From Amedibacillus dolichus DSM 3991 (lineage in GTDB: Bacteria; Bacillota_I; Bacilli_A; Erysipelotrichales; Erysipelotrichaceae): a DNA stretch of 55,851 nucleotides. Under the pieces are notes generated by a model, which saw only the letters and a program-made list of their open reading frames with translations, was not told the DNA's origin and ran no database searches. Below are positions 1 through 55,851 of the stretch, piece after piece. The stretch lies in the NCBI RefSeq assembly GCF_000154285.1, contig NZ_DS483462.1, positions 2,523 through 58,373 on the forward strand, written 5' to 3'. Every line of letters starts with the position of its first letter. Position 1 is the stretch's first letter. The translations under genes and the position numbers were made by a program.

Positions 1-2
1 TA

Positions 3-1556
3 ATGGAAGATAGAATGACAGCCCAACAATTGAAAAATTCAATTCTTCAAATGGCTGTTCAGGGAAAACTTGTACCTCAAGATTTAAATGATGAGCCAGC
101 ATCAGTTTTACTTAGAAGAATAAAAAAAGAAAAAGAAGAACTAATTAAGGAAGGGAAGATTAAAAAAAGTAAAACAGAATCTTTCATCTTTCGTGGTGCC
201 GATAATCTTCATTATGAGCAGATAGGTAAAGAGGTACGATGTATTGAGGATGAATTGCCTTTTGAGATACCTGATAATTGGGAATGGGTACACATTAATG
301 ATATTGCAGAATCTTATTTAGGAAAAACACTAAATAAAACAAAAGATATTGGTGAATCTGTTCCATACTTATGTAGTATTAATATCCAATCAGATTACAT
401 TGATATGAATACTATCAAGATTGCAAAATTTAATGAGGCAGAAAAACAAAAATATTTGCTTCAAGATGGAGATTTATTAATTTGTGAAGGTGGAGATGCA
501 GGAAGGTCAGCAGTGTGGAACAAAAATAAAACAATGTATTATCAAAATGCGTTACATCGTGTTCGCTTTTATGAAAAACTTAATCCAGTTTTTTATCAAA
601 GAGTTCTATCTTTTTATAAAGTCTCCAAAATATTGGATAATTATTTTAAAGGTGTAACTATTAAGCATTTTGTACAAAAATCATTATTTTCAATTTATTT
701 TCCTCTACCCCCACTCCAAGAACAACATCGAATAGTTGCAAAACTTCAAGAATTAGAACCGTTGATTGAAAAATACAGAATTGCTGAAGAACAATTACAT
801 GAACTAAATTCAAATATCAAGGATCAATTAAAGAAATCGATTCTTCAATATGCAATCGAAGGTAAACTAGTACCTCAAGATCCAAATGATGAACCTGCAT
901 CTGTATTATTAGAGCGTATTCGAGAAGAAAAACAACAACTTATCAAAGAAGGTAAAATCAAAAAAGATAAGAATGAATCCATCATTTTTAGAAGGGATAA
1001 TTCTTATTATGAAAAGATAAACGGAATTGAGTATTGTATAGACAATGAAATCCCGTTTGAGATACCAAATTCATGGCAATGGGCAAGACTTAACAATATT
1101 GGGAATTGGGGAGCAGGCGCTACTCCTAGCAAATCAAATAACGAGTATTATTCGAATGGTACAATACCTTGGTTATTAACTGGAGATTTGAATGACGGAT
1201 ATATCACAAATATTCCAAATCATATAACAGAATTAGCTTTAGAAAAAACTTCTGTTAAACTTAATCCATCTGGTTCTGTTTTAATTGCGATGTATGGAGC
1301 AACAATTGGAAAGTTAGGAATACTGACTTTTCCAGCAACTACAAATCAAGCATGTTGCGCATGCTTAGTATACAAACCATTCTATTCAAAATACTTATTT
1401 TTCTATTTACTAGCTAATAAAAGAAACTTTGTCAAAAAAGGTGAAGGAGGGGCTCAACCTAATATTTCAAAAGAAAAAATCATAAAAACACTTATAGCAG
1501 TTCCGCCTCTCAAAGAACAAATAAGAATAGTAAATTTGTTAGGAAAAGTTATTTAA
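3..1556 (+). CDS. hsdS: Type I restriction-modification specificity subunit (expressed copy)
   Basis: HsdS chooses the DNA sequence that a type I restriction-modification complex (HsdR2M2S) methylates or cuts. The 517-residue protein shows the usual alternation: an N-terminal helical segment (about 5-75, QLKNSILQMAVQGKLVPQ), target-recognition domain 1 (about 85-235, opening with PFEIPDNWEW), a central conserved helix (about 238-340, PPLQEQHRIVAKLQELEP and then a second KSILQYAIEGKLVPQ), and target-recognition domain 2 (about 345-517, PFEIPNSWQWARL). The window opens with TAATG, so the start probably overlaps the stop of an upstream gene, most likely hsdM outside the window; the ATG at 15 is an alternative start. 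It is the only hsdS copy here with a complete N-terminus. Its central helix is repeated inverted further right, so its recognition domains are probably exchangeable by inversion. Confidence 0.92.
   Translation: MEDRMTAQQLKNSILQMAVQGKLVPQDLNDEPASVLLRRIKKEKEELIKEGKIKKSKTESFIFRGADNLHYEQIGKEVRCIEDELPFEIPDNWEWVHINDIAESYLGKTLNKTKDIGESVPYLCSINIQSDYIDMNTIKIAKFNEAEKQKYLLQDGDLLICEGGDAGRSAVWNKNKTMYYQNALHRVRFYEKLNPVFYQRVLSFYKVSKILDNYFKGVTIKHFVQKSLFSIYFPLPPLQEQHRIVAKLQELEPLIEKYRIAEEQLHELNSNIKDQLKKSILQYAIEGKLVPQDPNDEPASVLLERIREEKQQLIKEGKIKKDKNESIIFRRDNSYYEKINGIEYCIDNEIPFEIPNSWQWARLNNIGNWGAGATPSKSNNEYYSNGTIPWLLTGDLNDGYITNIPNHITELALEKTSVKLNPSGSVLIAMYGATIGKLGILTFPATTNQACCACLVYKPFYSKYLFFYLLANKRNFVKKGEGGAQPNISKEKIIKTLIAVPPLKEQIRIVNLLGKVI
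202..287 (+). repeat. Inverted repeat L, left arm (86 bp)
   Basis: Reverse-complement partner of 4211-4296 with three mismatches by my alignment. It encodes the junction between the N-terminal helix and recognition domain 1 (YEQIGKEVRCIEDELPFEIP). Crossing over here would exchange recognition domain 1 and everything downstream. Confidence 0.88.
708..1012 (+). repeat. Inverted repeat C, left arm (305 bp)
   Basis: Reverse-complement partner of 3480-3784. Aligning the two arms base by base I found no mismatch. It encodes the central conserved helix between the two recognition domains. Recombination here would swap recognition domain 2 only. Identity over 305 bp next to freely diverged flanks points to recent or continuing recombination. 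Confidence 0.93.
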
Positions 1557-2126
1557 CATTATTCTTATTATGAGAAGTTTGCCGAATTTACAAATAAAAT
1601 TGATGATCTTATACCATTTGAAATTCCAAATACTTGGGAATGGATTAGATTAGGTACTGTAGGTGAATCAAATATTGGTTTAACATATAAATCGTCAGAT
1701 ATAACTAATTCAAAAGGAATTTTAGTTTTAAGATCAGGAAATATTCAAAATGGAAAAATGTCATATTGCGATAACTTATATGTTTCATGTGAAGTGCCAC
1801 AAAAAGCAATGATATATAAAAATGATCTACTTATTTGTGCTAGAAACGGAAGTCGTTCTTTAGTTGGAAAGTGTGCGATTGTAGATATTGAAAAAGCATC
1901 ATTTGGGGCTTTTATGACTAAATTTAGTAGTAAATTTAATCCTTATATAAAAATATTTTTAGATTCACCTACTTTTAGAAATCAATTAGATAATGTCAAA
2001 ACAGAAACAATAAATCAAATCACGCAAAAAAATCTACAAAATCAATTACTTCCTTTACCTCCTTTTGAAGAACAAATTAAAATTGTTAATACGATCAACA
2101 AAATATACTCCATTCTAGATTGTTAG
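1557..2126 (+). pseudogene. Spare hsdS target-recognition domain fragment
   Basis: This stretch follows the hsdS stop directly and stays in the same reading frame, but it has no start codon or ribosome site of its own. It encodes one recognition domain: YYEKF, then PFEIPNTWEWIRLG, about 150 residues, and a closing PPFEEQIKIVNTINKIYSIL. It opens with a 20-base stretch (1561-1580) that also occurs at the junction between central helix and recognition domain 2 in the inverted hsdS copy. I read it as a silent cassette left by an earlier recombination. The ATG at 1758 is internal and would give an incomplete domain, so an independent gene is unlikely. Confidence 0.75.
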
Positions 2127-2142
2127 AATGGAGTATTGTTTT
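2105..2142 (+). terminator. Intrinsic terminator after the hsdS region
   Basis: A perfect 13-bp inverted repeat (ATACTCCATTCTA and its complement) with a 6-base loop overlaps the stop codon of the spare recognition domain and is followed by TTGTTTTT. It separates the hsdS side from the convergent recombinase gene. Confidence 0.85.
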
Positions 2143-2942
2143 TACCAATCAATTAAATTATCAACAAGTTCTTGTTGTTCTGTGGAAGTTTTTCTTAAAT
2201 ATATTCTTGTGGTTTCTATACTTTCATGTCCCATTAAATCTGCTAAAAAAGCAATATCATTGCACTTTGCTAAAAAATTTTTTGCAAATCTATGGCGGAA
2301 CGAATGCGGATATACCACATTAGGATTAATATCATATTTCAAAGCAAATTTTTTTAATTGCCCCGAAATTCCTCTGGTAGTAATTCTGTTCCCATATTTG
2401 TTTAAGAATATAAATCCTGTTTCCTGATTCCTAGATTTTAACCAAATCAATGCCTCTTTCTTTAATTTAACAGGAATATATATTCGTCTTAATTTACCAC
2501 CTTTTGAATAAATATCGATATAGCCTAATTGCACATGTTCTACTTTTATTTGAATCAATTCACTCACTCGAGCGCCTGTAGCAGCTAGAAATCTAACTAC
2601 CATATACCAATCCAAATCATCTTTTTTCAAACAATTCTTTAAATAGTTATAGTCTGCTTCGCTAATAACATTTTCAAGATAAGTTTTTTGTTGAATTTTG
2701 ATAAATGGTAATTTCAAACTTCCTTTACTTAAAAATTCTAGGTAACAATTAATAGCTCTTAAACGAAGATTCACTGTTTTAGGCTTATAGTTTTCTATTA
2801 ACCAAGTTTTATACTGTTTTAAATTTTTTTTATTTATATCCTCATACTGTATAAAATACTGATCAACAGCAAATACATACGAATCAATCGTATTTTTTGA
2901 AAAATTTGTTTTTTCTAAATATTCTTTAAATTGTTTACTCAT
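2142..2942 (-). CDS. Tyrosine recombinase, probable hsdS invertase
   Basis: A 266-residue tyrosine recombinase of the phage-integrase/XerC-D type. The N-terminal SAM-like core-binding domain covers about 1-95 (FSKNTIDSYVFAVDQYF), and the catalytic domain about 100-260. The first catalytic Arg lies in ATGARVSELIQI, the HxxR box in HSFRHRF, and the later His and Tyr nucleophile in LMGHESIETTRIYLRK. The gene has a strong ribosome site (AAGGAGG) before its ATG. It lies between two inverted hsdS copies, the usual place for the recombinase that flips type I specificity genes, for example in pneumococci, Lactobacillus and Bacteroides. The role as local invertase is inferred from position; the family call is firm. 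Confidence 0.88.
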   Translation of the reverse strand: MSKQFKEYLEKTNFSKNTIDSYVFAVDQYFIQYEDINKKNLKQYKTWLIENYKPKTVNLRLRAINCYLEFLSKGSLKLPFIKIQQKTYLENVISEADYNYLKNCLKKDDLDWYMVVRFLAATGARVSELIQIKVEHVQLGYIDIYSKGGKLRRIYIPVKLKKEALIWLKSRNQETGFIFLNKYGNRITTRGISGQLKKFALKYDINPNVVYPHSFRHRFAKNFLAKCNDIAFLADLMGHESIETTRIYLRKTSTEQQELVDNLIDW

Positions 2943-2980
2943 AACAATCCTCCTTCGGAAGAAAATTATAAGTACAAATA

Positions 2981-4243
2981 TTAAAGTAAGTGTGTTATGA
3001 GATTAATTTTTTCTAAAATTCGTTGTTGTTCGGTTATTGGTGGCAAAAAGATAAGCGTATTATTAAATAGTTCTTTATCTAAATGAGGTATTGCAGCGCC
3101 TTTTTTGTTATGTTTGTATTTAATTCTGTTGCATTGAAATATGATGTCTACATATTTTTCGTTAACAAAATTAGAAGTTTGTAATATTTTAAAAGTGCTT
3201 CCCATATACCCTCGGTATTTTATTTTCATTACTTCTCCCGAATTTTCACCATCAACTAAAATAACATTAGTGCCACGGGTCACTATCACTCCACTATCTT
3301 TTGTTTCTGCTTCCTTATTTCCACGTAAAACTTTTACTTCTAAATAAGGAAGTATCTCACCTTTTGATAAATTCCCGTTATTAAGCCAACAAAGATTCTT
3401 TTGTCTTGTTAAAATCCAATTAATTGGAACGCTACATTTTATTTCATCATCAATACAGAACTCTGTATTTCCAAACTTCTCATAATAAGAATTATCCCTT
3501 CTAAAAATGATGGATTCATTCTTATCTTTTTTGATTTTACCTTCTTTGATAAGTTGTTGTTTTTCTTCTCGAATACGCTCTAATAATACAGATGCAGGTT
3601 CATCATTTGGATCTTGAGGTACTAGTTTACCTTCGATTGCATATTGAAGAATCGATTTCTTTAATTGATCCTTGATATTTGAATTTAGTTCATGTAATTG
3701 TTCTTCAGCAATTCTGTATTTTTCAATCAACGGTTCTAATTCTTGAAGTTTTGCAACTATTCGATGTTGTTCTTGGAGTGGGGGAATAGGCAGTATCATT
3801 TTTGAGAGTGTTTGTCCATTACAGTTAGGTTGGGCAGTTGCAATTGTTCCTTTTTTTAGTTGACTCCAGTATAAAGAAGTTTCCATAAAATACTTAAGAT
3901 ATTTGGGATTAATTTCGTTATAGTTATAAACAGTTCTAATTAGATATCCTGCAAATACAGAGTCCTCGTTGATATTTTCTACCAGAAACGACTTACCAAC
4001 TGTACCTCCCGTTCGAGCAAACAATATATCAAAATTATGTAGTAAATAATCAGGTATTTCATTTTCTTTAATATTACAAAAAGGAACACTATCCCATAAA
4101 ACTTGATTATCCTGTATATCCGTAATTCTAACCATTTTGATTACTCCTGTATCTTTTGCAGGTGCATTATATCCATATTGGATTTTATACGAAACTTCTC
4201 CCCACGACTTCCATTCCCAATTATCAGGTATCTCAAATGGCAA
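2981..4243 (-). pseudogene. Inverted silent hsdS copy lacking its N-terminus
   Basis: A second specificity gene in the opposite orientation. It contains a different recognition domain 1 (PFEIPDNWEWKSWGEV, about residues 1-150), the same central helix as the expressed copy, and a different recognition domain 2 (about 260-420, ending PPITEQQRILEKINLI). Similarity to the expressed gene continues upstream of the first ATG to about 4296 and then stops, so the N-terminal 65 or so residues are missing and no ribosome site is visible. This is the expected form of a storage copy: it becomes functional only when inversion moves its domains behind the intact N-terminus at 3-201. The recombinase follows 38 bases downstream on the same strand. 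Confidence 0.85.
3480..3784 (-). repeat. Inverted repeat C, right arm (305 bp)
   Basis: Inverted partner of 708-1012 inside the silent hsdS copy. The arms diverge abruptly just inside the recognition domains on either side. Confidence 0.93.
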
Positions 4244-4296
4244 TTCATCTTCAATACATCGTACTTCTTTACCTATCTGCTCATAATGAAGATTAT
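4211..4296 (-). repeat. Inverted repeat L, right arm (86 bp)
   Basis: Inverted partner of 202-287 at the 5' edge of the silent hsdS copy. Outside 4296 the two copies stop matching, which sets the outer limit of the invertible segment. Confidence 0.88.
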
Positions 4297-4409
4297 AGGA
4301 ATGTAATATATTACTAATTACTTCTGTATTATTAGTCTGCTATATTTTTAAGTATTACTTTCACTAGATACGACATACTGACATATACCATACAACACCA
4401 AGAAGATAG

Positions 4410-5806
4410 GGGTAACCAAAATTAAGCAGGGTTTAGTGTAAAATTCAGTAGGGTCTTTTAATAGGGTTTACTGATAAAATAAAGAAAAGGATAGAAACAA
4501 TTCGATTACTGTGTCTATCCTTTTTAAGTGCTTAATTCAAATAATAATAATTATTTCATTTTATCTATTTTTATTATAAGATTTTCTTTTTTTCCTTTGT
4601 AACTATGAATTTGTTTGGTTGATTTAGGTGTTCCTAGAACTGTATCGAACTTAGTTTTATTAAAATCAATATATGTTTGCTTCTAGTTTTTATATATTTC
4701 AAACTTGTCATCAACTTCATAAAATATTTCATCTAATTGATATGTACTTAAATAAATATGAAAATATTTGTTTCTTTTCGTAGGACTATCATTCCATTGA
4801 ATATCTTCATAATCTGCTAATAGAAAGAATTTGTAATGGTTTAATAATATAAGTTCTTTCGATTATTTGATTGATGAATATGCAAGATTATTTAATTCGT
4901 TCTTTTCTTTTAGTCTTTCTTTATCTCGTTTTTGGTATTTCTTTTTGACACTGACTAAATAATTGTTTAGCAGTTGGTTTAAATAAGAAACGACGTGAAA
5001 ACTATCAATTACTATCTTTGCATTTCTAAAGTATTTATCAGGAAATGTAAGATATTCGCTATACATATCGCTTACTATGTATTCTACGTTTCCACGTTCT
5101 TGAAAACTAATAGAATAAAAATAAGCATCGAGTGTCGTTTCCCAGCGATTAGGTAAAATATCAACGATTTCTCTCGTTTCAAAATCCATAAGTACACAAC
5201 ACAGTTTAGTCTTTTCATTAATATCTAAATGGACTTCATCTATACTTAATATTCTAGGAAGAGGTAAACGTTTCATATCAACGAATTTAGTAAATGTATC
5301 ATGAACATAGGTATCTGATACATTAAAATGTGCAGCTACCATAGAACATGTTTTATTAATATCCTTTAATTCGTTAATGATAAGGAATGGTATTAAATTT
5401 GTGATTCTTTTTCTAGGCTCGATGAACAGACTAATAATATTTGATGTTTTGCCTTACGATGAGTGAGATACCCTTAGAGTACATAGAAAAACCACATATA
5501 GGACATACATGTGGTACTAAAGGTTTCTCGATTACAACAGTTTTTGTAAGAGAGTTTTGGTTGGTGATGATTTCGACAAGGCGAATAGTATCATCTTCTA
5601 AATTTAAAGCTTTTATGATATCATTCATATATCCTCCATTTCTATTTGAATTAAGCAATCTAATAACAATGGAGAAAAAAGAAGAGGATAATTACATTGT
5701 GTAGTTGTCCTCTTTTTAACGTGATTTTGATTAAAATTTTAGACCCTGCTAATAGACCCTATTAAAAGACCCTACTAAAGCAAACCCTATTTAAATTTGG
5801 TTACCC
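4410..5806 (-). mobile_element. Decayed ISL3-family insertion sequence
   Basis: The ends are imperfect inverted repeats starting GGGTAACCAAA: GGGTAACC at 4410-4417 and GGTTACCC at 5799-5806. Inside each end lie further matching blocks, including TAGGGTCTTTTAATAGGG and its complement. The interior holds fragments of one transposase on the minus strand. ISL3 elements usually make an 8-bp target duplication, but the flanking bases (GAAGATAG and AAGGAAAA) do not match, which suggests later change at one end. The element looks immobile. Confidence 0.82.
4551..5628 (-). pseudogene. ISL3-family transposase, broken
   Basis: The N-terminal part (MNDIIKALNLEDDTIRLVEI, then a zinc-finger CPICG motif) begins at 5628 behind a good ribosome site and soon leaves frame. 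A second piece carries the transposase core: NVSDTYVHDTF, the first catalytic Asp in RILSIDEVHLD and the second in IVIDSFHVVSYLNQLL. The stretch between the zinc finger and this core is much shorter than in intact ISL3 transposases, so frameshift and deletion are both likely. After the stop at 4863 the same frame continues with recognisable C-terminal sequence (ADYEDIQWND) interrupted by further stops. Non-functional. Confidence 0.82.
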
Positions 5807-5884
5807 AAGGAAAATTCTGAATTTATTAATTATCTATTGCCATGGGAGGAACAAGTTCAAACAATATGTAAGAAAGCCGAATAG
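5807..5884 (+). pseudogene. Possible 3' remnant of a gene cut by the insertion sequence
   Basis: Directly after the right end of the insertion sequence an open frame without start reads to a TAG at 5882, ending LLPWEEQVQTICKKAE, and is followed at once by a terminator hairpin. That is how a gene's 3' end looks. I do not recognise the family, and the left flank of the insertion sequence offers no convincing 5' part. Confidence 0.3.
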
Positions 5885-5922
5885 CGATGGTTATTAGAAT
5901 GACCACCTTACTCGGCTTTTTA
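5873..5922 (+). terminator. Intrinsic terminator
   Basis: AAAGCCGA pairs with TCGGCTTTTT across a long loop that has an inner GGT/ACC stem. It follows the orphan reading frame. Confidence 0.6.
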
Positions 5923-6087
5923 TATTTATTCAATACACTTTTTATTTGATGCTTACAATAAAATCAATCTTTTTTGTTTATTAATTGATATAGTTTATTA
6001 TAGCAGTGTACTAACCGTAACCACAAAGAAATCATGAACATTGTAATCTCCTGATTATTTTAAGGCTAGTTCAATGCGAAATTACAT
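5923..6087. other. AT-rich intergenic stretch without visible gene
   Basis: About 165 bases of AT-rich sequence between a terminator and the next promoter. I see no coding frame with a ribosome site and no strong structure. Confidence 0.5.
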
Positions 6088-6138
6088 TTGACAAAAAAAT
6101 CAAAAATGTTTATAATATGAACCGTTCACAACATGAAC
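6088..6138 (+). promoter_or_regulatory. Promoter with overlapping TGAAC/GTTCA operator-like arms
   Basis: A textbook sigma-A promoter: TTGACA at 6088, 17-base spacer, TATAAT at 6111. Immediately downstream are three alternating arms: TGAAC (6118), GTTCA (6124) and TGAAC (6134). They form two overlapping dyads, TGAAC-N1-GTTCA and GTTCA-N5-TGAAC. The position over the start of transcription suggests repression by a dimeric regulator. Confidence 0.75.
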
Positions 6139-6199
6139 TTAATCTAGCGATTTTCATTGCTGGTTTCTTGTGATTTATGAATTATACGTGGAGGATACT

Positions 6200-7279
6200 A
6201 TGAGTAAAAAAGCTAAAAAAATAATTAAAATAGTAGTGATTTCAATTGTAACGCTTGCGATAACAATTTGTTTCGGAGGTTATATGATGTTTCACAATGA
6301 AATCAAGACGCTTCACTCGATTGAGAAGCTTGATGATTACCCATTCTATATGATGGAGTATTATGGTGATTATGGTCTTGATGAATTTTTAGAACAAGGA
6401 GGCGCATCGAGCGATTCTGAATTGGTTTCCTTTGTGGTAAAAAGGTTAATGAAAGGATTGCCTATAGAAATCAATATTCCAAGCTTAGGCTGTTCGACCT
6501 TCACAGCAGTAACTCCCGAAAATGAATACTTATTCGGCCGTAATTTTGATTTAAGCTATTCACCGGCTATGATGGTTCGTACAAAACCGGAAAAAGGATA
6601 TGAATCTGTTTCCATGGTAAATTTAGGCTTTATCGGATATGGAAAAGATAAGTTACCCGATAATTTTTTCAATAGTATAACAACTTTGGCAGGACCATAC
6701 GCCCCTCTTGACGGAATGAACGAAAAAGGTTTAAGTGTAGGGGTGCTACTTATTCCGACAGAAGAAACGAACCAAACAACGAATAAAGTGGATATTACGA
6801 CAACAACGGCAATTCGAATGATTTTAGATACCTGTGCTACGGTAGAAGAGGCTGTTGATTTGTTATCGCAATATGATATGCATTCAAGTGCAAATAGCTG
6901 TTATCATTTTCAAATAGCCGATGCCAATGGAACTTCCGTTGTGGTGGAATATATTAACAATGAGATGAAATTGGTTGAACCGAAGCAAGCATATCAAGCA
7001 GCGACCAACTTCCTATTAACACCGGGAGATTATGATTTCGGTCATGGTCAGGATCGATACAATACGTTAATGACTACCCTAGATAAGAAACAAGGAGTAT
7101 TATCGGAAAAAGAAGCAATGAATCTTTTAAAGGCAGTTTCCCAACAGCCACATAAAACAAAAGATGGAAGCATAAGCGCAACACAATGGTCCGTTGTATA
7201 TAACAATACAAAACGTACAGCAACCGTATCAATGGGAATGGATTATCAGCATACGTATGAAATTAAGCTGTTTGAATAA
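6200..7279 (+). CDS. Membrane-anchored linear amide C-N hydrolase (choloylglycine hydrolase-like)
   Basis: A 359-residue protein with an N-terminal membrane segment (about 9-30) and an Ntn-hydrolase domain outside the membrane. LGCSTFTAV puts the probable nucleophile at Cys98, and GRNFD at 113-117 is the conserved Arg-Asp motif of the choloylglycine hydrolase/penicillin V acylase superfamily. In that superfamily the nucleophilic Cys becomes N-terminal after cleavage, so residues 1-97 would act as an anchor and propeptide. The substrate cannot be told from sequence: bile salts, N-acyl amides, penicillin V or N-acyl-homoserine lactones are all known for relatives. I chose the ATG at 6200 over one at 6170 because TGGAGGATACT precedes it at the right distance. 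A strong promoter lies upstream and a terminator downstream, so it is a single-gene unit. Confidence 0.8.
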   Translation: MSKKAKKIIKIVVISIVTLAITICFGGYMMFHNEIKTLHSIEKLDDYPFYMMEYYGDYGLDEFLEQGGASSDSELVSFVVKRLMKGLPIEINIPSLGCSTFTAVTPENEYLFGRNFDLSYSPAMMVRTKPEKGYESVSMVNLGFIGYGKDKLPDNFFNSITTLAGPYAPLDGMNEKGLSVGVLLIPTEETNQTTNKVDITTTTAIRMILDTCATVEEAVDLLSQYDMHSSANSCYHFQIADANGTSVVVEYINNEMKLVEPKQAYQAATNFLLTPGDYDFGHGQDRYNTLMTTLDKKQGVLSEKEAMNLLKAVSQQPHKTKDGSISATQWSVVYNNTKRTATVSMGMDYQHTYEIKLFE

Positions 7280-7320
7280 TAGATACAGTAGATGTAGAAA
7301 GCCCAAGAAAATAGTTTTAT

Positions 7321-7355
7321 GAAGAGCCACATAGAATTGAATGTGGTTTTTCTTC
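7321..7355 (+). terminator. Intrinsic terminator
   Basis: AGCCACAT and ATGTGGTTTTT form the stem; it closes the amide hydrolase unit. Confidence 0.75.
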
Positions 7356-7550
7356 ATTATAAAATGTTTTATAAAATCCGTAATCTAACTTCTTTACCTG
7401 CATAAAGAGAACGATGAGCAAAAAACGAGGAAGTATTTGTTATTTTTATATATGTATTGGTGATTTCTAGGATTTCAGCTGATGCATACGATTTGAAAAA
7501 AAGAGGAGCATTTGCTAGTATTAAACTATAAAAGGCTAGGAGGCAAGGAT

Positions 7551-8090
7551 ATGAAAGCAATGAGATTACTTATGATAGGTGCTATTGGTTGTTCTTTCGT
7601 GCTTACCGGTTGTGGGAAAAAGGTTACAACGGAAGAGGCAAGAGATATTGCTTTAAAGGACGCCGGTTTATCTGAAAAAGAGGTGCGCTTTACATCAGAA
7701 AAAATTGATGATGACGGTTTTGAATTTTCTTTTCACACCGATAAAAAGGCATATATTTATGAGATTAGTGAGCGAGGAAAAATTGAGGAAATAAGCACAT
7801 CGAATTATACTACACCCCAAAACGATAAGACGAATGAAAATCAGCAAACACAAGCTCCATCAGCGGATAAAGAGGCTGCCATGCTTACCCAGGAGCAAGC
7901 GTTAGAAAAGGCAATTGCTCATTTTAAAGTAGATGCAGCTGCCATTACCAATCTTCAGATCTATCAAGAAAATGATGATGGAATACAGGTTTATGATGTT
8001 GAATTTGTATATGATGGAAAAGAATATTCTGCGGAAGTAGATGTAACAAGTGGAGCTATAACCTCAAGTGATATTGATATGATACATTAG
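7551..8090 (+). CDS. PepSY-domain lipoprotein
   Basis: A 179-residue predicted lipoprotein. The signal peptide is about 1-20 with lipobox LTGC (Cys21). Two PepSY-like repeats follow: about 26-85 (TTEEARDIALKDAGL and later AYIYEISERGKIEEI) and about 112-179 (LTQEQALEKAIAHF, YDVEFVYDGKEYSAEVD, ending SGAITS). The linker between them is Gln- and Asn-rich. PepSY domains are associated with binding or inhibiting extracytoplasmic peptidases; no specific partner can be named. The ATG at 7551 is preferred because of AGGAGGCAAGGAT directly upstream. A terminator follows and the gene appears monocistronic. Confidence 0.83.
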   Translation: MKAMRLLMIGAIGCSFVLTGCGKKVTTEEARDIALKDAGLSEKEVRFTSEKIDDDGFEFSFHTDKKAYIYEISERGKIEEISTSNYTTPQNDKTNENQQTQAPSADKEAAMLTQEQALEKAIAHFKVDAAAITNLQIYQENDDGIQVYDVEFVYDGKEYSAEVDVTSGAITSSDIDMIH

Positions 8091-8151
8091 ACTGTTTATA
8101 ATGAAAACTTTTATTTGCTAATATTTGAAGTAAAAAGCAAGATACAAAGAG

Positions 8152-8187
8152 AATCAATCTCCATATTTAAGGGATTGATTTTTTTCG
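8152..8187 (+). terminator. Intrinsic terminator
   Basis: AATCAATC and GGATTGATT form the stem, followed by a run of T. Confidence 0.75.
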
Positions 8188-8233
8188 TTTTGAATACGTA
8201 TAATCTATCATTTATAATTCATGAGCATCTGCT

Positions 8234-8262
8234 TTGACAAAATGTAAGCGGTTAGATAAGAT
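8234..8262 (+). promoter_or_regulatory. Probable promoter of the acyl-CoA dehydrogenase fusion operon
   Basis: TTGACA at 8234 and TAAGAT at 8257 with a 17-base spacer, about 85 bases upstream of the start codon. No clear operator dyad is visible in the leader. Confidence 0.6.
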
Positions 8263-8347
8263 GGTAGTGTCATATAAATATATACGTTAGCTTAGTATAT
8301 AAATAAGGCGTAAATATAATTCTTAAAGGAAGAAATGGAGGTAGATT

Positions 8348-10252
8348 ATGTTATTTACGACAACAAAGCAACAAGAGGAGCTACGTAAGCAAGTACGTAC
8401 CTTTGCGGAAACCGAAATCAAACCAATCGCATTCATGCTTGATAAGGAGAATCAATTTCCAAGTGAACAAATTGCGAAATTTGCAGACATGGGATTGATG
8501 GGAATTCCTTATCCTAAAGAGTATGGAGGTGCCGGATTAGATGTATTAAGCTATGCAATCGCAGTAGAGGAACTATCACGTGTTGATGGAGGAACCGGTG
8601 TGATTCTCTCTGCCCATGTATCGTTAGGAAGCTATCCGATTTTTGCATTCGGAAATGAGGAACAAAAAAAGAAATATTTGGTACCGTTAGCAAAAGGAGA
8701 AAAAATCGGCGCATTCGGCTTAACGGAGCCCAATGCTGGAAGTGATGCCGGAGGTACGGAAACAACTGCTGTCTTAGAAGGTGATCATTATGTTCTAAAC
8801 GGAAATAAAATCTTTATTACCAATGCCGATAAAGCAGATATTTATGTCGTTTTTGCTTCCACGAACCCGGAATTGGGAACAAAAGGAATTTCTGCATTTA
8901 TTGTTGAAAAAGGCATGGGCGGCTTTACATTTGGTGATCATTATGACAAGATGGGAATTCGTTCATCTTCAACCGCTGAGCTGATTTTCAACGATGTTAG
9001 AGTACCGAAGGAAAACTTGCTTGGAAAAGAAGGAGAAGGCTTTAAAATTGCCATGTCAACCTTGGACGGCGGTCGTATTGGTATTGCTGCACAGGCTTTG
9101 GGAATTGCTCAAGGAGCGTATGAAAATGCACTTGCGTATGCAAAGGAAAGAGAACAATTCGGTAAGCCGATTGCTCAACAGCAAGGGATTGCATTTAAGC
9201 TTGCTGATATGGCAACGAAGCTTCGTTGTGCTCGTATGTTGGTGTATTCAGCTGCTGAGCTTAAGGAGCAGCATGAACCGTATGGTATGGAATCGGCAAT
9301 GGCAAAGCTATATGCCAGTGATATTGCCTTAGAAGTTTGTAATGATGCGTTGCAAATTTTCGGTGGCAGTGGATATTTAAAAGGTATGGACGTAGAGCGT
9401 GCGTATCGCGATGCGAAAATTACAACGATTTATGAAGGGACGAATGAAATTCAACGAGTAGTTATTGCATCTCATCTTATCGGAAAACAACCGAAAAATC
9501 AAAAGGTTGCTAAGAAAAAAGGAACGATAACCGGAGAAAGAAAAAAACAAATCTTTAAAGACGGCGATGCGCAACATAAGGTGCTTGCCTTGGTAGAAGC
9601 ATTGAAAAAAGATGGCTATGATTTTACGGTGGGAATTGATATTGATACACCGGTTGCGAATGCCGAGCGTGTGGTTTCCGTAGGAAAAGGAATCGGAGAA
9701 AAGAAAAATATGAAGCTGATTGAAGAATTGGCGAAACAAGTGGGTGCGGCAATCGGAAGCTCACGTCCGGTTGCGGAAAGCTTACAATATTTGCCAATCA
9801 ATCGCTATGTGGGAATGTCCGGTCAAAAGTTTAACGGGAATTTGTATATCGCATGTGGTATTTCCGGTGCCGGACAGCATTTAAAGGGCATTAAAGATGC
9901 AACAACGATCGTTGCCATCAATAAAAATGCCAATGCGCCTATTTTCAAAAATGCCGATTACGGTATTGTAGGCGATTTGATGGAAATTTTACCACTGTTA
10001 AGCAAAGCACTTGATACCGGAGAAAAGAAACCGGCACCACCGATGAAGAAAATGAAGCGACCGTTTATGAAAAAAGAAGCCCCTTCCTATATGCGTCATG
10101 TATGCAGTGGCTGTGGATATGAATATGATCAAATGCTTGGTGATGTTGAAAATGATATTGCGGCAGGAACTTCGTTTGAAAAGCTTCCGGAAGAATGGGT
10201 TTGTCCGGAATGTGGTGAAGATAAAACGCAGTTCATTGAAACATTAGATTAA
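8348..10252 (+). CDS. Acyl-CoA dehydrogenase / ETF-alpha FAD domain / rubredoxin fusion protein
   Basis: A 634-residue fusion of three redox modules. Residues 1-380 are a complete acyl-CoA dehydrogenase (GAFGLTEPNAGSDAGG, GGSGYLKGMDVERAYRDAK, catalytic Glu363 in IYEGTNEIQ). Residues about 395-555 are the C-terminal FAD-binding domain of electron transfer flavoprotein alpha (GAAIGSSRPVAE, ACGISGAGQHLKGI, INKNANAPIFKNADYGIVGD); the ETF-alpha N-terminal domain and ETF-beta are absent. A Pro/Lys-rich linker (556-580) leads to rubredoxin, with CSGCG and CPECG giving Cys586, 589, 619 and 622 in classical spacing. The expected flow is acyl-CoA to FAD, tethered FAD, then the iron centre. The flavodiiron gene 19 bases downstream is a natural acceptor. 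Domain calls are firm; the electron route and physiological substrate are inferred. Length fits a short-chain (butyryl-CoA-like) dehydrogenase core. Confidence 0.93.
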   Translation: MLFTTTKQQEELRKQVRTFAETEIKPIAFMLDKENQFPSEQIAKFADMGLMGIPYPKEYGGAGLDVLSYAIAVEELSRVDGGTGVILSAHVSLGSYPIFAFGNEEQKKKYLVPLAKGEKIGAFGLTEPNAGSDAGGTETTAVLEGDHYVLNGNKIFITNADKADIYVVFASTNPELGTKGISAFIVEKGMGGFTFGDHYDKMGIRSSSTAELIFNDVRVPKENLLGKEGEGFKIAMSTLDGGRIGIAAQALGIAQGAYENALAYAKEREQFGKPIAQQQGIAFKLADMATKLRCARMLVYSAAELKEQHEPYGMESAMAKLYASDIALEVCNDALQIFGGSGYLKGMDVERAYRDAKITTIYEGTNEIQRVVIASHLIGKQPKNQKVAKKKGTITGERKKQIFKDGDAQHKVLALVEALKKDGYDFTVGIDIDTPVANAERVVSVGKGIGEKKNMKLIEELAKQVGAAIGSSRPVAESLQYLPINRYVGMSGQKFNGNLYIACGISGAGQHLKGIKDATTIVAINKNANAPIFKNADYGIVGDLMEILPLLSKALDTGEKKPAPPMKKMKRPFMKKEAPSYMRHVCSGCGYEYDQMLGDVENDIAAGTSFEKLPEEWVCPECGEDKTQFIETLD

Positions 10253-10271
10253 AATAGGAGGTTATAAAACT

Positions 10272-11477
10272 ATGTATTGTGTAAGAAAAGTTGTTGATGA
10301 TTTATATTGGGTAGGGGGAAATGATCATCGCCTGGCATTGTTTGAAAATATTCACCCCATTCCCCGAGGAGTCTCTTATAATTCCTATTTATTATTAGAT
10401 GAAAAGACCGTACTATTTGATACGGTTGATTGGGAAATATGTCGGCAGTTTATCGAAAATATCGAGCATTTGCTTGATGGTCGTGATCTGGACTATTTAA
10501 TTATCAATCACATGGAGCCCGATCATGGCGCAAGCATTGAAGAAATTTTGCTTCGTTATCCGAATGTTACGATTATTTCAACGGAAAAAAGCTTTCTGTT
10601 GATGCGTCAGTTTGGCTTTTCGATCGACGGACATATTGATGAAGTTAAAGAAGGCGATACGCGAACATTCGGAAAGCATACGATTACATTTGTCGAAGCA
10701 CCTATGGTTCATTGGCCGGAAGCGATGGTTAGCTTTGATGTAACAAATGGTGTCCTCTTTTCTGCCGATGCCTTTGGTAGCTTTGGGGCTTTAGATGGTA
10801 AGCTGTTTAATGATGAGGTGAATTTTGATCGTGATTGGCTAGATGATGCACGCCGTTATTATACCAATATCGTTGGAAAATACGGTCCTCATGTGCAGGC
10901 TTTGCTTAAGAAAGCAAAAACACTTGATATCAAAGTGATTTGCCCGCTGCATGGACCGCTATGGCGCAATGATTTTGCCTATTTGCTTAATAAGTACGAC
11001 CAATGGAGTCGCTATGAGCCGGAAGAAAAAGGGGTTATGATTGCGTATGCCTCTATGTATGGAAATACGGAATCAGCGGCACAGGTGTTAGCTGCTAAGC
11101 TAGTGGAAAAGGGTGTGAAGAATGTTGTTGTTCATGATGTTTCCAATACCCATGTTTCCTATTTGATTGCTGATGCATTCAAATACAGTCATATGGTATT
11201 GGCCTCTGTAACCTATAACTTGGGGATTTATCCAATCATGCATGATTTTTTGATGCACATGAAGGCTTTGAATTTACAAAAGCGCACCATAGGCTTGATT
11301 GAAAACGGCTCTTGGGCACCGAAATCAGGTGCTTTGATGAAACGCTTCTTAGATGAGGAAATGAAGCAGATGAGTGTTTTAAATAGTGAAGTAGCGATGG
11401 TTAGTACATTGAATGATAATAATAAATCTGAAATGGATACCTTTGTAGATAGTATTCTTGATTCTATGGATATGTAG
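10272..11477 (+). CDS. Flavodiiron protein (A-type flavoprotein, FprA family)
   Basis: A 401-residue flavodiiron protein that reduces O2 to water and/or NO to N2O in anaerobes. The N-terminal metallo-beta-lactamase-like domain (1-250) keeps the di-iron ligands: H80, E82 and D84 in NHMEPDHG, H147 in MVHWPE, D166 in SADAFG and H227 in PLHGPLW. The flavodoxin domain (about 253-401) carries the FMN loop ASMYGNTES and a later NGSWAPKSG. It has no fused rubredoxin, so it needs an external donor. The gene immediately upstream ends in a rubredoxin domain and the 19-base gap holds a strong AGGAGG site, so the two proteins are surely co-expressed. A terminator follows. Family assignment is very firm; the preference for O2 or NO is unknown. 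Confidence 0.96.
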   Translation: MYCVRKVVDDLYWVGGNDHRLALFENIHPIPRGVSYNSYLLLDEKTVLFDTVDWEICRQFIENIEHLLDGRDLDYLIINHMEPDHGASIEEILLRYPNVTIISTEKSFLLMRQFGFSIDGHIDEVKEGDTRTFGKHTITFVEAPMVHWPEAMVSFDVTNGVLFSADAFGSFGALDGKLFNDEVNFDRDWLDDARRYYTNIVGKYGPHVQALLKKAKTLDIKVICPLHGPLWRNDFAYLLNKYDQWSRYEPEEKGVMIAYASMYGNTESAAQVLAAKLVEKGVKNVVVHDVSNTHVSYLIADAFKYSHMVLASVTYNLGIYPIMHDFLMHMKALNLQKRTIGLIENGSWAPKSGALMKRFLDEEMKQMSVLNSEVAMVSTLNDNNKSEMDTFVDSILDSMDM

Positions 11478-11553
11478 ATAATAGAACCGATTGAAGAGAA
11501 GTATGCTGTTTTTTGAGTGATTAATAAGTAAGAAGCGGTAGAGCTATAAAAAT

Positions 11554-11602
11554 AGACTATGACAAGTAGAAGTTGGTTTATCTATTGTCATAGTCTTCTT
11601 TT
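11554..11602. terminator. Strong bidirectional terminator
   Basis: A perfect 12-bp stem (AGACTATGACAA and its complement) flanked by A-rich and T-rich ends. It lies between the convergent flavodiiron and feo units and can serve both. Confidence 0.85.
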
Positions 11603-11636
11603 GCATAGAGTTTTTTCTACGAAACGTAATTATTTA

Positions 11637-11789
11637 TCAGCATTTTGATTTGCATGTTTTTTTAGAACATTGTCTTCCATTAGGACAGCCAATACAATTA
11701 TTTCCTTGTTTTTTTGATTTATAAAGATAGAATAAGATAGCACAAACTATGGAAGAAATCAGGAGTATAATTATTAGATTTTCTATCAT
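11637..11789 (-). CDS. FeoB-associated Cys-rich membrane peptide
   Basis: A 50-residue peptide: an N-terminal membrane helix (about 4-23, IILLISSIVCAILFYLY) and a basic Cys-rich tail with CIGCPNGRQC and KKTCKSKC. This is the pattern of the short FeoB-associated Cys-rich membrane proteins found after feoB in many Bacillota. The gene begins 14 bases after the feoB stop, on the same strand. It probably assists ferrous iron uptake, perhaps by handling iron at the membrane, but its mechanism is not settled. The ribosome site is weak (GGTTGGTAAAG), which suggests coupling to feoB translation. Confidence 0.85.
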   Translation of the reverse strand: MIENLIIILLISSIVCAILFYLYKSKKQGNNCIGCPNGRQCSKKTCKSKC

Positions 11790-11803
11790 AACTTTACCAA
11801 CCA

Positions 11804-13804
11804 TTACTTATTGTTTAAGGAATACTCATCTTTTAATTTTTGATTAGTATTTTTTATCAAGATGGAGATTGTAATTATGATGATGCAGACAATTCCCAAT
11901 CCTGCTAATGCTCCGACTAAATTTAATGTTTCCGGAGCAGTCATTAAAGTACCAAGGGTATAAACAAGATAAGCAACGATAAATCCAACACTAAATTGTA
12001 ATCCAATGCCTCCCCATACCCATTTAGAGCTTTTCATTTCTGCGTTCATTGCGCCAATTGCTGCAAAGCACGGAGGTGTATAGAGATTAAACATTAAGTA
12101 AGCAAGTGCTGCTATTTTAGTAATTGCGATAACTCCGGCTACTTCTTCACCAGCTCCTTGCATTAAAACAAGCTCTTCTGTATCAATTAAGTTTTCTAAT
12201 CCGACAAAGCAAACTGCTAAAGTACCAACAACATTTTCTTTTGCGATGAATCCTGTGACTGCAGCTGCTGCAAGTTGCCAACTTAATACACCAACAATTG
12301 GAAATAAGATATAAGCGAAAGGAGAAGCAATAGAGGCAAGAATTGAGGCATCTGCAGTTTCAGCAACTGTTAAGCTCCATGTAAATGTTTGCATAATTTG
12401 TACTGCGGTATTACATAATAAGATAATAGTAGCAGCTTTTACAATGTATGCCCAACCACGATTACACATCGATTTAAATGCTTGCCATAATGAAGGAATT
12501 TTATATTCGGGAAGTTCAATGATAAAGAAAGATTTTCTTGCTTTATATCCTACGATTTTATTGATTAATAGAGCGCCAAAGAAAATAAGAATAATACCTG
12601 TTAAATACATAAGCGTGCTTACCCAGCCTGCGTTATCAAAGAAAGCGCCGGCAAATAAAGAAATTACAGGAATCTTTGCTCCACAAGGCATAAATGGTGC
12701 AAGCATTGCGGTAGCTCTGCGTTCCCTTTCGTTACGTATTGTTCTACTTGCCATAATACCTGGGACAGCGCAACCGATTGTAATAACAAATGGAATGACA
12801 GATTTCCCGGATAATCCTACTTTTTTAAAAATCGGATCTAACACAACCGCAACTCTTGCCATATAACCACAATCTTCAAGAAGCGCGATTAAGAAATACA
12901 TAACCATAACAAGCGGCAAGAATCCAATAACAGCAATCACTCCGCCAATGATACCATCTACAAGCAAGGCAGATAATAGAGGATTTGCATTTGCAATCAG
13001 TGCACCTACCCAACCTTGGAACATTTCCAAATAGCCTACCAACCAATCAGCAATAGGTTTTCCTATCCAAACTTGGGAAATTTCAAAGACGAAATACATA
13101 ACCATTGCAAAAATAGGTATTCCTAACCATTTATTTGTAAGAATGGTATCAATTTTATCATTGATATTTTTCTCTTTTGTTAACATATTACGTTTTTCAA
13201 CCTTTTTAACAATTTCATTTACAAATTTGAATCGTTCTCTGTCTGCTTTTTCAACTTCATTTCTATTTGTTAAATCAATATTCTTTTGATGGTATGGAGC
13301 ATTTTGAGCTTTATTCATCTGTTTTATTGCTGTATGAATTAAGTCATTTAATCCTTCTTTTGATGTGGAAACAGTTTTGATAACCGGACAACCTAATTCC
13401 TTCGATAACAGCTCTACATTTATTTCGGTTTCTTTTTTTACGTTAATATCACTTTTATTTAATGCAACGACCATTGGAATACCTAATTCTAATAATTGTG
13501 TTGTGAAAAATAAACTTCTACTTAAATTGGTTGCATCAACAATATTAATAATGACATCAGGATTTTCACTTTTTACATATGTACTTGTGATACTTTCTTC
13601 ACTAGTAAATGGAGACATTGAATAAGCTCCAGGTAAGTCTACTGCCATTAACTCTTGATTGTTGCTATAAAACTTTTTTATTGCATGTTCTTTCTTTGAA
13701 ACGGTAACTCCAGCCCAATTTCCAACTTTTTCATTACTACCAGTTAAAGCATTATACATCGTAGTTTTTCCTGAATTCGGATTTCCGGTAAGTGCGATTC
13801 TCAT
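11804..13804 (-). CDS. feoB: Ferrous iron transporter B
   Basis: A 666-residue FeoB. The N-terminal G domain (1-165) shows G1 GNPNSGKTTMYN, the G3 region DLPGAYS and G4 NKSD; the GDI-like helical region follows to about 215. The membrane domain (about 228-655) contains the two Gate segments, with conserved stretches such as IPFVITIGCAVPGIMASRT and the FxPCG-like MLAPFMPCGAKIP. It imports Fe2+ across the cytoplasmic membrane. The gene lies 67 bases downstream of feoA on the same strand with a GGGAGG ribosome site. An AGTTA-N8-TAACT dyad between the two genes suggests its own metal-responsive control. Length is slightly below the average for the family but all parts are present. Confidence 0.97.
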   Translation of the reverse strand: MRIALTGNPNSGKTTMYNALTGSNEKVGNWAGVTVSKKEHAIKKFYSNNQELMAVDLPGAYSMSPFTSEESITSTYVKSENPDVIINIVDATNLSRSLFFTTQLLELGIPMVVALNKSDINVKKETEINVELLSKELGCPVIKTVSTSKEGLNDLIHTAIKQMNKAQNAPYHQKNIDLTNRNEVEKADRERFKFVNEIVKKVEKRNMLTKEKNINDKIDTILTNKWLGIPIFAMVMYFVFEISQVWIGKPIADWLVGYLEMFQGWVGALIANANPLLSALLVDGIIGGVIAVIGFLPLVMVMYFLIALLEDCGYMARVAVVLDPIFKKVGLSGKSVIPFVITIGCAVPGIMASRTIRNERERRATAMLAPFMPCGAKIPVISLFAGAFFDNAGWVSTLMYLTGIILIFFGALLINKIVGYKARKSFFIIELPEYKIPSLWQAFKSMCNRGWAYIVKAATIILLCNTAVQIMQTFTWSLTVAETADASILASIASPFAYILFPIVGVLSWQLAAAAVTGFIAKENVVGTLAVCFVGLENLIDTEELVLMQGAGEEVAGVIAITKIAALAYLMFNLYTPPCFAAIGAMNAEMKSSKWVWGGIGLQFSVGFIVAYLVYTLGTLMTAPETLNLVGALAGLGIVCIIIITISILIKNTNQKLKDEYSLNNK

Positions 13805-13830
13805 AGTTATTCCTCCCTATTATCAAAAAA

Positions 13831-13848
13831 AGTTATCTTAAACTAACT
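13831..13848 (-). promoter_or_regulatory. Operator-like dyad between feoA and feoB
   Basis: AGTTA-N8-TAACT, the same arms and spacing as the dyad in the feoA promoter (14106-14123). A shared metal-responsive repressor is the simplest reading. Confidence 0.5.
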
Positions 13849-13871
13849 TAGCGGCTAAAAAAATATGCTGA

Positions 13872-14084
13872 TTACACAACGATTGCATCAGCAAGCTGAA
13901 CGTCAATATTATAGCGGGCGTCTTTAATGGCGACGACATAGCTATCTTTTAAGTGGGAAATAATAGTTATTGCTTCACCACTATAACATCCTAATGAAAA
14001 CAAGAAAGCATTAAGATCATTATCATCAGTTTCAATCTGTTGAATGATATACTCTTGACCTTCAATAGCATCTTTTAATTTCAT
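13872..14084 (-). CDS. feoA: FeoA family protein
   Basis: A 70-residue FeoA, a small SH3-like beta-barrel that is needed for full activity of FeoB at the cytoplasmic face. The fold pattern is typical: MKLKDAIEGQEYIIQQIE, then a turn region (LNAFLFSLGCYSGEAITII) and a final strand region (YNIDVQLADAIVV). It is the first gene of the feo unit. A promoter with an overlapping dyad lies upstream and a GAGGTGAAG ribosome site precedes the ATG. Confidence 0.93.
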   Translation of the reverse strand: MKLKDAIEGQEYIIQQIETDDNDLNAFLFSLGCYSGEAITIISHLKDSYVVAIKDARYNIDVQLADAIVV

Positions 14085-14105
14085 AATGCTTCACCTCACT
14101 CTTTT

Positions 14106-14159
14106 AGTTAGCTCAATCTAACTATATGTATGATATAACTTTAAAATAATATTTGTCAA
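14106..14159 (-). promoter_or_regulatory. feoA promoter with overlapping DtxR-type dyad
   Basis: On the minus strand TTGACA (14154-14159) and TATCAT (14130-14135) are 18 bases apart. Just downstream, covering the expected transcription start, is TAGTTAG-N6-CTAACTA. The TTAG/CTAA arms resemble operators of DtxR/IdeR/MntR-type iron or manganese repressors. The assignment to that family is by resemblance only. Confidence 0.6.
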
Positions 14160-14573
14160 TAATTAAATGCAAATCATTTGAAAAATTTTAATTTTTTTGT
14201 ATAAACAGGTTGTAAGATAACTATATAGTCTATCATCTATGAGTTTACATGGAAAAATAGGATACTGAAATCTAGGAATATCAATTTTATAAATAGAAAT
14301 AAAGAATATATGAGTAAAAAATAGACTGTTTATCAAGGATATTCTTCTAATTAGGTTAGTGAACTATACTGTTAGATTTATTGAGAATGTGATGGAAAAC
14401 GCGAATCAATGCTCATAAGATAAGAGGTAAGTCAAAGGACATATATCTTTTTAAATGGTGTTGATGTCAAAGCTAAGAAAATATGATATGATACAAGTAG
14501 ATAAAATCATAAAGAGAGTATTGTAGTATTCATCTATCATTAGCTATTATAAAATCCTAAAGTAATAAACAGT
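14160..14573. other. Non-coding stretch between feoA and pta
   Basis: About 410 AT-rich bases between divergent units. I find no reading frame with a ribosome site. Near the right end TTGATG (14461) and TATGAT repeats (14482-14492) could supply a promoter for pta, but the spacing is not standard. Confidence 0.4.
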
Positions 14574-14600
14574 AACACCAAGGTGTCGCTGTGTGGTGTT
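14574..14600 (+). promoter_or_regulatory. Hairpin in the pta leader
   Basis: AACACCA and TGGTGTT form a 7-bp stem 45 bases before the pta start. There is no T-run, so it is not a terminator; it may protect the mRNA or mark a small regulatory leader. Confidence 0.35.
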
Positions 14601-14645
14601 TCAACAAATCAGGAGCAGCTTGGAAAATAAATAGGAGGAGCAGAT

Positions 14646-15638
14646 ATGGGAAAGACAAGAATTTTATTTGCGGAAGGCAATGATGAGCGTATGATGGAGG
14701 CGGCAGTTCATTTGCATGAAGAAGGATTTGTAGAACCTGTTTTGTTCGGTGATTACAATCAAATCATGACGATTGCAAAACAAAAAGGTAAGCAGCTGGA
14801 AGGAATCGAAATCATGGATCCGTCAAACATCAGCAATGAGATCAAGGAACAGATGGTTATGGAAATGATTCATTTGCGCAAGGGGAAATGGGATCAGGCA
14901 ATGTGTCGTGAAAAGCTTGAACATGCCAATTATTTTACGACCATGGCTTTGCAGATTGGATTGGTTGATGGCTTATTGGGTGGTTCAACGACAACGACAG
15001 CAGATACTTTACGTCCGGCTTTGCAGTTGATTAAAACCAATCCCACATCGTCTTTAGTATCAAGCTGTTTTTTGATGGTAAAGGACGAGAAGGTGTTTTT
15101 ATTCAGTGATTGTTCCTTAAATATCAATCCAAGTGCTGATGAATTGGTTGATATAACCCTACAAACCGTAGAGAGCGCCAATCAATTGGGCATTGTACCT
15201 AAAGTCGGTATTTTATCATATTCTACACTTGGCTCTGGAAAGGGAGAAAGTGTGGATAAGATGCGTGAGGTAGCCAAACGTTTGAAACGAATGATGCTTG
15301 ACTTTGAGGTGGAAGGAGAAATTCAGGTTGATGCGGCACTATCAAAGGAAACGGCGGCTTTAAAAGCACCTAACAGCACGATAGCGGGAAATATCAATGT
15401 ATTGATTTTTCCATCACTTGATGCAGGAAATATCGGCTATAAGCTAGTTGCCAGATTGGGAGGCTATGAGGCTATCGGCCCGATTGTTCAGGGTTTGAAT
15501 AAACCGGTAAATGATTTGTCGCGTGGCTGTACGAGTGAAGAAGTATATAAGATGGCAAGAATTACGGCGATGCAGGTAAGTGAGCGAAAGCAGCAAAATA
15601 GCGAAGAATCACTGGATAGGCTATCGACAAGAGTGTAG
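14646..15638 (+). CDS. pta: Phosphate acetyltransferase
   Basis: A 330-residue short-form phosphotransacetylase, converting acetyl-CoA and phosphate to acetyl phosphate and CoA for ATP production by acetate kinase. The family signature is continuous: ILFAEGNDERMMEAA at the N-terminus, GLVDGLLGGSTTTTADTLRPAL, FSDCSLNINPSADELVDI, then KVGILSYSTLGSGKG and EIQVDAAL. The C-terminal GPIVQGLNKPVNDLSRGC carries the conserved substrate-binding region. The start at 14646 has a strong AGGAGG site. No acetate kinase gene is adjacent; a terminator follows, so the gene is a single unit. Confidence 0.95.
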   Translation: MGKTRILFAEGNDERMMEAAVHLHEEGFVEPVLFGDYNQIMTIAKQKGKQLEGIEIMDPSNISNEIKEQMVMEMIHLRKGKWDQAMCREKLEHANYFTTMALQIGLVDGLLGGSTTTTADTLRPALQLIKTNPTSSLVSSCFLMVKDEKVFLFSDCSLNINPSADELVDITLQTVESANQLGIVPKVGILSYSTLGSGKGESVDKMREVAKRLKRMMLDFEVEGEIQVDAALSKETAALKAPNSTIAGNINVLIFPSLDAGNIGYKLVARLGGYEAIGPIVQGLNKPVNDLSRGCTSEEVYKMARITAMQVSERKQQNSEESLDRLSTRV

Positions 15639-15653
15639 GATGTAAGGCTAAGA

Positions 15654-15694
15654 ACGGGAACGATCTGTGATGATGCGCAGGTCGTTTCTTTTTG
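15654..15694 (+). terminator. Intrinsic terminator after pta
   Basis: GGAACGATCTG and CAGGTCGTTTC form a stem with one mismatch, followed by TTTTT. Confidence 0.7.
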
Positions 15695-15736
15695 AAATGT
15701 AATGTATTATTTATTAAAAAAAATGTTAAATATATA

Positions 15737-15764
15737 TTGATAAAAAATAAAAATAGGGTATAAT
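15737..15764 (+). promoter_or_regulatory. Promoter of the polyamine operon
   Basis: TTGATA (15737) and TATAAT (15759) with a 16-base spacer, about 55 bases before the TTG start of the regulator gene. An imperfect TTTG/CAAA dyad follows it and may be the regulator's own site. Confidence 0.7.
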
Positions 15765-15819
15765 AAGCATGTTTGATTTTTTAAAACAAATGTTTAGTAT
15801 ATGAAAAGGAGGGAGATTT

Positions 15820-16353
15820 TTGGATATCGGAGCAAAGCTGAAGGCATTGCGTCTTCGTAATGATTTGACATTGGAAGAGGTTGCCTCACGAAGCGAGCTG
15901 ACCAAGGGATTTATATCGCAGGTGGAAAGAAATCTTACCAGTCCCAGCATTTCGACGTTGGAGTATTTGTTGGAGGCACTTGGAACCAATCTCGCGGATT
16001 TCTTTAAAGAGGAGAAGGAGGAACAGATTGTCTTTCAAACACAGGACTTCTTTGAGAGCGTAAAGGACGAATATACGATTGAATGGATCATTCCCAATGC
16101 GCAGAAGAATGAAATGGAGCCGATTCTTTTAACTCTCCACCCACATGAGAAAAGTATGGTTATGGATTGTCATAACGGAGAAGAATTCGGTTATGTATTG
16201 AAGGGAAGCGTGATCCTTGTACGTGGAAACCAAAGACAGGCGGTGCGAGCAAATGAAACCTTCTATTTAGATGGTAAGGTGAGCCATTATTTGGAAAATA
16301 ACACGTCTAGGGACGCCAAGATACTATGGGTTACGACACCCCCTATGTTTTAA
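15820..16353 (+). CDS. XRE-family regulator with cupin domain, likely polyamine-responsive
   Basis: A 177-residue regulator: an N-terminal HTH_3 domain (about 5-60, LKALRLRNDLTLEEVASRSE then SQVERNLTSPSISTLEYLLEALGT) and a C-terminal cupin domain (about 100-175, with GYVLKGSVILVRGNQ and FYLDGKVSHYLEN). This architecture is shared with PuuR and other regulators that sense polyamines or small metabolites. It is the first gene of a five-gene unit with potABCD, 18 bases upstream of potA, so it probably controls polyamine uptake and its own expression. The start is a TTG placed correctly behind AAGGAGGGAG; no ATG fits. Confidence 0.88.
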   Translation: MDIGAKLKALRLRNDLTLEEVASRSELTKGFISQVERNLTSPSISTLEYLLEALGTNLADFFKEEKEEQIVFQTQDFFESVKDEYTIEWIIPNAQKNEMEPILLTLHPHEKSMVMDCHNGEEFGYVLKGSVILVRGNQRQAVRANETFYLDGKVSHYLENNTSRDAKILWVTTPPMF

Positions 16354-16371
16354 AACGGAGGAGCTGTAGGT

Positions 16372-17949
16372 ATGGAAAAGAAAAAGCTGATCCAATTCCG
16401 CAATATCGTTAAGGATTTTGACGGACAGATCGTATTAAAAGGGATCAATTTGGATATTTATGAAAATGAATTTGTAACACTGCTTGGACCTAGCGGCTGT
16501 GGAAAAACTACGCTGTTAAGGATTCTGGGAGGCTTTTTAGATGCTACGGAGGGAAGTGTTATTTTCGATGGGGAGGATATCAGTAAGCTGCCACCCTATA
16601 AAAGAGAATTAAACACTGTATTTCAAAAATATGCTCTGTTTCCGCACATGAGCGTATATCAAAACATTGCTTTCGGATTGAAGATAAAAAAGGTAAGCAA
16701 GGACGTTATTGAACAAAAGGTTATGAAAATGCTGAAGTTGATCGGTTTGGAAGGATATGAAAATAAGAATGTTACCCTGTTATCCGGTGGACAGCAGCAA
16801 CGTGTAGCGATTGCCAGAGCATTGGTGAATGAACCAAAGGTACTTTTGTTAGATGAGCCGTTAGGTGCTCTTGATCTAAAGCTGAGAAAAGAGATGCAGT
16901 ATGAATTAAAACGTATTCAGCAGGAAGTCGGAATTACCTTTATCTTTGTTACACACGATCAAGAAGAGGCACTTACGATGTCAGATAAAATCGTTGTTAT
17001 GAAGGACGGCGAAATTCAACAGGTTGGCTCACCCCAAGATATTTACAACGAGCCGGAAAATAAATATGTTGCGAACTTTATCGGAGAAAGCAATATCCTA
17101 TCCGGTATCATGCTAGAGGATTATAAAGTAAAATTTGATGATATAGTGTTTGATTGTGTTGATTTCGGTTTTAAAGAAAAAGAACCGGTGGACATTGTTA
17201 TTCGTCCGGAGGATATTGATATTGTCGAATGCAACGAGGGCAAGCTTCAAGGAGAAGTGCTGAGTGTATTGTTTAAGGGTGTACATTATGAGGTTATCGT
17301 AGAAACGGTGCCTGGAACAACGGTTAAGGTGAAAATGCATGTCATTCGCAACCACGATGTAGCTTCCGATGATGGAAAAGAAAAAATCAGTGCAAATGAT
17401 TTCTATGTGGATATTGAGGATTTAAAGGATTTAGATGATAAGGAAATCGTTGCGCGTGCCGATGCACAGGCATGGGATCCGCAAGCCGATGAATATATTT
17501 CCATCAATAAGATCGAATACGATCTAAAGGAAGAAATCGGTGAATATCCGGTTACCTTCTCCACGGCGAATGGAACCTCTATTCAAAGAAAAATCTTTGT
17601 TGTCAATCAAACCTATGTAAAAAATGAAAAAGCAAATGAAGCAGTTATGGCGTTCAACTTCTTTAAAACCGTTGATGAGATTAAAGAATCGGTTGCATTA
17701 GATACCGATTTAAAAACATGGGCGAATGCACAAGGCTGGAAGTTGTCAGATGATGAACAATCCGTTGATATTTCGGTTGATTATAGCTTTGATGTTGATG
17801 ATATTAAAGAAGGAGTTTATGAAATTGTATTCTCAACGACGGGACGTGAATTTAAAATTCATACTACCGATTATGTAGAGGAAGGAAAAGAGGTCGGCTT
17901 AACCTTCTTCCCTGAGGATATTCATGTCATGGAGAAAATGAGTTTCTGA
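16372..17949 (+). CDS. potA: Spermidine/putrescine ABC transporter ATPase with inserted domains
   Basis: PotA energises polyamine import by the PotBC permease. The ATPase domain (1-235) is complete: Walker [10 protein letters not shown], signature LSGGQQQ, Walker B VLLLDEP, H-loop FVTHDQEE. The C-terminal TOBE/OB region starts normally (about 240-325, [20 protein letters not shown]) and closes normally at the very end (about 500-525, [18 protein letters not shown]). Between them lie about 170 extra residues, making the protein 525 rather than about 350-370. The insert contains two similar units (about 345-412 and 425-500), each with an AxAQ-W segment, acidic residues and a closing beta pattern ([25 protein letters not shown]). 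They resemble Ig-like beta repeats. The frame is open and neighbours are intact, so this is not a sequencing error. Confidence 0.93.
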
Positions 17950-18791
17950 TGAAGAAATTTTCACAGCTTGCGTGGCCTTACATGGTATGGGTAGCGCTTA
18001 TGATCTTATTGCCGATGATTTTGATTATGTTGTATGCATTCACAAAGCCGGGAAATGATATCATAAGTTTCTCCTTCACCTTAGACCACTTTAAGAAATT
18101 TTTTACCGACCTGGATTTCCTCTTGATTTTATGGAGATCGTTATTGATTGCGTTAAAGACAACGCTTATTTGTGTGGTTTTGGGCTATCCGGTTGCGTAT
18201 TTTATTGCACGCAGCTCCGATCGCTTAAGAAATATTTTGATTTTGGTTATTACACTTCCAATGTGGATCAATATGTTGGTACGTACTTATGCATGGATCG
18301 GTATTTTAACCAAAGATGGAATTTTACAAACCGTATTAAGTTGGTTTGGAATTGATACCGGTGAGATTTTATATACCGAAACAGCGGTTTTGCTTGGTAT
18401 GGTGTATAATTTTATTCCGTTTATGATTCTGCAAATCAATACTTCCTTGTGTAAAATGGATAAATCGCTATTAGAAGCCAGCAATGACTTAGGTGCCAAT
18501 AAGCTTCAAACCTTCTTGCGAGTTACCCTGCCATTGTCCTTGCCGGGTGTGGTTAGTGGAATTACACTTGTATTTTTACCTGCCGTTAGTTCCTTCTTCA
18601 TACCGAAGCTATTAGGTGGAGGACAATTCTTCTTAATCGGTAACGTCATTGAAAATCAATTTATTACCGTTGGGGAATGGAACTTCGGTAGTGCGATTTC
18701 GATGATCATGGCAATGGTTATGATGTTAAGTATGGTATTGATTCGTAAGATTGAAGATAAAAACAATGGGAAGGGGAGAAAACACGCATGA
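17949..18791 (+). CDS. potB: Spermidine/putrescine ABC transporter permease PotB
   Basis: A 280-residue inner-membrane permease with about six transmembrane helices. The conserved EAA loop, which docks with PotA, is visible at about 175-200 (LLEASNDLGANKLQTFLRVTLP). The start ATG overlaps the potA stop (TGATG), a sign of translational coupling. Together with PotC it forms the translocation channel. LGGGQFFLIGNVIENQF near the C-terminus is typical of PotB. Confidence 0.95.
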   Translation: MKKFSQLAWPYMVWVALMILLPMILIMLYAFTKPGNDIISFSFTLDHFKKFFTDLDFLLILWRSLLIALKTTLICVVLGYPVAYFIARSSDRLRNILILVITLPMWINMLVRTYAWIGILTKDGILQTVLSWFGIDTGEILYTETAVLLGMVYNFIPFMILQINTSLCKMDKSLLEASNDLGANKLQTFLRVTLPLSLPGVVSGITLVFLPAVSSFFIPKLLGGGQFFLIGNVIENQFITVGEWNFGSAISMIMAMVMMLSMVLIRKIEDKNNGKGRKHA

Positions 18792-19597
18792 AAAAGGAAA
18801 AACGTATCTTCGGCTCTTTGCTCATGGGATTAACCGTTATCTTCTTCTATCTTCCGATTGTATTCATGGTAATCTTCTCTTTTAACTCCAGTAAATCCTT
18901 AACGCATTTCGAGGGCTTTTCTACGATGTGGTATGAAAAGATGTTTGCCAATCGAGATATGATGGAATCATTATACACGACCATCATCATTGCTTTGATC
19001 GCTACTGTAGTTTCTACTATTATTGGAACGATTACGGCAATCGGTTTGTCGAAATCAAAGAAGCTGGTAAAAAGACTTGTTATGCAGCTGAATGATTTTC
19101 CGATCATGAATCCGGAGATTGTTACGGCAATCGGTTTAATGCTGTTGTTTATTACATTTAAGATTGAAAAAGGCTTTATGACAATGCTGTTAGCCCATAT
19201 TGCCTTCTGTACGCCGTATGTGATTTTAAGTGTCATGCCGAAAATCCGCTCTCTAGATCCGAACTTGGCCGATGCGGCTATGGACTTGGGCGCAACTCCT
19301 TGGCAGGCTCTTACGAAGGTATTGGTACCGCAGATCACTCCGGGTATTGTATCCGGTGCCTTGATTGCGTTTACCATGTCCTTTGATGACTTTATTATCT
19401 CTTACTTCGTTACCGGAGGGGGAGTAAAGAATTTAAGTATTATGGTTTATACGATGAGCAAGCGTGTAAATCCAAGTATCAATGCAATTTCAACACTTGT
19501 TGTTGTTTTGATAACGATTGTTCTAATTGTGATTAACGTAGTGCCGCTTATTAAGGCAAGAAAGGATAGGAAGAAAAATGAAAAAGCTTTTAGTTAG
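18788..19597 (+). CDS. potC: Spermidine/putrescine ABC transporter permease PotC
   Basis: A 269-residue permease with about six transmembrane helices and the EAA loop LADAAMDLGATPWQALTKVLVP at about 160-181. The following sequence (PGIVSGALIAFTMSFDDFIISYF) is characteristic of PotC. Its start overlaps the potB stop by ATGA and its 3' end overlaps potD by 20 bases, so the permease genes and potD form a tightly coupled unit. Confidence 0.95.
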   Translation: MKKEKRIFGSLLMGLTVIFFYLPIVFMVIFSFNSSKSLTHFEGFSTMWYEKMFANRDMMESLYTTIIIALIATVVSTIIGTITAIGLSKSKKLVKRLVMQLNDFPIMNPEIVTAIGLMLLFITFKIEKGFMTMLLAHIAFCTPYVILSVMPKIRSLDPNLADAAMDLGATPWQALTKVLVPQITPGIVSGALIAFTMSFDDFIISYFVTGGGVKNLSIMVYTMSKRVNPSINAISTLVVVLITIVLIVINVVPLIKARKDRKKNEKAFS

Positions 19598-20657
19598 TGT
19601 ATTGACAGCCTTTATGGCTGTAACAATAGCCGGCTGTGATTCTAATGGCGGCGGTGGAGAATATGAAGGACAGGAGCTTCACCTATATAACTGGGGAGAA
19701 TATATGGGAGAAAATCTAATCCAGGATTTTGAAGAAAAAACCGGTGCCAAGGTAGTTGTTGATTATTTTGATTCCAATGAACAGATGTATATCAAGGTTG
19801 CTAACGGAGAATCTTATGATATTCTTGTACCTAGTGATTATATGATCGAACGTTTGATTCAGGAAGACTTGATTCAGAAATTAGATCAATCTAAATTGAA
19901 TTGCTTGGATTTGTTAGCAGATGGTGTAAAAGGACTTCCTTATGACCCTAAGAACGAATACTCTATTCCGTATTTCTGGGGAAGTGTTGGCATTGTTTAT
20001 AATAAGACGAAGGTAAGCGAAAAGGATTTGAGAAAACAAGGCTATAATATTTTCTTAAACACCAAATATAAAGGTGATATTTACTTATATGATTCTGAAC
20101 GTGATAGCTTTATGATGGCATTGAAAGCACTTGGTTATTCTATGAATACAAGTGATAAAAAGGAATTGAATGAAGCATACGAATGGCTGCTTCAGTGCGT
20201 TAAGACGATGGAACCGGAAATCGTAACTGATGAAATTATCGACAGCATGGCGCAAGGAAGAAAAGCATTAGGATTGATCTACTCCGGAGATGCTGCTTAT
20301 GTTATGAGTGAAAATGAGGATATGGGCTTCTATATACCGGAAAGTGGAACAAATTTATGGAGCGATGGTATGGTGATTCCTAAGAATGCTAAAAATGTTG
20401 AACTTGCACATGAATTTATCAACTATGTAGCTTCTTATGAAGGTTCTATGGATAATTCAAGCACAGTAGGCTACACTTCCGCAAATAAAGAAGTTATGGA
20501 AGAATTATCCGGACCTGGTGGAGATTATGAAGGAATCAATGCGTATGTTCCAAGAACTGGAAATGATAAAGATGAAGTATTTACTTACGATGAAGCAACT
20601 CGTAAGCTCATTTCTGAGCTATTCAGCAAGGTAAAGGTTGCGGCTTCCAATTCCTAA
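19578..20657 (+). CDS. potD: Spermidine/putrescine-binding lipoprotein PotD
   Basis: A 359-residue substrate-binding lipoprotein. Signal peptide about 1-19 with lipobox TIAGC, a Gly-rich spacer (GGGGE), and then the periplasmic-binding fold type II of the PotD family (LHLYNWGEYMGENLIQDFEE, YDILVPSDYMIERLI, YFWGSVGIVYNK, GLIYSGDAAYVM, FINYVAS). The Trp and Asp residues that bind polyamines in PotD/PotF are in the expected regions, but I cannot tell spermidine from putrescine preference. It is the last gene of the unit, followed by a strong terminator. Confidence 0.95.
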   Translation: MKKLLVSVLTAFMAVTIAGCDSNGGGGEYEGQELHLYNWGEYMGENLIQDFEEKTGAKVVVDYFDSNEQMYIKVANGESYDILVPSDYMIERLIQEDLIQKLDQSKLNCLDLLADGVKGLPYDPKNEYSIPYFWGSVGIVYNKTKVSEKDLRKQGYNIFLNTKYKGDIYLYDSERDSFMMALKALGYSMNTSDKKELNEAYEWLLQCVKTMEPEIVTDEIIDSMAQGRKALGLIYSGDAAYVMSENEDMGFYIPESGTNLWSDGMVIPKNAKNVELAHEFINYVASYEGSMDNSSTVGYTSANKEVMEELSGPGGDYEGINAYVPRTGNDKDEVFTYDEATRKLISELFSKVKVAASNS

Positions 20658-20677
20658 TAGCTGAAAATGATCAAGAA

Positions 20678-20700
20678 ACAGGCGTTTGCCTGTTTTTTTC
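20678..20700 (+). terminator. Terminator of the pot operon
   Basis: AACAGGC-GTTT-GCCTGTT followed by six T. Confidence 0.9.
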
Positions 20701-20755
20701 ATTAGAATCAGATATCTTGCATCGCATATTTCCAATCCATTGCAGTTTGGAGGTA

Positions 20756-20844
20756 TTGTAATTTATCGTAGAAAACAATGACAAAACTGTAATAAGTGCT
20801 GGCATAAATTACGGTAAGTGGTATAATATTTACCATATTGTAAT
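20756..20844 (+). promoter_or_regulatory. Promoter region with repeated TGTAAT/ATTAC elements
   Basis: TATAAT at 20822 with a poor -35 (CTGGCA at 20799). Around it four copies of the same short element occur: TTGTAAT (20756), CTGTAAT (20787), ATTAC (20808, opposite sense) and TTGTAAT (20838). A GGTAA/TTACC dyad also brackets the -10. Repeated short elements at a promoter suggest a regulator, but AT-richness makes chance copies possible. Confidence 0.4.
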
Positions 20845-20859
20845 TTTTGAGGTGATAAA

Positions 20860-21708
20860 ATGAAAAAACGAATGCGAATTACTTGGGCGGCAATTAAGAT
20901 GGAAATTAAACAGCATCGTACAACTTTTGCGGTTTATGTGCTGCTTCGCTTTTTCGTCATTGCTATGATGATTTTGGCATTGTTAAATCGTAATTACGAG
21001 CATGTATTCTTATGTGTTTTGACCTTATTTTTGTTTATTGTACCAAGCTTTATCCAGGTGCGTTTTAAAATCGAATTGCCGTCTTTGTTGGAAATTATTA
21101 TTCTGCTATTTATATTCAGTGCGGAGATTTTAGGCGAAATCAGCTCATTTTATATTTTATTTCCAATGTGGGATACGATCTTGCATACCATCAATGGCTT
21201 TTTAGCTGCGGCAATCGGCTTTTCTTTGGTAGATATCATGAATAAAGATGAGCGTATTCAATTTCACTTATCTCCTTTGTTTATGGCAATCGTTGCCTTT
21301 AGCTTTTCAATGACCATTGGTGTCGTATGGGAAATCTATGAATTTGCAGCGGATACATTTGCCGGATTGGATATGCAGAAGGATACGATTGTCCATCACA
21401 TTACGACCGTTACGTTAGATGCAACTAAAAGCAATATTCCAATCACTGTTGATGGTATTAAAGATGTCGTGGTAAATGGGAAAAGTCTTGGCCTTGGCGG
21501 TTATTTGGATATCGGATTGATTGATACGATGTATGATTTGATTGTTAATCTCATCGGAGCGGTTACCTTTAGTATCTTTGGCTTCTTCTATGTGAAGTAT
21601 CGTGGAAAGAATACCTTTATCAATCGCTTTATTCCACGCCGTAAGAATAAAAAAGAGGATTATTTACGAGAAGCAGAAATGCTTTTAGAGGAAAAGAGCG
21701 AAGAATAG
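20860..21708 (+). CDS. Multi-pass membrane protein, DUF2238/YjdF-like
   Basis: A 282-residue protein with six or seven predicted membrane helices and a basic/acidic cytoplasmic tail (RRKNKKEDYLREAEM). Charged residues stand within membrane-proximal motifs: WDTILHTINGF, GVVWEIYEFAAD and DTMYDLIVNLIGA. These His, Glu and Asp motifs match the pattern I know from the DUF2238 (YjdF) family, whose function is not established. The gene stands alone between terminators. The ribosome site is GAGGTG. Confidence 0.65.
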   Translation: MKKRMRITWAAIKMEIKQHRTTFAVYVLLRFFVIAMMILALLNRNYEHVFLCVLTLFLFIVPSFIQVRFKIELPSLLEIIILLFIFSAEILGEISSFYILFPMWDTILHTINGFLAAAIGFSLVDIMNKDERIQFHLSPLFMAIVAFSFSMTIGVVWEIYEFAADTFAGLDMQKDTIVHHITTVTLDATKSNIPITVDGIKDVVVNGKSLGLGGYLDIGLIDTMYDLIVNLIGAVTFSIFGFFYVKYRGKNTFINRFIPRRKNKKEDYLREAEMLLEEKSEE

Positions 21709-21813
21709 AAGATTTGGAAAGTATTGGCAAGCACCTTTCGGTAATTATATAGTATATCGTATTTACAAATGATTTATTTATAGCTACTATATAATAGAAA
21801 GGGAAGTGAGCCT

Positions 21814-21969
21814 ATGGAGGAGAAAAAAAGCATCGAAATATCAAGGGAAGAAGAGACAATCCTTTGTTTCTATCGCAAGCTTGATAGATTAAAGCAACAG
21901 AAATTCTTAAAGTTTTTAGAATCCCTACGGCGCGTGCTGATTGATGAGGATCATGATGTTTTGGCATAA
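21814..21969 (+). CDS. Small acidic-basic helical protein, unknown
   Basis: A 51-residue reading frame (MEEKKSIEISREEETILC at its start) with a ribosome site GGGAAGTGAG and a -10-like TATAAT at 21790. It is rich in Lys, Arg and Glu with heptad-like hydrophobics (FYRKLDRLKQQKFLKFLESL), so one or two amphipathic helices are likely. I do not recognise it. Support comes from the start signals, the codon pattern and the terminator 60 bases after its stop. Confidence 0.55.
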   Translation: MEEKKSIEISREEETILCFYRKLDRLKQQKFLKFLESLRRVLIDEDHDVLA

Positions 21970-22028
21970 TGAAAAAAGATTTTGTATGAGGGTGGGATTC
22001 TTGCTCTATCCTGAGTAAATAAAAAAAT

Positions 22029-22080
22029 GGAGATTTCTAGTAGGGGGAAGGAAACGATCCTACAAGAAATCTCTTTTTTT
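22029..22080 (+). terminator. Strong intrinsic terminator
   Basis: GGAGATTTCTAGTAGG pairs with CCTACAAGAAATCTC, followed by seven T. Confidence 0.88.
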
Positions 22081-22226
22081 GTATTTATTTTAGGATCAAA
22101 AGAATTTGATAGTATTATGCAATATTTTTTATATTGTAATTGTTTATGAAAAGATAAACATAAATGCTGCTAAATTATATTTTACATTTATTTACATAAT
22201 GTTTTGTAAAATATTTCATAAAATGA

Positions 22227-22255
22227 TTGACATTTACAGTTTGCCGTCGTACTAT
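22227..22255 (+). promoter_or_regulatory. Probable his operon promoter
   Basis: TTGACA at 22227, 17-base spacer, TACTAT at 22250. It stands directly before the T-box leader. Confidence 0.6.
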
Positions 22256-22261
22256 AAGAAC

Positions 22262-22500
22262 ATATAAAGCGTGGAAAAGAAATAGTAGGGATATGGACAT
22301 TACAGAGAACCTTTGGTTGGTGGAAAAAGGTATGCGAAGTATTTTGAACACATCTTGGAGTGCTGAGGTGAAAAAAGTAGCCCAGACGTTTTGCATACGT
22401 TACCCTGCTGAGTATTCGTTACTCTTAGAGGCAGTCATTGATTGCGAAATAAGGTGGAACCACGTAAGCTAGCTTTCGTCCTTTAGATGAAAGCTTTTTT
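22262..22500 (+). ncRNA. T-box leader controlling the histidine operon
   Basis: The diagnostic T-box sequence AGGTGGAACCACG is at 22452-22464. It is followed by a terminator hairpin (AGCTTTCGTC-CTTTA-GATGAAAGCT, 22471-22495, then six T); pairing of the T-box bulge with uncharged tRNA would prevent this terminator. A Stem I region precedes it, with AGAGAACC near 22302 and a candidate specifier at GAA-CAC-A (about 22348). CAC is a histidine codon and fits the downstream genes, though the frame of the specifier was judged by eye. Histidine starvation should therefore turn on hisZGDCBHAFIE. Confidence 0.9.
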
Positions 22501-22523
22501 GTTTTTTGAAGGAGGTTGAGGAA

Positions 22524-23639
22524 GTGAAGATGCATTGGATTCCGGAAGGAACACGCGATTTTGTACCTGCACAGTACCATATCAAACAGAATGTGAAGGA
22601 TCGAATTGAAAAGGTTTTCGATGCCTTTGGCTATGATGAAATATCAACACCGACTTTGGAGTATTATCAGACATATCTAATGGGGTTTGAACAGCTGAAG
22701 GAAGAGGCAATGTATAAGCTTATTGATTCAAGTGGAAGTATTTTAGCCTTGCGAATGGATATGACAGTGCCGATTGCCCGCTTTGTTTCCAATAAGTATA
22801 AGAACGTAAAAAAGCCCTTACGTTTTCGATATTGTGCTGATGTTTATAAACAGAAAGCACATTTGGGAGGGAAACAAAATGAGGTTAGTGATTGTGGAAT
22901 CGAATTGATTGGCTTAAGCAGTGAGGAAAGTGATTTAGAGGTTATTGTATGTGCTATGGAGGTCATGCGCTCATTAAACAAACACTTTACGTTGGAAATC
23001 GGCGAGGTAAATATTTTTCTTAAAACCTGTCAAAAGCTGGCGTTATCTAAGGAGGAAATAGAAACGCTGGCAGATTATATCGACCGTAAAAGCATGCTTG
23101 ATTTAGCAAATTATTTAGAAACCTTAAAGCTTCCTATCACCTATCGCACGTTCTTCTTAAAGCTGCCTTGGCTATTTGGAAAAGGGGATATTTTGCAAGA
23201 AGCTCTTGAATATTGTCAGGACGATGAGGTTAAGGAAATTCTGTTTGGTTTAAAGCTATTGGATCAACAGCTTCGCTCATTAGGTTATGAGGTAAGCTTT
23301 GATCTTGGCAAGATCGCACACTTGAATTATTACAGTGGTATTATTTTCGAAGCCTTTATGGAGGGAAGTGGCACAAGTGTCTTAAGTGGTGGCCGCTATG
23401 ATCATTTGTTGGAAAAATTCGGTAAACCGGCGTATGCCATCGGCTTTAGCGTCAAATTGGATTACGTATTTGCGGTGCTTGAAGAAGTGCCACTAGAAAA
23501 GCCATGGATTTTATACTATCCGAAGGCAAAGACATTGGAGGCTTTGCGTTATGCTGGAGAGCTGCGAAAGTTTCATCGTGTGCAGCTATATCCAAGGGAG
23601 GTTGAAACACTGCTGCTAGTAAAGGAGGGATTTGTATGA
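22524..23639 (+). CDS. hisZ: ATP phosphoribosyltransferase regulatory subunit
   Basis: HisZ is a histidyl-tRNA synthetase paralogue without aminoacylation function. It combines with short-form HisG to make the active, histidine-inhibited enzyme of the first pathway step. The 371-residue protein shows the class II core: IPEGTRDFVPAQ (motif region 1), LRMDMTVPIARFVSNKY, FRYCADVYK, ending in SGGRYDHLLEKFGKPAYAIGFSV. I chose the GTG at 22524 because AGGAGG ends eight bases upstream; the ATG at 22530 is a close alternative. First gene of the operon. Confidence 0.92.
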   Translation: MKMHWIPEGTRDFVPAQYHIKQNVKDRIEKVFDAFGYDEISTPTLEYYQTYLMGFEQLKEEAMYKLIDSSGSILALRMDMTVPIARFVSNKYKNVKKPLRFRYCADVYKQKAHLGGKQNEVSDCGIELIGLSSEESDLEVIVCAMEVMRSLNKHFTLEIGEVNIFLKTCQKLALSKEEIETLADYIDRKSMLDLANYLETLKLPITYRTFFLKLPWLFGKGDILQEALEYCQDDEVKEILFGLKLLDQQLRSLGYEVSFDLGKIAHLNYYSGIIFEAFMEGSGTSVLSGGRYDHLLEKFGKPAYAIGFSVKLDYVFAVLEEVPLEKPWILYYPKAKTLEALRYAGELRKFHRVQLYPREVETLLLVKEGFV

Positions 23640-24268
23640 CAATCGCCATTGCGCTTACCAAGGGACGTTTGGAAAAAGCAAGCATTGCAATGCTAAAGAA
23701 GGAAGGATATGGAGTCGAAGCCTTGAAGGAGAAAGGACGCACCTTAGTATTCGAGGATACGCAAAAGGACATTCGCTATTTTCTTGTAAAGCCCAATGAC
23801 TGCATTACCTATGTGCAGCATGGAGTTGCGGATATTGGAATTGTAGGTAAGGATACCTTAATGGAGGGAAGTGATGACTACTATGAGCTGCTTGATTTAA
23901 ACATTGGGAAGTGTCGCTTTATCTTAGGTGGTTTAAAGGGGCATAATCCTTTTGATAAGCTAGGTCATATCACAATCGGAACAAAGTACCCCAATGTCGC
24001 TAAGGCATATTTTATGGAAAAGGGCAGGGAGATAGAGTGTATTAAAATTGATGGCTCTGTTGAATTGGCACCGCTTTTAGGTTTATGTGATGGAATCGTG
24101 GATATCATGGAAACCGGAGATACCTTAAGGGAAAATGGTTTGGTTGTTTTTGATACACTTTGTGATCTAAGTGCTCGTGTCATTGTAAATAAAGCCAGTT
24201 TGAAGCTGAAGCAAACGGCAGTATGTGCGGTGCTAGAGGATTTGCAAAGGGGGAGTGCAGCATGTTAA
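23636..24268 (+). CDS. hisG: ATP phosphoribosyltransferase, short form
   Basis: HisG joins ATP and PRPP to make phosphoribosyl-ATP. The 210-residue length is the short form lacking the regulatory ACT-like domain, which agrees with the adjacent hisZ. Motifs: IALTKGRLEKA at the N-terminus, ADIGIVGKDTLME, and the PRPP loop DIMETGDTLREN. The start overlaps the hisZ stop by ATGA. Confidence 0.96.
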   Translation: MTIAIALTKGRLEKASIAMLKKEGYGVEALKEKGRTLVFEDTQKDIRYFLVKPNDCITYVQHGVADIGIVGKDTLMEGSDDYYELLDLNIGKCRFILGGLKGHNPFDKLGHITIGTKYPNVAKAYFMEKGREIECIKIDGSVELAPLLGLCDGIVDIMETGDTLRENGLVVFDTLCDLSARVIVNKASLKLKQTAVCAVLEDLQRGSAAC

Positions 24269-25545
24269 AGCAACTGAATATTGAACAGATCGATCAGTTA
24301 CAAAGCTATATTGAGGAACGCAGAGTAGTGATGAATCCTGCTTTGATAGGAAGGGTAAGTGCTATTTTAGAGGACGTAAGAATGCATGGAGATGAGGCAG
24401 TGCTTCGCTATACCAAGCAATTTGATGGAATGGAGCTGAATAAACTTCGTGTATCAAGTGAAGAATTAAATGCACAAGCTGATTTATGCACACCGGAATT
24501 TAGAAGAAGCATGCAGCAGGCCAAAGAAAATATCTTATTTTATCATCAAGCACAAATATCAAAAGGCTATCGTTTGGAAAAGGAAATGGGCATTTATTTA
24601 GGACAGCGGGTACTTCCTTTGGATAGTGTCGGTATTTATGTTCCGGGAGGAAGTGCACAATATCCAAGCAGTGTGCTTATGAATGCATTGCCTGCTCGTT
24701 TGGCAGGGGTGAAACGAATCGTTATGCTTACTCCACCATCAAAAGAAGGTAGTATTCACACTAATATTGCCTTAGCCGCAAAGCTTGTAGGTATTGATGA
24801 GGTTTATAAAGTCGGAGGTGCACAGGGAATTGCGGCCTTGGCGTATGGTACGCAAAGTATAGCGAAGGTGGATAAGATCGTAGGACCGGGAAATGTATAT
24901 GTCGCCTGTGCGAAAAAATTAGTGTTTGGTGATGTTGATATTGACATGATAGCCGGACCAAGTGAAATTTTAGTGATTGGTGATGAAGGTGCTAATCCGA
25001 AGTGGATTGCGGCAGATTTGTTATCGCAGGCAGAGCATGATCCTCAAGCAAGTGCTGTTTTACTTGCGGTATCACAAAATATGGTTGATGCGGTAAAGCA
25101 AGAGCTGCAAAAACAAACACGTTGTCTTCCAAGGCAGAAAATCATTCATGAATCCTTGGAAAACTATGGTCTTGCACTTGTTTGCGAAAGCTTGCAGCAA
25201 TGTGTCGATATCAGTAATCAGATTGCACCGGAACATTTGGAGCTGATGGTCGATAAGCCTGAGGAGCTGTTACCACTGGTACGTCATGCGGGCAGTGTGT
25301 TTTTAGGTTATGCAACATGTGAAAGTGTTGGAGATTATTTCGGAGGAACCAATCATGTCCTTCCAACCGGTGGAACTGCACGCTTTTTCAATCCTTTAGG
25401 AGTGGATAGTTTTGTAAAGAAATCGAGCTATTTGCATTACAGCATAGAAGCACTGCAAGCCTATGGTGATTCCATAATTACCCTAGCAGAAGCGGAACAA
25501 CTGCAAGCACATGCCAATGCAGTGAAGGTGAGGTGTAAGACATGA
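24262..25545 (+). CDS. hisD: Histidinol dehydrogenase
   Basis: HisD performs the last two steps, oxidising histidinol to histidine with NAD and Zn2+. The 427-residue protein has LGQRVLPLDSVGIYVPGG, VGPGNVYVACAKK, DMIAGPSEILVI, the Zn/catalytic stretch SQAEHDPQA, and IAPEHLELM. A frame open further upstream exists, but the ATG at 24262, just inside the end of hisG, matches the family N-terminus. It overlaps hisC by ATGA. Confidence 0.96.
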   Translation: MLKQLNIEQIDQLQSYIEERRVVMNPALIGRVSAILEDVRMHGDEAVLRYTKQFDGMELNKLRVSSEELNAQADLCTPEFRRSMQQAKENILFYHQAQISKGYRLEKEMGIYLGQRVLPLDSVGIYVPGGSAQYPSSVLMNALPARLAGVKRIVMLTPPSKEGSIHTNIALAAKLVGIDEVYKVGGAQGIAALAYGTQSIAKVDKIVGPGNVYVACAKKLVFGDVDIDMIAGPSEILVIGDEGANPKWIAADLLSQAEHDPQASAVLLAVSQNMVDAVKQELQKQTRCLPRQKIIHESLENYGLALVCESLQQCVDISNQIAPEHLELMVDKPEELLPLVRHAGSVFLGYATCESVGDYFGGTNHVLPTGGTARFFNPLGVDSFVKKSSYLHYSIEALQAYGDSIITLAEAEQLQAHANAVKVRCKT

Positions 25546-26618
25546 AGCAAACAATAATGTATGAAACAAATCAAAAGGCAGGGTGTTTATTGCATGCGAA
25601 TGAGCTGCCATGGAATATTTCCGAGGAAATGCGACAGGAAATCATAAATGCAATAGCGACGCTGGAATTCCAGCGCTATCCGGATACAGAATGTACACAG
25701 CTTATCAAGACATATTGTGAGGTTGCATCGCTTTTTGAGAAGCAAGTGTTAGCCGGAAATGGCAGTGATGAATTGTTAGGACTGTTGATCGGAGCTTACT
25801 TAGGAAAAGGAAAAACGCTGTATACTCTTTCACCTGATTTCTCCATGTATGATTATTATGCCGGAATGTATGAAGCAAAGGTGCTTAAATTTAAGACACG
25901 AGAAGATGGCAGTTATAGCGTGAATGATTTTGTGGAATTTGGAAGGCGTAATCAGGTGGATATGATCATGCTTTCCAATCCTAACAACCCCACCGGTTTT
26001 GCCTTAAGCAATGCTAAGCTGCGTATCATTGCGGCTGCCTTTCCAAGAATTCCGGTTGTAATTGATGAAGCCTATGGTGAATTTTATGAAGAAAGCATGC
26101 GAAAGGAAGTGAAGTGTTATCCTAATCTTTATGTTACACGTACTCTTTCCAAAGCCTATGGTTTAGCTAGTATGCGCATTGGTTTTGTGATAAGCAATTC
26201 CAAAAATATCGAAGCATTGAAAAAGTATAAGGCACCTTATACGGTAAATGCTCTATCACAGCTTGTTGCGTGTGTAGCTTTGCGTCATGCAAAGGAGTAT
26301 CAAGCGTATGTGGAAATTATAAAACAAGAGCGTGAAAAGCTATATCAAGGTTTGCGAAAACTATCCTTTTTACAGGTATTTCGTTCGAGTGCTAATTATA
26401 TATATGGAAAAAGCAAACAAGCATCTAAGCTGATTGTCTATTTGCAGGAGCATGGTGTTATCATTCGCAGTTATGAAGATGATAGTTTTCGTATTACGAT
26501 TGGAAGTGCGAAACAAAATAAGTACCTGCTAGCACTTTGTGAAGCATTTGAAAAGGAGGTAGGAAAATGCGATATGCAACAAAAGAGCGAACGACCAAAG
26601 AAACCGATATTCAAATAA
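25542..26618 (+). CDS. hisC: Histidinol-phosphate aminotransferase
   Basis: A PLP-dependent class I/II aminotransferase of 358 residues that makes histidinol phosphate. Seen: NELPWNI near the N-terminus, LAGNGSDELLGLL, LSNPNNPTGFAL, VIDEAYGEF, and the PLP-lysine region RTLSKAYGLASMRIGF. The C-terminal 17 residues overlap hisB by 52 bases, a longer overlap than at other joints in this operon; the stop at 26618 gives a short Lys-rich extension. Confidence 0.95.
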   Translation: MKQTIMYETNQKAGCLLHANELPWNISEEMRQEIINAIATLEFQRYPDTECTQLIKTYCEVASLFEKQVLAGNGSDELLGLLIGAYLGKGKTLYTLSPDFSMYDYYAGMYEAKVLKFKTREDGSYSVNDFVEFGRRNQVDMIMLSNPNNPTGFALSNAKLRIIAAAFPRIPVVIDEAYGEFYEESMRKEVKCYPNLYVTRTLSKAYGLASMRIGFVISNSKNIEALKKYKAPYTVNALSQLVACVALRHAKEYQAYVEIIKQEREKLYQGLRKLSFLQVFRSSANYIYGKSKQASKLIVYLQEHGVIIRSYEDDSFRITIGSAKQNKYLLALCEAFEKEVGKCDMQQKSERPKKPIFK

Positions 26619-27145
26619 GCTTGCGCCTTGATGGAAGCGGGAAGGCAGATGTTCATACCGGCATCGGATTTTTTGATCACATGCTGACATTGCTAAGCTT
26701 TCATTCACAAATGGATCTTACCCTTCTAGCACAGGGCGACTTGGAGGTATGCGATCATCATTGTATTGAGGATTGTGGAATTCTTTTAGGACAATGCTTT
26801 AAAGAGGCACTTGGTGATAAGCGAGGTATTCAGCGCTATGGCACTTGCTATATACCGATGGACGAGGCATTGGCACATGTAGTATTGGATATCAGTGATC
26901 GTGCGTATTTGGTTTATCACTGTGAGTTAAAAAGAGAAAGTATCGGTAACTTTTCTTGTGAAATGGTAGAAGAATTTTTACGTGCCTTTGCTTTTCAAGC
27001 AGGTATTACCTTACACGTAAATGTATTGTATGGCACAAACGATCATCATAAGATTGAAGCAATCTTTAAGGCTCTGGCAAAAGCATTAAAAATGGCAGTG
27101 ATGATACAAGGAAATGAGCTGCCAAGCTCTAAGGGAGTTTTATGA
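26567..27145 (+). CDS. hisB: Imidazoleglycerol-phosphate dehydratase
   Basis: A 192-residue monofunctional dehydratase. Mn-binding motifs are in place: GIGFFDHMLTLLSFH, DHHCIEDCGILLG and the later TNDHHKIEAIFKA. It lacks the N-terminal phosphatase domain found in enterobacterial HisB, so histidinol phosphate must be dephosphorylated by a separate enzyme not seen here. The ATG follows AAGGAGG and lies inside the end of hisC. Confidence 0.96.
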   Translation: MRYATKERTTKETDIQISLRLDGSGKADVHTGIGFFDHMLTLLSFHSQMDLTLLAQGDLEVCDHHCIEDCGILLGQCFKEALGDKRGIQRYGTCYIPMDEALAHVVLDISDRAYLVYHCELKRESIGNFSCEMVEEFLRAFAFQAGITLHVNVLYGTNDHHKIEAIFKALAKALKMAVMIQGNELPSSKGVL

Positions 27146-27759
27146 TGATTGCGATTATAGATTATGGCATGGGAAATCTGAGGAGCGTGGAAAATGCTTT
27201 AAGGTATCTTAAGACAGACTATTGTATTACGAATGATGCAGAAGTCTTACGTAAGGCAGATGGTTGGATCTTACCGGGAGTTGGTGCCTTTGCGGACTGT
27301 ATGAAGCAGCTGCAAGCCCTAGGCTTGGTAGAGCTGTTGAAAGAGGAAGTAGGAAATGGAACGAAGCCGCTTTTAGGAATTTGTTTAGGCATGCAGGTAT
27401 TGTTTGAGGAAAGCGAGGAAGGTGGACTTAGCAAAGGCTTAGGTCTTTTGAAGGGAAAAGTCGTAAAAATGATCGATCCACAAGCACGTATTCCGCATAT
27501 CGGTTGGAATTTGTTGGAATATGATCAACCACACCCCTTATTTACTAAGCTTTCCGAAAAGCCCTTTGTGTATTTTGTGCACTCTTATTATGCAGTTCAC
27601 TACGATTCCAATATCCTTATTGCTCATTCTTGTTATCATGATTTGCATATTTGTGCTTTGGTCGCAAAAGGGCATATAGTAGGAGCACAGTTTCACCCGG
27701 AGAAAAGCGGTACGGACGGACTGGCAATTTTACGATATTTTGTGGAGGAATGTGTATGA
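27142..27759 (+). CDS. hisH: Imidazole glycerol phosphate synthase, glutaminase subunit
   Basis: A 205-residue class I glutamine amidotransferase that feeds ammonia to HisF. The nucleophile is in LLGICLGMQVLFEESEEG, the oxyanion strand region near PGVGAF, and the His-Glu pair in AQFHPEKSG. Two adjacent ATGs (27142 and 27145) are possible; the first overlaps the hisB stop. Confidence 0.95.
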   Translation: MMIAIIDYGMGNLRSVENALRYLKTDYCITNDAEVLRKADGWILPGVGAFADCMKQLQALGLVELLKEEVGNGTKPLLGICLGMQVLFEESEEGGLSKGLGLLKGKVVKMIDPQARIPHIGWNLLEYDQPHPLFTKLSEKPFVYFVHSYYAVHYDSNILIAHSCYHDLHICALVAKGHIVGAQFHPEKSGTDGLAILRYFVEECV

Positions 27760-28472
27760 TTATTTTACCGGCAATGGATTTGCTTGATGGCAAACCGGTA
27801 CGCTTGTATCAAGGAGATTATAAACGTAAGGAAAGTGTAGGAGATGATGCTTTTTTGATTGCTCGGCAATTTAAAGCAGCAGGAGCAAGCTATTTGCATC
27901 TTGTTGATTTGAATGGTGCGAAAATGGGAAAGCCTTGTAATTTTGCTTTGATTCAAAAAATTGTTGCCGAAATCGGTATTCCGGTAGAGGTCGGTGGAGG
28001 GATTCGTACATTTTCGGATATCGAACGCTATCTTCAATGCGGAGCAAAGCGTATCATCTTAGGAACTGCTGCACTTGAAAATCCAAGCTTTTTAAAGGAA
28101 GCGCTGTGTCGCTATGGAGATAGGCTTGCAGTTGGGTTGGATTGTAAAGATGGGTATGTATATGGAAACGGTTGGCTTTCTGCCAGTCAAACAGACTATA
28201 TAACTTTTGCGAAAGAAATGGAGCTGCTAGGAGTTAAAACCCTGATTGTTACTGATATTTCAAGAGATGGAACGATGCAGGGACCTAATTTAGCGATGCT
28301 TAAGAAGCTGTCAAAAGCGGTAAATATACAGCTGATTGCCTCCGGAGGAATTCGAGATCTGCACCATATCAAGCAGCTTTGTGAATTGGGGATTTATGGC
28401 GCAATTACGGGCAAGGCATTGTATGCAAACACTTTGTCATTGAAGGAAGCTATAGAGGAAAGTGAGGGATAG
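27756..28472 (+). CDS. hisA: ProFAR isomerase
   Basis: A TIM-barrel isomerase of 238 residues converting ProFAR to PRFAR. The catalytic Asp is in [16 protein letters not shown], and the second-half barrel motif is [14 protein letters not shown]. Phosphate loops are [10 protein letters not shown] and IASGGIRD. The ATG at 27756 is preferred over upstream ATGs because the GGAGG of the hisH end gives correct spacing only there. Confidence 0.96.
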
Positions 28473-28474
28473 GA

Positions 28475-29233
28475 ATGCACACCAAGCGTATCATACCATG
28501 CTTAGATGTTAAGGGTGGAAAGGTTGTGAAGGGAATTCAGTTTGTTGGCTTAAAAGAGGTTGGCGATCCAATTGAACTAGCGAAGCGCTACTATGAACAA
28601 GGGGCAGATGAATTGGTGTTTTTAGATATAGCTGCCACGCAGGAGGGACGAGATACGATGCTTTCGATGGTGGAAAGAGTTGCAAGGGAAATTTTTATTC
28701 CGTTTACCGTTGGTGGCGGTATTCGTACGCTCGAGGATATTCATAGGCTTTTGTTGGCAGGAGCAGATAAGGTGAGTTTAAACAGTGCTGCGGTATATCA
28801 TAAACAGCTCATTCAGGAGGGAGCGCAGCGTTTCGGCAGTCAATGCATCGTATTGGCGGTTGATGCCAAGCGGCGTCAAGATAACAGCGGTTGGAATGTA
28901 TATGTACGTGGCGGTGAAGAAGATAGTGGCTTGGATTTATTAGCATGGGTACAGGAAGCAGTTGCATTGGGAGCAGGAGAGATTTTGTTAACAAGCATGG
29001 ACGCAGATGGAACCAAGCAGGGCTATGATATAGAAATGTGCAAGGCAGTGCGCTCCGTTGTATCGGTTCCGGTGATTGCTTCCGGAGGCTGTGGAGCACT
29101 TGCACACTTTGCCAAGGCATTTGAAACAGATGCTTGTGATGCGGCATTAGCTGCTAGTCTGTTTCATTATGAAGAAACAACAATTCCTAAGGTAAAGGCT
29201 TATCTTAAGAGGAAAGGAGTAGCGATTCGATAA
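28475..29233 (+). CDS. hisF: Imidazole glycerol phosphate synthase, cyclase subunit
   Basis: A 252-residue TIM barrel that pairs with HisH to make IGP and AICAR. Seen: [19 protein letters not shown] with the catalytic Asp, [28 protein letters not shown] and [10 protein letters not shown]. The gene begins two bases after hisA and ends on the first base of hisI. Confidence 0.97.
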
Positions 29234-29559
29234 TGGAAATTGATTTTGAAAAAGGAGATGGACTTGTTCCGGTAATTGTGCAGGACGTGCATACAAAGCA
29301 GGTATTGATGCTTGCTTATATGTCAAAGGAAAGTTTAGCAATTACGTTGGAAAGTGGATATGCAACGTATTACAGTCGCTCTCGAAAACAGTTGTGGAAA
29401 AAGGGAGAAACCAGCGGACATGTGCAAAAAGTAAAGGAAATGTATATAGATTGTGATCAGGATACACTGCTGCTTTTGGTAGAACAAAAGGGTGCTGCCT
29501 GTCATAGTGGGAATTACAGCTGCTTTTATCGACGCTTCAAGGAGGATAATTATGAATGA
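29233..29559 (+). CDS. hisI: Phosphoribosyl-AMP cyclohydrolase
   Basis: A 108-residue cyclohydrolase. Zn and Mg ligands sit in [19 protein letters not shown] and the following CF motif; the family signature [12 protein letters not shown] is complete. Cyclohydrolase and pyrophosphohydrolase (hisE) are separate genes here rather than a HisIE fusion. Confidence 0.95.
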
Positions 29560-29875
29560 ACTAGCAGTTTTATACGATACGATTTTACAAAGAAAAGCAA
29601 ATCCGGAAGCAGGGAGTTATACAACTTATCTTTTTGAAAAGGGTTTGGAAAAGATATTGAAAAAGGTAGGTGAAGAAAGCAGTGAGGTATTGATTGCGGC
29701 GCTGACACAAAGCAAAACGGATCAAATTAACGAGTTGGGGGATTTATTTTATCATCTTATGGTATTGATGGTGGAAAAAGGGATTACCTTAGAAGAAGTA
29801 AATGCAGAATTAACTCGAAGGAGTCAAAAGACACATAATAAAAAAGCAGAGCGTAAGCCTATTGAACAGCTGTAA
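29552..29875 (+). CDS. hisE: Phosphoribosyl-ATP pyrophosphohydrolase
   Basis: A 107-residue MazG-like all-alpha pyrophosphohydrolase. The acidic Mg-binding motif is [14 protein letters not shown], followed by [13 protein letters not shown]. The ATG at 29552 lies behind AAGGAGG inside the end of hisI. Last his gene; no terminator is visible before the next gene 64 bases on. Confidence 0.95.
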
Positions 29876-29939
29876 AAAAGGATAATGCTCATAGCTGTTA
29901 AAAAATGTGATATGATATAGATAGCTTGGAGGTAATGCT

Positions 29940-30518
29940 ATGAATTTTAAAGTTGAAAATTGGAAGCTATTGGTCTTATCGGTGTTTTATGTCATATTTG
30001 CTGTTATTTCTTACATGGTAAAAAAGGAACAGTTTTTAAATTTTTTCATGATTGCAGGATTGATCGTGGCAGTGGTAGGCTTGTTACAGATTATGGCATA
30101 TTTCTTTAAAAAGGAGTATATGAAGCCGAATGAATTTAGCTTTGCATTTGGCGTTTTATATGTTGTGGCAGGTTTGATTGTTGCGACTAAGCCCGATGTG
30201 ATCGTGGATAATTATCCCTTAGTGTTGAGTGGTGTGGTAGTGCTTGATAGTACCCTTCGCTTGCAATATTCTATGAATTTATTTCGATTGGAAAAAGAAG
30301 CATGGAAAATCAACGCGATTTTGGCGGCAGTACCATTGGTTTTAGGTGTAGTGTTGATTCTTGTGCCGATGTTAGAAGATTTCATGCATAACTATTTTAG
30401 CTTTTTGTTGATACTTGATGCGATTGCGAATTTTTATACGATTTTATATTATAAGCGAATCGTAAAAGAATTTGAGCGTAAGGGATATGCGTTAGTTGAG
30501 GATTCGCTAGAAGAATAA
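29940..30518 (+). CDS. DUF308 (HdeD-like) membrane protein
   Basis: A 192-residue protein with about six short hydrophobic helices arranged as repeated pairs (VFYVIFAVISYMV, IVAVVGLLQIMAYF, GVLYVVAGLIVA, VPLVLGVVLILVP), the pattern of DUF308/HdeD-like proteins. The function is unknown. TGGAGG precedes the ATG. A -10-like TATGAT in the 64-base gap after hisE may give it its own promoter; otherwise it is the distal gene of the his transcript. Confidence 0.7.
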   Translation: MNFKVENWKLLVLSVFYVIFAVISYMVKKEQFLNFFMIAGLIVAVVGLLQIMAYFFKKEYMKPNEFSFAFGVLYVVAGLIVATKPDVIVDNYPLVLSGVVVLDSTLRLQYSMNLFRLEKEAWKINAILAAVPLVLGVVLILVPMLEDFMHNYFSFLLILDAIANFYTILYYKRIVKEFERKGYALVEDSLEE

Positions 30519-30537
30519 AAAAGAAAGAGGGATTGCA

Positions 30538-31374
30538 ATGAGCTTTACACTTGCAAATGGAATACAGCTTCCAAAGGTTGGATTTGGAACCTATAAGGCG
30601 CTAGATCAAGAGAACATTCAAGTTTTGTTAGATGCGTTTGCCAGTGGATACACGTATTTTGACAGTGCATCGTTTTATGGTACGGAATGTTTTTTAGCGG
30701 AAGCAATGCAAAAGGGCAAGATTGATAGAGAAAAGGTGATGCTAGCATCTAAGGTTTGGAAGAATGAAATGGGCTATGAAGCTACAAAACAAGCATTTCA
30801 AAATACGCTAAATCGTTTGCGAACAGATTATTTAGATGTATATTTGATTCATTGGCCACGCCCTACGCTTTCATGTGATTGGAAAACACTTGTACTTGAA
30901 ACATGGCAAGCGATGGAAGAATTGTATGATGAAGGACGTGTGCGTGCCATAGGAGTAAGTAACTTTTTACCTCAGCATTTAGAGGTTTTGCGAGCTTCAT
31001 CACGTATTCAGCCAATGATCGATCAGCTTGAATTTCACCCCGGTTATACACAAGAGGCATGTGTACAATATTGTAAACAGCACCATATTCAAGTGCAGGC
31101 ATGGAGTCCGATTGGAAGAACGCGTGTCTTGCAAGAACCGCTTATTTGTGAATTGGCTGAAAAATATCAGGTTTTTCCTGCACAAATTTGTCTGCGGTTT
31201 GCTTTGCAAAAAGGTGTTATGCCATTACCGAAGTCAAGTTCTTTAGAGCGTATGAAGCGAAATCGAACATTGGATTTTACGATTTCACAAGAAGATATGT
31301 ATCGTTTGGATACACTTCCGCAAACCGGTTGGTCCGGAGAGCACCCGGATTTTGAAAGAGTGCAAGTGAAGTAG
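30538..31374 (+). CDS. Aldo/keto reductase
   Basis: A 278-residue NADPH-dependent oxidoreductase with the AKR catalytic tetrad: Asp and Tyr in FDSASFYGTE, Lys in LASKVWK, His in LIHWPRP. IGVSNFLPQHLE and the C-terminal PLPKSSSLERMKRN (cofactor phosphate binding) are also typical. The overall form is that of AKR5-like 2,5-diketo-gluconate/aldehyde reductases; the substrate cannot be named. Preceded by GAAAGAGGG and followed by a terminator. Confidence 0.92.
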   Translation: MSFTLANGIQLPKVGFGTYKALDQENIQVLLDAFASGYTYFDSASFYGTECFLAEAMQKGKIDREKVMLASKVWKNEMGYEATKQAFQNTLNRLRTDYLDVYLIHWPRPTLSCDWKTLVLETWQAMEELYDEGRVRAIGVSNFLPQHLEVLRASSRIQPMIDQLEFHPGYTQEACVQYCKQHHIQVQAWSPIGRTRVLQEPLICELAEKYQVFPAQICLRFALQKGVMPLPKSSSLERMKRNRTLDFTISQEDMYRLDTLPQTGWSGEHPDFERVQVK

Positions 31375-31420
31375 ATAAAATAACGTATGAAAGGATAAGT
31401 GCCTTGAATCGTTGTAATAG

Positions 31421-31465
31421 AAAAGCTGTAGTTAGAATTGATCTTGTTAACTGCAGCTTTTTTCG
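31421..31465 (+). terminator. Intrinsic terminator
   Basis: AAAAGCTGTAGTTA and TAACTGCAGCTTTTTT form a stem with one mismatch after the aldo/keto reductase. Confidence 0.85.
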
Positions 31466-31496
31466 TTGGAAGGATAAATATGTTTTAAAATAAAGG

Positions 31497-31838
31497 CTAT
31501 TCGTGATAGGTATTTGATTTTTTACGAATATAAGCGCTAGAGCAAAGCAATAATAGGTGTGTGATATAGGCATTTAAGATGTCTGTATAAAATGCGTTTG
31601 CAAAGAAGAAAAGAAAAAGCATAAGAAATAAGCATACAACAATGGTGCATGCGGTATATAGTTTTAAAGAAAGGCGTTTTGCAGAGAAAAGAAGGAATGC
31701 AATAAAGGTCATTATGAAGGCAGCGACATATTGGATATACATATTTTTACTATATATACAATAAAAGGTAACTAGAATATTGATGGCAGATAATAAAAGT
31801 TCATAGGTATGCTTAGCAAGATTTTTTGAAGTGTTCAT
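31497..31838 (-). CDS. Small membrane protein, unknown
   Basis: A 113-residue hydrophobic protein with three or four predicted helices (LLLSAINILVTFYCIY, VAAFIMTFIAFLLF, TIVVCLFLMLFLFFFA) and a basic tail (RKKSN). A strong ribosome site (AAGGAGGG) precedes the ATG, which supports it as a real gene. I do not recognise a family. It is convergent with the aldo/keto reductase gene. Confidence 0.65.
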   Translation of the reverse strand: MNTSKNLAKHTYELLLSAINILVTFYCIYSKNMYIQYVAAFIMTFIAFLLFSAKRLSLKLYTACTIVVCLFLMLFLFFFANAFYTDILNAYITHLLLLCSSAYIRKKSNTYHE

Positions 31839-31950
31839 GAAGAATTTCCCTCCTTATGAAAGAATGTTATCGTTAGTATCATTATAGCATAGTCCTAAAT
31901 AATAAAGTAGATAATCGAAAAAAGTAATAAGCAGTTTGTTTTAGGAAAAG

Positions 31951-31982
31951 AAAAACGCATGAATATAAGCTTCATACGTTTA
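31951..31982 (-). terminator. Terminator of corA
   Basis: On the minus strand AACGTATGAA and TTCATGCGTT form a stem with one mismatch, then TTTTC; it begins at the corA stop codon. Confidence 0.7.
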
Positions 31983-32924
31983 GTGGAACATATCTTTTTT
32001 CTTGAAAATCCAAGTTGCAATCAGCATAAGAACAATAGCGATTAACAACGGGAACCATACAAATGGAAGTGGCAGATCGGGAACATTCATGCCATAAAAA
32101 CCGAAGATGATATTTGGAATGGACATAACGATCGTAATAACTGTCAGTACCTTCATAACAATATTTAAGTTATTGGAAATGACAGAAGCAAAGGCATCCA
32201 TTGTACCGGACAAAATATTGGTGTAGATATTACACATCTCGATTGCCTGATGAATTTCGATCAGCACGTCCTCTAATAAATCCTGATCTTCTTCATAAAG
32301 CTTGATAAGATGACCGCGATTGATACGGTTCATCGTAACCTCATCGGTTTTCAGTGAGGTGGAGAAATATACAAGTGATTTCTCTAAGCCAAGCATTTGA
32401 ATGAGCTCTTTGTTACGCATAGATTGGTGCAATAAATGCTCGGTTCTGGAAGAAATGCGGTCTATTTGGCGTAGATAAATTAAGAAGCGTTGTGAAATAC
32501 GAAGCATCAACAGTAGAAAAAAACGGGTTTTCATTTCGGTATTGATACCGCGTACTCTTCCCTTCGCCATATCCTCAATGCTTAGATTTTCATACAATGA
32601 AATGGTAATGATATAGCCCTTTTTAATAATAACACCCAAAGGAAGCGTTGTATAAAGCAATGTGTTTTCCTGAATGTTTTCTTCTTCCTCGGCACAAGGA
32701 TAATCGACAATGATAAGCGTTTGATTGGTGTCATCATCATAATCAATATGAGAACTTTCTTCTTCGTCTAGTGAGGACTTAACAAATTCCGGCATAATGC
32801 CGATTTTTTCGATTAAAAAGTCAATTTCTTCTGTTGTCGGTGCAACGGCATTGATCCAACAGCCATGCTCCGGTTGATCGATTTTTTTTGTAACATTATC
32901 AAAGGTCTTGTAAAATTCAAGCAT
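31980..32924 (-). CDS. corA: CorA-family magnesium/divalent cation transporter
   Basis: A 314-residue CorA-type channel. The cytoplasmic domain covers about 1-250 and two transmembrane helices the C-terminus; the universally conserved GMN motif is in FGFYGMNVPDLP between them, and the protein ends in a basic FKKKDMFH tail. It imports Mg2+ (some relatives Co2+ or Ni2+). The GGAGG ribosome site overlaps the stop of a small upstream frame in a structured leader, so control at initiation is likely. Confidence 0.92.
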   Translation of the reverse strand: MLEFYKTFDNVTKKIDQPEHGCWINAVAPTTEEIDFLIEKIGIMPEFVKSSLDEEESSHIDYDDDTNQTLIIVDYPCAEEEENIQENTLLYTTLPLGVIIKKGYIITISLYENLSIEDMAKGRVRGINTEMKTRFFLLLMLRISQRFLIYLRQIDRISSRTEHLLHQSMRNKELIQMLGLEKSLVYFSTSLKTDEVTMNRINRGHLIKLYEEDQDLLEDVLIEIHQAIEMCNIYTNILSGTMDAFASVISNNLNIVMKVLTVITIVMSIPNIIFGFYGMNVPDLPLPFVWFPLLIAIVLMLIATWIFKKKDMFH

Positions 32925-32936
32925 GTTTTAACCTCC

Positions 32937-33014
32937 TTAGAACAGGAGAACACCAGCTATGTCTCCTGTGTGATGCGATGGAATGATAGTTTGACCCGCG
33001 GGCTCTGGAGACAT
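32937..33014 (-). CDS. Putative 25-residue leader peptide upstream of corA
   Basis: A frame of 25 codons starts with ATG behind AAGGTG at the right distance, reads MSPEPAGQTI and then IPSHHTGDIAGVLLF, and stops (TAA) within the ribosome site of corA, 12 bases before the corA start. The order promoter, small frame, hairpins, corA recalls leader-peptide control of Mg2+ transporters in enterobacteria, where Pro codons matter; here three Pro codons occur. The sequence is not related to those peptides as far as I can see. Translation is not proved. Confidence 0.45.
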   Translation of the reverse strand: MSPEPAGQTIIPSHHTGDIAGVLLF

Positions 33015-33052
33015 AACAAACACCTTCTTTCTATTGCTCATACATTATAGCA
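32943..33052 (-). promoter_or_regulatory. Structured corA leader with mutually exclusive hairpins and extended -10 promoter
   Basis: The minus strand has TGCTATAAT (extended -10, about 33044-33052). In the leader, TATGTCTCC (about 33007-33015) can pair with GGAGACATA (about 32958-32966), and the same GGAGA can instead pair with TCTCCTGT (about 32943-32950) as ACAGGAGA/TCTCCTGT. The two stems share bases, so only one can form. The second lies directly before the corA ribosome site. I could not match the leader to the M-box, yybP-ykoY or NiCo riboswitch consensus by eye. Confidence 0.55.
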
Positions 33053-33074
33053 TAAGAAGCATGAAAACGGATAG

Positions 33075-33105
33075 TAAAAAAGAAGGTTTTTCACCTTCTT
33101 GCCTC
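33075..33105 (-). terminator. Terminator of the DJ-1 family gene
   Basis: Minus strand AAGAAGGT-GAAAA-ACCTTCTT followed by TTTT, just after the stop codon. Confidence 0.85.
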
Positions 33106-33639
33106 TTAATAATAGATTGATGCTTTTACTTTATCGCAGCTTTCTTTACCAAGCAGTTTTTCAATCAACGCAAAAGCAAAGTCAATGACCGCTGCTGCGG
33201 AACGACCGGTGATGATATTGCCATCAATAACGGCATAGCGATCCACATAGGTACCACCAAAATCTTCATTCATAGATGTAAAGCAGGTATAATTTTTATT
33301 CTTTAAATAGCCGGCTCTTCCTAAAATCGTCGGAGCAGCACAAATAGCAGCAACGACTTTATTGCTATGGATATAGCTGCTTAAGATTTCCATGATGTAA
33401 GCATCACTTTCTAATGTTTGGTAATGCGGACCTCCCGGTAAAAATAAAGCATCATAGCTTGTCGGATCAACTTCCTTAAGATCCTTTACCGGCTGTAAGG
33501 TGAGATTGAAACGTCCGCTAACCTTGTTTGCATCGCTTGTGCATACATCGACATCAATACCGGCTCTTCTTAATAGCGCAATCGTTCCCACTGCTTCTAA
33601 TTCTTCAAAGCCATCTTTCATAATACATAGTACATTCAT
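33106..33639 (-). CDS. DJ-1/PfpI family protein
   Basis: A 177-residue DJ-1/ThiJ-type protein. Seen: MKDGFEELEAVG near the N-terminus with the conserved Glu, ALFLPGGPHY, and the nucleophile elbow AAICAAPTILG with its reactive Cys at about 100. Relatives act as glyoxalase/deglycase-like or redox-stress proteins, some as 4-methyl-5-thiazole enzymes; no specific activity can be given. It reads away from the AGCS symporter gene, with a GAGGTAG ribosome site. Confidence 0.88.
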   Translation of the reverse strand: MNVLCIMKDGFEELEAVGTIALLRRAGIDVDVCTSDANKVSGRFNLTLQPVKDLKEVDPTSYDALFLPGGPHYQTLESDAYIMEILSSYIHSNKVVAAICAAPTILGRAGYLKNKNYTCFTSMNEDFGGTYVDRYAVIDGNIITGRSAAAVIDFAFALIEKLLGKESCDKVKASIYY

Positions 33640-33736
33640 AGTATCTACCTCTTTTCAAGGGTATTATATACCGTATTTTGAATGACAGGCAAATATTTTT
33701 TTCTTTTCCTGCGTACATTGTAAGGGAGGTAAGTGT

Positions 33737-35074
33737 ATGGAAAAATGGATATATATACTGGAGCGTTGGCAGAAAATACTATGGGGAATGCCGATGCTTG
33801 TTTTATTATTGGCAAGTGGAGCATTGTTAATGGTGAAAACACGCTTTTTTTTATTTCGTAAAAGCGATTTGATCGTTCGCAAGACGATTGGCTCTTTAGG
33901 AGCAAAAAAGCAGCAAGGGATTACTTCCTTTCAAGCAGTAACGACAGCTTTAGCCGGAACTTTGGGAGTCGGAAGCATTGTCGGTGTTGCAACGGCAATT
34001 ACGATGGGAGGAGCAGGAGCTTTATTTTGGATGTGTGTAAGTGCGTTGTTTGGAATGATGTGTAAGTATGGAGAGGTTGTCTTGGCGATGCACTATCGTC
34101 ATAAAGAAAATGGAGTTAGTTATGGTGGGGCGATGTATGTATTGGAAAAGGGGTGTCGTATGCCGGTTTTAGGTGTTCTGTTTGCACTGTTTTGCATACT
34201 TGCCTCCTTTGGAATAGGGAATATTACACCGACCAATACGATCGTAGAGAGTGTGCGTGTTTATTTGCCGCTTCCGCCACTGTTTATTACAGCTTTACTA
34301 GCAGTGCTGGTTGCTTCTCTTATATTCGGTAAAGGAAATCGAATCATGCGATTGAATGAAAAGCTCATTCCCTTTGTTTCCGTTCTTTATATTGCTGCCT
34401 GTGGATACTTGCTGTTTTTGCATCGTGAGCATCTTTTTTCTGCTGTTTTATTTGTTTTACAGGACGCTTTTGCGATTGATGCATTGGAAGGAGGAATTGG
34501 AGGCTTTGTCATTAGCAAAGCAATTCACTTTGGGGTATCGCGAGGAGTTTTTTCCAATGAAGCCGGTATGGGAAGCTCTCCTTTATCACATGCCGGAGTT
34601 GTTGATGCCAATCCGGTGGAACAAGGCTTTTGGGGTATATTCGAAGTATTTTTTGATACCTTGGTTATTTGTTTGATTACCGGCATGATGATTCTTACAA
34701 GTGATGCGTATGGTTTGGGGTTGGAGGGCGCTGCTTTGGTAATCGCATGCTTTCAAGAAGGCTTTGGTGTATGGGGAGGAATATTGTTTGCCTGTGCGAT
34801 TGTAAGCTTTGCATTGCCTTCTATTTTGGGGTGGTATTATTATGCTCGTGAGTGTATTCATTATCTATTTACGACAAAGCTTATGCTGCATTTATATCAA
34901 GCATGTTTTTTGGGAGTGCTGGTTTGTTGCGGAAGTTTTGATTTTGTATATGTGTGGTACTTAGCTGATGTTTTAAATGCCTTAATGGCAATTCCAAACC
35001 TAATTTCACTTTTCCTTTTAAATAAAGATGTGGTAAAATTAACGAAAGAATACTTGATATTATATGGGAGGTGA
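33737..35074 (+). CDS. Sodium:alanine (AGCS) symporter
   Basis: A 445-residue Na+/amino-acid symporter of the alanine or glycine:cation family with about 10-11 membrane helices. Typical stretches: TSFQAVTTALAGTLGVGSIVGVATAI, MCKYGEVVLAMHYR, GVSRGVFSNEAGMGSSPLSHA. Alanine or glycine are the likely substrates. The ribosome site GGGAGG is good. Its 3' end touches the glycerate kinase gene, so the two are probably co-transcribed. Confidence 0.92.
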   Translation: MEKWIYILERWQKILWGMPMLVLLLASGALLMVKTRFFLFRKSDLIVRKTIGSLGAKKQQGITSFQAVTTALAGTLGVGSIVGVATAITMGGAGALFWMCVSALFGMMCKYGEVVLAMHYRHKENGVSYGGAMYVLEKGCRMPVLGVLFALFCILASFGIGNITPTNTIVESVRVYLPLPPLFITALLAVLVASLIFGKGNRIMRLNEKLIPFVSVLYIAACGYLLFLHREHLFSAVLFVLQDAFAIDALEGGIGGFVISKAIHFGVSRGVFSNEAGMGSSPLSHAGVVDANPVEQGFWGIFEVFFDTLVICLITGMMILTSDAYGLGLEGAALVIACFQEGFGVWGGILFACAIVSFALPSILGWYYYARECIHYLFTTKLMLHLYQACFLGVLVCCGSFDFVYVWYLADVLNALMAIPNLISLFLLNKDVVKLTKEYLILYGR

Positions 35075-35078
35075 AGCT

Positions 35079-36215
35079 ATGAAGGTTATTGTAGCATGTG
35101 ATTCCTATAAAGGCTGTATGACTTCAAAACAAGTCGCAAAGCAAATTACTGCCGGAATTCATGAGGTTAATGCATCATGTGAGGTTCTTTCCTATGTGAT
35201 TGGCGATGGTGGAGAAGGAACGGTACAAGCTTTTAAAGAAACGATGCATGGCGAAAATGTAGGTGTTGCGACAACAGATGCGTATGGTCGAAAAATACAA
35301 AGTGAATATGCTATTATCGAAGATGGGAAAACGGCTGTCATCGAGGTTGCTAATATCATTGGCTTATCTATGCACCCAAGAGAAAAGCGAGCTCCTTTAT
35401 ATGCCGGAAGCTATGGTGTGGGAACGGTTATGCTAGATGCTATTGAAAAGGGCTGTAAGAAAATTATCGTAGGTTTGGGTGGCAGTGCAACCAATGATTG
35501 TGGGATAGGACTTTTGCAATGTTTAGGTGCACGCTTTTACGATGCCAATCATCAATATCTTTCTCCGCAGGCTGTGAATTTGGATAAGGTGCGCTATATT
35601 GATTTTCATCGTTTAAAGGAATTACAGGATATTGAGCTGATTGCCGCTTGTGATGTAAAAAATCATGTGCTTGGAGAGCAGGGGGCTACTTATGTGTTTG
35701 GTCGTCAAAAGGGATTGACACAAGCACAGCTACATAAGATTGAACATGGAATGGAAAACTTCTGTTATCAGATCAAGCGTTATAAGAAAATAGATTTAAA
35801 TAGCTTGGAAGGTGGAGGAGCTGCCGGAGGGCTAGGCGCGATATTTATAGGTTTATTAGGTGCACGTATGGAAAGCGGTATTGATTTATTGTTAAGCTAT
35901 GGTGATATGGAAAAGCAGATACAGGATTGCGATTTGGTAATTACCGGAGAAGGTCAAAGCGATGCTCAAACACTGTTTGGTAAGGTGCCAATGGGTATTT
36001 TGCAGGTTGCCAAGCGTTATCATAAGCCATGTATTTGTATTAGCGGAGCTTTGGGCATCGGTTATCAAAAGTTATACGATGTTGGATTTATCGGTGTATT
36101 CAGTATTGCCGATCGTGCTATGAGCTTTTTGCAGGCGTTGGAGCAAGCACCGGAAAAGCTAAAGAATGCTACGGTGGCAATCATGCGAACCATTGATTAT
36201 TTTTATCGTTCATGA
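35079..36215 (+). CDS. Glycerate kinase (GlxK/GckA family)
   Basis: A 378-residue glycerate kinase (family 1), phosphorylating D-glycerate, probably to 2-phosphoglycerate. Seen: VACDSYKGCMTSKQVA, YVIGDGGEGTVQA, IIVGLGGSATNDCGIG, GGGAAGGLGA and VITGEGQSDAQT. The ATG at 35079 has GGGAGGTGAAG upstream and is preferred over an in-frame start 15 bases earlier. It lies just behind the AGCS symporter, which may point to a shared role in serine/glycine-type metabolism. Confidence 0.93.
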   Translation: MKVIVACDSYKGCMTSKQVAKQITAGIHEVNASCEVLSYVIGDGGEGTVQAFKETMHGENVGVATTDAYGRKIQSEYAIIEDGKTAVIEVANIIGLSMHPREKRAPLYAGSYGVGTVMLDAIEKGCKKIIVGLGGSATNDCGIGLLQCLGARFYDANHQYLSPQAVNLDKVRYIDFHRLKELQDIELIAACDVKNHVLGEQGATYVFGRQKGLTQAQLHKIEHGMENFCYQIKRYKKIDLNSLEGGGAAGGLGAIFIGLLGARMESGIDLLLSYGDMEKQIQDCDLVITGEGQSDAQTLFGKVPMGILQVAKRYHKPCICISGALGIGYQKLYDVGFIGVFSIADRAMSFLQALEQAPEKLKNATVAIMRTIDYFYRS

Positions 36216-36220
36216 TGTTT

Positions 36221-36247
36221 AAGAGGATAGTGTTCCTCTTTTTTTAT
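36221..36247 (+). terminator. Intrinsic terminator
   Basis: AAGAGGA-TAGTGT-TCCTCTT followed by T-run, after glycerate kinase. Confidence 0.88.
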
Positions 36248-36252
36248 TGCGA

Positions 36253-36302
36253 TTGACAAAAGGATAGGAAATGTTTTATAATACATATGAACAAATGTTC
36301 AT
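36253..36302 (+). promoter_or_regulatory. Promoter and ArsR/SmtB operator of the metal efflux unit
   Basis: TTGACA (36253) and TATAAT (36277) with an 18-base spacer. A perfect dyad ATGAACA-AA-TGTTCAT (36287-36302) covers the transcription start. Arm sequence and length fit the operators of ArsR/SmtB-family metal sensors such as CadC and CzrA. Confidence 0.85.
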
Positions 36303-36323
36303 GTATTAAATGGAGGTTAGGAT

Positions 36324-36683
36324 ATGAAAATGGACGCACCTGTTTGTGAAGAAATTACAGTTCATGAAGAAATTATCAATCATGTAAATAAAGAGATGCT
36401 GACAATGGAGGAATATCATGATTTGGGAACTTTGTTTAAAATGTTTTCCGATCCGACACGCTTGCGAATACTGAGTTTGTTGTTTCAATCGGAAATGTGT
36501 GTATGTGATATTGTGGCATTGTTGGATATGACACAATCGGCGGTATCGCATCAGCTGAGTGTTTTACGGGCAAATCGTTTAATTAAGTATCGTCGTGTCG
36601 GGAAAAATATTTATTATTCCTTAGATGATGAACATATACAATATATATTCAATGCCGGAGTTGAGCATATTCAAGAGCATTAA
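36324..36683 (+). CDS. ArsR/SmtB-family metal-responsive repressor (CadC-like)
   Basis: A 119-residue winged-helix repressor. The DNA-binding helix is in MTQSAVSHQLSVLRANRLIKY. Two possible metal sites are visible: Cys8 at the N-terminus (APVCEE) with the EMCVCD motif on helix alpha-3 (Cys/Cys), and the alpha-5 pattern DDEHIQ with HIQEH at the C-terminus. This matches CadC-like sensors of Cd/Pb/Zn. It precedes the P-type ATPase gene by 15 bases and lies behind its own operator, so it should repress both genes until metal binds. Confidence 0.92.
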   Translation: MKMDAPVCEEITVHEEIINHVNKEMLTMEEYHDLGTLFKMFSDPTRLRILSLLFQSEMCVCDIVALLDMTQSAVSHQLSVLRANRLIKYRRVGKNIYYSLDDEHIQYIFNAGVEHIQEH

Positions 36684-36698
36684 AGCGAGGTGATTAGA

Positions 36699-39125
36699 AT
36701 GCAAAAGCAATTTATATTAGAGGGTTTGGATTGCCCGAATTGTGCCATGAAGGTAGAGCGTGGTGTAGCAAAGCTAAGTGGTGTAAAAGAAGCAAGCGTT
36801 GATTTTACACATAAAAAGCTGTTTGTTGATTATGAAGGGGATATGAGTGATCGAATCAAAGCTACGATCATTGCATTGGAACCAAACATTCATGTTGTTG
36901 AAAAGCAAGGAAAGTCTAACCATGAGCACACTCATAAACATCATCAGCATTCCCATGCGCATTGCGACTGCCATGAGCATGATAGCTGTTCTTTACAGGA
37001 AACATTAATCAAGCAGCCCCTTGCTAATGCACAAAGACTGTATATCAAGGGCTTGGATTGTGCAAGCTGTGCTGCCAAAATTGAGCAGTATGTTCAAAAT
37101 ATGGAAAATGTAAAACAGGCAAGCTTGAATTTTTCCAATGGTGTACTTTACGTAGAACTGAAAGAAACACAGCTTTCTGAAAAGACGTTAAAAGAAATCG
37201 TGCAAGTGATTCCAACATTGGAAGATGGTGTTGAGGTGGCGATGGAGCATGAAGAAAAAAGCGATTCTTCGCAAGCAGGCTTATTTTCCGTAAAAAAGAA
37301 TTGGCGTTTGTATGTGGGAATCGTATTGTTTCTAACAGCTCTATGCTTAGAGGATACGGTTTATGGCATTTGGCTTTTTGCAGCTGCTTATCTGCTTGTC
37401 GGTATGCGGGTCTTGCTTGCGGCCTTGAAAAATATCATGCGAGGAGAGATTTTTGACGAGAATTTTTTGATGGGTATTGCGACATTAGGTGCTTTTGCTA
37501 TTGCTTCATATGAGGAAGCAGTTGCGGTTATGATTTTTTATGAAATCGGTGAAATGTTTCAAGCCTATGCAGTGGAGCGTTCGCGGGCATCAATTTCCGA
37601 TTTGATGGATATTCGTGCCGATCATGCCAATAAGTTGGTTGATGGAGAAGAAATTACAGTATCTCCCGAAGCGGTTCATCAAGGTGATATCATTGTACTA
37701 AAACCGGGAGAAAGAGTCCCTTTGGACGGTATTGTTATTGCAGGAAGCGGAAGTTTGGATACCTCGGCATTAACAGGAGAAAGCATGCCAAGCGATGTGA
37801 AAGAAGGACAGGAAATCTTAGCCGGTTCCTTGAATTTAAACAGTGTTTTACAGCTGCGAGTTACCAAAGAATATGGACAGTCTACGGTAGCACGTATTTT
37901 AGAATTGGTAGAAAATGCCGGAAGCCGTAAAGCTCCAACGGAGCGATTTATCACAAAATTTGCCAGAATTTATACACCGGTAGTTGTGGGATTAGCAGCC
38001 TTGCTTGTAGTTTTGCCGATGTTATTGGTACCGAATGCAGAGCTATCCGATTGGCTGTATCGTGCATTAACATTCCTTGTTGTTTCTTGTCCATGTGCTC
38101 TTGTGATTTCTATACCTTTGGGATTGTTTGCCGGTATCGGAGCTGCCAGCCGCCATGGTATTTTAATCAAAGGCGGTAATATTTTGGAGGCTTTGAAAGA
38201 TATTGACAGTGTTGTATTCGATAAAACCGGTACATTGACGAAAGGAAGTTTTCAGGTAGAAAAAATTGTAGCATTACAAGGTGATGAGCCTGAGGTACTG
38301 CGATTGGCTGCGTATGCGGAAAGCTACTCTACTCACCCAATTGCCGTTTCTATTTGCAAGGCATACGATCATGAAATTGATAAAAGCAAGCTTTCTGGTT
38401 ATGAAGAAATAGCCGGTAAGGGAATTGCGGTAAATTATGAGAAAAAAGCCGTTCTTGCCGGTAATGCGGGCTTGATGCAAAGTTATGGTATTGTATTTGA
38501 AGATACAGCTTCAGAAGCTAGTGTTGTGCATATTGCTTATGATGGTAAGTATATGGGATACGTGCTGATTGCCGATCAAATCAAAGAAACAAGCAAACAG
38601 GCAATGGCAGATTTGAAAAAGTTAGGCATTACGAAAACCGTAATGCTGAGCGGAGATCGTAAAGAGGCAGGAGAAGCTGTTGGTAAGGAACTTGGTTTGG
38701 ATCAGGTATATACGCAGCTTTTGCCACAAGATAAGGTAGATAAGGTAGAGGAGCTATTAGCGCAGCAAGCAGCTGATAAAAAGCTAGCCTTTGTTGGTGA
38801 TGGCATCAATGATGCGCCGGTATTGGCAAGGGCAGATATCGGTGTTGCGATGGGCGGTGTTGGTAGTGATGCCGCAATCGAAGCAGCGGATGTCGTTTTG
38901 ATGAAAGATGATCCAAGTGCTTTGGCAGATGCTATTCGCATTGCGAAAAAGACGATGAACATCTTAAAACAAAATATTATATTTTCGCTTGTTGTAAAGA
39001 TAAGTGTGCTGATTTTGGCAGTATTTAATATGACAAATATGTGGGTAGGCGTATTTGCCGATGTCGGAGTAACGCTGTTGGCAGTTATTAACTCTATGCG
39101 AGCTTTGCGTATGAAGCTAAGATAA
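36699..39125 (+). CDS. cadA: Heavy-metal translocating P1B-type ATPase (CadA/ZntA-like)
   Basis: An 808-residue efflux pump for Zn2+/Cd2+/Pb2+. Two heavy-metal-associated domains open the protein (GLDCPNCAMKVE near 9-20, GLDCASCAAKIE near 115-126), joined by a His-rich linker (about 75-100, many His with Cys-Asp-Cys). Then the P-type core: the TGES actuator loop, SCPCALVIS transmembrane metal site, DKTGTLT phosphorylation motif, and GDGINDAPVLARADIG. CPC with two CxxC domains supports Zn/Cd/Pb over copper. The ATG at 36699 is spaced correctly behind GCGAGG. It is in one unit with the ArsR-type repressor. Confidence 0.95.
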   Translation: MQKQFILEGLDCPNCAMKVERGVAKLSGVKEASVDFTHKKLFVDYEGDMSDRIKATIIALEPNIHVVEKQGKSNHEHTHKHHQHSHAHCDCHEHDSCSLQETLIKQPLANAQRLYIKGLDCASCAAKIEQYVQNMENVKQASLNFSNGVLYVELKETQLSEKTLKEIVQVIPTLEDGVEVAMEHEEKSDSSQAGLFSVKKNWRLYVGIVLFLTALCLEDTVYGIWLFAAAYLLVGMRVLLAALKNIMRGEIFDENFLMGIATLGAFAIASYEEAVAVMIFYEIGEMFQAYAVERSRASISDLMDIRADHANKLVDGEEITVSPEAVHQGDIIVLKPGERVPLDGIVIAGSGSLDTSALTGESMPSDVKEGQEILAGSLNLNSVLQLRVTKEYGQSTVARILELVENAGSRKAPTERFITKFARIYTPVVVGLAALLVVLPMLLVPNAELSDWLYRALTFLVVSCPCALVISIPLGLFAGIGAASRHGILIKGGNILEALKDIDSVVFDKTGTLTKGSFQVEKIVALQGDEPEVLRLAAYAESYSTHPIAVSICKAYDHEIDKSKLSGYEEIAGKGIAVNYEKKAVLAGNAGLMQSYGIVFEDTASEASVVHIAYDGKYMGYVLIADQIKETSKQAMADLKKLGITKTVMLSGDRKEAGEAVGKELGLDQVYTQLLPQDKVDKVEELLAQQAADKKLAFVGDGINDAPVLARADIGVAMGGVGSDAAIEAADVVLMKDDPSALADAIRIAKKTMNILKQNIIFSLVVKISVLILAVFNMTNMWVGVFADVGVTLLAVINSMRALRMKLR

Positions 39126-39150
39126 AGGTAAAAGTATTTACGAAGTACAA

Positions 39151-39177
39151 AGAAAGGGAACATTGAAGTTCTCTTTT
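39151..39177 (+). terminator. Intrinsic terminator
   Basis: AAAGGGAAC-ATTGAA-GTTCTCTTT with one G-T pair, then TTTT, after cadA. Confidence 0.75.
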
Positions 39178-39236
39178 TTGCTTTCACTGTGGTGATGACA
39201 GACTATGAAAATAATTATGAAAATCTTTTAAATCGG

Positions 39237-39265
39237 TTGATAAACTGTTTCACAAACAGTATAAT
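39237..39265 (+). promoter_or_regulatory. Promoter with palindrome inside its spacer
   Basis: TTGATA (39237) and TATAAT (39260) are 17 bases apart. The spacer is filled by ACTGTTT-CAC-AAACAGT (39244-39260), a perfect 7-3-7 dyad reaching the -10. Binding there would block RNA polymerase, so a repressor site is likely. Confidence 0.65.
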
Positions 39266-39312
39266 ATAAAGGAATTAGTTTTTTGTATGAGCTTGGAAAG
39301 TGATGTGTAAGA

Positions 39313-40335
39313 ATGGAAAATTGGCAAGAGGTATATGCAAGCGCCAAGCAGCGCTGTCATAAATGTCGGTGCTGCCCGCAATGCAATGGTGCAGCTTGCC
39401 GAGGAGAAACTCCGGGTCCCGGTGGAAAGGGTAGCGGGAATGCTTTTGTTCGTAATATTGATATGCTGAAGCAAGTATTTATTACAATGGATACAATCAG
39501 TGAAAATACGGAAATTTCAACGCAGACGGATTTTTTCGGACATGAGGTTTCACTACCTGTTTATGCCGCTCCGATTAGTGGTATTCGTTTGAATTATGGG
39601 GCTGATTTAGATGATTTGACCTATACACAGGAGCTTGTGGAGGGTTGTTTAGCTGCGGGAAGCTTGGCTTTTAGCGGTGATGGAATGTATGATGAAATGT
39701 TTTGCGGTCCAATGGATATTATTGCCAAGCATCAAGGATATGGTATACCGACGATCAAGCCATGGAGCGAAAGTGATATGGAGTGGCGTATAAAGCTTGC
39801 TAAAGAGGGAAAAGCACTTGCTATTGCTTCGGATATTGATGCCAGCGGGCTTACCAATTTACGAAACAGTGTAACTCCGGTCGGCTTTAAAAATGTAGAG
39901 GAACTAAAGAAAATTAAAAAAATGGCGGAAATGCCGGTTATTTTAAAAGGAATTTTAAGTGTTAAAGGAGCAAGGAAGGCTTTGGAAGCCGGTGTAGATG
40001 GCATTATTGTTTCCAATCACGGAGGACGTGTGTTAGATGATTGCTTATCCGGTATTGAGGTGTTGGAGGATATCGTTAAAGCGGTAGATGGCAGAATGAA
40101 GATTTTTGTCGATGGCGGCTTTCGAAGCGGTAACGATGTATTTAAAGCACTCGCTTTAGGGGCAGACGGTGTTTTGATCGGTAGACCGATATCCCATGCT
40201 GTGATTGGTGATGGAGCTAACGGTGTAAAGTTATATTTGGAAAAGATACAGCTGGAATTGAAGGAAGCCATGGCTATGGCAGGCTGTAAAACAATTAAGG
40301 ATATTCAACGAGAGCATGTTTGTGTAAAGTTTTAA
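39313..40335 (+). CDS. FMN-dependent alpha-hydroxy-acid dehydrogenase/oxidase family protein
   Basis: A 340-residue TIM-barrel flavoenzyme. The catalytic and FMN motifs of the lactate/glycolate oxidase family are visible: MPVILKGILSVKGARKALEAG, the active-site His in VSNHGGRVLDD, IFVDGGFRSGNDVFKAL and GADGVLIGRPIS. The N-terminal 45 residues are unusual: a Cys-rich stretch (Cys15, 18, 20, 21, 24, 29) followed by a Gly/Pro segment, which could bind metal or an iron-sulphur cluster. The substrate is unknown; lactate is a guess. Shorter and more divergent than classical lactate oxidases. Probably co-transcribed with the small pyrophosphatase-like gene. Confidence 0.8.
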   Translation: MENWQEVYASAKQRCHKCRCCPQCNGAACRGETPGPGGKGSGNAFVRNIDMLKQVFITMDTISENTEISTQTDFFGHEVSLPVYAAPISGIRLNYGADLDDLTYTQELVEGCLAAGSLAFSGDGMYDEMFCGPMDIIAKHQGYGIPTIKPWSESDMEWRIKLAKEGKALAIASDIDASGLTNLRNSVTPVGFKNVEELKKIKKMAEMPVILKGILSVKGARKALEAGVDGIIVSNHGGRVLDDCLSGIEVLEDIVKAVDGRMKIFVDGGFRSGNDVFKALALGADGVLIGRPISHAVIGDGANGVKLYLEKIQLELKEAMAMAGCKTIKDIQREHVCVKF

Positions 40336-40351
40336 AAGGGAGGAGAAAAGT

Positions 40352-40741
40352 ATGAATACGTATGAGAATAATGCATTTTTTTGGCAAAAGCTAGATACCT
40401 TGCTGTTATCTAGTAAGTTGGTTGTCGATCGTCCGAGAAATTCTAGTCATTATAAATATTCTAATTTGGTATATCCGGTAGATTATGGATATTTGAATGA
40501 TACCATGAGTTCTGATCAATCACCGATTGATGTATTTCGCGGTTCTGAAAAAAGCAGCTTGGTACAGGCGATTGCCGTATCAGCTGATATTTTGAAAAAG
40601 GATTGTGAGGTAAAGCTGTTGGTTGGTTGCAGTGAAGAGGAAATTCACGATATATTGGAGTTTTTAAATCAAACCGAATTTCAAAAAGCCGTGTTATTAA
40701 GACGTGGAAATGAGGTTCCCGAGTGGGCACAAAACGATTAA
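40352..40741 (+). CDS. Small inorganic pyrophosphatase-like protein
   Basis: A 129-residue protein with the front of a family I inorganic pyrophosphatase: VVDRPRNSSHYKYSNLVYPVDYGYL and then DQSPIDVFRGSE. Classical enzymes have about 175 residues and a DxxxxDxxD cluster; here only part of the acidic cluster (DQSPIDVF) is visible and the C-terminal half differs. It may be a reduced enzyme for pyrophosphate or another phosphate ester, or have lost activity. Starts behind GGGAGGAG. Confidence 0.7.
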   Translation: MNTYENNAFFWQKLDTLLLSSKLVVDRPRNSSHYKYSNLVYPVDYGYLNDTMSSDQSPIDVFRGSEKSSLVQAIAVSADILKKDCEVKLLVGCSEEEIHDILEFLNQTEFQKAVLLRRGNEVPEWAQND

Positions 40742-40763
40742 GCTGAGCAATCAGCTTTTTTTC
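40741..40763 (+). terminator. Intrinsic terminator
   Basis: AGCTGA-GCAA-TCAGCT followed by six T. Confidence 0.88.
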
Positions 40764-40807
40764 ATGTTTCTGTTTACTTACACATATAGTGAAGCAGGAG
40801 GCTGTCT

Positions 40808-41287
40808 ATGAAGAAATGTTGTTTTTGTTTGCTTTGGATCGTGCTATTGCTTGGTTGTAAAGATACGATAGGCTATTTTCATGATGACACGATACAAGTC
40901 GAGCGTCTGTTTGATGAAATTCAACAAAATACACTTGATCGCGTGTGGGAGTTTGGACTATTGGAGGAACAGTTTTGGAATCGAGCACGAATTGCAGAGG
41001 AATATGGAATAAATACAAAGGGAATGGAGGTTTATATTAAGAGTGCGGTTAGTGAAGCGGAACTGTGTGAAATAGCGATATGGAAAAAAGATACCAACGA
41101 TGATAAGCTAATTTACAATGCGTTTCGTTATCGCCTAGAGCATTTGGAAGAAAGGTGGGGAGATTATCTTGTGAAAGCAGATGCTTTGTTAAAAGATCCT
41201 GCAATCGGGCAGCTTGGATCGTATTATTATATGATTCTTGGCGAGGATAACGAAAAGGTGGTACACTATATACAGAAGTATAAATAA
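40808..41287 (+). CDS. Small lipoprotein, DUF4358-like
   Basis: A 159-residue predicted lipoprotein: signal peptide about 1-17 with lipobox LLLGC. The mature part has a region (about 75-155) with the order of motifs I associate with DUF4358: YIKSAVSEAELCEIAIWK, then an amphipathic helix FRYRLEHLEERW, then YYYMILGEDNEKV. Function unknown. GGAGG precedes the ATG. The gene is 12 bases upstream of the YihY-like gene. Confidence 0.65.
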   Translation: MKKCCFCLLWIVLLLGCKDTIGYFHDDTIQVERLFDEIQQNTLDRVWEFGLLEEQFWNRARIAEEYGINTKGMEVYIKSAVSEAELCEIAIWKKDTNDDKLIYNAFRYRLEHLEERWGDYLVKADALLKDPAIGQLGSYYYMILGEDNEKVVHYIQKYK

Positions 41288-41298
41288 AGCAGGGTGAT

Positions 41299-42129
41299 AT
41301 GATGGAAAAGCTATTTCGTATTTATGAGGAATTTACATCGTTTGAAGGAAGTCTTTTTAAATATGCATTGTCATTTTCAATTCTTTTGGCTATTGCACCG
41401 TCGATTTTGTTGTTTTCCATGCTTTTTCGCTATGCGTATTTGCCGATTGATATGGTATTGAATTTTGTACGCAGCTTTTTGCCGGATATCAATGCAGAGA
41501 CATTGGATCAGATTTTTTTGTTTTTTGTAGATAAGGATTATGGAATCTTAAGTTTTATTATTACCGCCTGTACGTCCTTCTATCTGGCTTCCAGAAGTAT
41601 TTTTTCCTTTTTGCTGATTAGTGCCGCTCATGAAAAGGTTGATGTTCCCAAATGGTCGATTCGTATTAAAGCAGTTGTTATGTTTGTGTTTTTAACGGTG
41701 GTTTTGTTAGCCGGTGTGTATTTGACTACGAAGTTCAGTAAGTTGTTTCCGCTGATTTCCGCCGGTTTAATGCTGTTTATGTTTACAGCTACTTATCGTA
41801 TGCTGAGCTTTCGTAAGCGAAATGTAAGCTTTGGATTTATCGGTGGTATGTTTACAACCTTGGGTATCATGGGATTAGCGGATTTGTTTATCAGTATCGT
41901 GCATAATTTTACTTCCTATGAGGATATTTACGGGCCGATTGCAGTTCTTGTAACATCTTTGCTTGCAATCTATTTAATATCCTGTATCATTTATTTAGGC
42001 TTTTGTATCAACATGGTGTTTGAAGAGGACTATGGAAATGAGGAAGCATTGGTGATGAAGCATGCTAAATTCTTTGCTGTATGCTTACGAGTGCATGATC
42101 AAATGACAAAACGAATTATAAAATCGTAA
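41299..42129 (+). CDS. YihY/BrkB-family membrane protein
   Basis: A 276-residue protein with about six transmembrane helices, matching the YihY/virulence factor BrkB family in layout: FKYALSFSILLAIAPSILLF near the N-terminus, YGILSFIITACTSFYLASRSIFSFL, and YGPIAVLVTSLLAIYLISCIIYLGFCIN near the end. The family was once thought to be RNase BN; its true role is unknown. Two adjacent ATGs (41299, 41302) are possible. It is 12 bases before rlmD. Confidence 0.78.
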   Translation: MMEKLFRIYEEFTSFEGSLFKYALSFSILLAIAPSILLFSMLFRYAYLPIDMVLNFVRSFLPDINAETLDQIFLFFVDKDYGILSFIITACTSFYLASRSIFSFLLISAAHEKVDVPKWSIRIKAVVMFVFLTVVLLAGVYLTTKFSKLFPLISAGLMLFMFTATYRMLSFRKRNVSFGFIGGMFTTLGIMGLADLFISIVHNFTSYEDIYGPIAVLVTSLLAIYLISCIIYLGFCINMVFEEDYGNEEALVMKHAKFFAVCLRVHDQMTKRIIKS

Positions 42130-42140
42130 GGGGAAATGGT

Positions 42141-43769
42141 ATGAAAACAGTAATTAAAAAAATCGGAATCAATGGTGAAGGAATCGGTTATTTGAATCGT
42201 ACGCCGGTATTTGTGCCGGGAGCTTTGCTTGATGAGGAAATTGATGTAAAAATTGTTACTAAGGAAAAGCGCTATGCGATAGGTAGTGTGAACTATATTA
42301 TTAAGAAAAGCAAGGATCGCATACAGCCGAAATGTTTTGTGCATCATGCATGTAAAGGGTGTCCGCTGATGATTGCGAAATATCCTGCACAACTACAGTA
42401 TAAGCGTTCTTTATTGAAGCAGTCATTGATAAAATATGCACAGGTTGATCCTCGTAAAGTCGAAAAAGTTATCGGCAGTGAGGAAATCTTCGGATATCGC
42501 AATCAATGTAAGCTTCCGGTTTCATTGAATAAGGAAGGACAGCTTTGCAGTGGGTTTTATCTTCCAAACTCTAATATTTTTACGGAAATGAAGAAATGCA
42601 TTGTTCATGATCGGGGAGTAGAGCGTATTCGTCATGAGGTTATTGAGGTGTTAAAAAGGTTTGGTATACAGCCATATAATCATCATACAAAATCGGGAAT
42701 ACGTTCTTTGGTTGTACGTGGTTTTGATGGAAAGTATCAATGCACATTAGTAACCGGTCATGACGAGCTGTCTTGTTCGTTAATAGAGGATATTTTACAT
42801 ATTAGAGGAATGTATAGCTTATGGCAGAGCATTCATACAGTGAAAAATACAGCAGAGGTATTTGGAAAGCAAATGGTTCATTTAGGTGGGGAGAAACAAC
42901 TTCCGTTCCATTTCGATGGTTTGGATTTGGAAGTATCACCACGTTCCTTCTTTCAGCTAAATACGGCACAGGCTAAGGTGTTATACCAAACGATTGCTTC
43001 ACTTGTAAAAGGGCATAAGAAGCGAATTGTGGAAGCGTATAGTGGAATCGGAGCGATTTCTTTATATTTGAGGGATAAAGCAGATGAGATTATCGGAATT
43101 GAAACGATTAAGGACGCTGTTGTGAATGCAAATCAAAATGCGAAGCGTAATCATTGTGAGCATGTGAGATTTCTATGTGATGATGCAGCTAGTAAGCTTA
43201 CGTATTTATCGAAAAATAAGGAGATTGATGTACTTGTGGTCGATCCGCCAAGAAGCGGTTTGGACGATGCGATGTTGGAGTGTCTTTTGAGAAGTAAGAT
43301 TAAGGAAATTATTTATGTTTCTTGTAATCCGGCAACGTTAGGGAAAAATTTGGCTGTGTTGCAGGAAAAGTATAGAGTACAGAGGGTTATTCCGATTGAT
43401 ATGTTTCCTAATACACAGCATGTTGAGACGGTAGTTCTTTTGTCCCACAAAAAAGCCGATAGTTATATCCACATTGATGTGGAGTTTGGAGAGGGCGAGG
43501 GCAAGATTCCGGTAGATAGTATTGCTAAAAGAGCCGAAGCGTACAAGCCCAAAGAAAAAGTGACCTACAAAATGATTAAGGAGTACATAGAAGCGAAATA
43601 CGGCTTCAAGGTACATACCGCGTATATCGCAGAGGTAAAGCGAAATTTGGGATTGCCGATGTATGATGCTCCTAATGCGGTAGAAGAATTGAAACAGCCG
43701 AGGAAACATCCGACACCAGAAAAGGTAGAAGCAATCAAAGATGCACTTCGTTATTTTGCAGTGATATAA
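42141..43769 (+). CDS. rlmD: 23S rRNA (uracil-5-)-methyltransferase with element-borne C-terminal extension
   Basis: RlmD/RumA methylates a uracil of 23S rRNA with SAM. The chromosomal part (1-437) has an N-terminal OB-like segment, a Cys cluster (KCFVHHACKGCPLMI) typical of the iron-sulphur-binding members, VEAYSGIGAISLYL (SAM site), VVDPPRSGLDDAM and the catalytic Cys in IYVSCNPATLGKNL. The normal end is HVETVVLLSHK. Here the frame runs on for about 105 residues (438-542), a mixed charged and helical domain with KVTYKMIKEYIEAKYGFKV and ending ALRYFAVI. Conjugative elements of this type are known to integrate at the rumA 3' end; the extra residues are therefore probably supplied by the element. 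Whether they alter methylation is unknown. Confidence 0.9.
   Translation: MKTVIKKIGINGEGIGYLNRTPVFVPGALLDEEIDVKIVTKEKRYAIGSVNYIIKKSKDRIQPKCFVHHACKGCPLMIAKYPAQLQYKRSLLKQSLIKYAQVDPRKVEKVIGSEEIFGYRNQCKLPVSLNKEGQLCSGFYLPNSNIFTEMKKCIVHDRGVERIRHEVIEVLKRFGIQPYNHHTKSGIRSLVVRGFDGKYQCTLVTGHDELSCSLIEDILHIRGMYSLWQSIHTVKNTAEVFGKQMVHLGGEKQLPFHFDGLDLEVSPRSFFQLNTAQAKVLYQTIASLVKGHKKRIVEAYSGIGAISLYLRDKADEIIGIETIKDAVVNANQNAKRNHCEHVRFLCDDAASKLTYLSKNKEIDVLVVDPPRSGLDDAMLECLLRSKIKEIIYVSCNPATLGKNLAVLQEKYRVQRVIPIDMFPNTQHVETVVLLSHKKADSYIHIDVEFGEGEGKIPVDSIAKRAEAYKPKEKVTYKMIKEYIEAKYGFKVHTAYIAEVKRNLGLPMYDAPNAVEELKQPRKHPTPEKVEAIKDALRYFAVI
43419..43436 (+). other. Candidate left attachment region (attL) in the rlmD 3' end
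   Basis: These bases encode HVETVV, the conserved end of RlmD, and are the last before protein similarity to ordinary RlmD stops. The element side begins soon after. The exact crossover base cannot be set without the right end, which is outside the window. Confidence 0.5.
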
Positions 43770-43800
43770 AACTTTACTTACAATCGAATATTTCTTACAT

Positions 43801-43837
43801 AGCCGTTTATTCATTTATTTGAGTAAGCGGCTTTTTT
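43801..43837 (+). terminator. Terminator after rlmD
   Basis: AGCCGTTTA and TAAGCGGCT form a stem with one mismatch, followed by TTTTT. Confidence 0.8.
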
Positions 43838-43838
43838 C

Positions 43839-43868
43839 ATCCCTATTTTTCGGAATAGGGATATTTTT
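43839..43868 (+). terminator. Second hairpin before parA
   Basis: A perfect ATCCCTATT-TTTCGG-AATAGGGAT stem, followed by ATTTTTT. With the hairpin just upstream it forms a tandem terminator isolating the element from rlmD; it may also be an attenuator for parA. Confidence 0.6.
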
Positions 43869-43888
43869 TGTAGAAGGAGGAGGTTTAT

Positions 43889-44710
43889 TTGAACACGCAA
43901 ATCATCGCCATCGCCAACCAGAAAGGCGGCGTTGGCAAAACAACAACCTGTGCGAACTTGGGAATAGGTCTGGCACAGGCCGGAAAGAAAGTGCTTCTGA
44001 TTGACGGGGACCCGCAAGGAAGCCTGACAATCAGCTTGGGAAATCCGCAACCGGACAAGCTGCCATTTACACTGTCGGATGCAATGGGCAAAATTCTGAT
44101 GGATCAGCCTATACGCCCCGGAGAAGGTATTCTGCATCATGCAGAAGGCGTTGACCTGATGCCTGCGGACATCCAGTTATCCGGTATGGAGGTATCCCTG
44201 GTAAACGCCATGAGCCGTGAGACTATCTTGCGGCAATATCTGGACACGCTGAAGGGGCAATACTCCCATATCCTCATCGACTGCCAGCCCTCCCTGGGTA
44301 TGCTCACAGTCAATGCGCTGGCCGCTGCGAACAGGATCATAATTCCCGTTCAGGCAGAGTATCTGCCCGCCAAAGGACTGGAACAGCTGCTCTCCACGGT
44401 AAACAAGGTAAAGCGGCAGATCAACCCCAAGCTCCAGATAGACGGTATCCTGCTGACGATGGTGGACAGCCGAACCAACTTTGCCAAAGAGATCTCCGCG
44501 CTCCTGCGTGAGACCTATGGCAGCAAGATCAAAGTATTCGGCACAGAGATCCCCCACTCTGTCCGGGCAAAGGAAATTAGCGCAGAGGGAAAAAGTATTT
44601 TCGCCCATGACCCTGGCGGCAAAGTGGCAGAGGGGTATCGAAATCTGACGAAGGAGGTGTTGAAACTTGAAAAGCAGCGCGAAAAAAATAGAGCTGGCCT
44701 CGGTAGATGA
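43889..44710 (+). CDS. parA: ParA-family ATPase
   Basis: A 273-residue ParA/Soj ATPase that drives partition of the excised circular element. The deviant Walker A is ANQKGGVGKTTTCANLG at the N-terminus, Walker A' region LLIDGDPQG, Walker B HILIDCQPSLGML. No N-terminal DNA-binding domain is present. The start is a TTG placed behind GGAGGAGG. The 3' end overlaps parB by 44 bases. Confidence 0.95.
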   Translation: MNTQIIAIANQKGGVGKTTTCANLGIGLAQAGKKVLLIDGDPQGSLTISLGNPQPDKLPFTLSDAMGKILMDQPIRPGEGILHHAEGVDLMPADIQLSGMEVSLVNAMSRETILRQYLDTLKGQYSHILIDCQPSLGMLTVNALAAANRIIIPVQAEYLPAKGLEQLLSTVNKVKRQINPKLQIDGILLTMVDSRTNFAKEISALLRETYGSKIKVFGTEIPHSVRAKEISAEGKSIFAHDPGGKVAEGYRNLTKEVLKLEKQREKNRAGLGR

Positions 44711-45593
44711 TCTATTCTCCACCGAAGAAGGCCGTCAAGATGCAAAGCTGGAAAAGATTCAGGAGATTCCGCTGTCTGAGCTGCATCCCTTTAGGAACCA
44801 CCCATTCAAAGTCAAGGATGACGAAGCCATGATGGAGACCGCTGACAGTATCAAGCAGTATGGCGTTCTGGTTCCGGCGATTGCTCGACCGGACCCAGAG
44901 GGCGGTTATGAGCTGGTAGCCGGACACAGGCGGCACAGAGCCAGTGAACTGGCAGACAAGGAGACCATGCCAGTCATTGTTCGGGATTTGGATGATGATG
45001 CCGCCACGATCATTATGGTTGACAGCAATTTGCAACGAGAAAGCTTGCTCCCAAGTGAAAGAGCCTTTGCCTACAAGATGAAGCTGGACGCCATGAAACA
45101 TCAGGGAGAGCGAGTTGATTTAACTTCGTCCCAAGTTGGGACGAAGTTGAGAGCCGATGAAATATTGGCTCAGCAGGCTGGTTCAAGCAGAAATCAAATT
45201 CAGCGCTATATCCGTCTGACAGAGTTGATTCCCGAACTGCTGGACATGGTGGATGAAAAGAAGATTGCCCTGAACCCTGCCTATGAGCTGTCCTTTCTCA
45301 AAAAGGAGGAACAGGTAGACCTGTTGGACGCAATGGACAGCGAACAGGCTACCCCTTCTCTTTCTCAAGCCCAGCGGCTCAAGAAATACAGTCAGGAGGG
45401 GCATCTGACCCTCGATATGATGCGTGTCATCATGGGTGAGGAAAAGAAAAGCGATCTGGACCGAGTGACATTTACCTCTGACACCTTGCGGAAGTATTTC
45501 CCTAAAAGCTATACGCCCCAGCGGATGCAGGAAACCATCATCAAGCTGCTGGAGGCATGGCAGAAAAAGCGTCAGAGAGACCAGGAACGATGA
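44667..45593 (+). CDS. parB: ParB-family partition protein
   Basis: A 308-residue ParB/Spo0J protein, partner of ParA. The ParB/Srx nuclease-like domain (about 30-120) contains ELHPFRNHPF, the C-motif GHRRHRASELA and ERSLLPSE-type SNLQRESLLPSERA. The HTH domain follows at about 160-190 (LAQQAGSSRNQIQRYIRLTELI). The start is a TTG after AAGGAGG. I did not find an obvious parS repeat in the surrounding bases. Confidence 0.93.
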   Translation: MKSSAKKIELASVDDLFSTEEGRQDAKLEKIQEIPLSELHPFRNHPFKVKDDEAMMETADSIKQYGVLVPAIARPDPEGGYELVAGHRRHRASELADKETMPVIVRDLDDDAATIIMVDSNLQRESLLPSERAFAYKMKLDAMKHQGERVDLTSSQVGTKLRADEILAQQAGSSRNQIQRYIRLTELIPELLDMVDEKKIALNPAYELSFLKKEEQVDLLDAMDSEQATPSLSQAQRLKKYSQEGHLTLDMMRVIMGEEKKSDLDRVTFTSDTLRKYFPKSYTPQRMQETIIKLLEAWQKKRQRDQER

Positions 45594-45605
45594 AAGGAGC
45601 CGCCT

Positions 45606-45881
45606 ATGAGGGATATTTCAGCCCGTGAGCTGAAAGGACACAACATTCTCGCCGTAGAGAGGTTTTGGGATGACACACGCTGGATGATTGAGTTTTCCGT
45701 CCTGCGTCCCAGCGCAGCTTACGGCAGTCCCGGAGAGGAAATGCGGCTGTTTTTGACCGAGGACGGGTATCAGGCCGCTCTGCAAAGCCAGCAGCGCCGG
45801 GAGATCAAGATCAAGCGTTACGCTCGTGTGATTGAGGGACATATCCTCGATTTCAAACCGGGAAAACGCCGCCGCTCATAA
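45606..45881 (+). CDS. Conserved small element protein (DUF5720-like), copy 1
   Basis: A 91-residue basic protein. Its middle and end (MRLFLTEDGYQAALQSQQ, IKIKRYARVIEGHIL) match the protein at 47445-47756 in the same order (TRLFLSDTGYEKALDSQE, IKILSHAKVRQGNLH), so they are paralogues. I associate this family with DUF5720 of conjugative transposons, but the number is from memory. Function unknown. Preceded by AAAGGAG; next to parB. Confidence 0.7.
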   Translation: MRDISARELKGHNILAVERFWDDTRWMIEFSVLRPSAAYGSPGEEMRLFLTEDGYQAALQSQQRREIKIKRYARVIEGHILDFKPGKRRRS

Positions 45882-45904
45882 ACCCATACAACGAAAGGAA
45901 AGGA

Positions 45905-46096
45905 ATGACTATGTGTACGGTAAAGGAAATTCAAGAAGCAATCCGGGAAGATTGCAAATCTCAGCATGACATGGATACAACGGATATTGACCGCGTGATG
46001 CAAACACTTCCTTTCGCCCAGGAGGAGCCATTTGCAGAGGCGCGTCTTCAAAAGCCGCTGTTTTGGTTCTATGCAAGAAAATTTGAAAAGTGTTGA
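45905..46096 (+). CDS. Small hypothetical element protein
   Basis: A 63-residue frame (VKEIQEAIREDC at its start) with a ribosome site GAAAGGAAAGG. Composition is mostly helical and acidic, and it ends WFYARKFEKC. I do not recognise it. Position between two conserved element genes supports it being real; the ATG at 45911 is an alternative start. Confidence 0.55.
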   Translation: MTMCTVKEIQEAIREDCKSQHDMDTTDIDRVMQTLPFAQEEPFAEARLQKPLFWFYARKFEKC

Positions 46097-46162
46097 ACAC
46101 CGCAATTCTTTGGAATGAGGATTGCGGTTTTTTGTACCCAAAATTCAGAAGGAGTGAGGTCG

Positions 46163-47041
46163 ATGGCCGTTTTTCGCATTGAACGGACCCGTGATTATAC
46201 CGTGATGAGCAATCATCATTTACGAAATGCAAATCTGTCGTTAAAAGCCAAGGGGCTGCTTTCCATGATGCTGTCTTTGCCAGAGGACTGGAATTACACC
46301 ACCCGTGGTCTTGCAAAGATTTGTAAGGAGGGCGTGGATGCCATAGGCGCTGCGTTGCGGGAATTGGAGGCTGCCGGTTACATTGTGCGGCACAAACTGC
46401 GTGACCGCCAGGGACGCATCAGTGATACGGAGTATGTCATATATGAGCAGCCACAGCCGAAGAACCCGGATACGCCCCAGCCGGATATGGCTTCACCAGA
46501 TACGGAAAACCCGTATCTGGATAAACCGGATACGGAAAAGCCCGCAGAATTAAATATAGAGAAATCAAATACAGAAAAAACAATTACTTATGGATCAAGT
46601 ACCGATTCTATTCCCTTCCGGGAGCCAGCGGCAGCACAGCTGCCGGAACGGAAAGGAAGGGATGCGATGTCTGTCTCAGAGATGGAAAGTTATCGGGATT
46701 TGATTCTGGAGAACATCGAGTATGACCACCTGTGCCGGGAGTTTACCACCTACCGGGAGGACCTGGACGAGATTGTGGAGCTGATGGTGGAGACTGTCTG
46801 CGCCAAGCGGAAAACCACCCGGATCGCTGGCAGTGACTTCCCCCATGAGGTGGTGCGCTCCCGTTTTTTGAAGCTGGACAGCGAGCATATCCGGTTTGTC
46901 ATGGACAGCTTACAGAAAAACACCACCGAGGTCCGCAACATGAAGCAGTATCTGCTTGCGGTGCTGTTCAACGCGCCGACCACGATCAGCAACCACTACA
47001 CTGCACAAGTCAACCACGATATGTATGCAGGCGGCTGGTAA
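46163..47041 (+). CDS. Replication initiator protein A-type (RepA_N/DUF6017)
   Basis: A 292-residue protein with an N-terminal helix-turn-helix region related to replication initiator A proteins (MAVFRIERTRDYTVMSNHHL then LSLKAKGLLSMMLSLPEDWNYTTRGLA). A Pro-rich low-complexity linker with repeated PDT units (about 105-145) leads to a C-terminal domain (about 175-290, containing MSVSEMESYRDLILENI) of the kind often named DUF6017. It probably initiates replication of the excised circle. GGAGTGAGG precedes the ATG. Alternative role: transcription regulator. Confidence 0.85.
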   Translation: MAVFRIERTRDYTVMSNHHLRNANLSLKAKGLLSMMLSLPEDWNYTTRGLAKICKEGVDAIGAALRELEAAGYIVRHKLRDRQGRISDTEYVIYEQPQPKNPDTPQPDMASPDTENPYLDKPDTEKPAELNIEKSNTEKTITYGSSTDSIPFREPAAAQLPERKGRDAMSVSEMESYRDLILENIEYDHLCREFTTYREDLDEIVELMVETVCAKRKTTRIAGSDFPHEVVRSRFLKLDSEHIRFVMDSLQKNTTEVRNMKQYLLAVLFNAPTTISNHYTAQVNHDMYAGGW

Positions 47042-47089
47042 ACAGCCGCTTTTCTGCTGCCCGGATACACCGGGAGAAAGGATTTTGCC

Positions 47090-47452
47090 ATGAAACGACC
47101 CCTTGCTTACATTACGGCTCCCTGGAGCAACAGACAGTATGAGAACGCCGAGAACGCTGCGGCCTACTGCCGTCAGGTGTACGACGCCGGGTATTCGCCC
47201 ATCTGCCCGGTGCTGTTCCTGCCCACCTTCCTCAAGGACGACATTCCCCAGGAACACAAGGACGGTCTGGATATGGCGCGGGACTACCTGCGCCGTTCCC
47301 ATGTGCTGGTGGTCTGCGGCCACGGCATCGACGAGATCGTGAAGAATGACATTGCCACCGCCGAGCGCCTGCGGATTACCGCCACCACCCTGGACGGCAT
47401 CCTGACCGTGAAGGGCCAGGGGCGTGGGAAAGGAGGTGCGCGCCATGCCTGA
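47090..47452 (+). CDS. DUF4406 protein (nucleoside 2-deoxyribosyltransferase-like)
   Basis: A 120-residue protein with a Rossmann-like start (YITAPWSN) and a motif order (AAYCRQVYDAGYSPICPVLFLP; RRSHVLVVCGHGIDE) that relates it to nucleoside 2-deoxyribosyltransferase-like DUF4406 proteins, frequent in Tn1549-type elements. Whether it acts on nucleotides is unknown. Its 3' end overlaps the next gene by 8 bases. GC content is especially high here. Confidence 0.8.
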   Translation: MKRPLAYITAPWSNRQYENAENAAAYCRQVYDAGYSPICPVLFLPTFLKDDIPQEHKDGLDMARDYLRRSHVLVVCGHGIDEIVKNDIATAERLRITATTLDGILTVKGQGRGKGGARHA

Positions 47453-47756
47453 GCGTAAGACTGTGGGCCAGCTGATGGAGGAAATGCGCCTCAAGGCCGG
47501 GGCGCAGAACTACCACGGCCACGAATACATGGATTTGCAACGGTTTGCCGAGGACACCCGGCACATGATTATTTTTGATGTGCTGACGAACGATTCCCCT
47601 GTTGGCTGGAAAGGCGAACGAACCCGCCTGTTCCTGTCGGATACCGGTTATGAAAAAGCACTGGATAGTCAGGAAAAGGGGCAGATTAAGATTTTGAGCC
47701 ACGCAAAGGTGCGTCAGGGCAATCTGCACTATGACCGTACTGACCAGTTACGCTAA
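47445..47756 (+). CDS. Conserved small element protein (DUF5720-like), copy 2
   Basis: A 103-residue protein, paralogous to 45606-45881 (TRLFLSDTGYEKALDSQE). It starts with KTVGQLMEEMRLKAG, a helical segment that the first copy lacks. Function unknown. AAAGGAGG precedes the ATG. Confidence 0.72.
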   Translation: MPERKTVGQLMEEMRLKAGAQNYHGHEYMDLQRFAEDTRHMIIFDVLTNDSPVGWKGERTRLFLSDTGYEKALDSQEKGQIKILSHAKVRQGNLHYDRTDQLR

Positions 47757-47854
47757 GGAGGGCGGTATGAAGCGTTATCTTCTGCGGCGGCTGGTGGTTC
47801 CGCCTTAGCAAAAATGAGATTCCCTGCAAACTTCGTGGAAAGGAGGCGTTGAAA

Positions 47855-48355
47855 ATGCAGGAAGAAGTGGAAAACAGAACTTTGACGCTGGTTGTCAGTG
47901 GAACAAAGTTTACCGGCAGAATGTTTAAGGCTGCCATAAGCAAGTACATGGCACATCGAAAGGAAAAGAAGCTGGAAAAACAGAGAAGCCGTGATGCGCC
48001 GGTTGTTCCGCATGGAAAACAGACTGTGAAGCAGCTTGTCGGGCAGAATCAGGGAATATCCAACATTGAGATCACAGACCCCTCTATCAAGGAGTTTGAG
48101 AAAATCGCCCGGAAATATGGTGTGGATTATGCGGTGAAAAAGGACCGCAGCAGTTCTCCGCCAAAGTACCTGATTTTTTTCAAAGGCCGTGATGCAGATG
48201 CTCTGACAGCAGCTTTTACAGAGTACACCAACAAAAAAGTCAAAAAGGCAACGAAAACAGAGCGCTCGTCCGTACTGGCAAAACTTAACCAGTTCAAAGA
48301 GATGGTTAAAAATGCTGTGGTGGATCGCACCAAGCGAAAGGAGCTGGAACGATGA
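47855..48355 (+). CDS. PcfB family (DUF3801) protein
   Basis: A 166-residue basic protein of the PcfB/DUF3801 type, an accessory relaxosome or coupling factor of Gram-positive conjugation. Seen: GTKFTGRMFKAAISKYM, KQTVKQLVGQNQGISNIEI, KEFEKIARKYGVDYAVKKD and YLIFFKGRDADALTAAF. The ATG behind AAAGGAGGCG is preferred. Its end overlaps virD4 by ATGA, the usual arrangement for PcfB and the coupling protein. Confidence 0.88.
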   Translation: MQEEVENRTLTLVVSGTKFTGRMFKAAISKYMAHRKEKKLEKQRSRDAPVVPHGKQTVKQLVGQNQGISNIEITDPSIKEFEKIARKYGVDYAVKKDRSSSPPKYLIFFKGRDADALTAAFTEYTNKKVKKATKTERSSVLAKLNQFKEMVKNAVVDRTKRKELER

Positions 48356-50181
48356 AAAAGACATTGGACATCAAAAAGCTCATTTTGCTGAATATGCCGT
48401 ATATCCTGATGGGACTGTTTGCTACCAATTTTGGAGAAGCATGGCGAATGGCACAAGGGGCGGATGCTTCAGAAAAGTTTCTTTCGCTGATTGCGGTTCT
48501 GCCTGGAGCGCTGGAAAGTTTCTGGCCAAGCCTGCATCCATTGGACTTGTTGGTAGGGCTGTGCTGTGGAGGCAGTCTGAGGCTGGCGGTGTATCTTAAA
48601 AGCAAGAACGCCAAGAAATATCGACATGGTTTGGAATATGGTTCGGCCCGCTGGGGAACCCGTGAGGATATTGCACCTTACGTTGATCCTGTATTTCAGA
48701 ACAATGTGATTCTGACGAAAACGGAGAGCCTGACCATGAACAGCCGCCCCAAGGACCCAAAGACTGCCAGAAACAAAAATGTACTGGTGATTGGCGGCTC
48801 CGGTTCCGGTAAGACCCGCTTCTGGCTCAAACCGAATCTGATGCAGATGCACAGCTCCTATGTTGTGACGGACCCGAAGGGAACAATTCTGGTGGAGTGC
48901 GGAAAAATGCTCCAAAGGGGTGCGCCCAAGCTGGGGAAGGACGGGAAGCCAGTAAAAGATAAAAATGGCAAAGTCATTTATGAACCGTATCGTATCAAAG
49001 TGTTGAACACCATCAATTTCAAAAAATCCATGCACTATAATCCATTTGCGTATATTCACAGCGAAAAGGATATTTTGAAGCTGGTGACAACGCTGATCGC
49101 CAATACCAAAGGCGAGGGAAAAGCCGGGGACGATTTCTGGGTCAAGGCAGAAACGCTTCTGTACTGTGCCCTTATCGGATATATCCATTATGAGGCTCCG
49201 GTGGAGGAACAAAACTTCTCCACCCTCATTGAGTTCATCAACGCCATGGAAGTCCGTGAGGATGACGAGGAGTTCAAAAACCCCGTAGACCTGATGTTTG
49301 ATGCACTGGAAGCCGAGAAGCCAAACCACTTTGCGGTGCGCCAGTATAAGAAATATAAGCTGGCCGCCGGCAAAACAGCCAAGTCGATTTTGATTTCCTG
49401 CGGTGCGCGTCTGGCCGTATTTGATATTGCGGAGCTGCGCGAGGTTACATCCTACGATGAGTTGGAGCTGGATACGCTGGGAGACCGGAAAACCGCTCTG
49501 TTCCTCATTATGAGCGATACGGACGATTCCTTTAACTTCCTGATCTCCATGTGCTACACCCAGCTTTTCAACCTGCTTTGCGAAAAAGCTGACGATGTGT
49601 ATGGCGGTAGGCTCCCGGTTCATGTGCGCTGCCTTATCGACGAGTGCGCCAACATCGGCCAGATTCCCAAACTGGAAAAGCTGGTGGCTACCATCCGAAG
49701 CCGTGAGATCTCAGCCTGTCTGGTGTTGCAGGCGCAAAGCCAGCTGAAAGCCATCTACAAGGACAACGCCGATACCATCATCGGCAATATGGATACCTCC
49801 ATTTTCCTGGGCGGTAAGGAGCCGACCACTCTCAAGGAGCTGGCCGCAGTGCTGGGTAAGGAAACCATCGACACCTACAACACCGGAGAGAGCCGTGGGA
49901 GGGAAACATCCCATTCACTCAACTATCAAAAATTGGGGAAAGAGCTGATGAGCCAGGATGAGCTTGCTGTTATGGATGGCGGCAAGTGTATCCTCCAGCT
50001 GCGCGGTGTGCGTCCTTTCCTTTCGGATAAGTACGACATCACCAAGCACCCCAATTTCAAGTACACTGCCGACGCGGATGACAAGAACGCTTTTGATATT
50101 GAAGCATTCTTGTCCGCAAGGCTGAAACTCAAGCCCAATGAGGTCTGCGATGTATATGAAGTAGACACAAAGGGCGCTTAA
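48352..50181 (+). CDS. virD4: VirD4/TraG-type conjugative coupling protein
   Basis: A 609-residue type IV coupling ATPase that brings the relaxase-DNA complex to the secretion channel. Two or three N-terminal membrane helices (to about 75), then the ATPase: Walker A GGSGSGKTRFW at about 143-153 and Walker B CLIDECANIGQIP. The region VTDPKGTILVECG is typical. It starts inside the pcfB stop. Length is normal for the family. Confidence 0.95.
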   Translation: MKKTLDIKKLILLNMPYILMGLFATNFGEAWRMAQGADASEKFLSLIAVLPGALESFWPSLHPLDLLVGLCCGGSLRLAVYLKSKNAKKYRHGLEYGSARWGTREDIAPYVDPVFQNNVILTKTESLTMNSRPKDPKTARNKNVLVIGGSGSGKTRFWLKPNLMQMHSSYVVTDPKGTILVECGKMLQRGAPKLGKDGKPVKDKNGKVIYEPYRIKVLNTINFKKSMHYNPFAYIHSEKDILKLVTTLIANTKGEGKAGDDFWVKAETLLYCALIGYIHYEAPVEEQNFSTLIEFINAMEVREDDEEFKNPVDLMFDALEAEKPNHFAVRQYKKYKLAAGKTAKSILISCGARLAVFDIAELREVTSYDELELDTLGDRKTALFLIMSDTDDSFNFLISMCYTQLFNLLCEKADDVYGGRLPVHVRCLIDECANIGQIPKLEKLVATIRSREISACLVLQAQSQLKAIYKDNADTIIGNMDTSIFLGGKEPTTLKELAAVLGKETIDTYNTGESRGRETSHSLNYQKLGKELMSQDELAVMDGGKCILQLRGVRPFLSDKYDITKHPNFKYTADADDKNAFDIEAFLSARLKLKPNEVCDVYEVDTKGA

Positions 50182-50293
50182 TTTCGTTCCGCTTTAGAAG
50201 GGAGTGATCTTATCTATTCGCCGCATCTGCCCTCTATGGGCCATTGGCGTACAAAGCGGACAATCGCAAGAAAAAAATAATGAAAAAGGAGGA

Positions 50294-50344
50294 CAGCCGG
50301 AATCATGCCCCCGGAAACCGGGCGGCAGATTGTTCCGGCTTTTG
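50294..50344 (+). other. Hairpin in the virD4-maff2 gap
   Basis: AGCCGGAA and TTCCGGCT pair over a loop that holds CCCCGG/CCGGG; the stem is followed by TTTTG. It may act as a weak terminator or processing site that separates expression of the pilin-like gene from virD4. Confidence 0.5.
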
Positions 50345-50401
50345 TATGCCTATGAAACATGACAAACCTATTTTTTAATCAGATTCCGGCTAACAAACTA
50401 T

Positions 50402-50620
50402 ATGGCATTTTTTGAACAGGCAATTACCGTTCTTCAGACTCTCGTTATCGCTCTCGGTGCTGGTCTTGGTATCTGGGGCGTCATCAACCTCCTCGAAGGT
50501 TACGGAAACGACAACCCTGGTGCAAAATCACAGGGCATGAAGCAGCTCATGGCCGGTGCTGGTGTAGCCGTAGTCGGCATGGTCCTTGTACCTCTGCTCT
50601 CCGGGCTTTTCTCTGTCTAA
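50402..50620 (+). CDS. Maff2-family pilin-like protein (VirB2/TrbC-like)
   Basis: A 72-residue protein with two hydrophobic helices (ITVLQTLVIALGAGLGIWGVI and MAGAGVAVVGMVLVPLL) joined by a short polar loop (NDNPGAKSQG). This is the Maff2 family, thought to correspond to VirB2-type major pilin subunits. Unlike its neighbours the ATG has no clear Shine-Dalgarno sequence, although 220 non-coding bases precede it. Confidence 0.88.
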   Translation: MAFFEQAITVLQTLVIALGAGLGIWGVINLLEGYGNDNPGAKSQGMKQLMAGAGVAVVGMVLVPLLSGLFSV

Positions 50621-50689
50621 GCGTCTCCGTATGAAATCCTTGCCGCTCCCGCAGCTTTGCGGGGGCGGCGGAAAGGAGGTTGACACCGT

Positions 50690-51559
50690 ATGGATTTCTT
50701 ACTTGAAGCCCTGACGAATTGGCTGAAAGAAATGCTGGTGGGCGGCATTATGAGCAACCTTTCGGGGATGTTTGACAGCGTAAACCAACAGGTCGCGGAT
50801 ATATCCGTACAGGTAGGCCAGACACCACAGGGATGGAATGGCAGTATTTTCAGCATGATTGAGAATCTGTCCAACTCCATCATGGTGCCGATTGCAGGTG
50901 TGATTCTGGCTATCGTGATGACCGTAGACCTGATCCAGATGATTGCAGACAAGAACAACCTGCATGATGTGGATACCTGGATGATTTTCAAGTGGGTGTT
51001 CAAATCAGCTGCCGCCATCCTCATTGTCACAAACACATGGAATATCGTGATGGGCGTCTTTGATATGGCGCAGAGCGTGGTGGCGCAGGCGGCAGGGATT
51101 ATCAATTCGGATGCGTCCATTGACATTTCCTCAGTTATGACCGATCTGGAACCGAGGTTGATGGAAATGGATTTGGGACCGCTGTTCGGACTGTGGTTCC
51201 AATCCCTCTTTATTGGCATTACCATGTGGGCGTTGTATATCTGTATCTTTATCGTTATTTATGGCCGTATGATCGAGATCTACCTTGTAACTTCGGTGGC
51301 TCCCGTTCCAATGGCTGCAATGATGGGCAAAGAATGGGGCGGTATGGGACAGAATTACCTCCGATCCCTGCTGGCACTGGGCTTTCAGGCGTTTCTCATT
51401 ATCGTCTGTGTGGCAATTTATGCTGTGCTGGTGCAGAACATCGCTCTGGAAGATGACATCATCATGGCAATCTGGAGCTGCGTGGGCTACACCGTACTGC
51501 TGTGCTTTACACTATTCAAAACCGGCAGCCTTGCAAAATCAGTCTTTCAGGCGCATTAA
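50690..51559 (+). CDS. VirB6/TrbL-like conjugation membrane protein
   Basis: A 289-residue integral membrane protein with five or six helices (SIMVPIAGVILAIVMTVDLIQ, MWALYICIFIVIYGRMIEIYL, LLALGFQAFLIIVCVAIYAVL). This corresponds to the TrbL/VirB6 inner-membrane channel component of Gram-positive type IV secretion. The N-terminal amphipathic stretch MDFLLEALTNWLKEMLVGGI is characteristic of the family in Tn1549-like elements. GAAAGGAGG precedes the ATG. Confidence 0.85.
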   Translation: MDFLLEALTNWLKEMLVGGIMSNLSGMFDSVNQQVADISVQVGQTPQGWNGSIFSMIENLSNSIMVPIAGVILAIVMTVDLIQMIADKNNLHDVDTWMIFKWVFKSAAAILIVTNTWNIVMGVFDMAQSVVAQAAGIINSDASIDISSVMTDLEPRLMEMDLGPLFGLWFQSLFIGITMWALYICIFIVIYGRMIEIYLVTSVAPVPMAAMMGKEWGGMGQNYLRSLLALGFQAFLIIVCVAIYAVLVQNIALEDDIIMAIWSCVGYTVLLCFTLFKTGSLAKSVFQAH

Positions 51560-51579
51560 AACGGAAGGAGGTTTCCACA

Positions 51580-52047
51580 TTGGCTTATGTACCCGTACCC
51601 AAGGACTTAACAAAAGTCAAAACAAAGGTCATGTTCAATCTGACCAAGCGACAGCTTATCTGCTTCACGGGCGGAGCACTTATTGGCGTACCGCTTTTCT
51701 TTTTGCTCAGAAAACCTACCGGAAACAGTGTAGCGGCTATGTGTATGATGCTGGTTATGCTGCCCTTCTTTATGCTGGCTATGTACGAAAAGCATGGCCA
51801 GCCGTTGGAAAAGATCGTGGGCAATATCATTCGCGTCACGGTGATCCGCCCCAGGCAGCGACCTTACCAGACCAACAACTTTTATGCCGTATTAAAGCGG
51901 CAGGAAATGCTCGATAAGGAGGTGTATGACATTGTTCACCGCAATAAAAAAATGGCTGCACCAGCTGTTCGGAAAAACCGAGGAAAAAGCTGTGCAGCCG
52001 GTCAAAACAAAGAAAAAGCTGTCCCGCGCCGACAGAAAGCAGATTGA
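51580..52047 (+). CDS. PrgI family conjugation protein
   Basis: A 155-residue protein related to PrgI/TcpE/VirB3, with two closely spaced membrane helices (LICFTGGALIGVPLFFLL and MCMMLVMLPFFMLAMY). Typical start AYVPVPKDLTKVKTKVMFNLTKRQ. It begins with TTG behind GGAAGGAGG, and its last third overlaps virB4 by about 115 bases, a feature common in these elements. Confidence 0.88.
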   Translation: MAYVPVPKDLTKVKTKVMFNLTKRQLICFTGGALIGVPLFFLLRKPTGNSVAAMCMMLVMLPFFMLAMYEKHGQPLEKIVGNIIRVTVIRPRQRPYQTNNFYAVLKRQEMLDKEVYDIVHRNKKMAAPAVRKNRGKSCAAGQNKEKAVPRRQKAD

Positions 52048-54391
52048 AGCTGCCATTGCCCGCGCCAACCGCACGGACAGAAAAGGAAAATCGGCACAGG
52101 ACAGTATCCCCTATGAACGGATGTGGCCGGACGGGATCTGCCGTGTATCGGACAACCACTACACAAAGACCATTCAGTTTCAGGACATCAACTATCAGCT
52201 CTCCCAAAATGAAGATAAGACCGCGATCTTTGAGGGCTGGTGTGATTTCCTCAATTATTTTGACAGCTCGATTCATTTCCAGCTGTCTTTTTTGAACCTT
52301 GCGGCATCGGAGGAGACCTTTGCAAACTCCATTTCCATCCCGCCCCAGAGGGATGCCTTTGATAGTATCCGCGAGGAATACACCACAATGCTGCAAAATC
52401 AGCTGGCCAGAGGCAACAACGGTCTCATCAAGACCAAATACCTGACCTTTGGTATCGACGCAGACAGCATCAAAGCCGCCAAGCCCCGTCTGGAGCGTAT
52501 TGAGACCGATATACTCAACAACTTCAAGCGTCTTGGTGTAGCTGCCAGAACGCTGGACGGTAAAGAAAGGCTTTCTCAGCTTCATGCGGTATTCCACATG
52601 GATGAACAGCTCCCGTTTCAGTTTGAATGGGACTGGCTGGCTCCTTCCGGTCTGTCCACAAAGGATTTTATTGCACCAAGCTCCTTTGAGTTCCGCACCG
52701 GCAAGCAGTTCCGTATGGGCAAGAAATACGGGGCTGTTTCTTTTTTGCAGATTCTCGCACCGGAGCTGAATGACCGTCTGTTGGCTGATTTTCTGGATAT
52801 GGAAAGCTCGCTCATTGTGAGTATGCACATTCAGTCGGTGGATCAGGTGAAAGCCATCAAAACGGTAAAGCGCAAGATTACCGACCTTGACCGCAGTAAG
52901 ATCGAGGAACAGAAAAAAGCAGTTCGTGCCGGATACGACATGGACATCATTCCATCTGACCTTGCTACTTACGGCAGTGAAGCGAAAAAACTCTTGCAGG
53001 ATTTGCAGAGCCGCAACGAGAGAATGTTCCTTTTGACCTTTCTGGTGCTGAACACAGCGGACAATCCCCGTCAGCTTGGCAACAACATTTTCCAGGCAGG
53101 CTCCATTGCCCAGAAGTATAACTGTCAGCTGACCAGGTTGGACTTTCAGCAGGAAGAAGGGCTGATGAGCTGTCTGCCCCTGGGACTCAATCAGATCGAA
53201 ATCCAGCGAGGACTGACCACCAGTTCTACGGCTATCTTTGTACCGTTCACCACACAGGAATTATTCCAGAACGGCAAAGAGGCTCTGTACTACGGCATCA
53301 ACGCCCTGTCCAACAACCTCATCATGGTGGATCGAAAGCTGCTGAAAAACCCCAACGGCTTGATTTTGGGTACACCGGGTTCCGGTAAGTCCTTCAGCGC
53401 AAAACGAGAAATCGCCAACTGCTTTTTGCTTACCAGTGATGATGTCATTATCTGTGACCCGGAAGCGGAGTACGCACCTCTTGTTGAACGTCTGCATGGG
53501 CAGGTCATCAAGATCTCGCCTACCTCCACCAACTACATCAATCCGATGGACCTGAACCTGGACTACTCGGATGATGAAAGCCCGCTGTCCCTCAAGTCTG
53601 ATTTTATCCTCAGCTTATGTGAGCTGATTGTGGGCGGTAAGGAGGGCTTGCAGCCGGTGCAGAAAACCATCATCGACCGCTGTGTGCGTCTGGTCTATCA
53701 GACTTACCTCAATGACCCGCGCCCGGAGAATATGCCCATACTGGAGGACCTATATAACCTGCTTCGGGAACAGGAGGAAAAGGAAGCCCAGTATATCGCT
53801 ACGGCCCTTGAAATCTATGTAACCGGCTCCCTCAATGTGTTCAACCACCAGAGCAATGTGGACATCAACAACCGCATTGTCTGCTATGACATCAAGGAAC
53901 TGGGCAAGCAGCTCAAGAAAATCGGTATGCTGGTGGTACAGGATCAGGTGTGGAACCGCGTTACCATCAACCGCGCTGCCCACAAGTCCACCCGTTACTA
54001 CATCGACGAGATGCACCTGCTTTTGAAGGAGGAACAGACCGCTGCCTATACAGTGGAAATCTGGAAGCGATTCCGTAAATGGGGTGGTATTCCGACAGGT
54101 ATCACCCAGAATGTCAAAGACCTTTTGAGCAGCCGCGAGGTAGAAAACATCTTTGAAAACTCCGACTTCGTGTATATGCTCAACCAGGCAGGCGGAGACC
54201 GCCAGATACTTGCCAAGCAGCTGGGCATTTCCACACACCAGCTTAGCTATGTGACCCACTCCGGTGAGGGCGAGGGCCTGCTGTTCTATGGTTCCACGAT
54301 CCTGCCTTTCGTGGATCACTTCCCGAAGAATACCGAGCTGTACCGTATTATGACCACCAAACCTCAGGAACTGAAAAAGGAGGATGAATGA
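51932..54391 (+). CDS. virB4: VirB4/TraE-type conjugation ATPase
   Basis: An approximately 819-residue ATPase energising the type IV secretion apparatus. The N-terminal domain (1-450) contains the CagE/TrbE-type region (QSVDQVKAIKTVKRK), and the C-terminal ATPase has Walker A GTPGSGKSFSAKRE and Walker B YYIDEMHLLLKE, followed by GGIPTGITQNVKDLLSS. TTG at 51932 is placed better behind AAGGAGG (9 bases) than the ATG at 51926 (3 bases); both are possible. Essential for transfer by analogy with Tn916 and plasmid systems. Confidence 0.93.
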   Translation: MFTAIKKWLHQLFGKTEEKAVQPVKTKKKLSRADRKQIEAAIARANRTDRKGKSAQDSIPYERMWPDGICRVSDNHYTKTIQFQDINYQLSQNEDKTAIFEGWCDFLNYFDSSIHFQLSFLNLAASEETFANSISIPPQRDAFDSIREEYTTMLQNQLARGNNGLIKTKYLTFGIDADSIKAAKPRLERIETDILNNFKRLGVAARTLDGKERLSQLHAVFHMDEQLPFQFEWDWLAPSGLSTKDFIAPSSFEFRTGKQFRMGKKYGAVSFLQILAPELNDRLLADFLDMESSLIVSMHIQSVDQVKAIKTVKRKITDLDRSKIEEQKKAVRAGYDMDIIPSDLATYGSEAKKLLQDLQSRNERMFLLTFLVLNTADNPRQLGNNIFQAGSIAQKYNCQLTRLDFQQEEGLMSCLPLGLNQIEIQRGLTTSSTAIFVPFTTQELFQNGKEALYYGINALSNNLIMVDRKLLKNPNGLILGTPGSGKSFSAKREIANCFLLTSDDVIICDPEAEYAPLVERLHGQVIKISPTSTNYINPMDLNLDYSDDESPLSLKSDFILSLCELIVGGKEGLQPVQKTIIDRCVRLVYQTYLNDPRPENMPILEDLYNLLREQEEKEAQYIATALEIYVTGSLNVFNHQSNVDINNRIVCYDIKELGKQLKKIGMLVVQDQVWNRVTINRAAHKSTRYYIDEMHLLLKEEQTAAYTVEIWKRFRKWGGIPTGITQNVKDLLSSREVENIFENSDFVYMLNQAGGDRQILAKQLGISTHQLSYVTHSGEGEGLLFYGSTILPFVDHFPKNTELYRIMTTKPQELKKEDE

Positions 54392-54771
54392 TTATGAACC
54401 CCAACATTTTGAATCAAAACCCGCTGATGTTTTTTGACAGGGCGGTAAATGCCCAGCGTAGCCAGCTGCTTACGGTCATGGCTGATGCGGTAAGTGAGTG
54501 CCGCACGGCGGCAGATCAGGCAGCCGAACTGAATGAGACCGGTCAGGTGGGGCTGCTCCGTCTGGCAGAGGTCTGGAGCATCATCCGTGCCAAGGAAGGT
54601 ATGGGTGGTCTGGTTCTGGAAGGAACCGAAGCGAAAATCCTGTCCGATGTGGTGGCACAGTTTTACGCCTACCTGTCCGGTTGTATGTTCAACGATCCTG
54701 TGGGAATGGCCATTTATGCAGAGCTGCACTACATGATGTCCTCCCTCATGCTGGGAGAATGGTTTGAATAA
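54388..54771 (+). CDS. Conserved element protein of unknown function
   Basis: A 127-residue acidic, mostly helical protein between virB4 and the cell-wall hydrolase, a constant position in this element type. Seen: NPLMFFDRAVNAQRSQLLTVMADAV, GLVLEGTEAKILSDVVAQFYAYL. No transmembrane segment. It overlaps virB4 at its start (ATGA) and the next gene at its end. The function is unknown. Confidence 0.7.
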   Translation: MIMNPNILNQNPLMFFDRAVNAQRSQLLTVMADAVSECRTAADQAAELNETGQVGLLRLAEVWSIIRAKEGMGGLVLEGTEAKILSDVVAQFYAYLSGCMFNDPVGMAIYAELHYMMSSLMLGEWFE

Positions 54772-55851
54772 GGAGCCGCGCCTGCGCTTTACTGATGAGG
54801 AACGGTCTGACCCTGCACTGGAAAAGCCGATCCGTAAAGCGGAGAAAGCTGCGGCCAGAGCAGATAAGGCGCAGGCCAATATCCCAAAGAAAAAGGTCAG
54901 GCAGACGGTCATCGACCCGGATACCGGAAAAAAGACCTCGAAGCTGACCTTTGAGGACAAGAAAAAGCCACCCTCCAAACTTTCTCAAGGGGTCAAGGAA
55001 GCTCCCGTCCATCTGGTTGCGGGCAAACTCCACAAAGAGATCCGGGAAACAGAACAGGACAATGTGGGCGTGGAAAGCGCCCACAAGTCCGAGGAAGCGG
55101 TGGAGACCGGCGCTTATCTGGTGCGGGAGGGCTATCGCAGCCACAAGCTGAAGCCGTACCGCAAAGCAGCACAGGCAGAGCGCCAACTGGAAAAGGCAAA
55201 TGTAAATGTTCTGTACCAGAAATCTTTGCAGGAAAATCCCCAGTTTGCCAGCAATCCACTTTCCCGCTGGCAGCAAAAGCAGGCCATCAAAAAGCAGTAT
55301 GCCGCCGCCAAACACGCCGGTCAGACTGCCGGAAATACCGCCCAGGCTGCATCCAAAACCGGAAAAGCCGCAAGGACGGTAAAAGAAAAGGTACAGCAGG
55401 CAGGGGCATTCGTCATGCGCCACAAGAAGGGTTTCCTGATGGCAGGGGTTTTGTTCCTCATTACCTGTATGCTGATGAATACCATGTCCTCCTGCTCCAT
55501 GATGGCGCAGAGCATCGGTTCCGTTCTCTCCGGCACCACCTATCCGTCGGATGACCCGGAAATGCTGGCGGTGGAGGCAGATTATGCAGCCAGAGAAGCC
55601 CAGTTGCAGGAGGAAATCGACAACATTGAAAGCAGCCACCCAGGGTATGACGAGTATCGCTATGACCTTGGTATGATCGGCCATGACCCTCATGAGCTGG
55701 CAGCATTTCTCTCTGCCGTCTTGCAAGGCTACACCCGGCAGAGCGCTCAGGCAGAGCTGGCGCGTGTGTTTGCAGCACAGTATCAGCTGACGCTTACTGA
55801 GGAAGTGGAGATTCGCTACCGCACGGAGACCTCCACCGACCCGGAGACCGG
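54764..55851 (+). CDS. Conjugation-linked cell-wall hydrolase, N-terminal part (CD1108 family, partial)
   Basis: An open frame without stop runs off the right edge (at least 362 codons). It starts with TTG at 54764 behind GGGAG, inside the end of the previous gene. About 220 charged, Lys/Ala-rich residues with coiled-coil character (KAEKAAARADKAQA, TGNTAQAASKTGK-type repeats) lead to one membrane helix (GFLMAGVLFLITCMLM). An extracellular part with a Glu-rich helix follows. In related elements the C-terminus carries NlpC/P60, CHAP or lysozyme-like domains that open the wall for conjugation; these lie beyond the window. Confidence 0.82.
   Translation, partial: MNKEPRLRFTDEERSDPALEKPIRKAEKAAARADKAQANIPKKKVRQTVIDPDTGKKTSKLTFEDKKKPPSKLSQGVKEAPVHLVAGKLHKEIRETEQDNVGVESAHKSEEAVETGAYLVREGYRSHKLKPYRKAAQAERQLEKANVNVLYQKSLQENPQFASNPLSRWQQKQAIKKQYAAAKHAGQTAGNTAQAASKTGKAARTVKEKVQQAGAFVMRHKKGFLMAGVLFLITCMLMNTMSSCSMMAQSIGSVLSGTTYPSDDPEMLAVEADYAAREAQLQEEIDNIESSHPGYDEYRYDLGMIGHDPHELAAFLSAVLQGYTRQSAQAELARVFAAQYQLTLTEEVEIRYRTETSTDPET

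Follow-up and report, generated by a model that had tools for sequence, protein, structure and literature searches.

The corA gene of Amedibacillus dolichus DSM 3991 is preceded by an unassigned leader, and the question raised by this locus is how such a leader might set expression of a Mg2+ transporter. The leader lies in a stretch of 55,851 nucleotides that is referred to here as the window. A preliminary description, made from the sequence alone, proposed that a small reading frame and two alternative hairpins allow ribosome position, Mg2+, or both to determine corA expression. This proposal was followed up by comparison with relatives, RNA folding, and searches for known RNA classes and transporters.

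Organization and distribution of the corA leader

The corA product matches the Pfam family CorA (PF01544) with an E value of 1.7e-49, and the solved structures nearest to it are Mg2+ transport proteins CorA (E 6.6e-24). The gene and the elements that precede it are arranged as follows:

31980..32924, minus strand: corA, 314 aa, CorA-family Mg2+ transporter with a GMN motif
32937..33014, minus strand: leader ORF of 25 codons, MSPEPAGQTIIPSHHTGDIAGVLLF, with ATG at 33014 and TAA at 32939-32937
33021..33030, minus strand: leader ribosome-binding site AAAGAAGGTG, read from the sequence and kept across the leader alignment
33041..33049, minus strand: extended -10 promoter element TGCTATAAT, assigned by comparison of 32 leaders
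33080..33100, minus strand: terminator-like hairpin downstream of the upstream DJ-1/PfpI gene

The TAA stop of the leader ORF adjoins the corA Shine-Dalgarno (SD) sequence GGAGG, which confirms the earlier claim that a 25-codon frame with its own ribosome site ends within the ribosome site of corA (SD at 32932..32937). A 34-aa frame from the ATG at 33041 was considered as the leader and was rejected because this ATG shares sequence with the -10 element and lacks conservation. Each of the 32 leaders examined has the motif TGnTA[T/C/A]AAT, or a close variant, 29-37 nt upstream of its ATG; a sigma-70 scan that requires a -35 hexamer made no call for the element in the window. The terminator-like hairpin (33100-33080) parts the corA unit from the upstream DJ-1/PfpI gene. 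Elsewhere in the window, an ordinary T-box leader (RF00230) is found at 22263-22486 on the plus strand directly upstream of an apparent hisZ-hisG-hisD operon.

CorA homologues were collected from named genomes and a sample of 195 genomes in the family. The element was recognized in 35 distinct corA leaders from Erysipelotrichaceae and Coprobacillaceae, with Longicatena, Traorella, Thomasclavelia, Merdibacter, Massilimicrobiota, Faecalicoccus, Faecalitalea, and Holdemanella among the carriers and with two divergent forms (L064 and L066) among the leaders. In the family sample, a covariance model of the leader matched 26 corA leaders. When the class and phylum samples were searched, strong matches were confined to the same order and all were upstream of corA. 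The covariance search that had been suggested at the outset placed the strong matches solely before corA. Weak matches of 27-33 bits in other families were taken as chance, with no detectable CorA at the loci checked (L157 left out). The corA genes that are more distant within the class mostly are without such a leader, and none precedes the related CorA genes of Acholeplasmatales-like and Coriobacteriaceae genomes. Plasmid copies were looked for and none was found.

Two further observations concern neighboring corA genes. In another genus of the family, a different conserved-looking upstream ORF (MDAGPYHDQYDTNET in L126 and MDSGPYHSSLKEHN in L127) is situated ~110 nt before a divergent corA and likewise starts with an acidic residue. 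In Actinomycetota of the Collinsella/Enorma type (L023, L027, L028, and L033), CorA is 60-65% identical to that of the window and the leader is absent; these CorA proteins are placed among Bacillota sequences in the tree, and gene transfer is possible.

Helices of the leader and the corA Shine-Dalgarno site

Four segments of the leader can pair in three ways:

33007..33017, minus strand: segment A (1), GTTATGTCTCC, over the leader start codons, 11 bp with B
32956..32969, minus strand: segment B (2), ACAGGAGACATAGC, partner of A or C
32942..32949, minus strand: segment C (3), TCTCCTGT, partner of B or of the corA SD
32932..32937, minus strand: segment D (4), AGGAGG, the corA SD site, paired with C in the minimum free energy fold

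The two mutually exclusive hairpins of the preliminary description are both exact and have GGAGA in common: A:B pairs TATGTCTCC with GGAGACATA, with a continuous run of 11 bp (GTTATGTCTCC/GGAGACATAGC), and B:C pairs ACAGGAGA with TCTCCTGT over 8 bp. What that description missed is a third helix, C:D, in which TCTCCT of segment C pairs with the AGGAGG of the corA SD. The three helices form a mutually exclusive series, 1:2, 2:3, and 3:4, with the target SD in segment 4. The minimum free energy fold of the window leader contains A:B and C:D together, which closes the SD. Local energies in the window are -18.9 kcal/mol for A:B, -13.5 kcal/mol for B:C, and -7.6 kcal/mol for C:D. Of the two helices that share segment C, B:C is the more stable in 28 of the 35 leaders. 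As the folding energy of the single window leader is ordinary (z -0.02), the evidence needed to come from relatives. The case is based on cross-species covariation and on SD occlusion compared to shuffles, and not on overall stability.

All three helices covary. Changes on both sides were found at six of the eight pairs of B:C, amounting to 35 double-change cells against 12.9 in shuffles, and A:B produced 12 double-change cells against 2.7. The A:B covariation reaches untranslated bases upstream of the leader ATG. C:D pairing extends beyond the SD, with the fifth position paired in 29 of 35 leaders compared to 17.7 expected by swapping, a figure that is favored somewhat by selection of the register for best pairing. 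When placed on the CorA tree, the pair changes are seen to have arisen repeatedly; one B:C pair, for instance, requires at least eight steps and one A:B pair nine. RNAalifold returned B:C alone from the leader alignment, as exclusive helices cannot be displayed by this program. Covariation, which the preliminary description had named as a check on its two stems, is therefore present for both A:B and B:C.

Accessibility of the corA SD was predicted for 32 leaders. The mean unpaired value of the SD was 0.11 versus 0.41 in leaders with shuffled middles. When segment A was masked, as it would be by a ribosome at codons 4-5, predicted mean SD access rose to 0.41, and in the window leader it increased from 0.01 to 0.50. 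Predicted equilibrium access increased by >0.2 in 18 of 32 leaders and by ~0.2 or less in the remaining 14; the latter thus need a folding order during transcription or larger ribosome footprints.

No match was found with Rfam 15 at the window leader at gathering or relaxed thresholds (best chance hits ≤18 bits) or at the leaders of relatives, and the M-box covariance model (RF00380) detected nothing in the window or its genome. The earlier failure to match the leader by eye to a known Mg2+ riboswitch is borne out by this empty scan. As both stems covary and no Rfam class matches, neither observation that could have spoken against the preliminary description was made, and its proposal that ribosome position, Mg2+, or both may set corA expression is supported at the sequence level.

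The leader peptide and the proposed sensing step

The start of the leader peptide is kept as M-[S/A/T]-P-[E/D]-P-[E/D] across leaders whose frames range from 12 to 31 codons in length. At codons 4-5, which are outside stem A:B, the first and second positions are nearly fixed and the third is free (GAG/GAC/GAT/GAA and CCG/CCC/CCA/CCT), which indicates selection on the amino acids. Within codons 3-7, acidic residues make up 34% and proline 37%, compared to 9% and 2% in the rest of the peptide, and at least one acidic residue is present at these codons in all 35 leaders. Leaders with a single acidic residue, such as that of the window (SPEPA), may be weak destabilizers. In the starts MSLDADGH and MSLDSDGH, proline was lost but the acids were retained, one residue apart. 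The distant leader L066 (MFPDPEYR) retains both the peptide start and the architecture with wholly different nucleotides.

This pattern bears on two other explanations. The leader RNA might be a direct riboswitch that binds Mg2+ or another ion, thereby stabilizing A:B and C:D, with the leader ORF adding coupling only. In favor of this are the nature of the target, a Mg2+ transporter, the conservation of the helices, and a gammaproteobacterial corA motif that has been proposed as a riboswitch candidate (PMC6429828). However, apart from the coding part no unpaired core is conserved, what is conserved outside the stems tracks codon positions, and Rfam is without a match, so that a direct riboswitch appears unlikely. 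Alternatively, scarcity of charged proline (or glutamate) tRNA might stall the leader ribosome and open corA. Most leaders specify proline at codons 3 and 5, and proline codons are used by Salmonella mgtP (PMC8092293), but leaders L048 and L051 have no proline and keep the acidic residues, the regulated gene encodes a cation transporter, and two proline codons in isolation would make a weak sensor. Amino acid attenuation is considered highly improbable, and of less promise than the direct riboswitch.

Instead, the leader is likely a translational attenuator that acts in cis: it would sense translation of its own peptide and thereby probably signal that cytoplasmic Mg2+ is low. Direct sensing of Mg2+ by the leader RNA is not required for this model. 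When the leader start is free of ribosomes, or when translation is complete, A:B and C:D would form and corA would be off. The acidic-proline start is the feature that likely holds or ejects the ribosome: with pausing or drop-off at codons 3-6, the footprint would keep segment A (about -5 to +8) covered while segment B (about +45 to +58) is free. B would then pair with C, the corA SD would open, and corA would be on. A ribosome that moves on would release A and cover B before C; once it terminates, A:B and C:D would be able to reform and close corA. Low Mg2+ is proposed to favor the on state because acidic and proline-containing nascent chains destabilize ribosomes that are short of Mg2+.

Simple translational coupling, in which the leader ORF boosts corA translation by reinitiation or SD opening without any sensing, accords with the location of the leader stop 13-31 nt upstream of the corA start in most leaders. 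Coupling would have no need for A:B, for the conserved acidic-proline start, or for a B:C helix more stable than C:D, and coupling alone is quite improbable as an explanation. For the attenuator, the anatomy is well supported by the comparisons: the start of the peptide is conserved, three exclusive helices covary, the SD is occluded, and the leader is linked to corA. We infer Mg2+ as the signal, the drop-off or pausing of ribosomes, and the footprint logic. The earlier reading is thereby extended by a third helix that hides the SD in the predicted fold, by a conserved acidic-proline start that points to the proposed sensing step, and by a functional precedent in Salmonella mgtQ.

Magnesium uptake and comparison with known systems

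MgtE was sought in the genome that contains the window and none was found. Of the 26 genomes in the family sample that carry the element, 5 had MgtE above the cut-off, compared to 137 of the 169 that lack the element (Fisher p 1e-9, uncorrected for phylogeny). In the genus coded g46, among the genomes listed, four with the element are without MgtE and four without the element possess MgtE. M-boxes were detected in 3 of the 26 element-carrying genomes. The anticorrelation with MgtE is partly phylogenetic, and it fits a role of the leader in Mg2+ physiology: a leader-controlled corA and MgtE seldom occur in the same genome of this family, as if one importer were replacing the other, and the element appears to accompany the use of CorA as a principal Mg2+ importer.

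In Enterobacteria, ribosome destabilization is a described means of sensing Mg2+ (mgtL, PMC11282234; mgtQ, PMC8092293), and a search of an open-access literature collection for a case in Bacillota found none. The design in which the ribosome serves as a Mg2+ gauge had been shown in Salmonella and its relatives only, and probably is encountered here in gut bacteria. We judge the chances to be even that Bacillota independently evolved a ribosome-based Mg2+ sensor in which destabilization at an acidic-proline leader start attenuates the main Mg2+ importer, in replacement of the M-box and MgtE. If this is true, the ribosome as Mg2+ gauge is a general bacterial principle and not an enterobacterial invention. 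Were such a device, with covarying helices and a conserved peptide, to act on an unrelated gene in a second phylum, the principle would be a convergent one. Such a case would also permit a direct test of whether Bacillota ribosomes react to Mg2+ and to acidic-proline nascent chains in the manner of E. coli ribosomes. Moreover, the leader suggests how species without MgtE and the M-box regulate Mg2+ uptake.

Among known systems, the M-box (ykoK, RF00380) controls Mg2+ uptake genes in Bacillota too, but as a direct Mg2+ aptamer without an upstream ORF. Like the device proposed here, attenuators of the ermC type alternate between 1:2/3:4 and 2:3 with the SD in segment 4, and a leader peptide controls the position of the ribosome. 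The ermC system senses macrolide-bound ribosomes, whereas here the target and the peptide point to Mg2+.

The corA motif is known from Gammaproteobacteria only (PMC6429828). The corL-corA leader of E. coli and Salmonella also combines an upstream ORF with exclusive RNA structures before corA and is Mg2+-responsive, but corL is Rho-dependent, has a UUG start in E. coli, and contains few acidic or proline residues (PMC11552253). The EPDP motif of E. coli MgtL causes ribosome drop-off at low Mg2+, which turns the transporter on (PMC11282234). The mgtL-mgtA leaders of E. coli and Salmonella share the acidic-proline peptide start with the present leader, whereas their output is Rho-dependent transcription termination and here it appears to be SD accessibility (PMC11282234). 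The corA leader has no long untranslated stretch, and its SD-pairing helix suggests translational control.

The leader mgtQ of Salmonella (Asp2, Glu5) opens the mgtB SD by an exchange of 1:2/3:4 for 2:3 that has been tested by mutation; the acidic residues are needed for target expression in low Mg2+, and the reported energies are -16.4 kcal/mol for 2:3 and -12.26 kcal/mol for 3:4 (PMC8092293). In attenuators of this type, acidic residues destabilize the ribosome, an effect countered by bL31, and raise target expression in low Mg2+. The corA leader resembles mgtQ-mgtB in its short ORF with early acidic residues, in the alternation of 1:2 and 3:4 with 2:3, in an SD within segment 4, and in a Mg2+ transporter as target. 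In contrast, mgtQ has eight codons, is inside the mgtCBRU operon under PhoP, and targets the P-type transporter MgtB, whereas a 12-31-codon frame here stands directly behind its own promoter in another phylum and targets CorA. Homology to mgtQ and an mgtC-mgtB setting were looked for and not found, and common descent is not claimed because the leader is followed by corA and the unit has a promoter of its own. As sequence, gene, context, and phylum all differ from those of mgtQ, convergence rather than homology is favored, and by analogy the window leader is likely an mgtQ-like device that arose convergently on corA.
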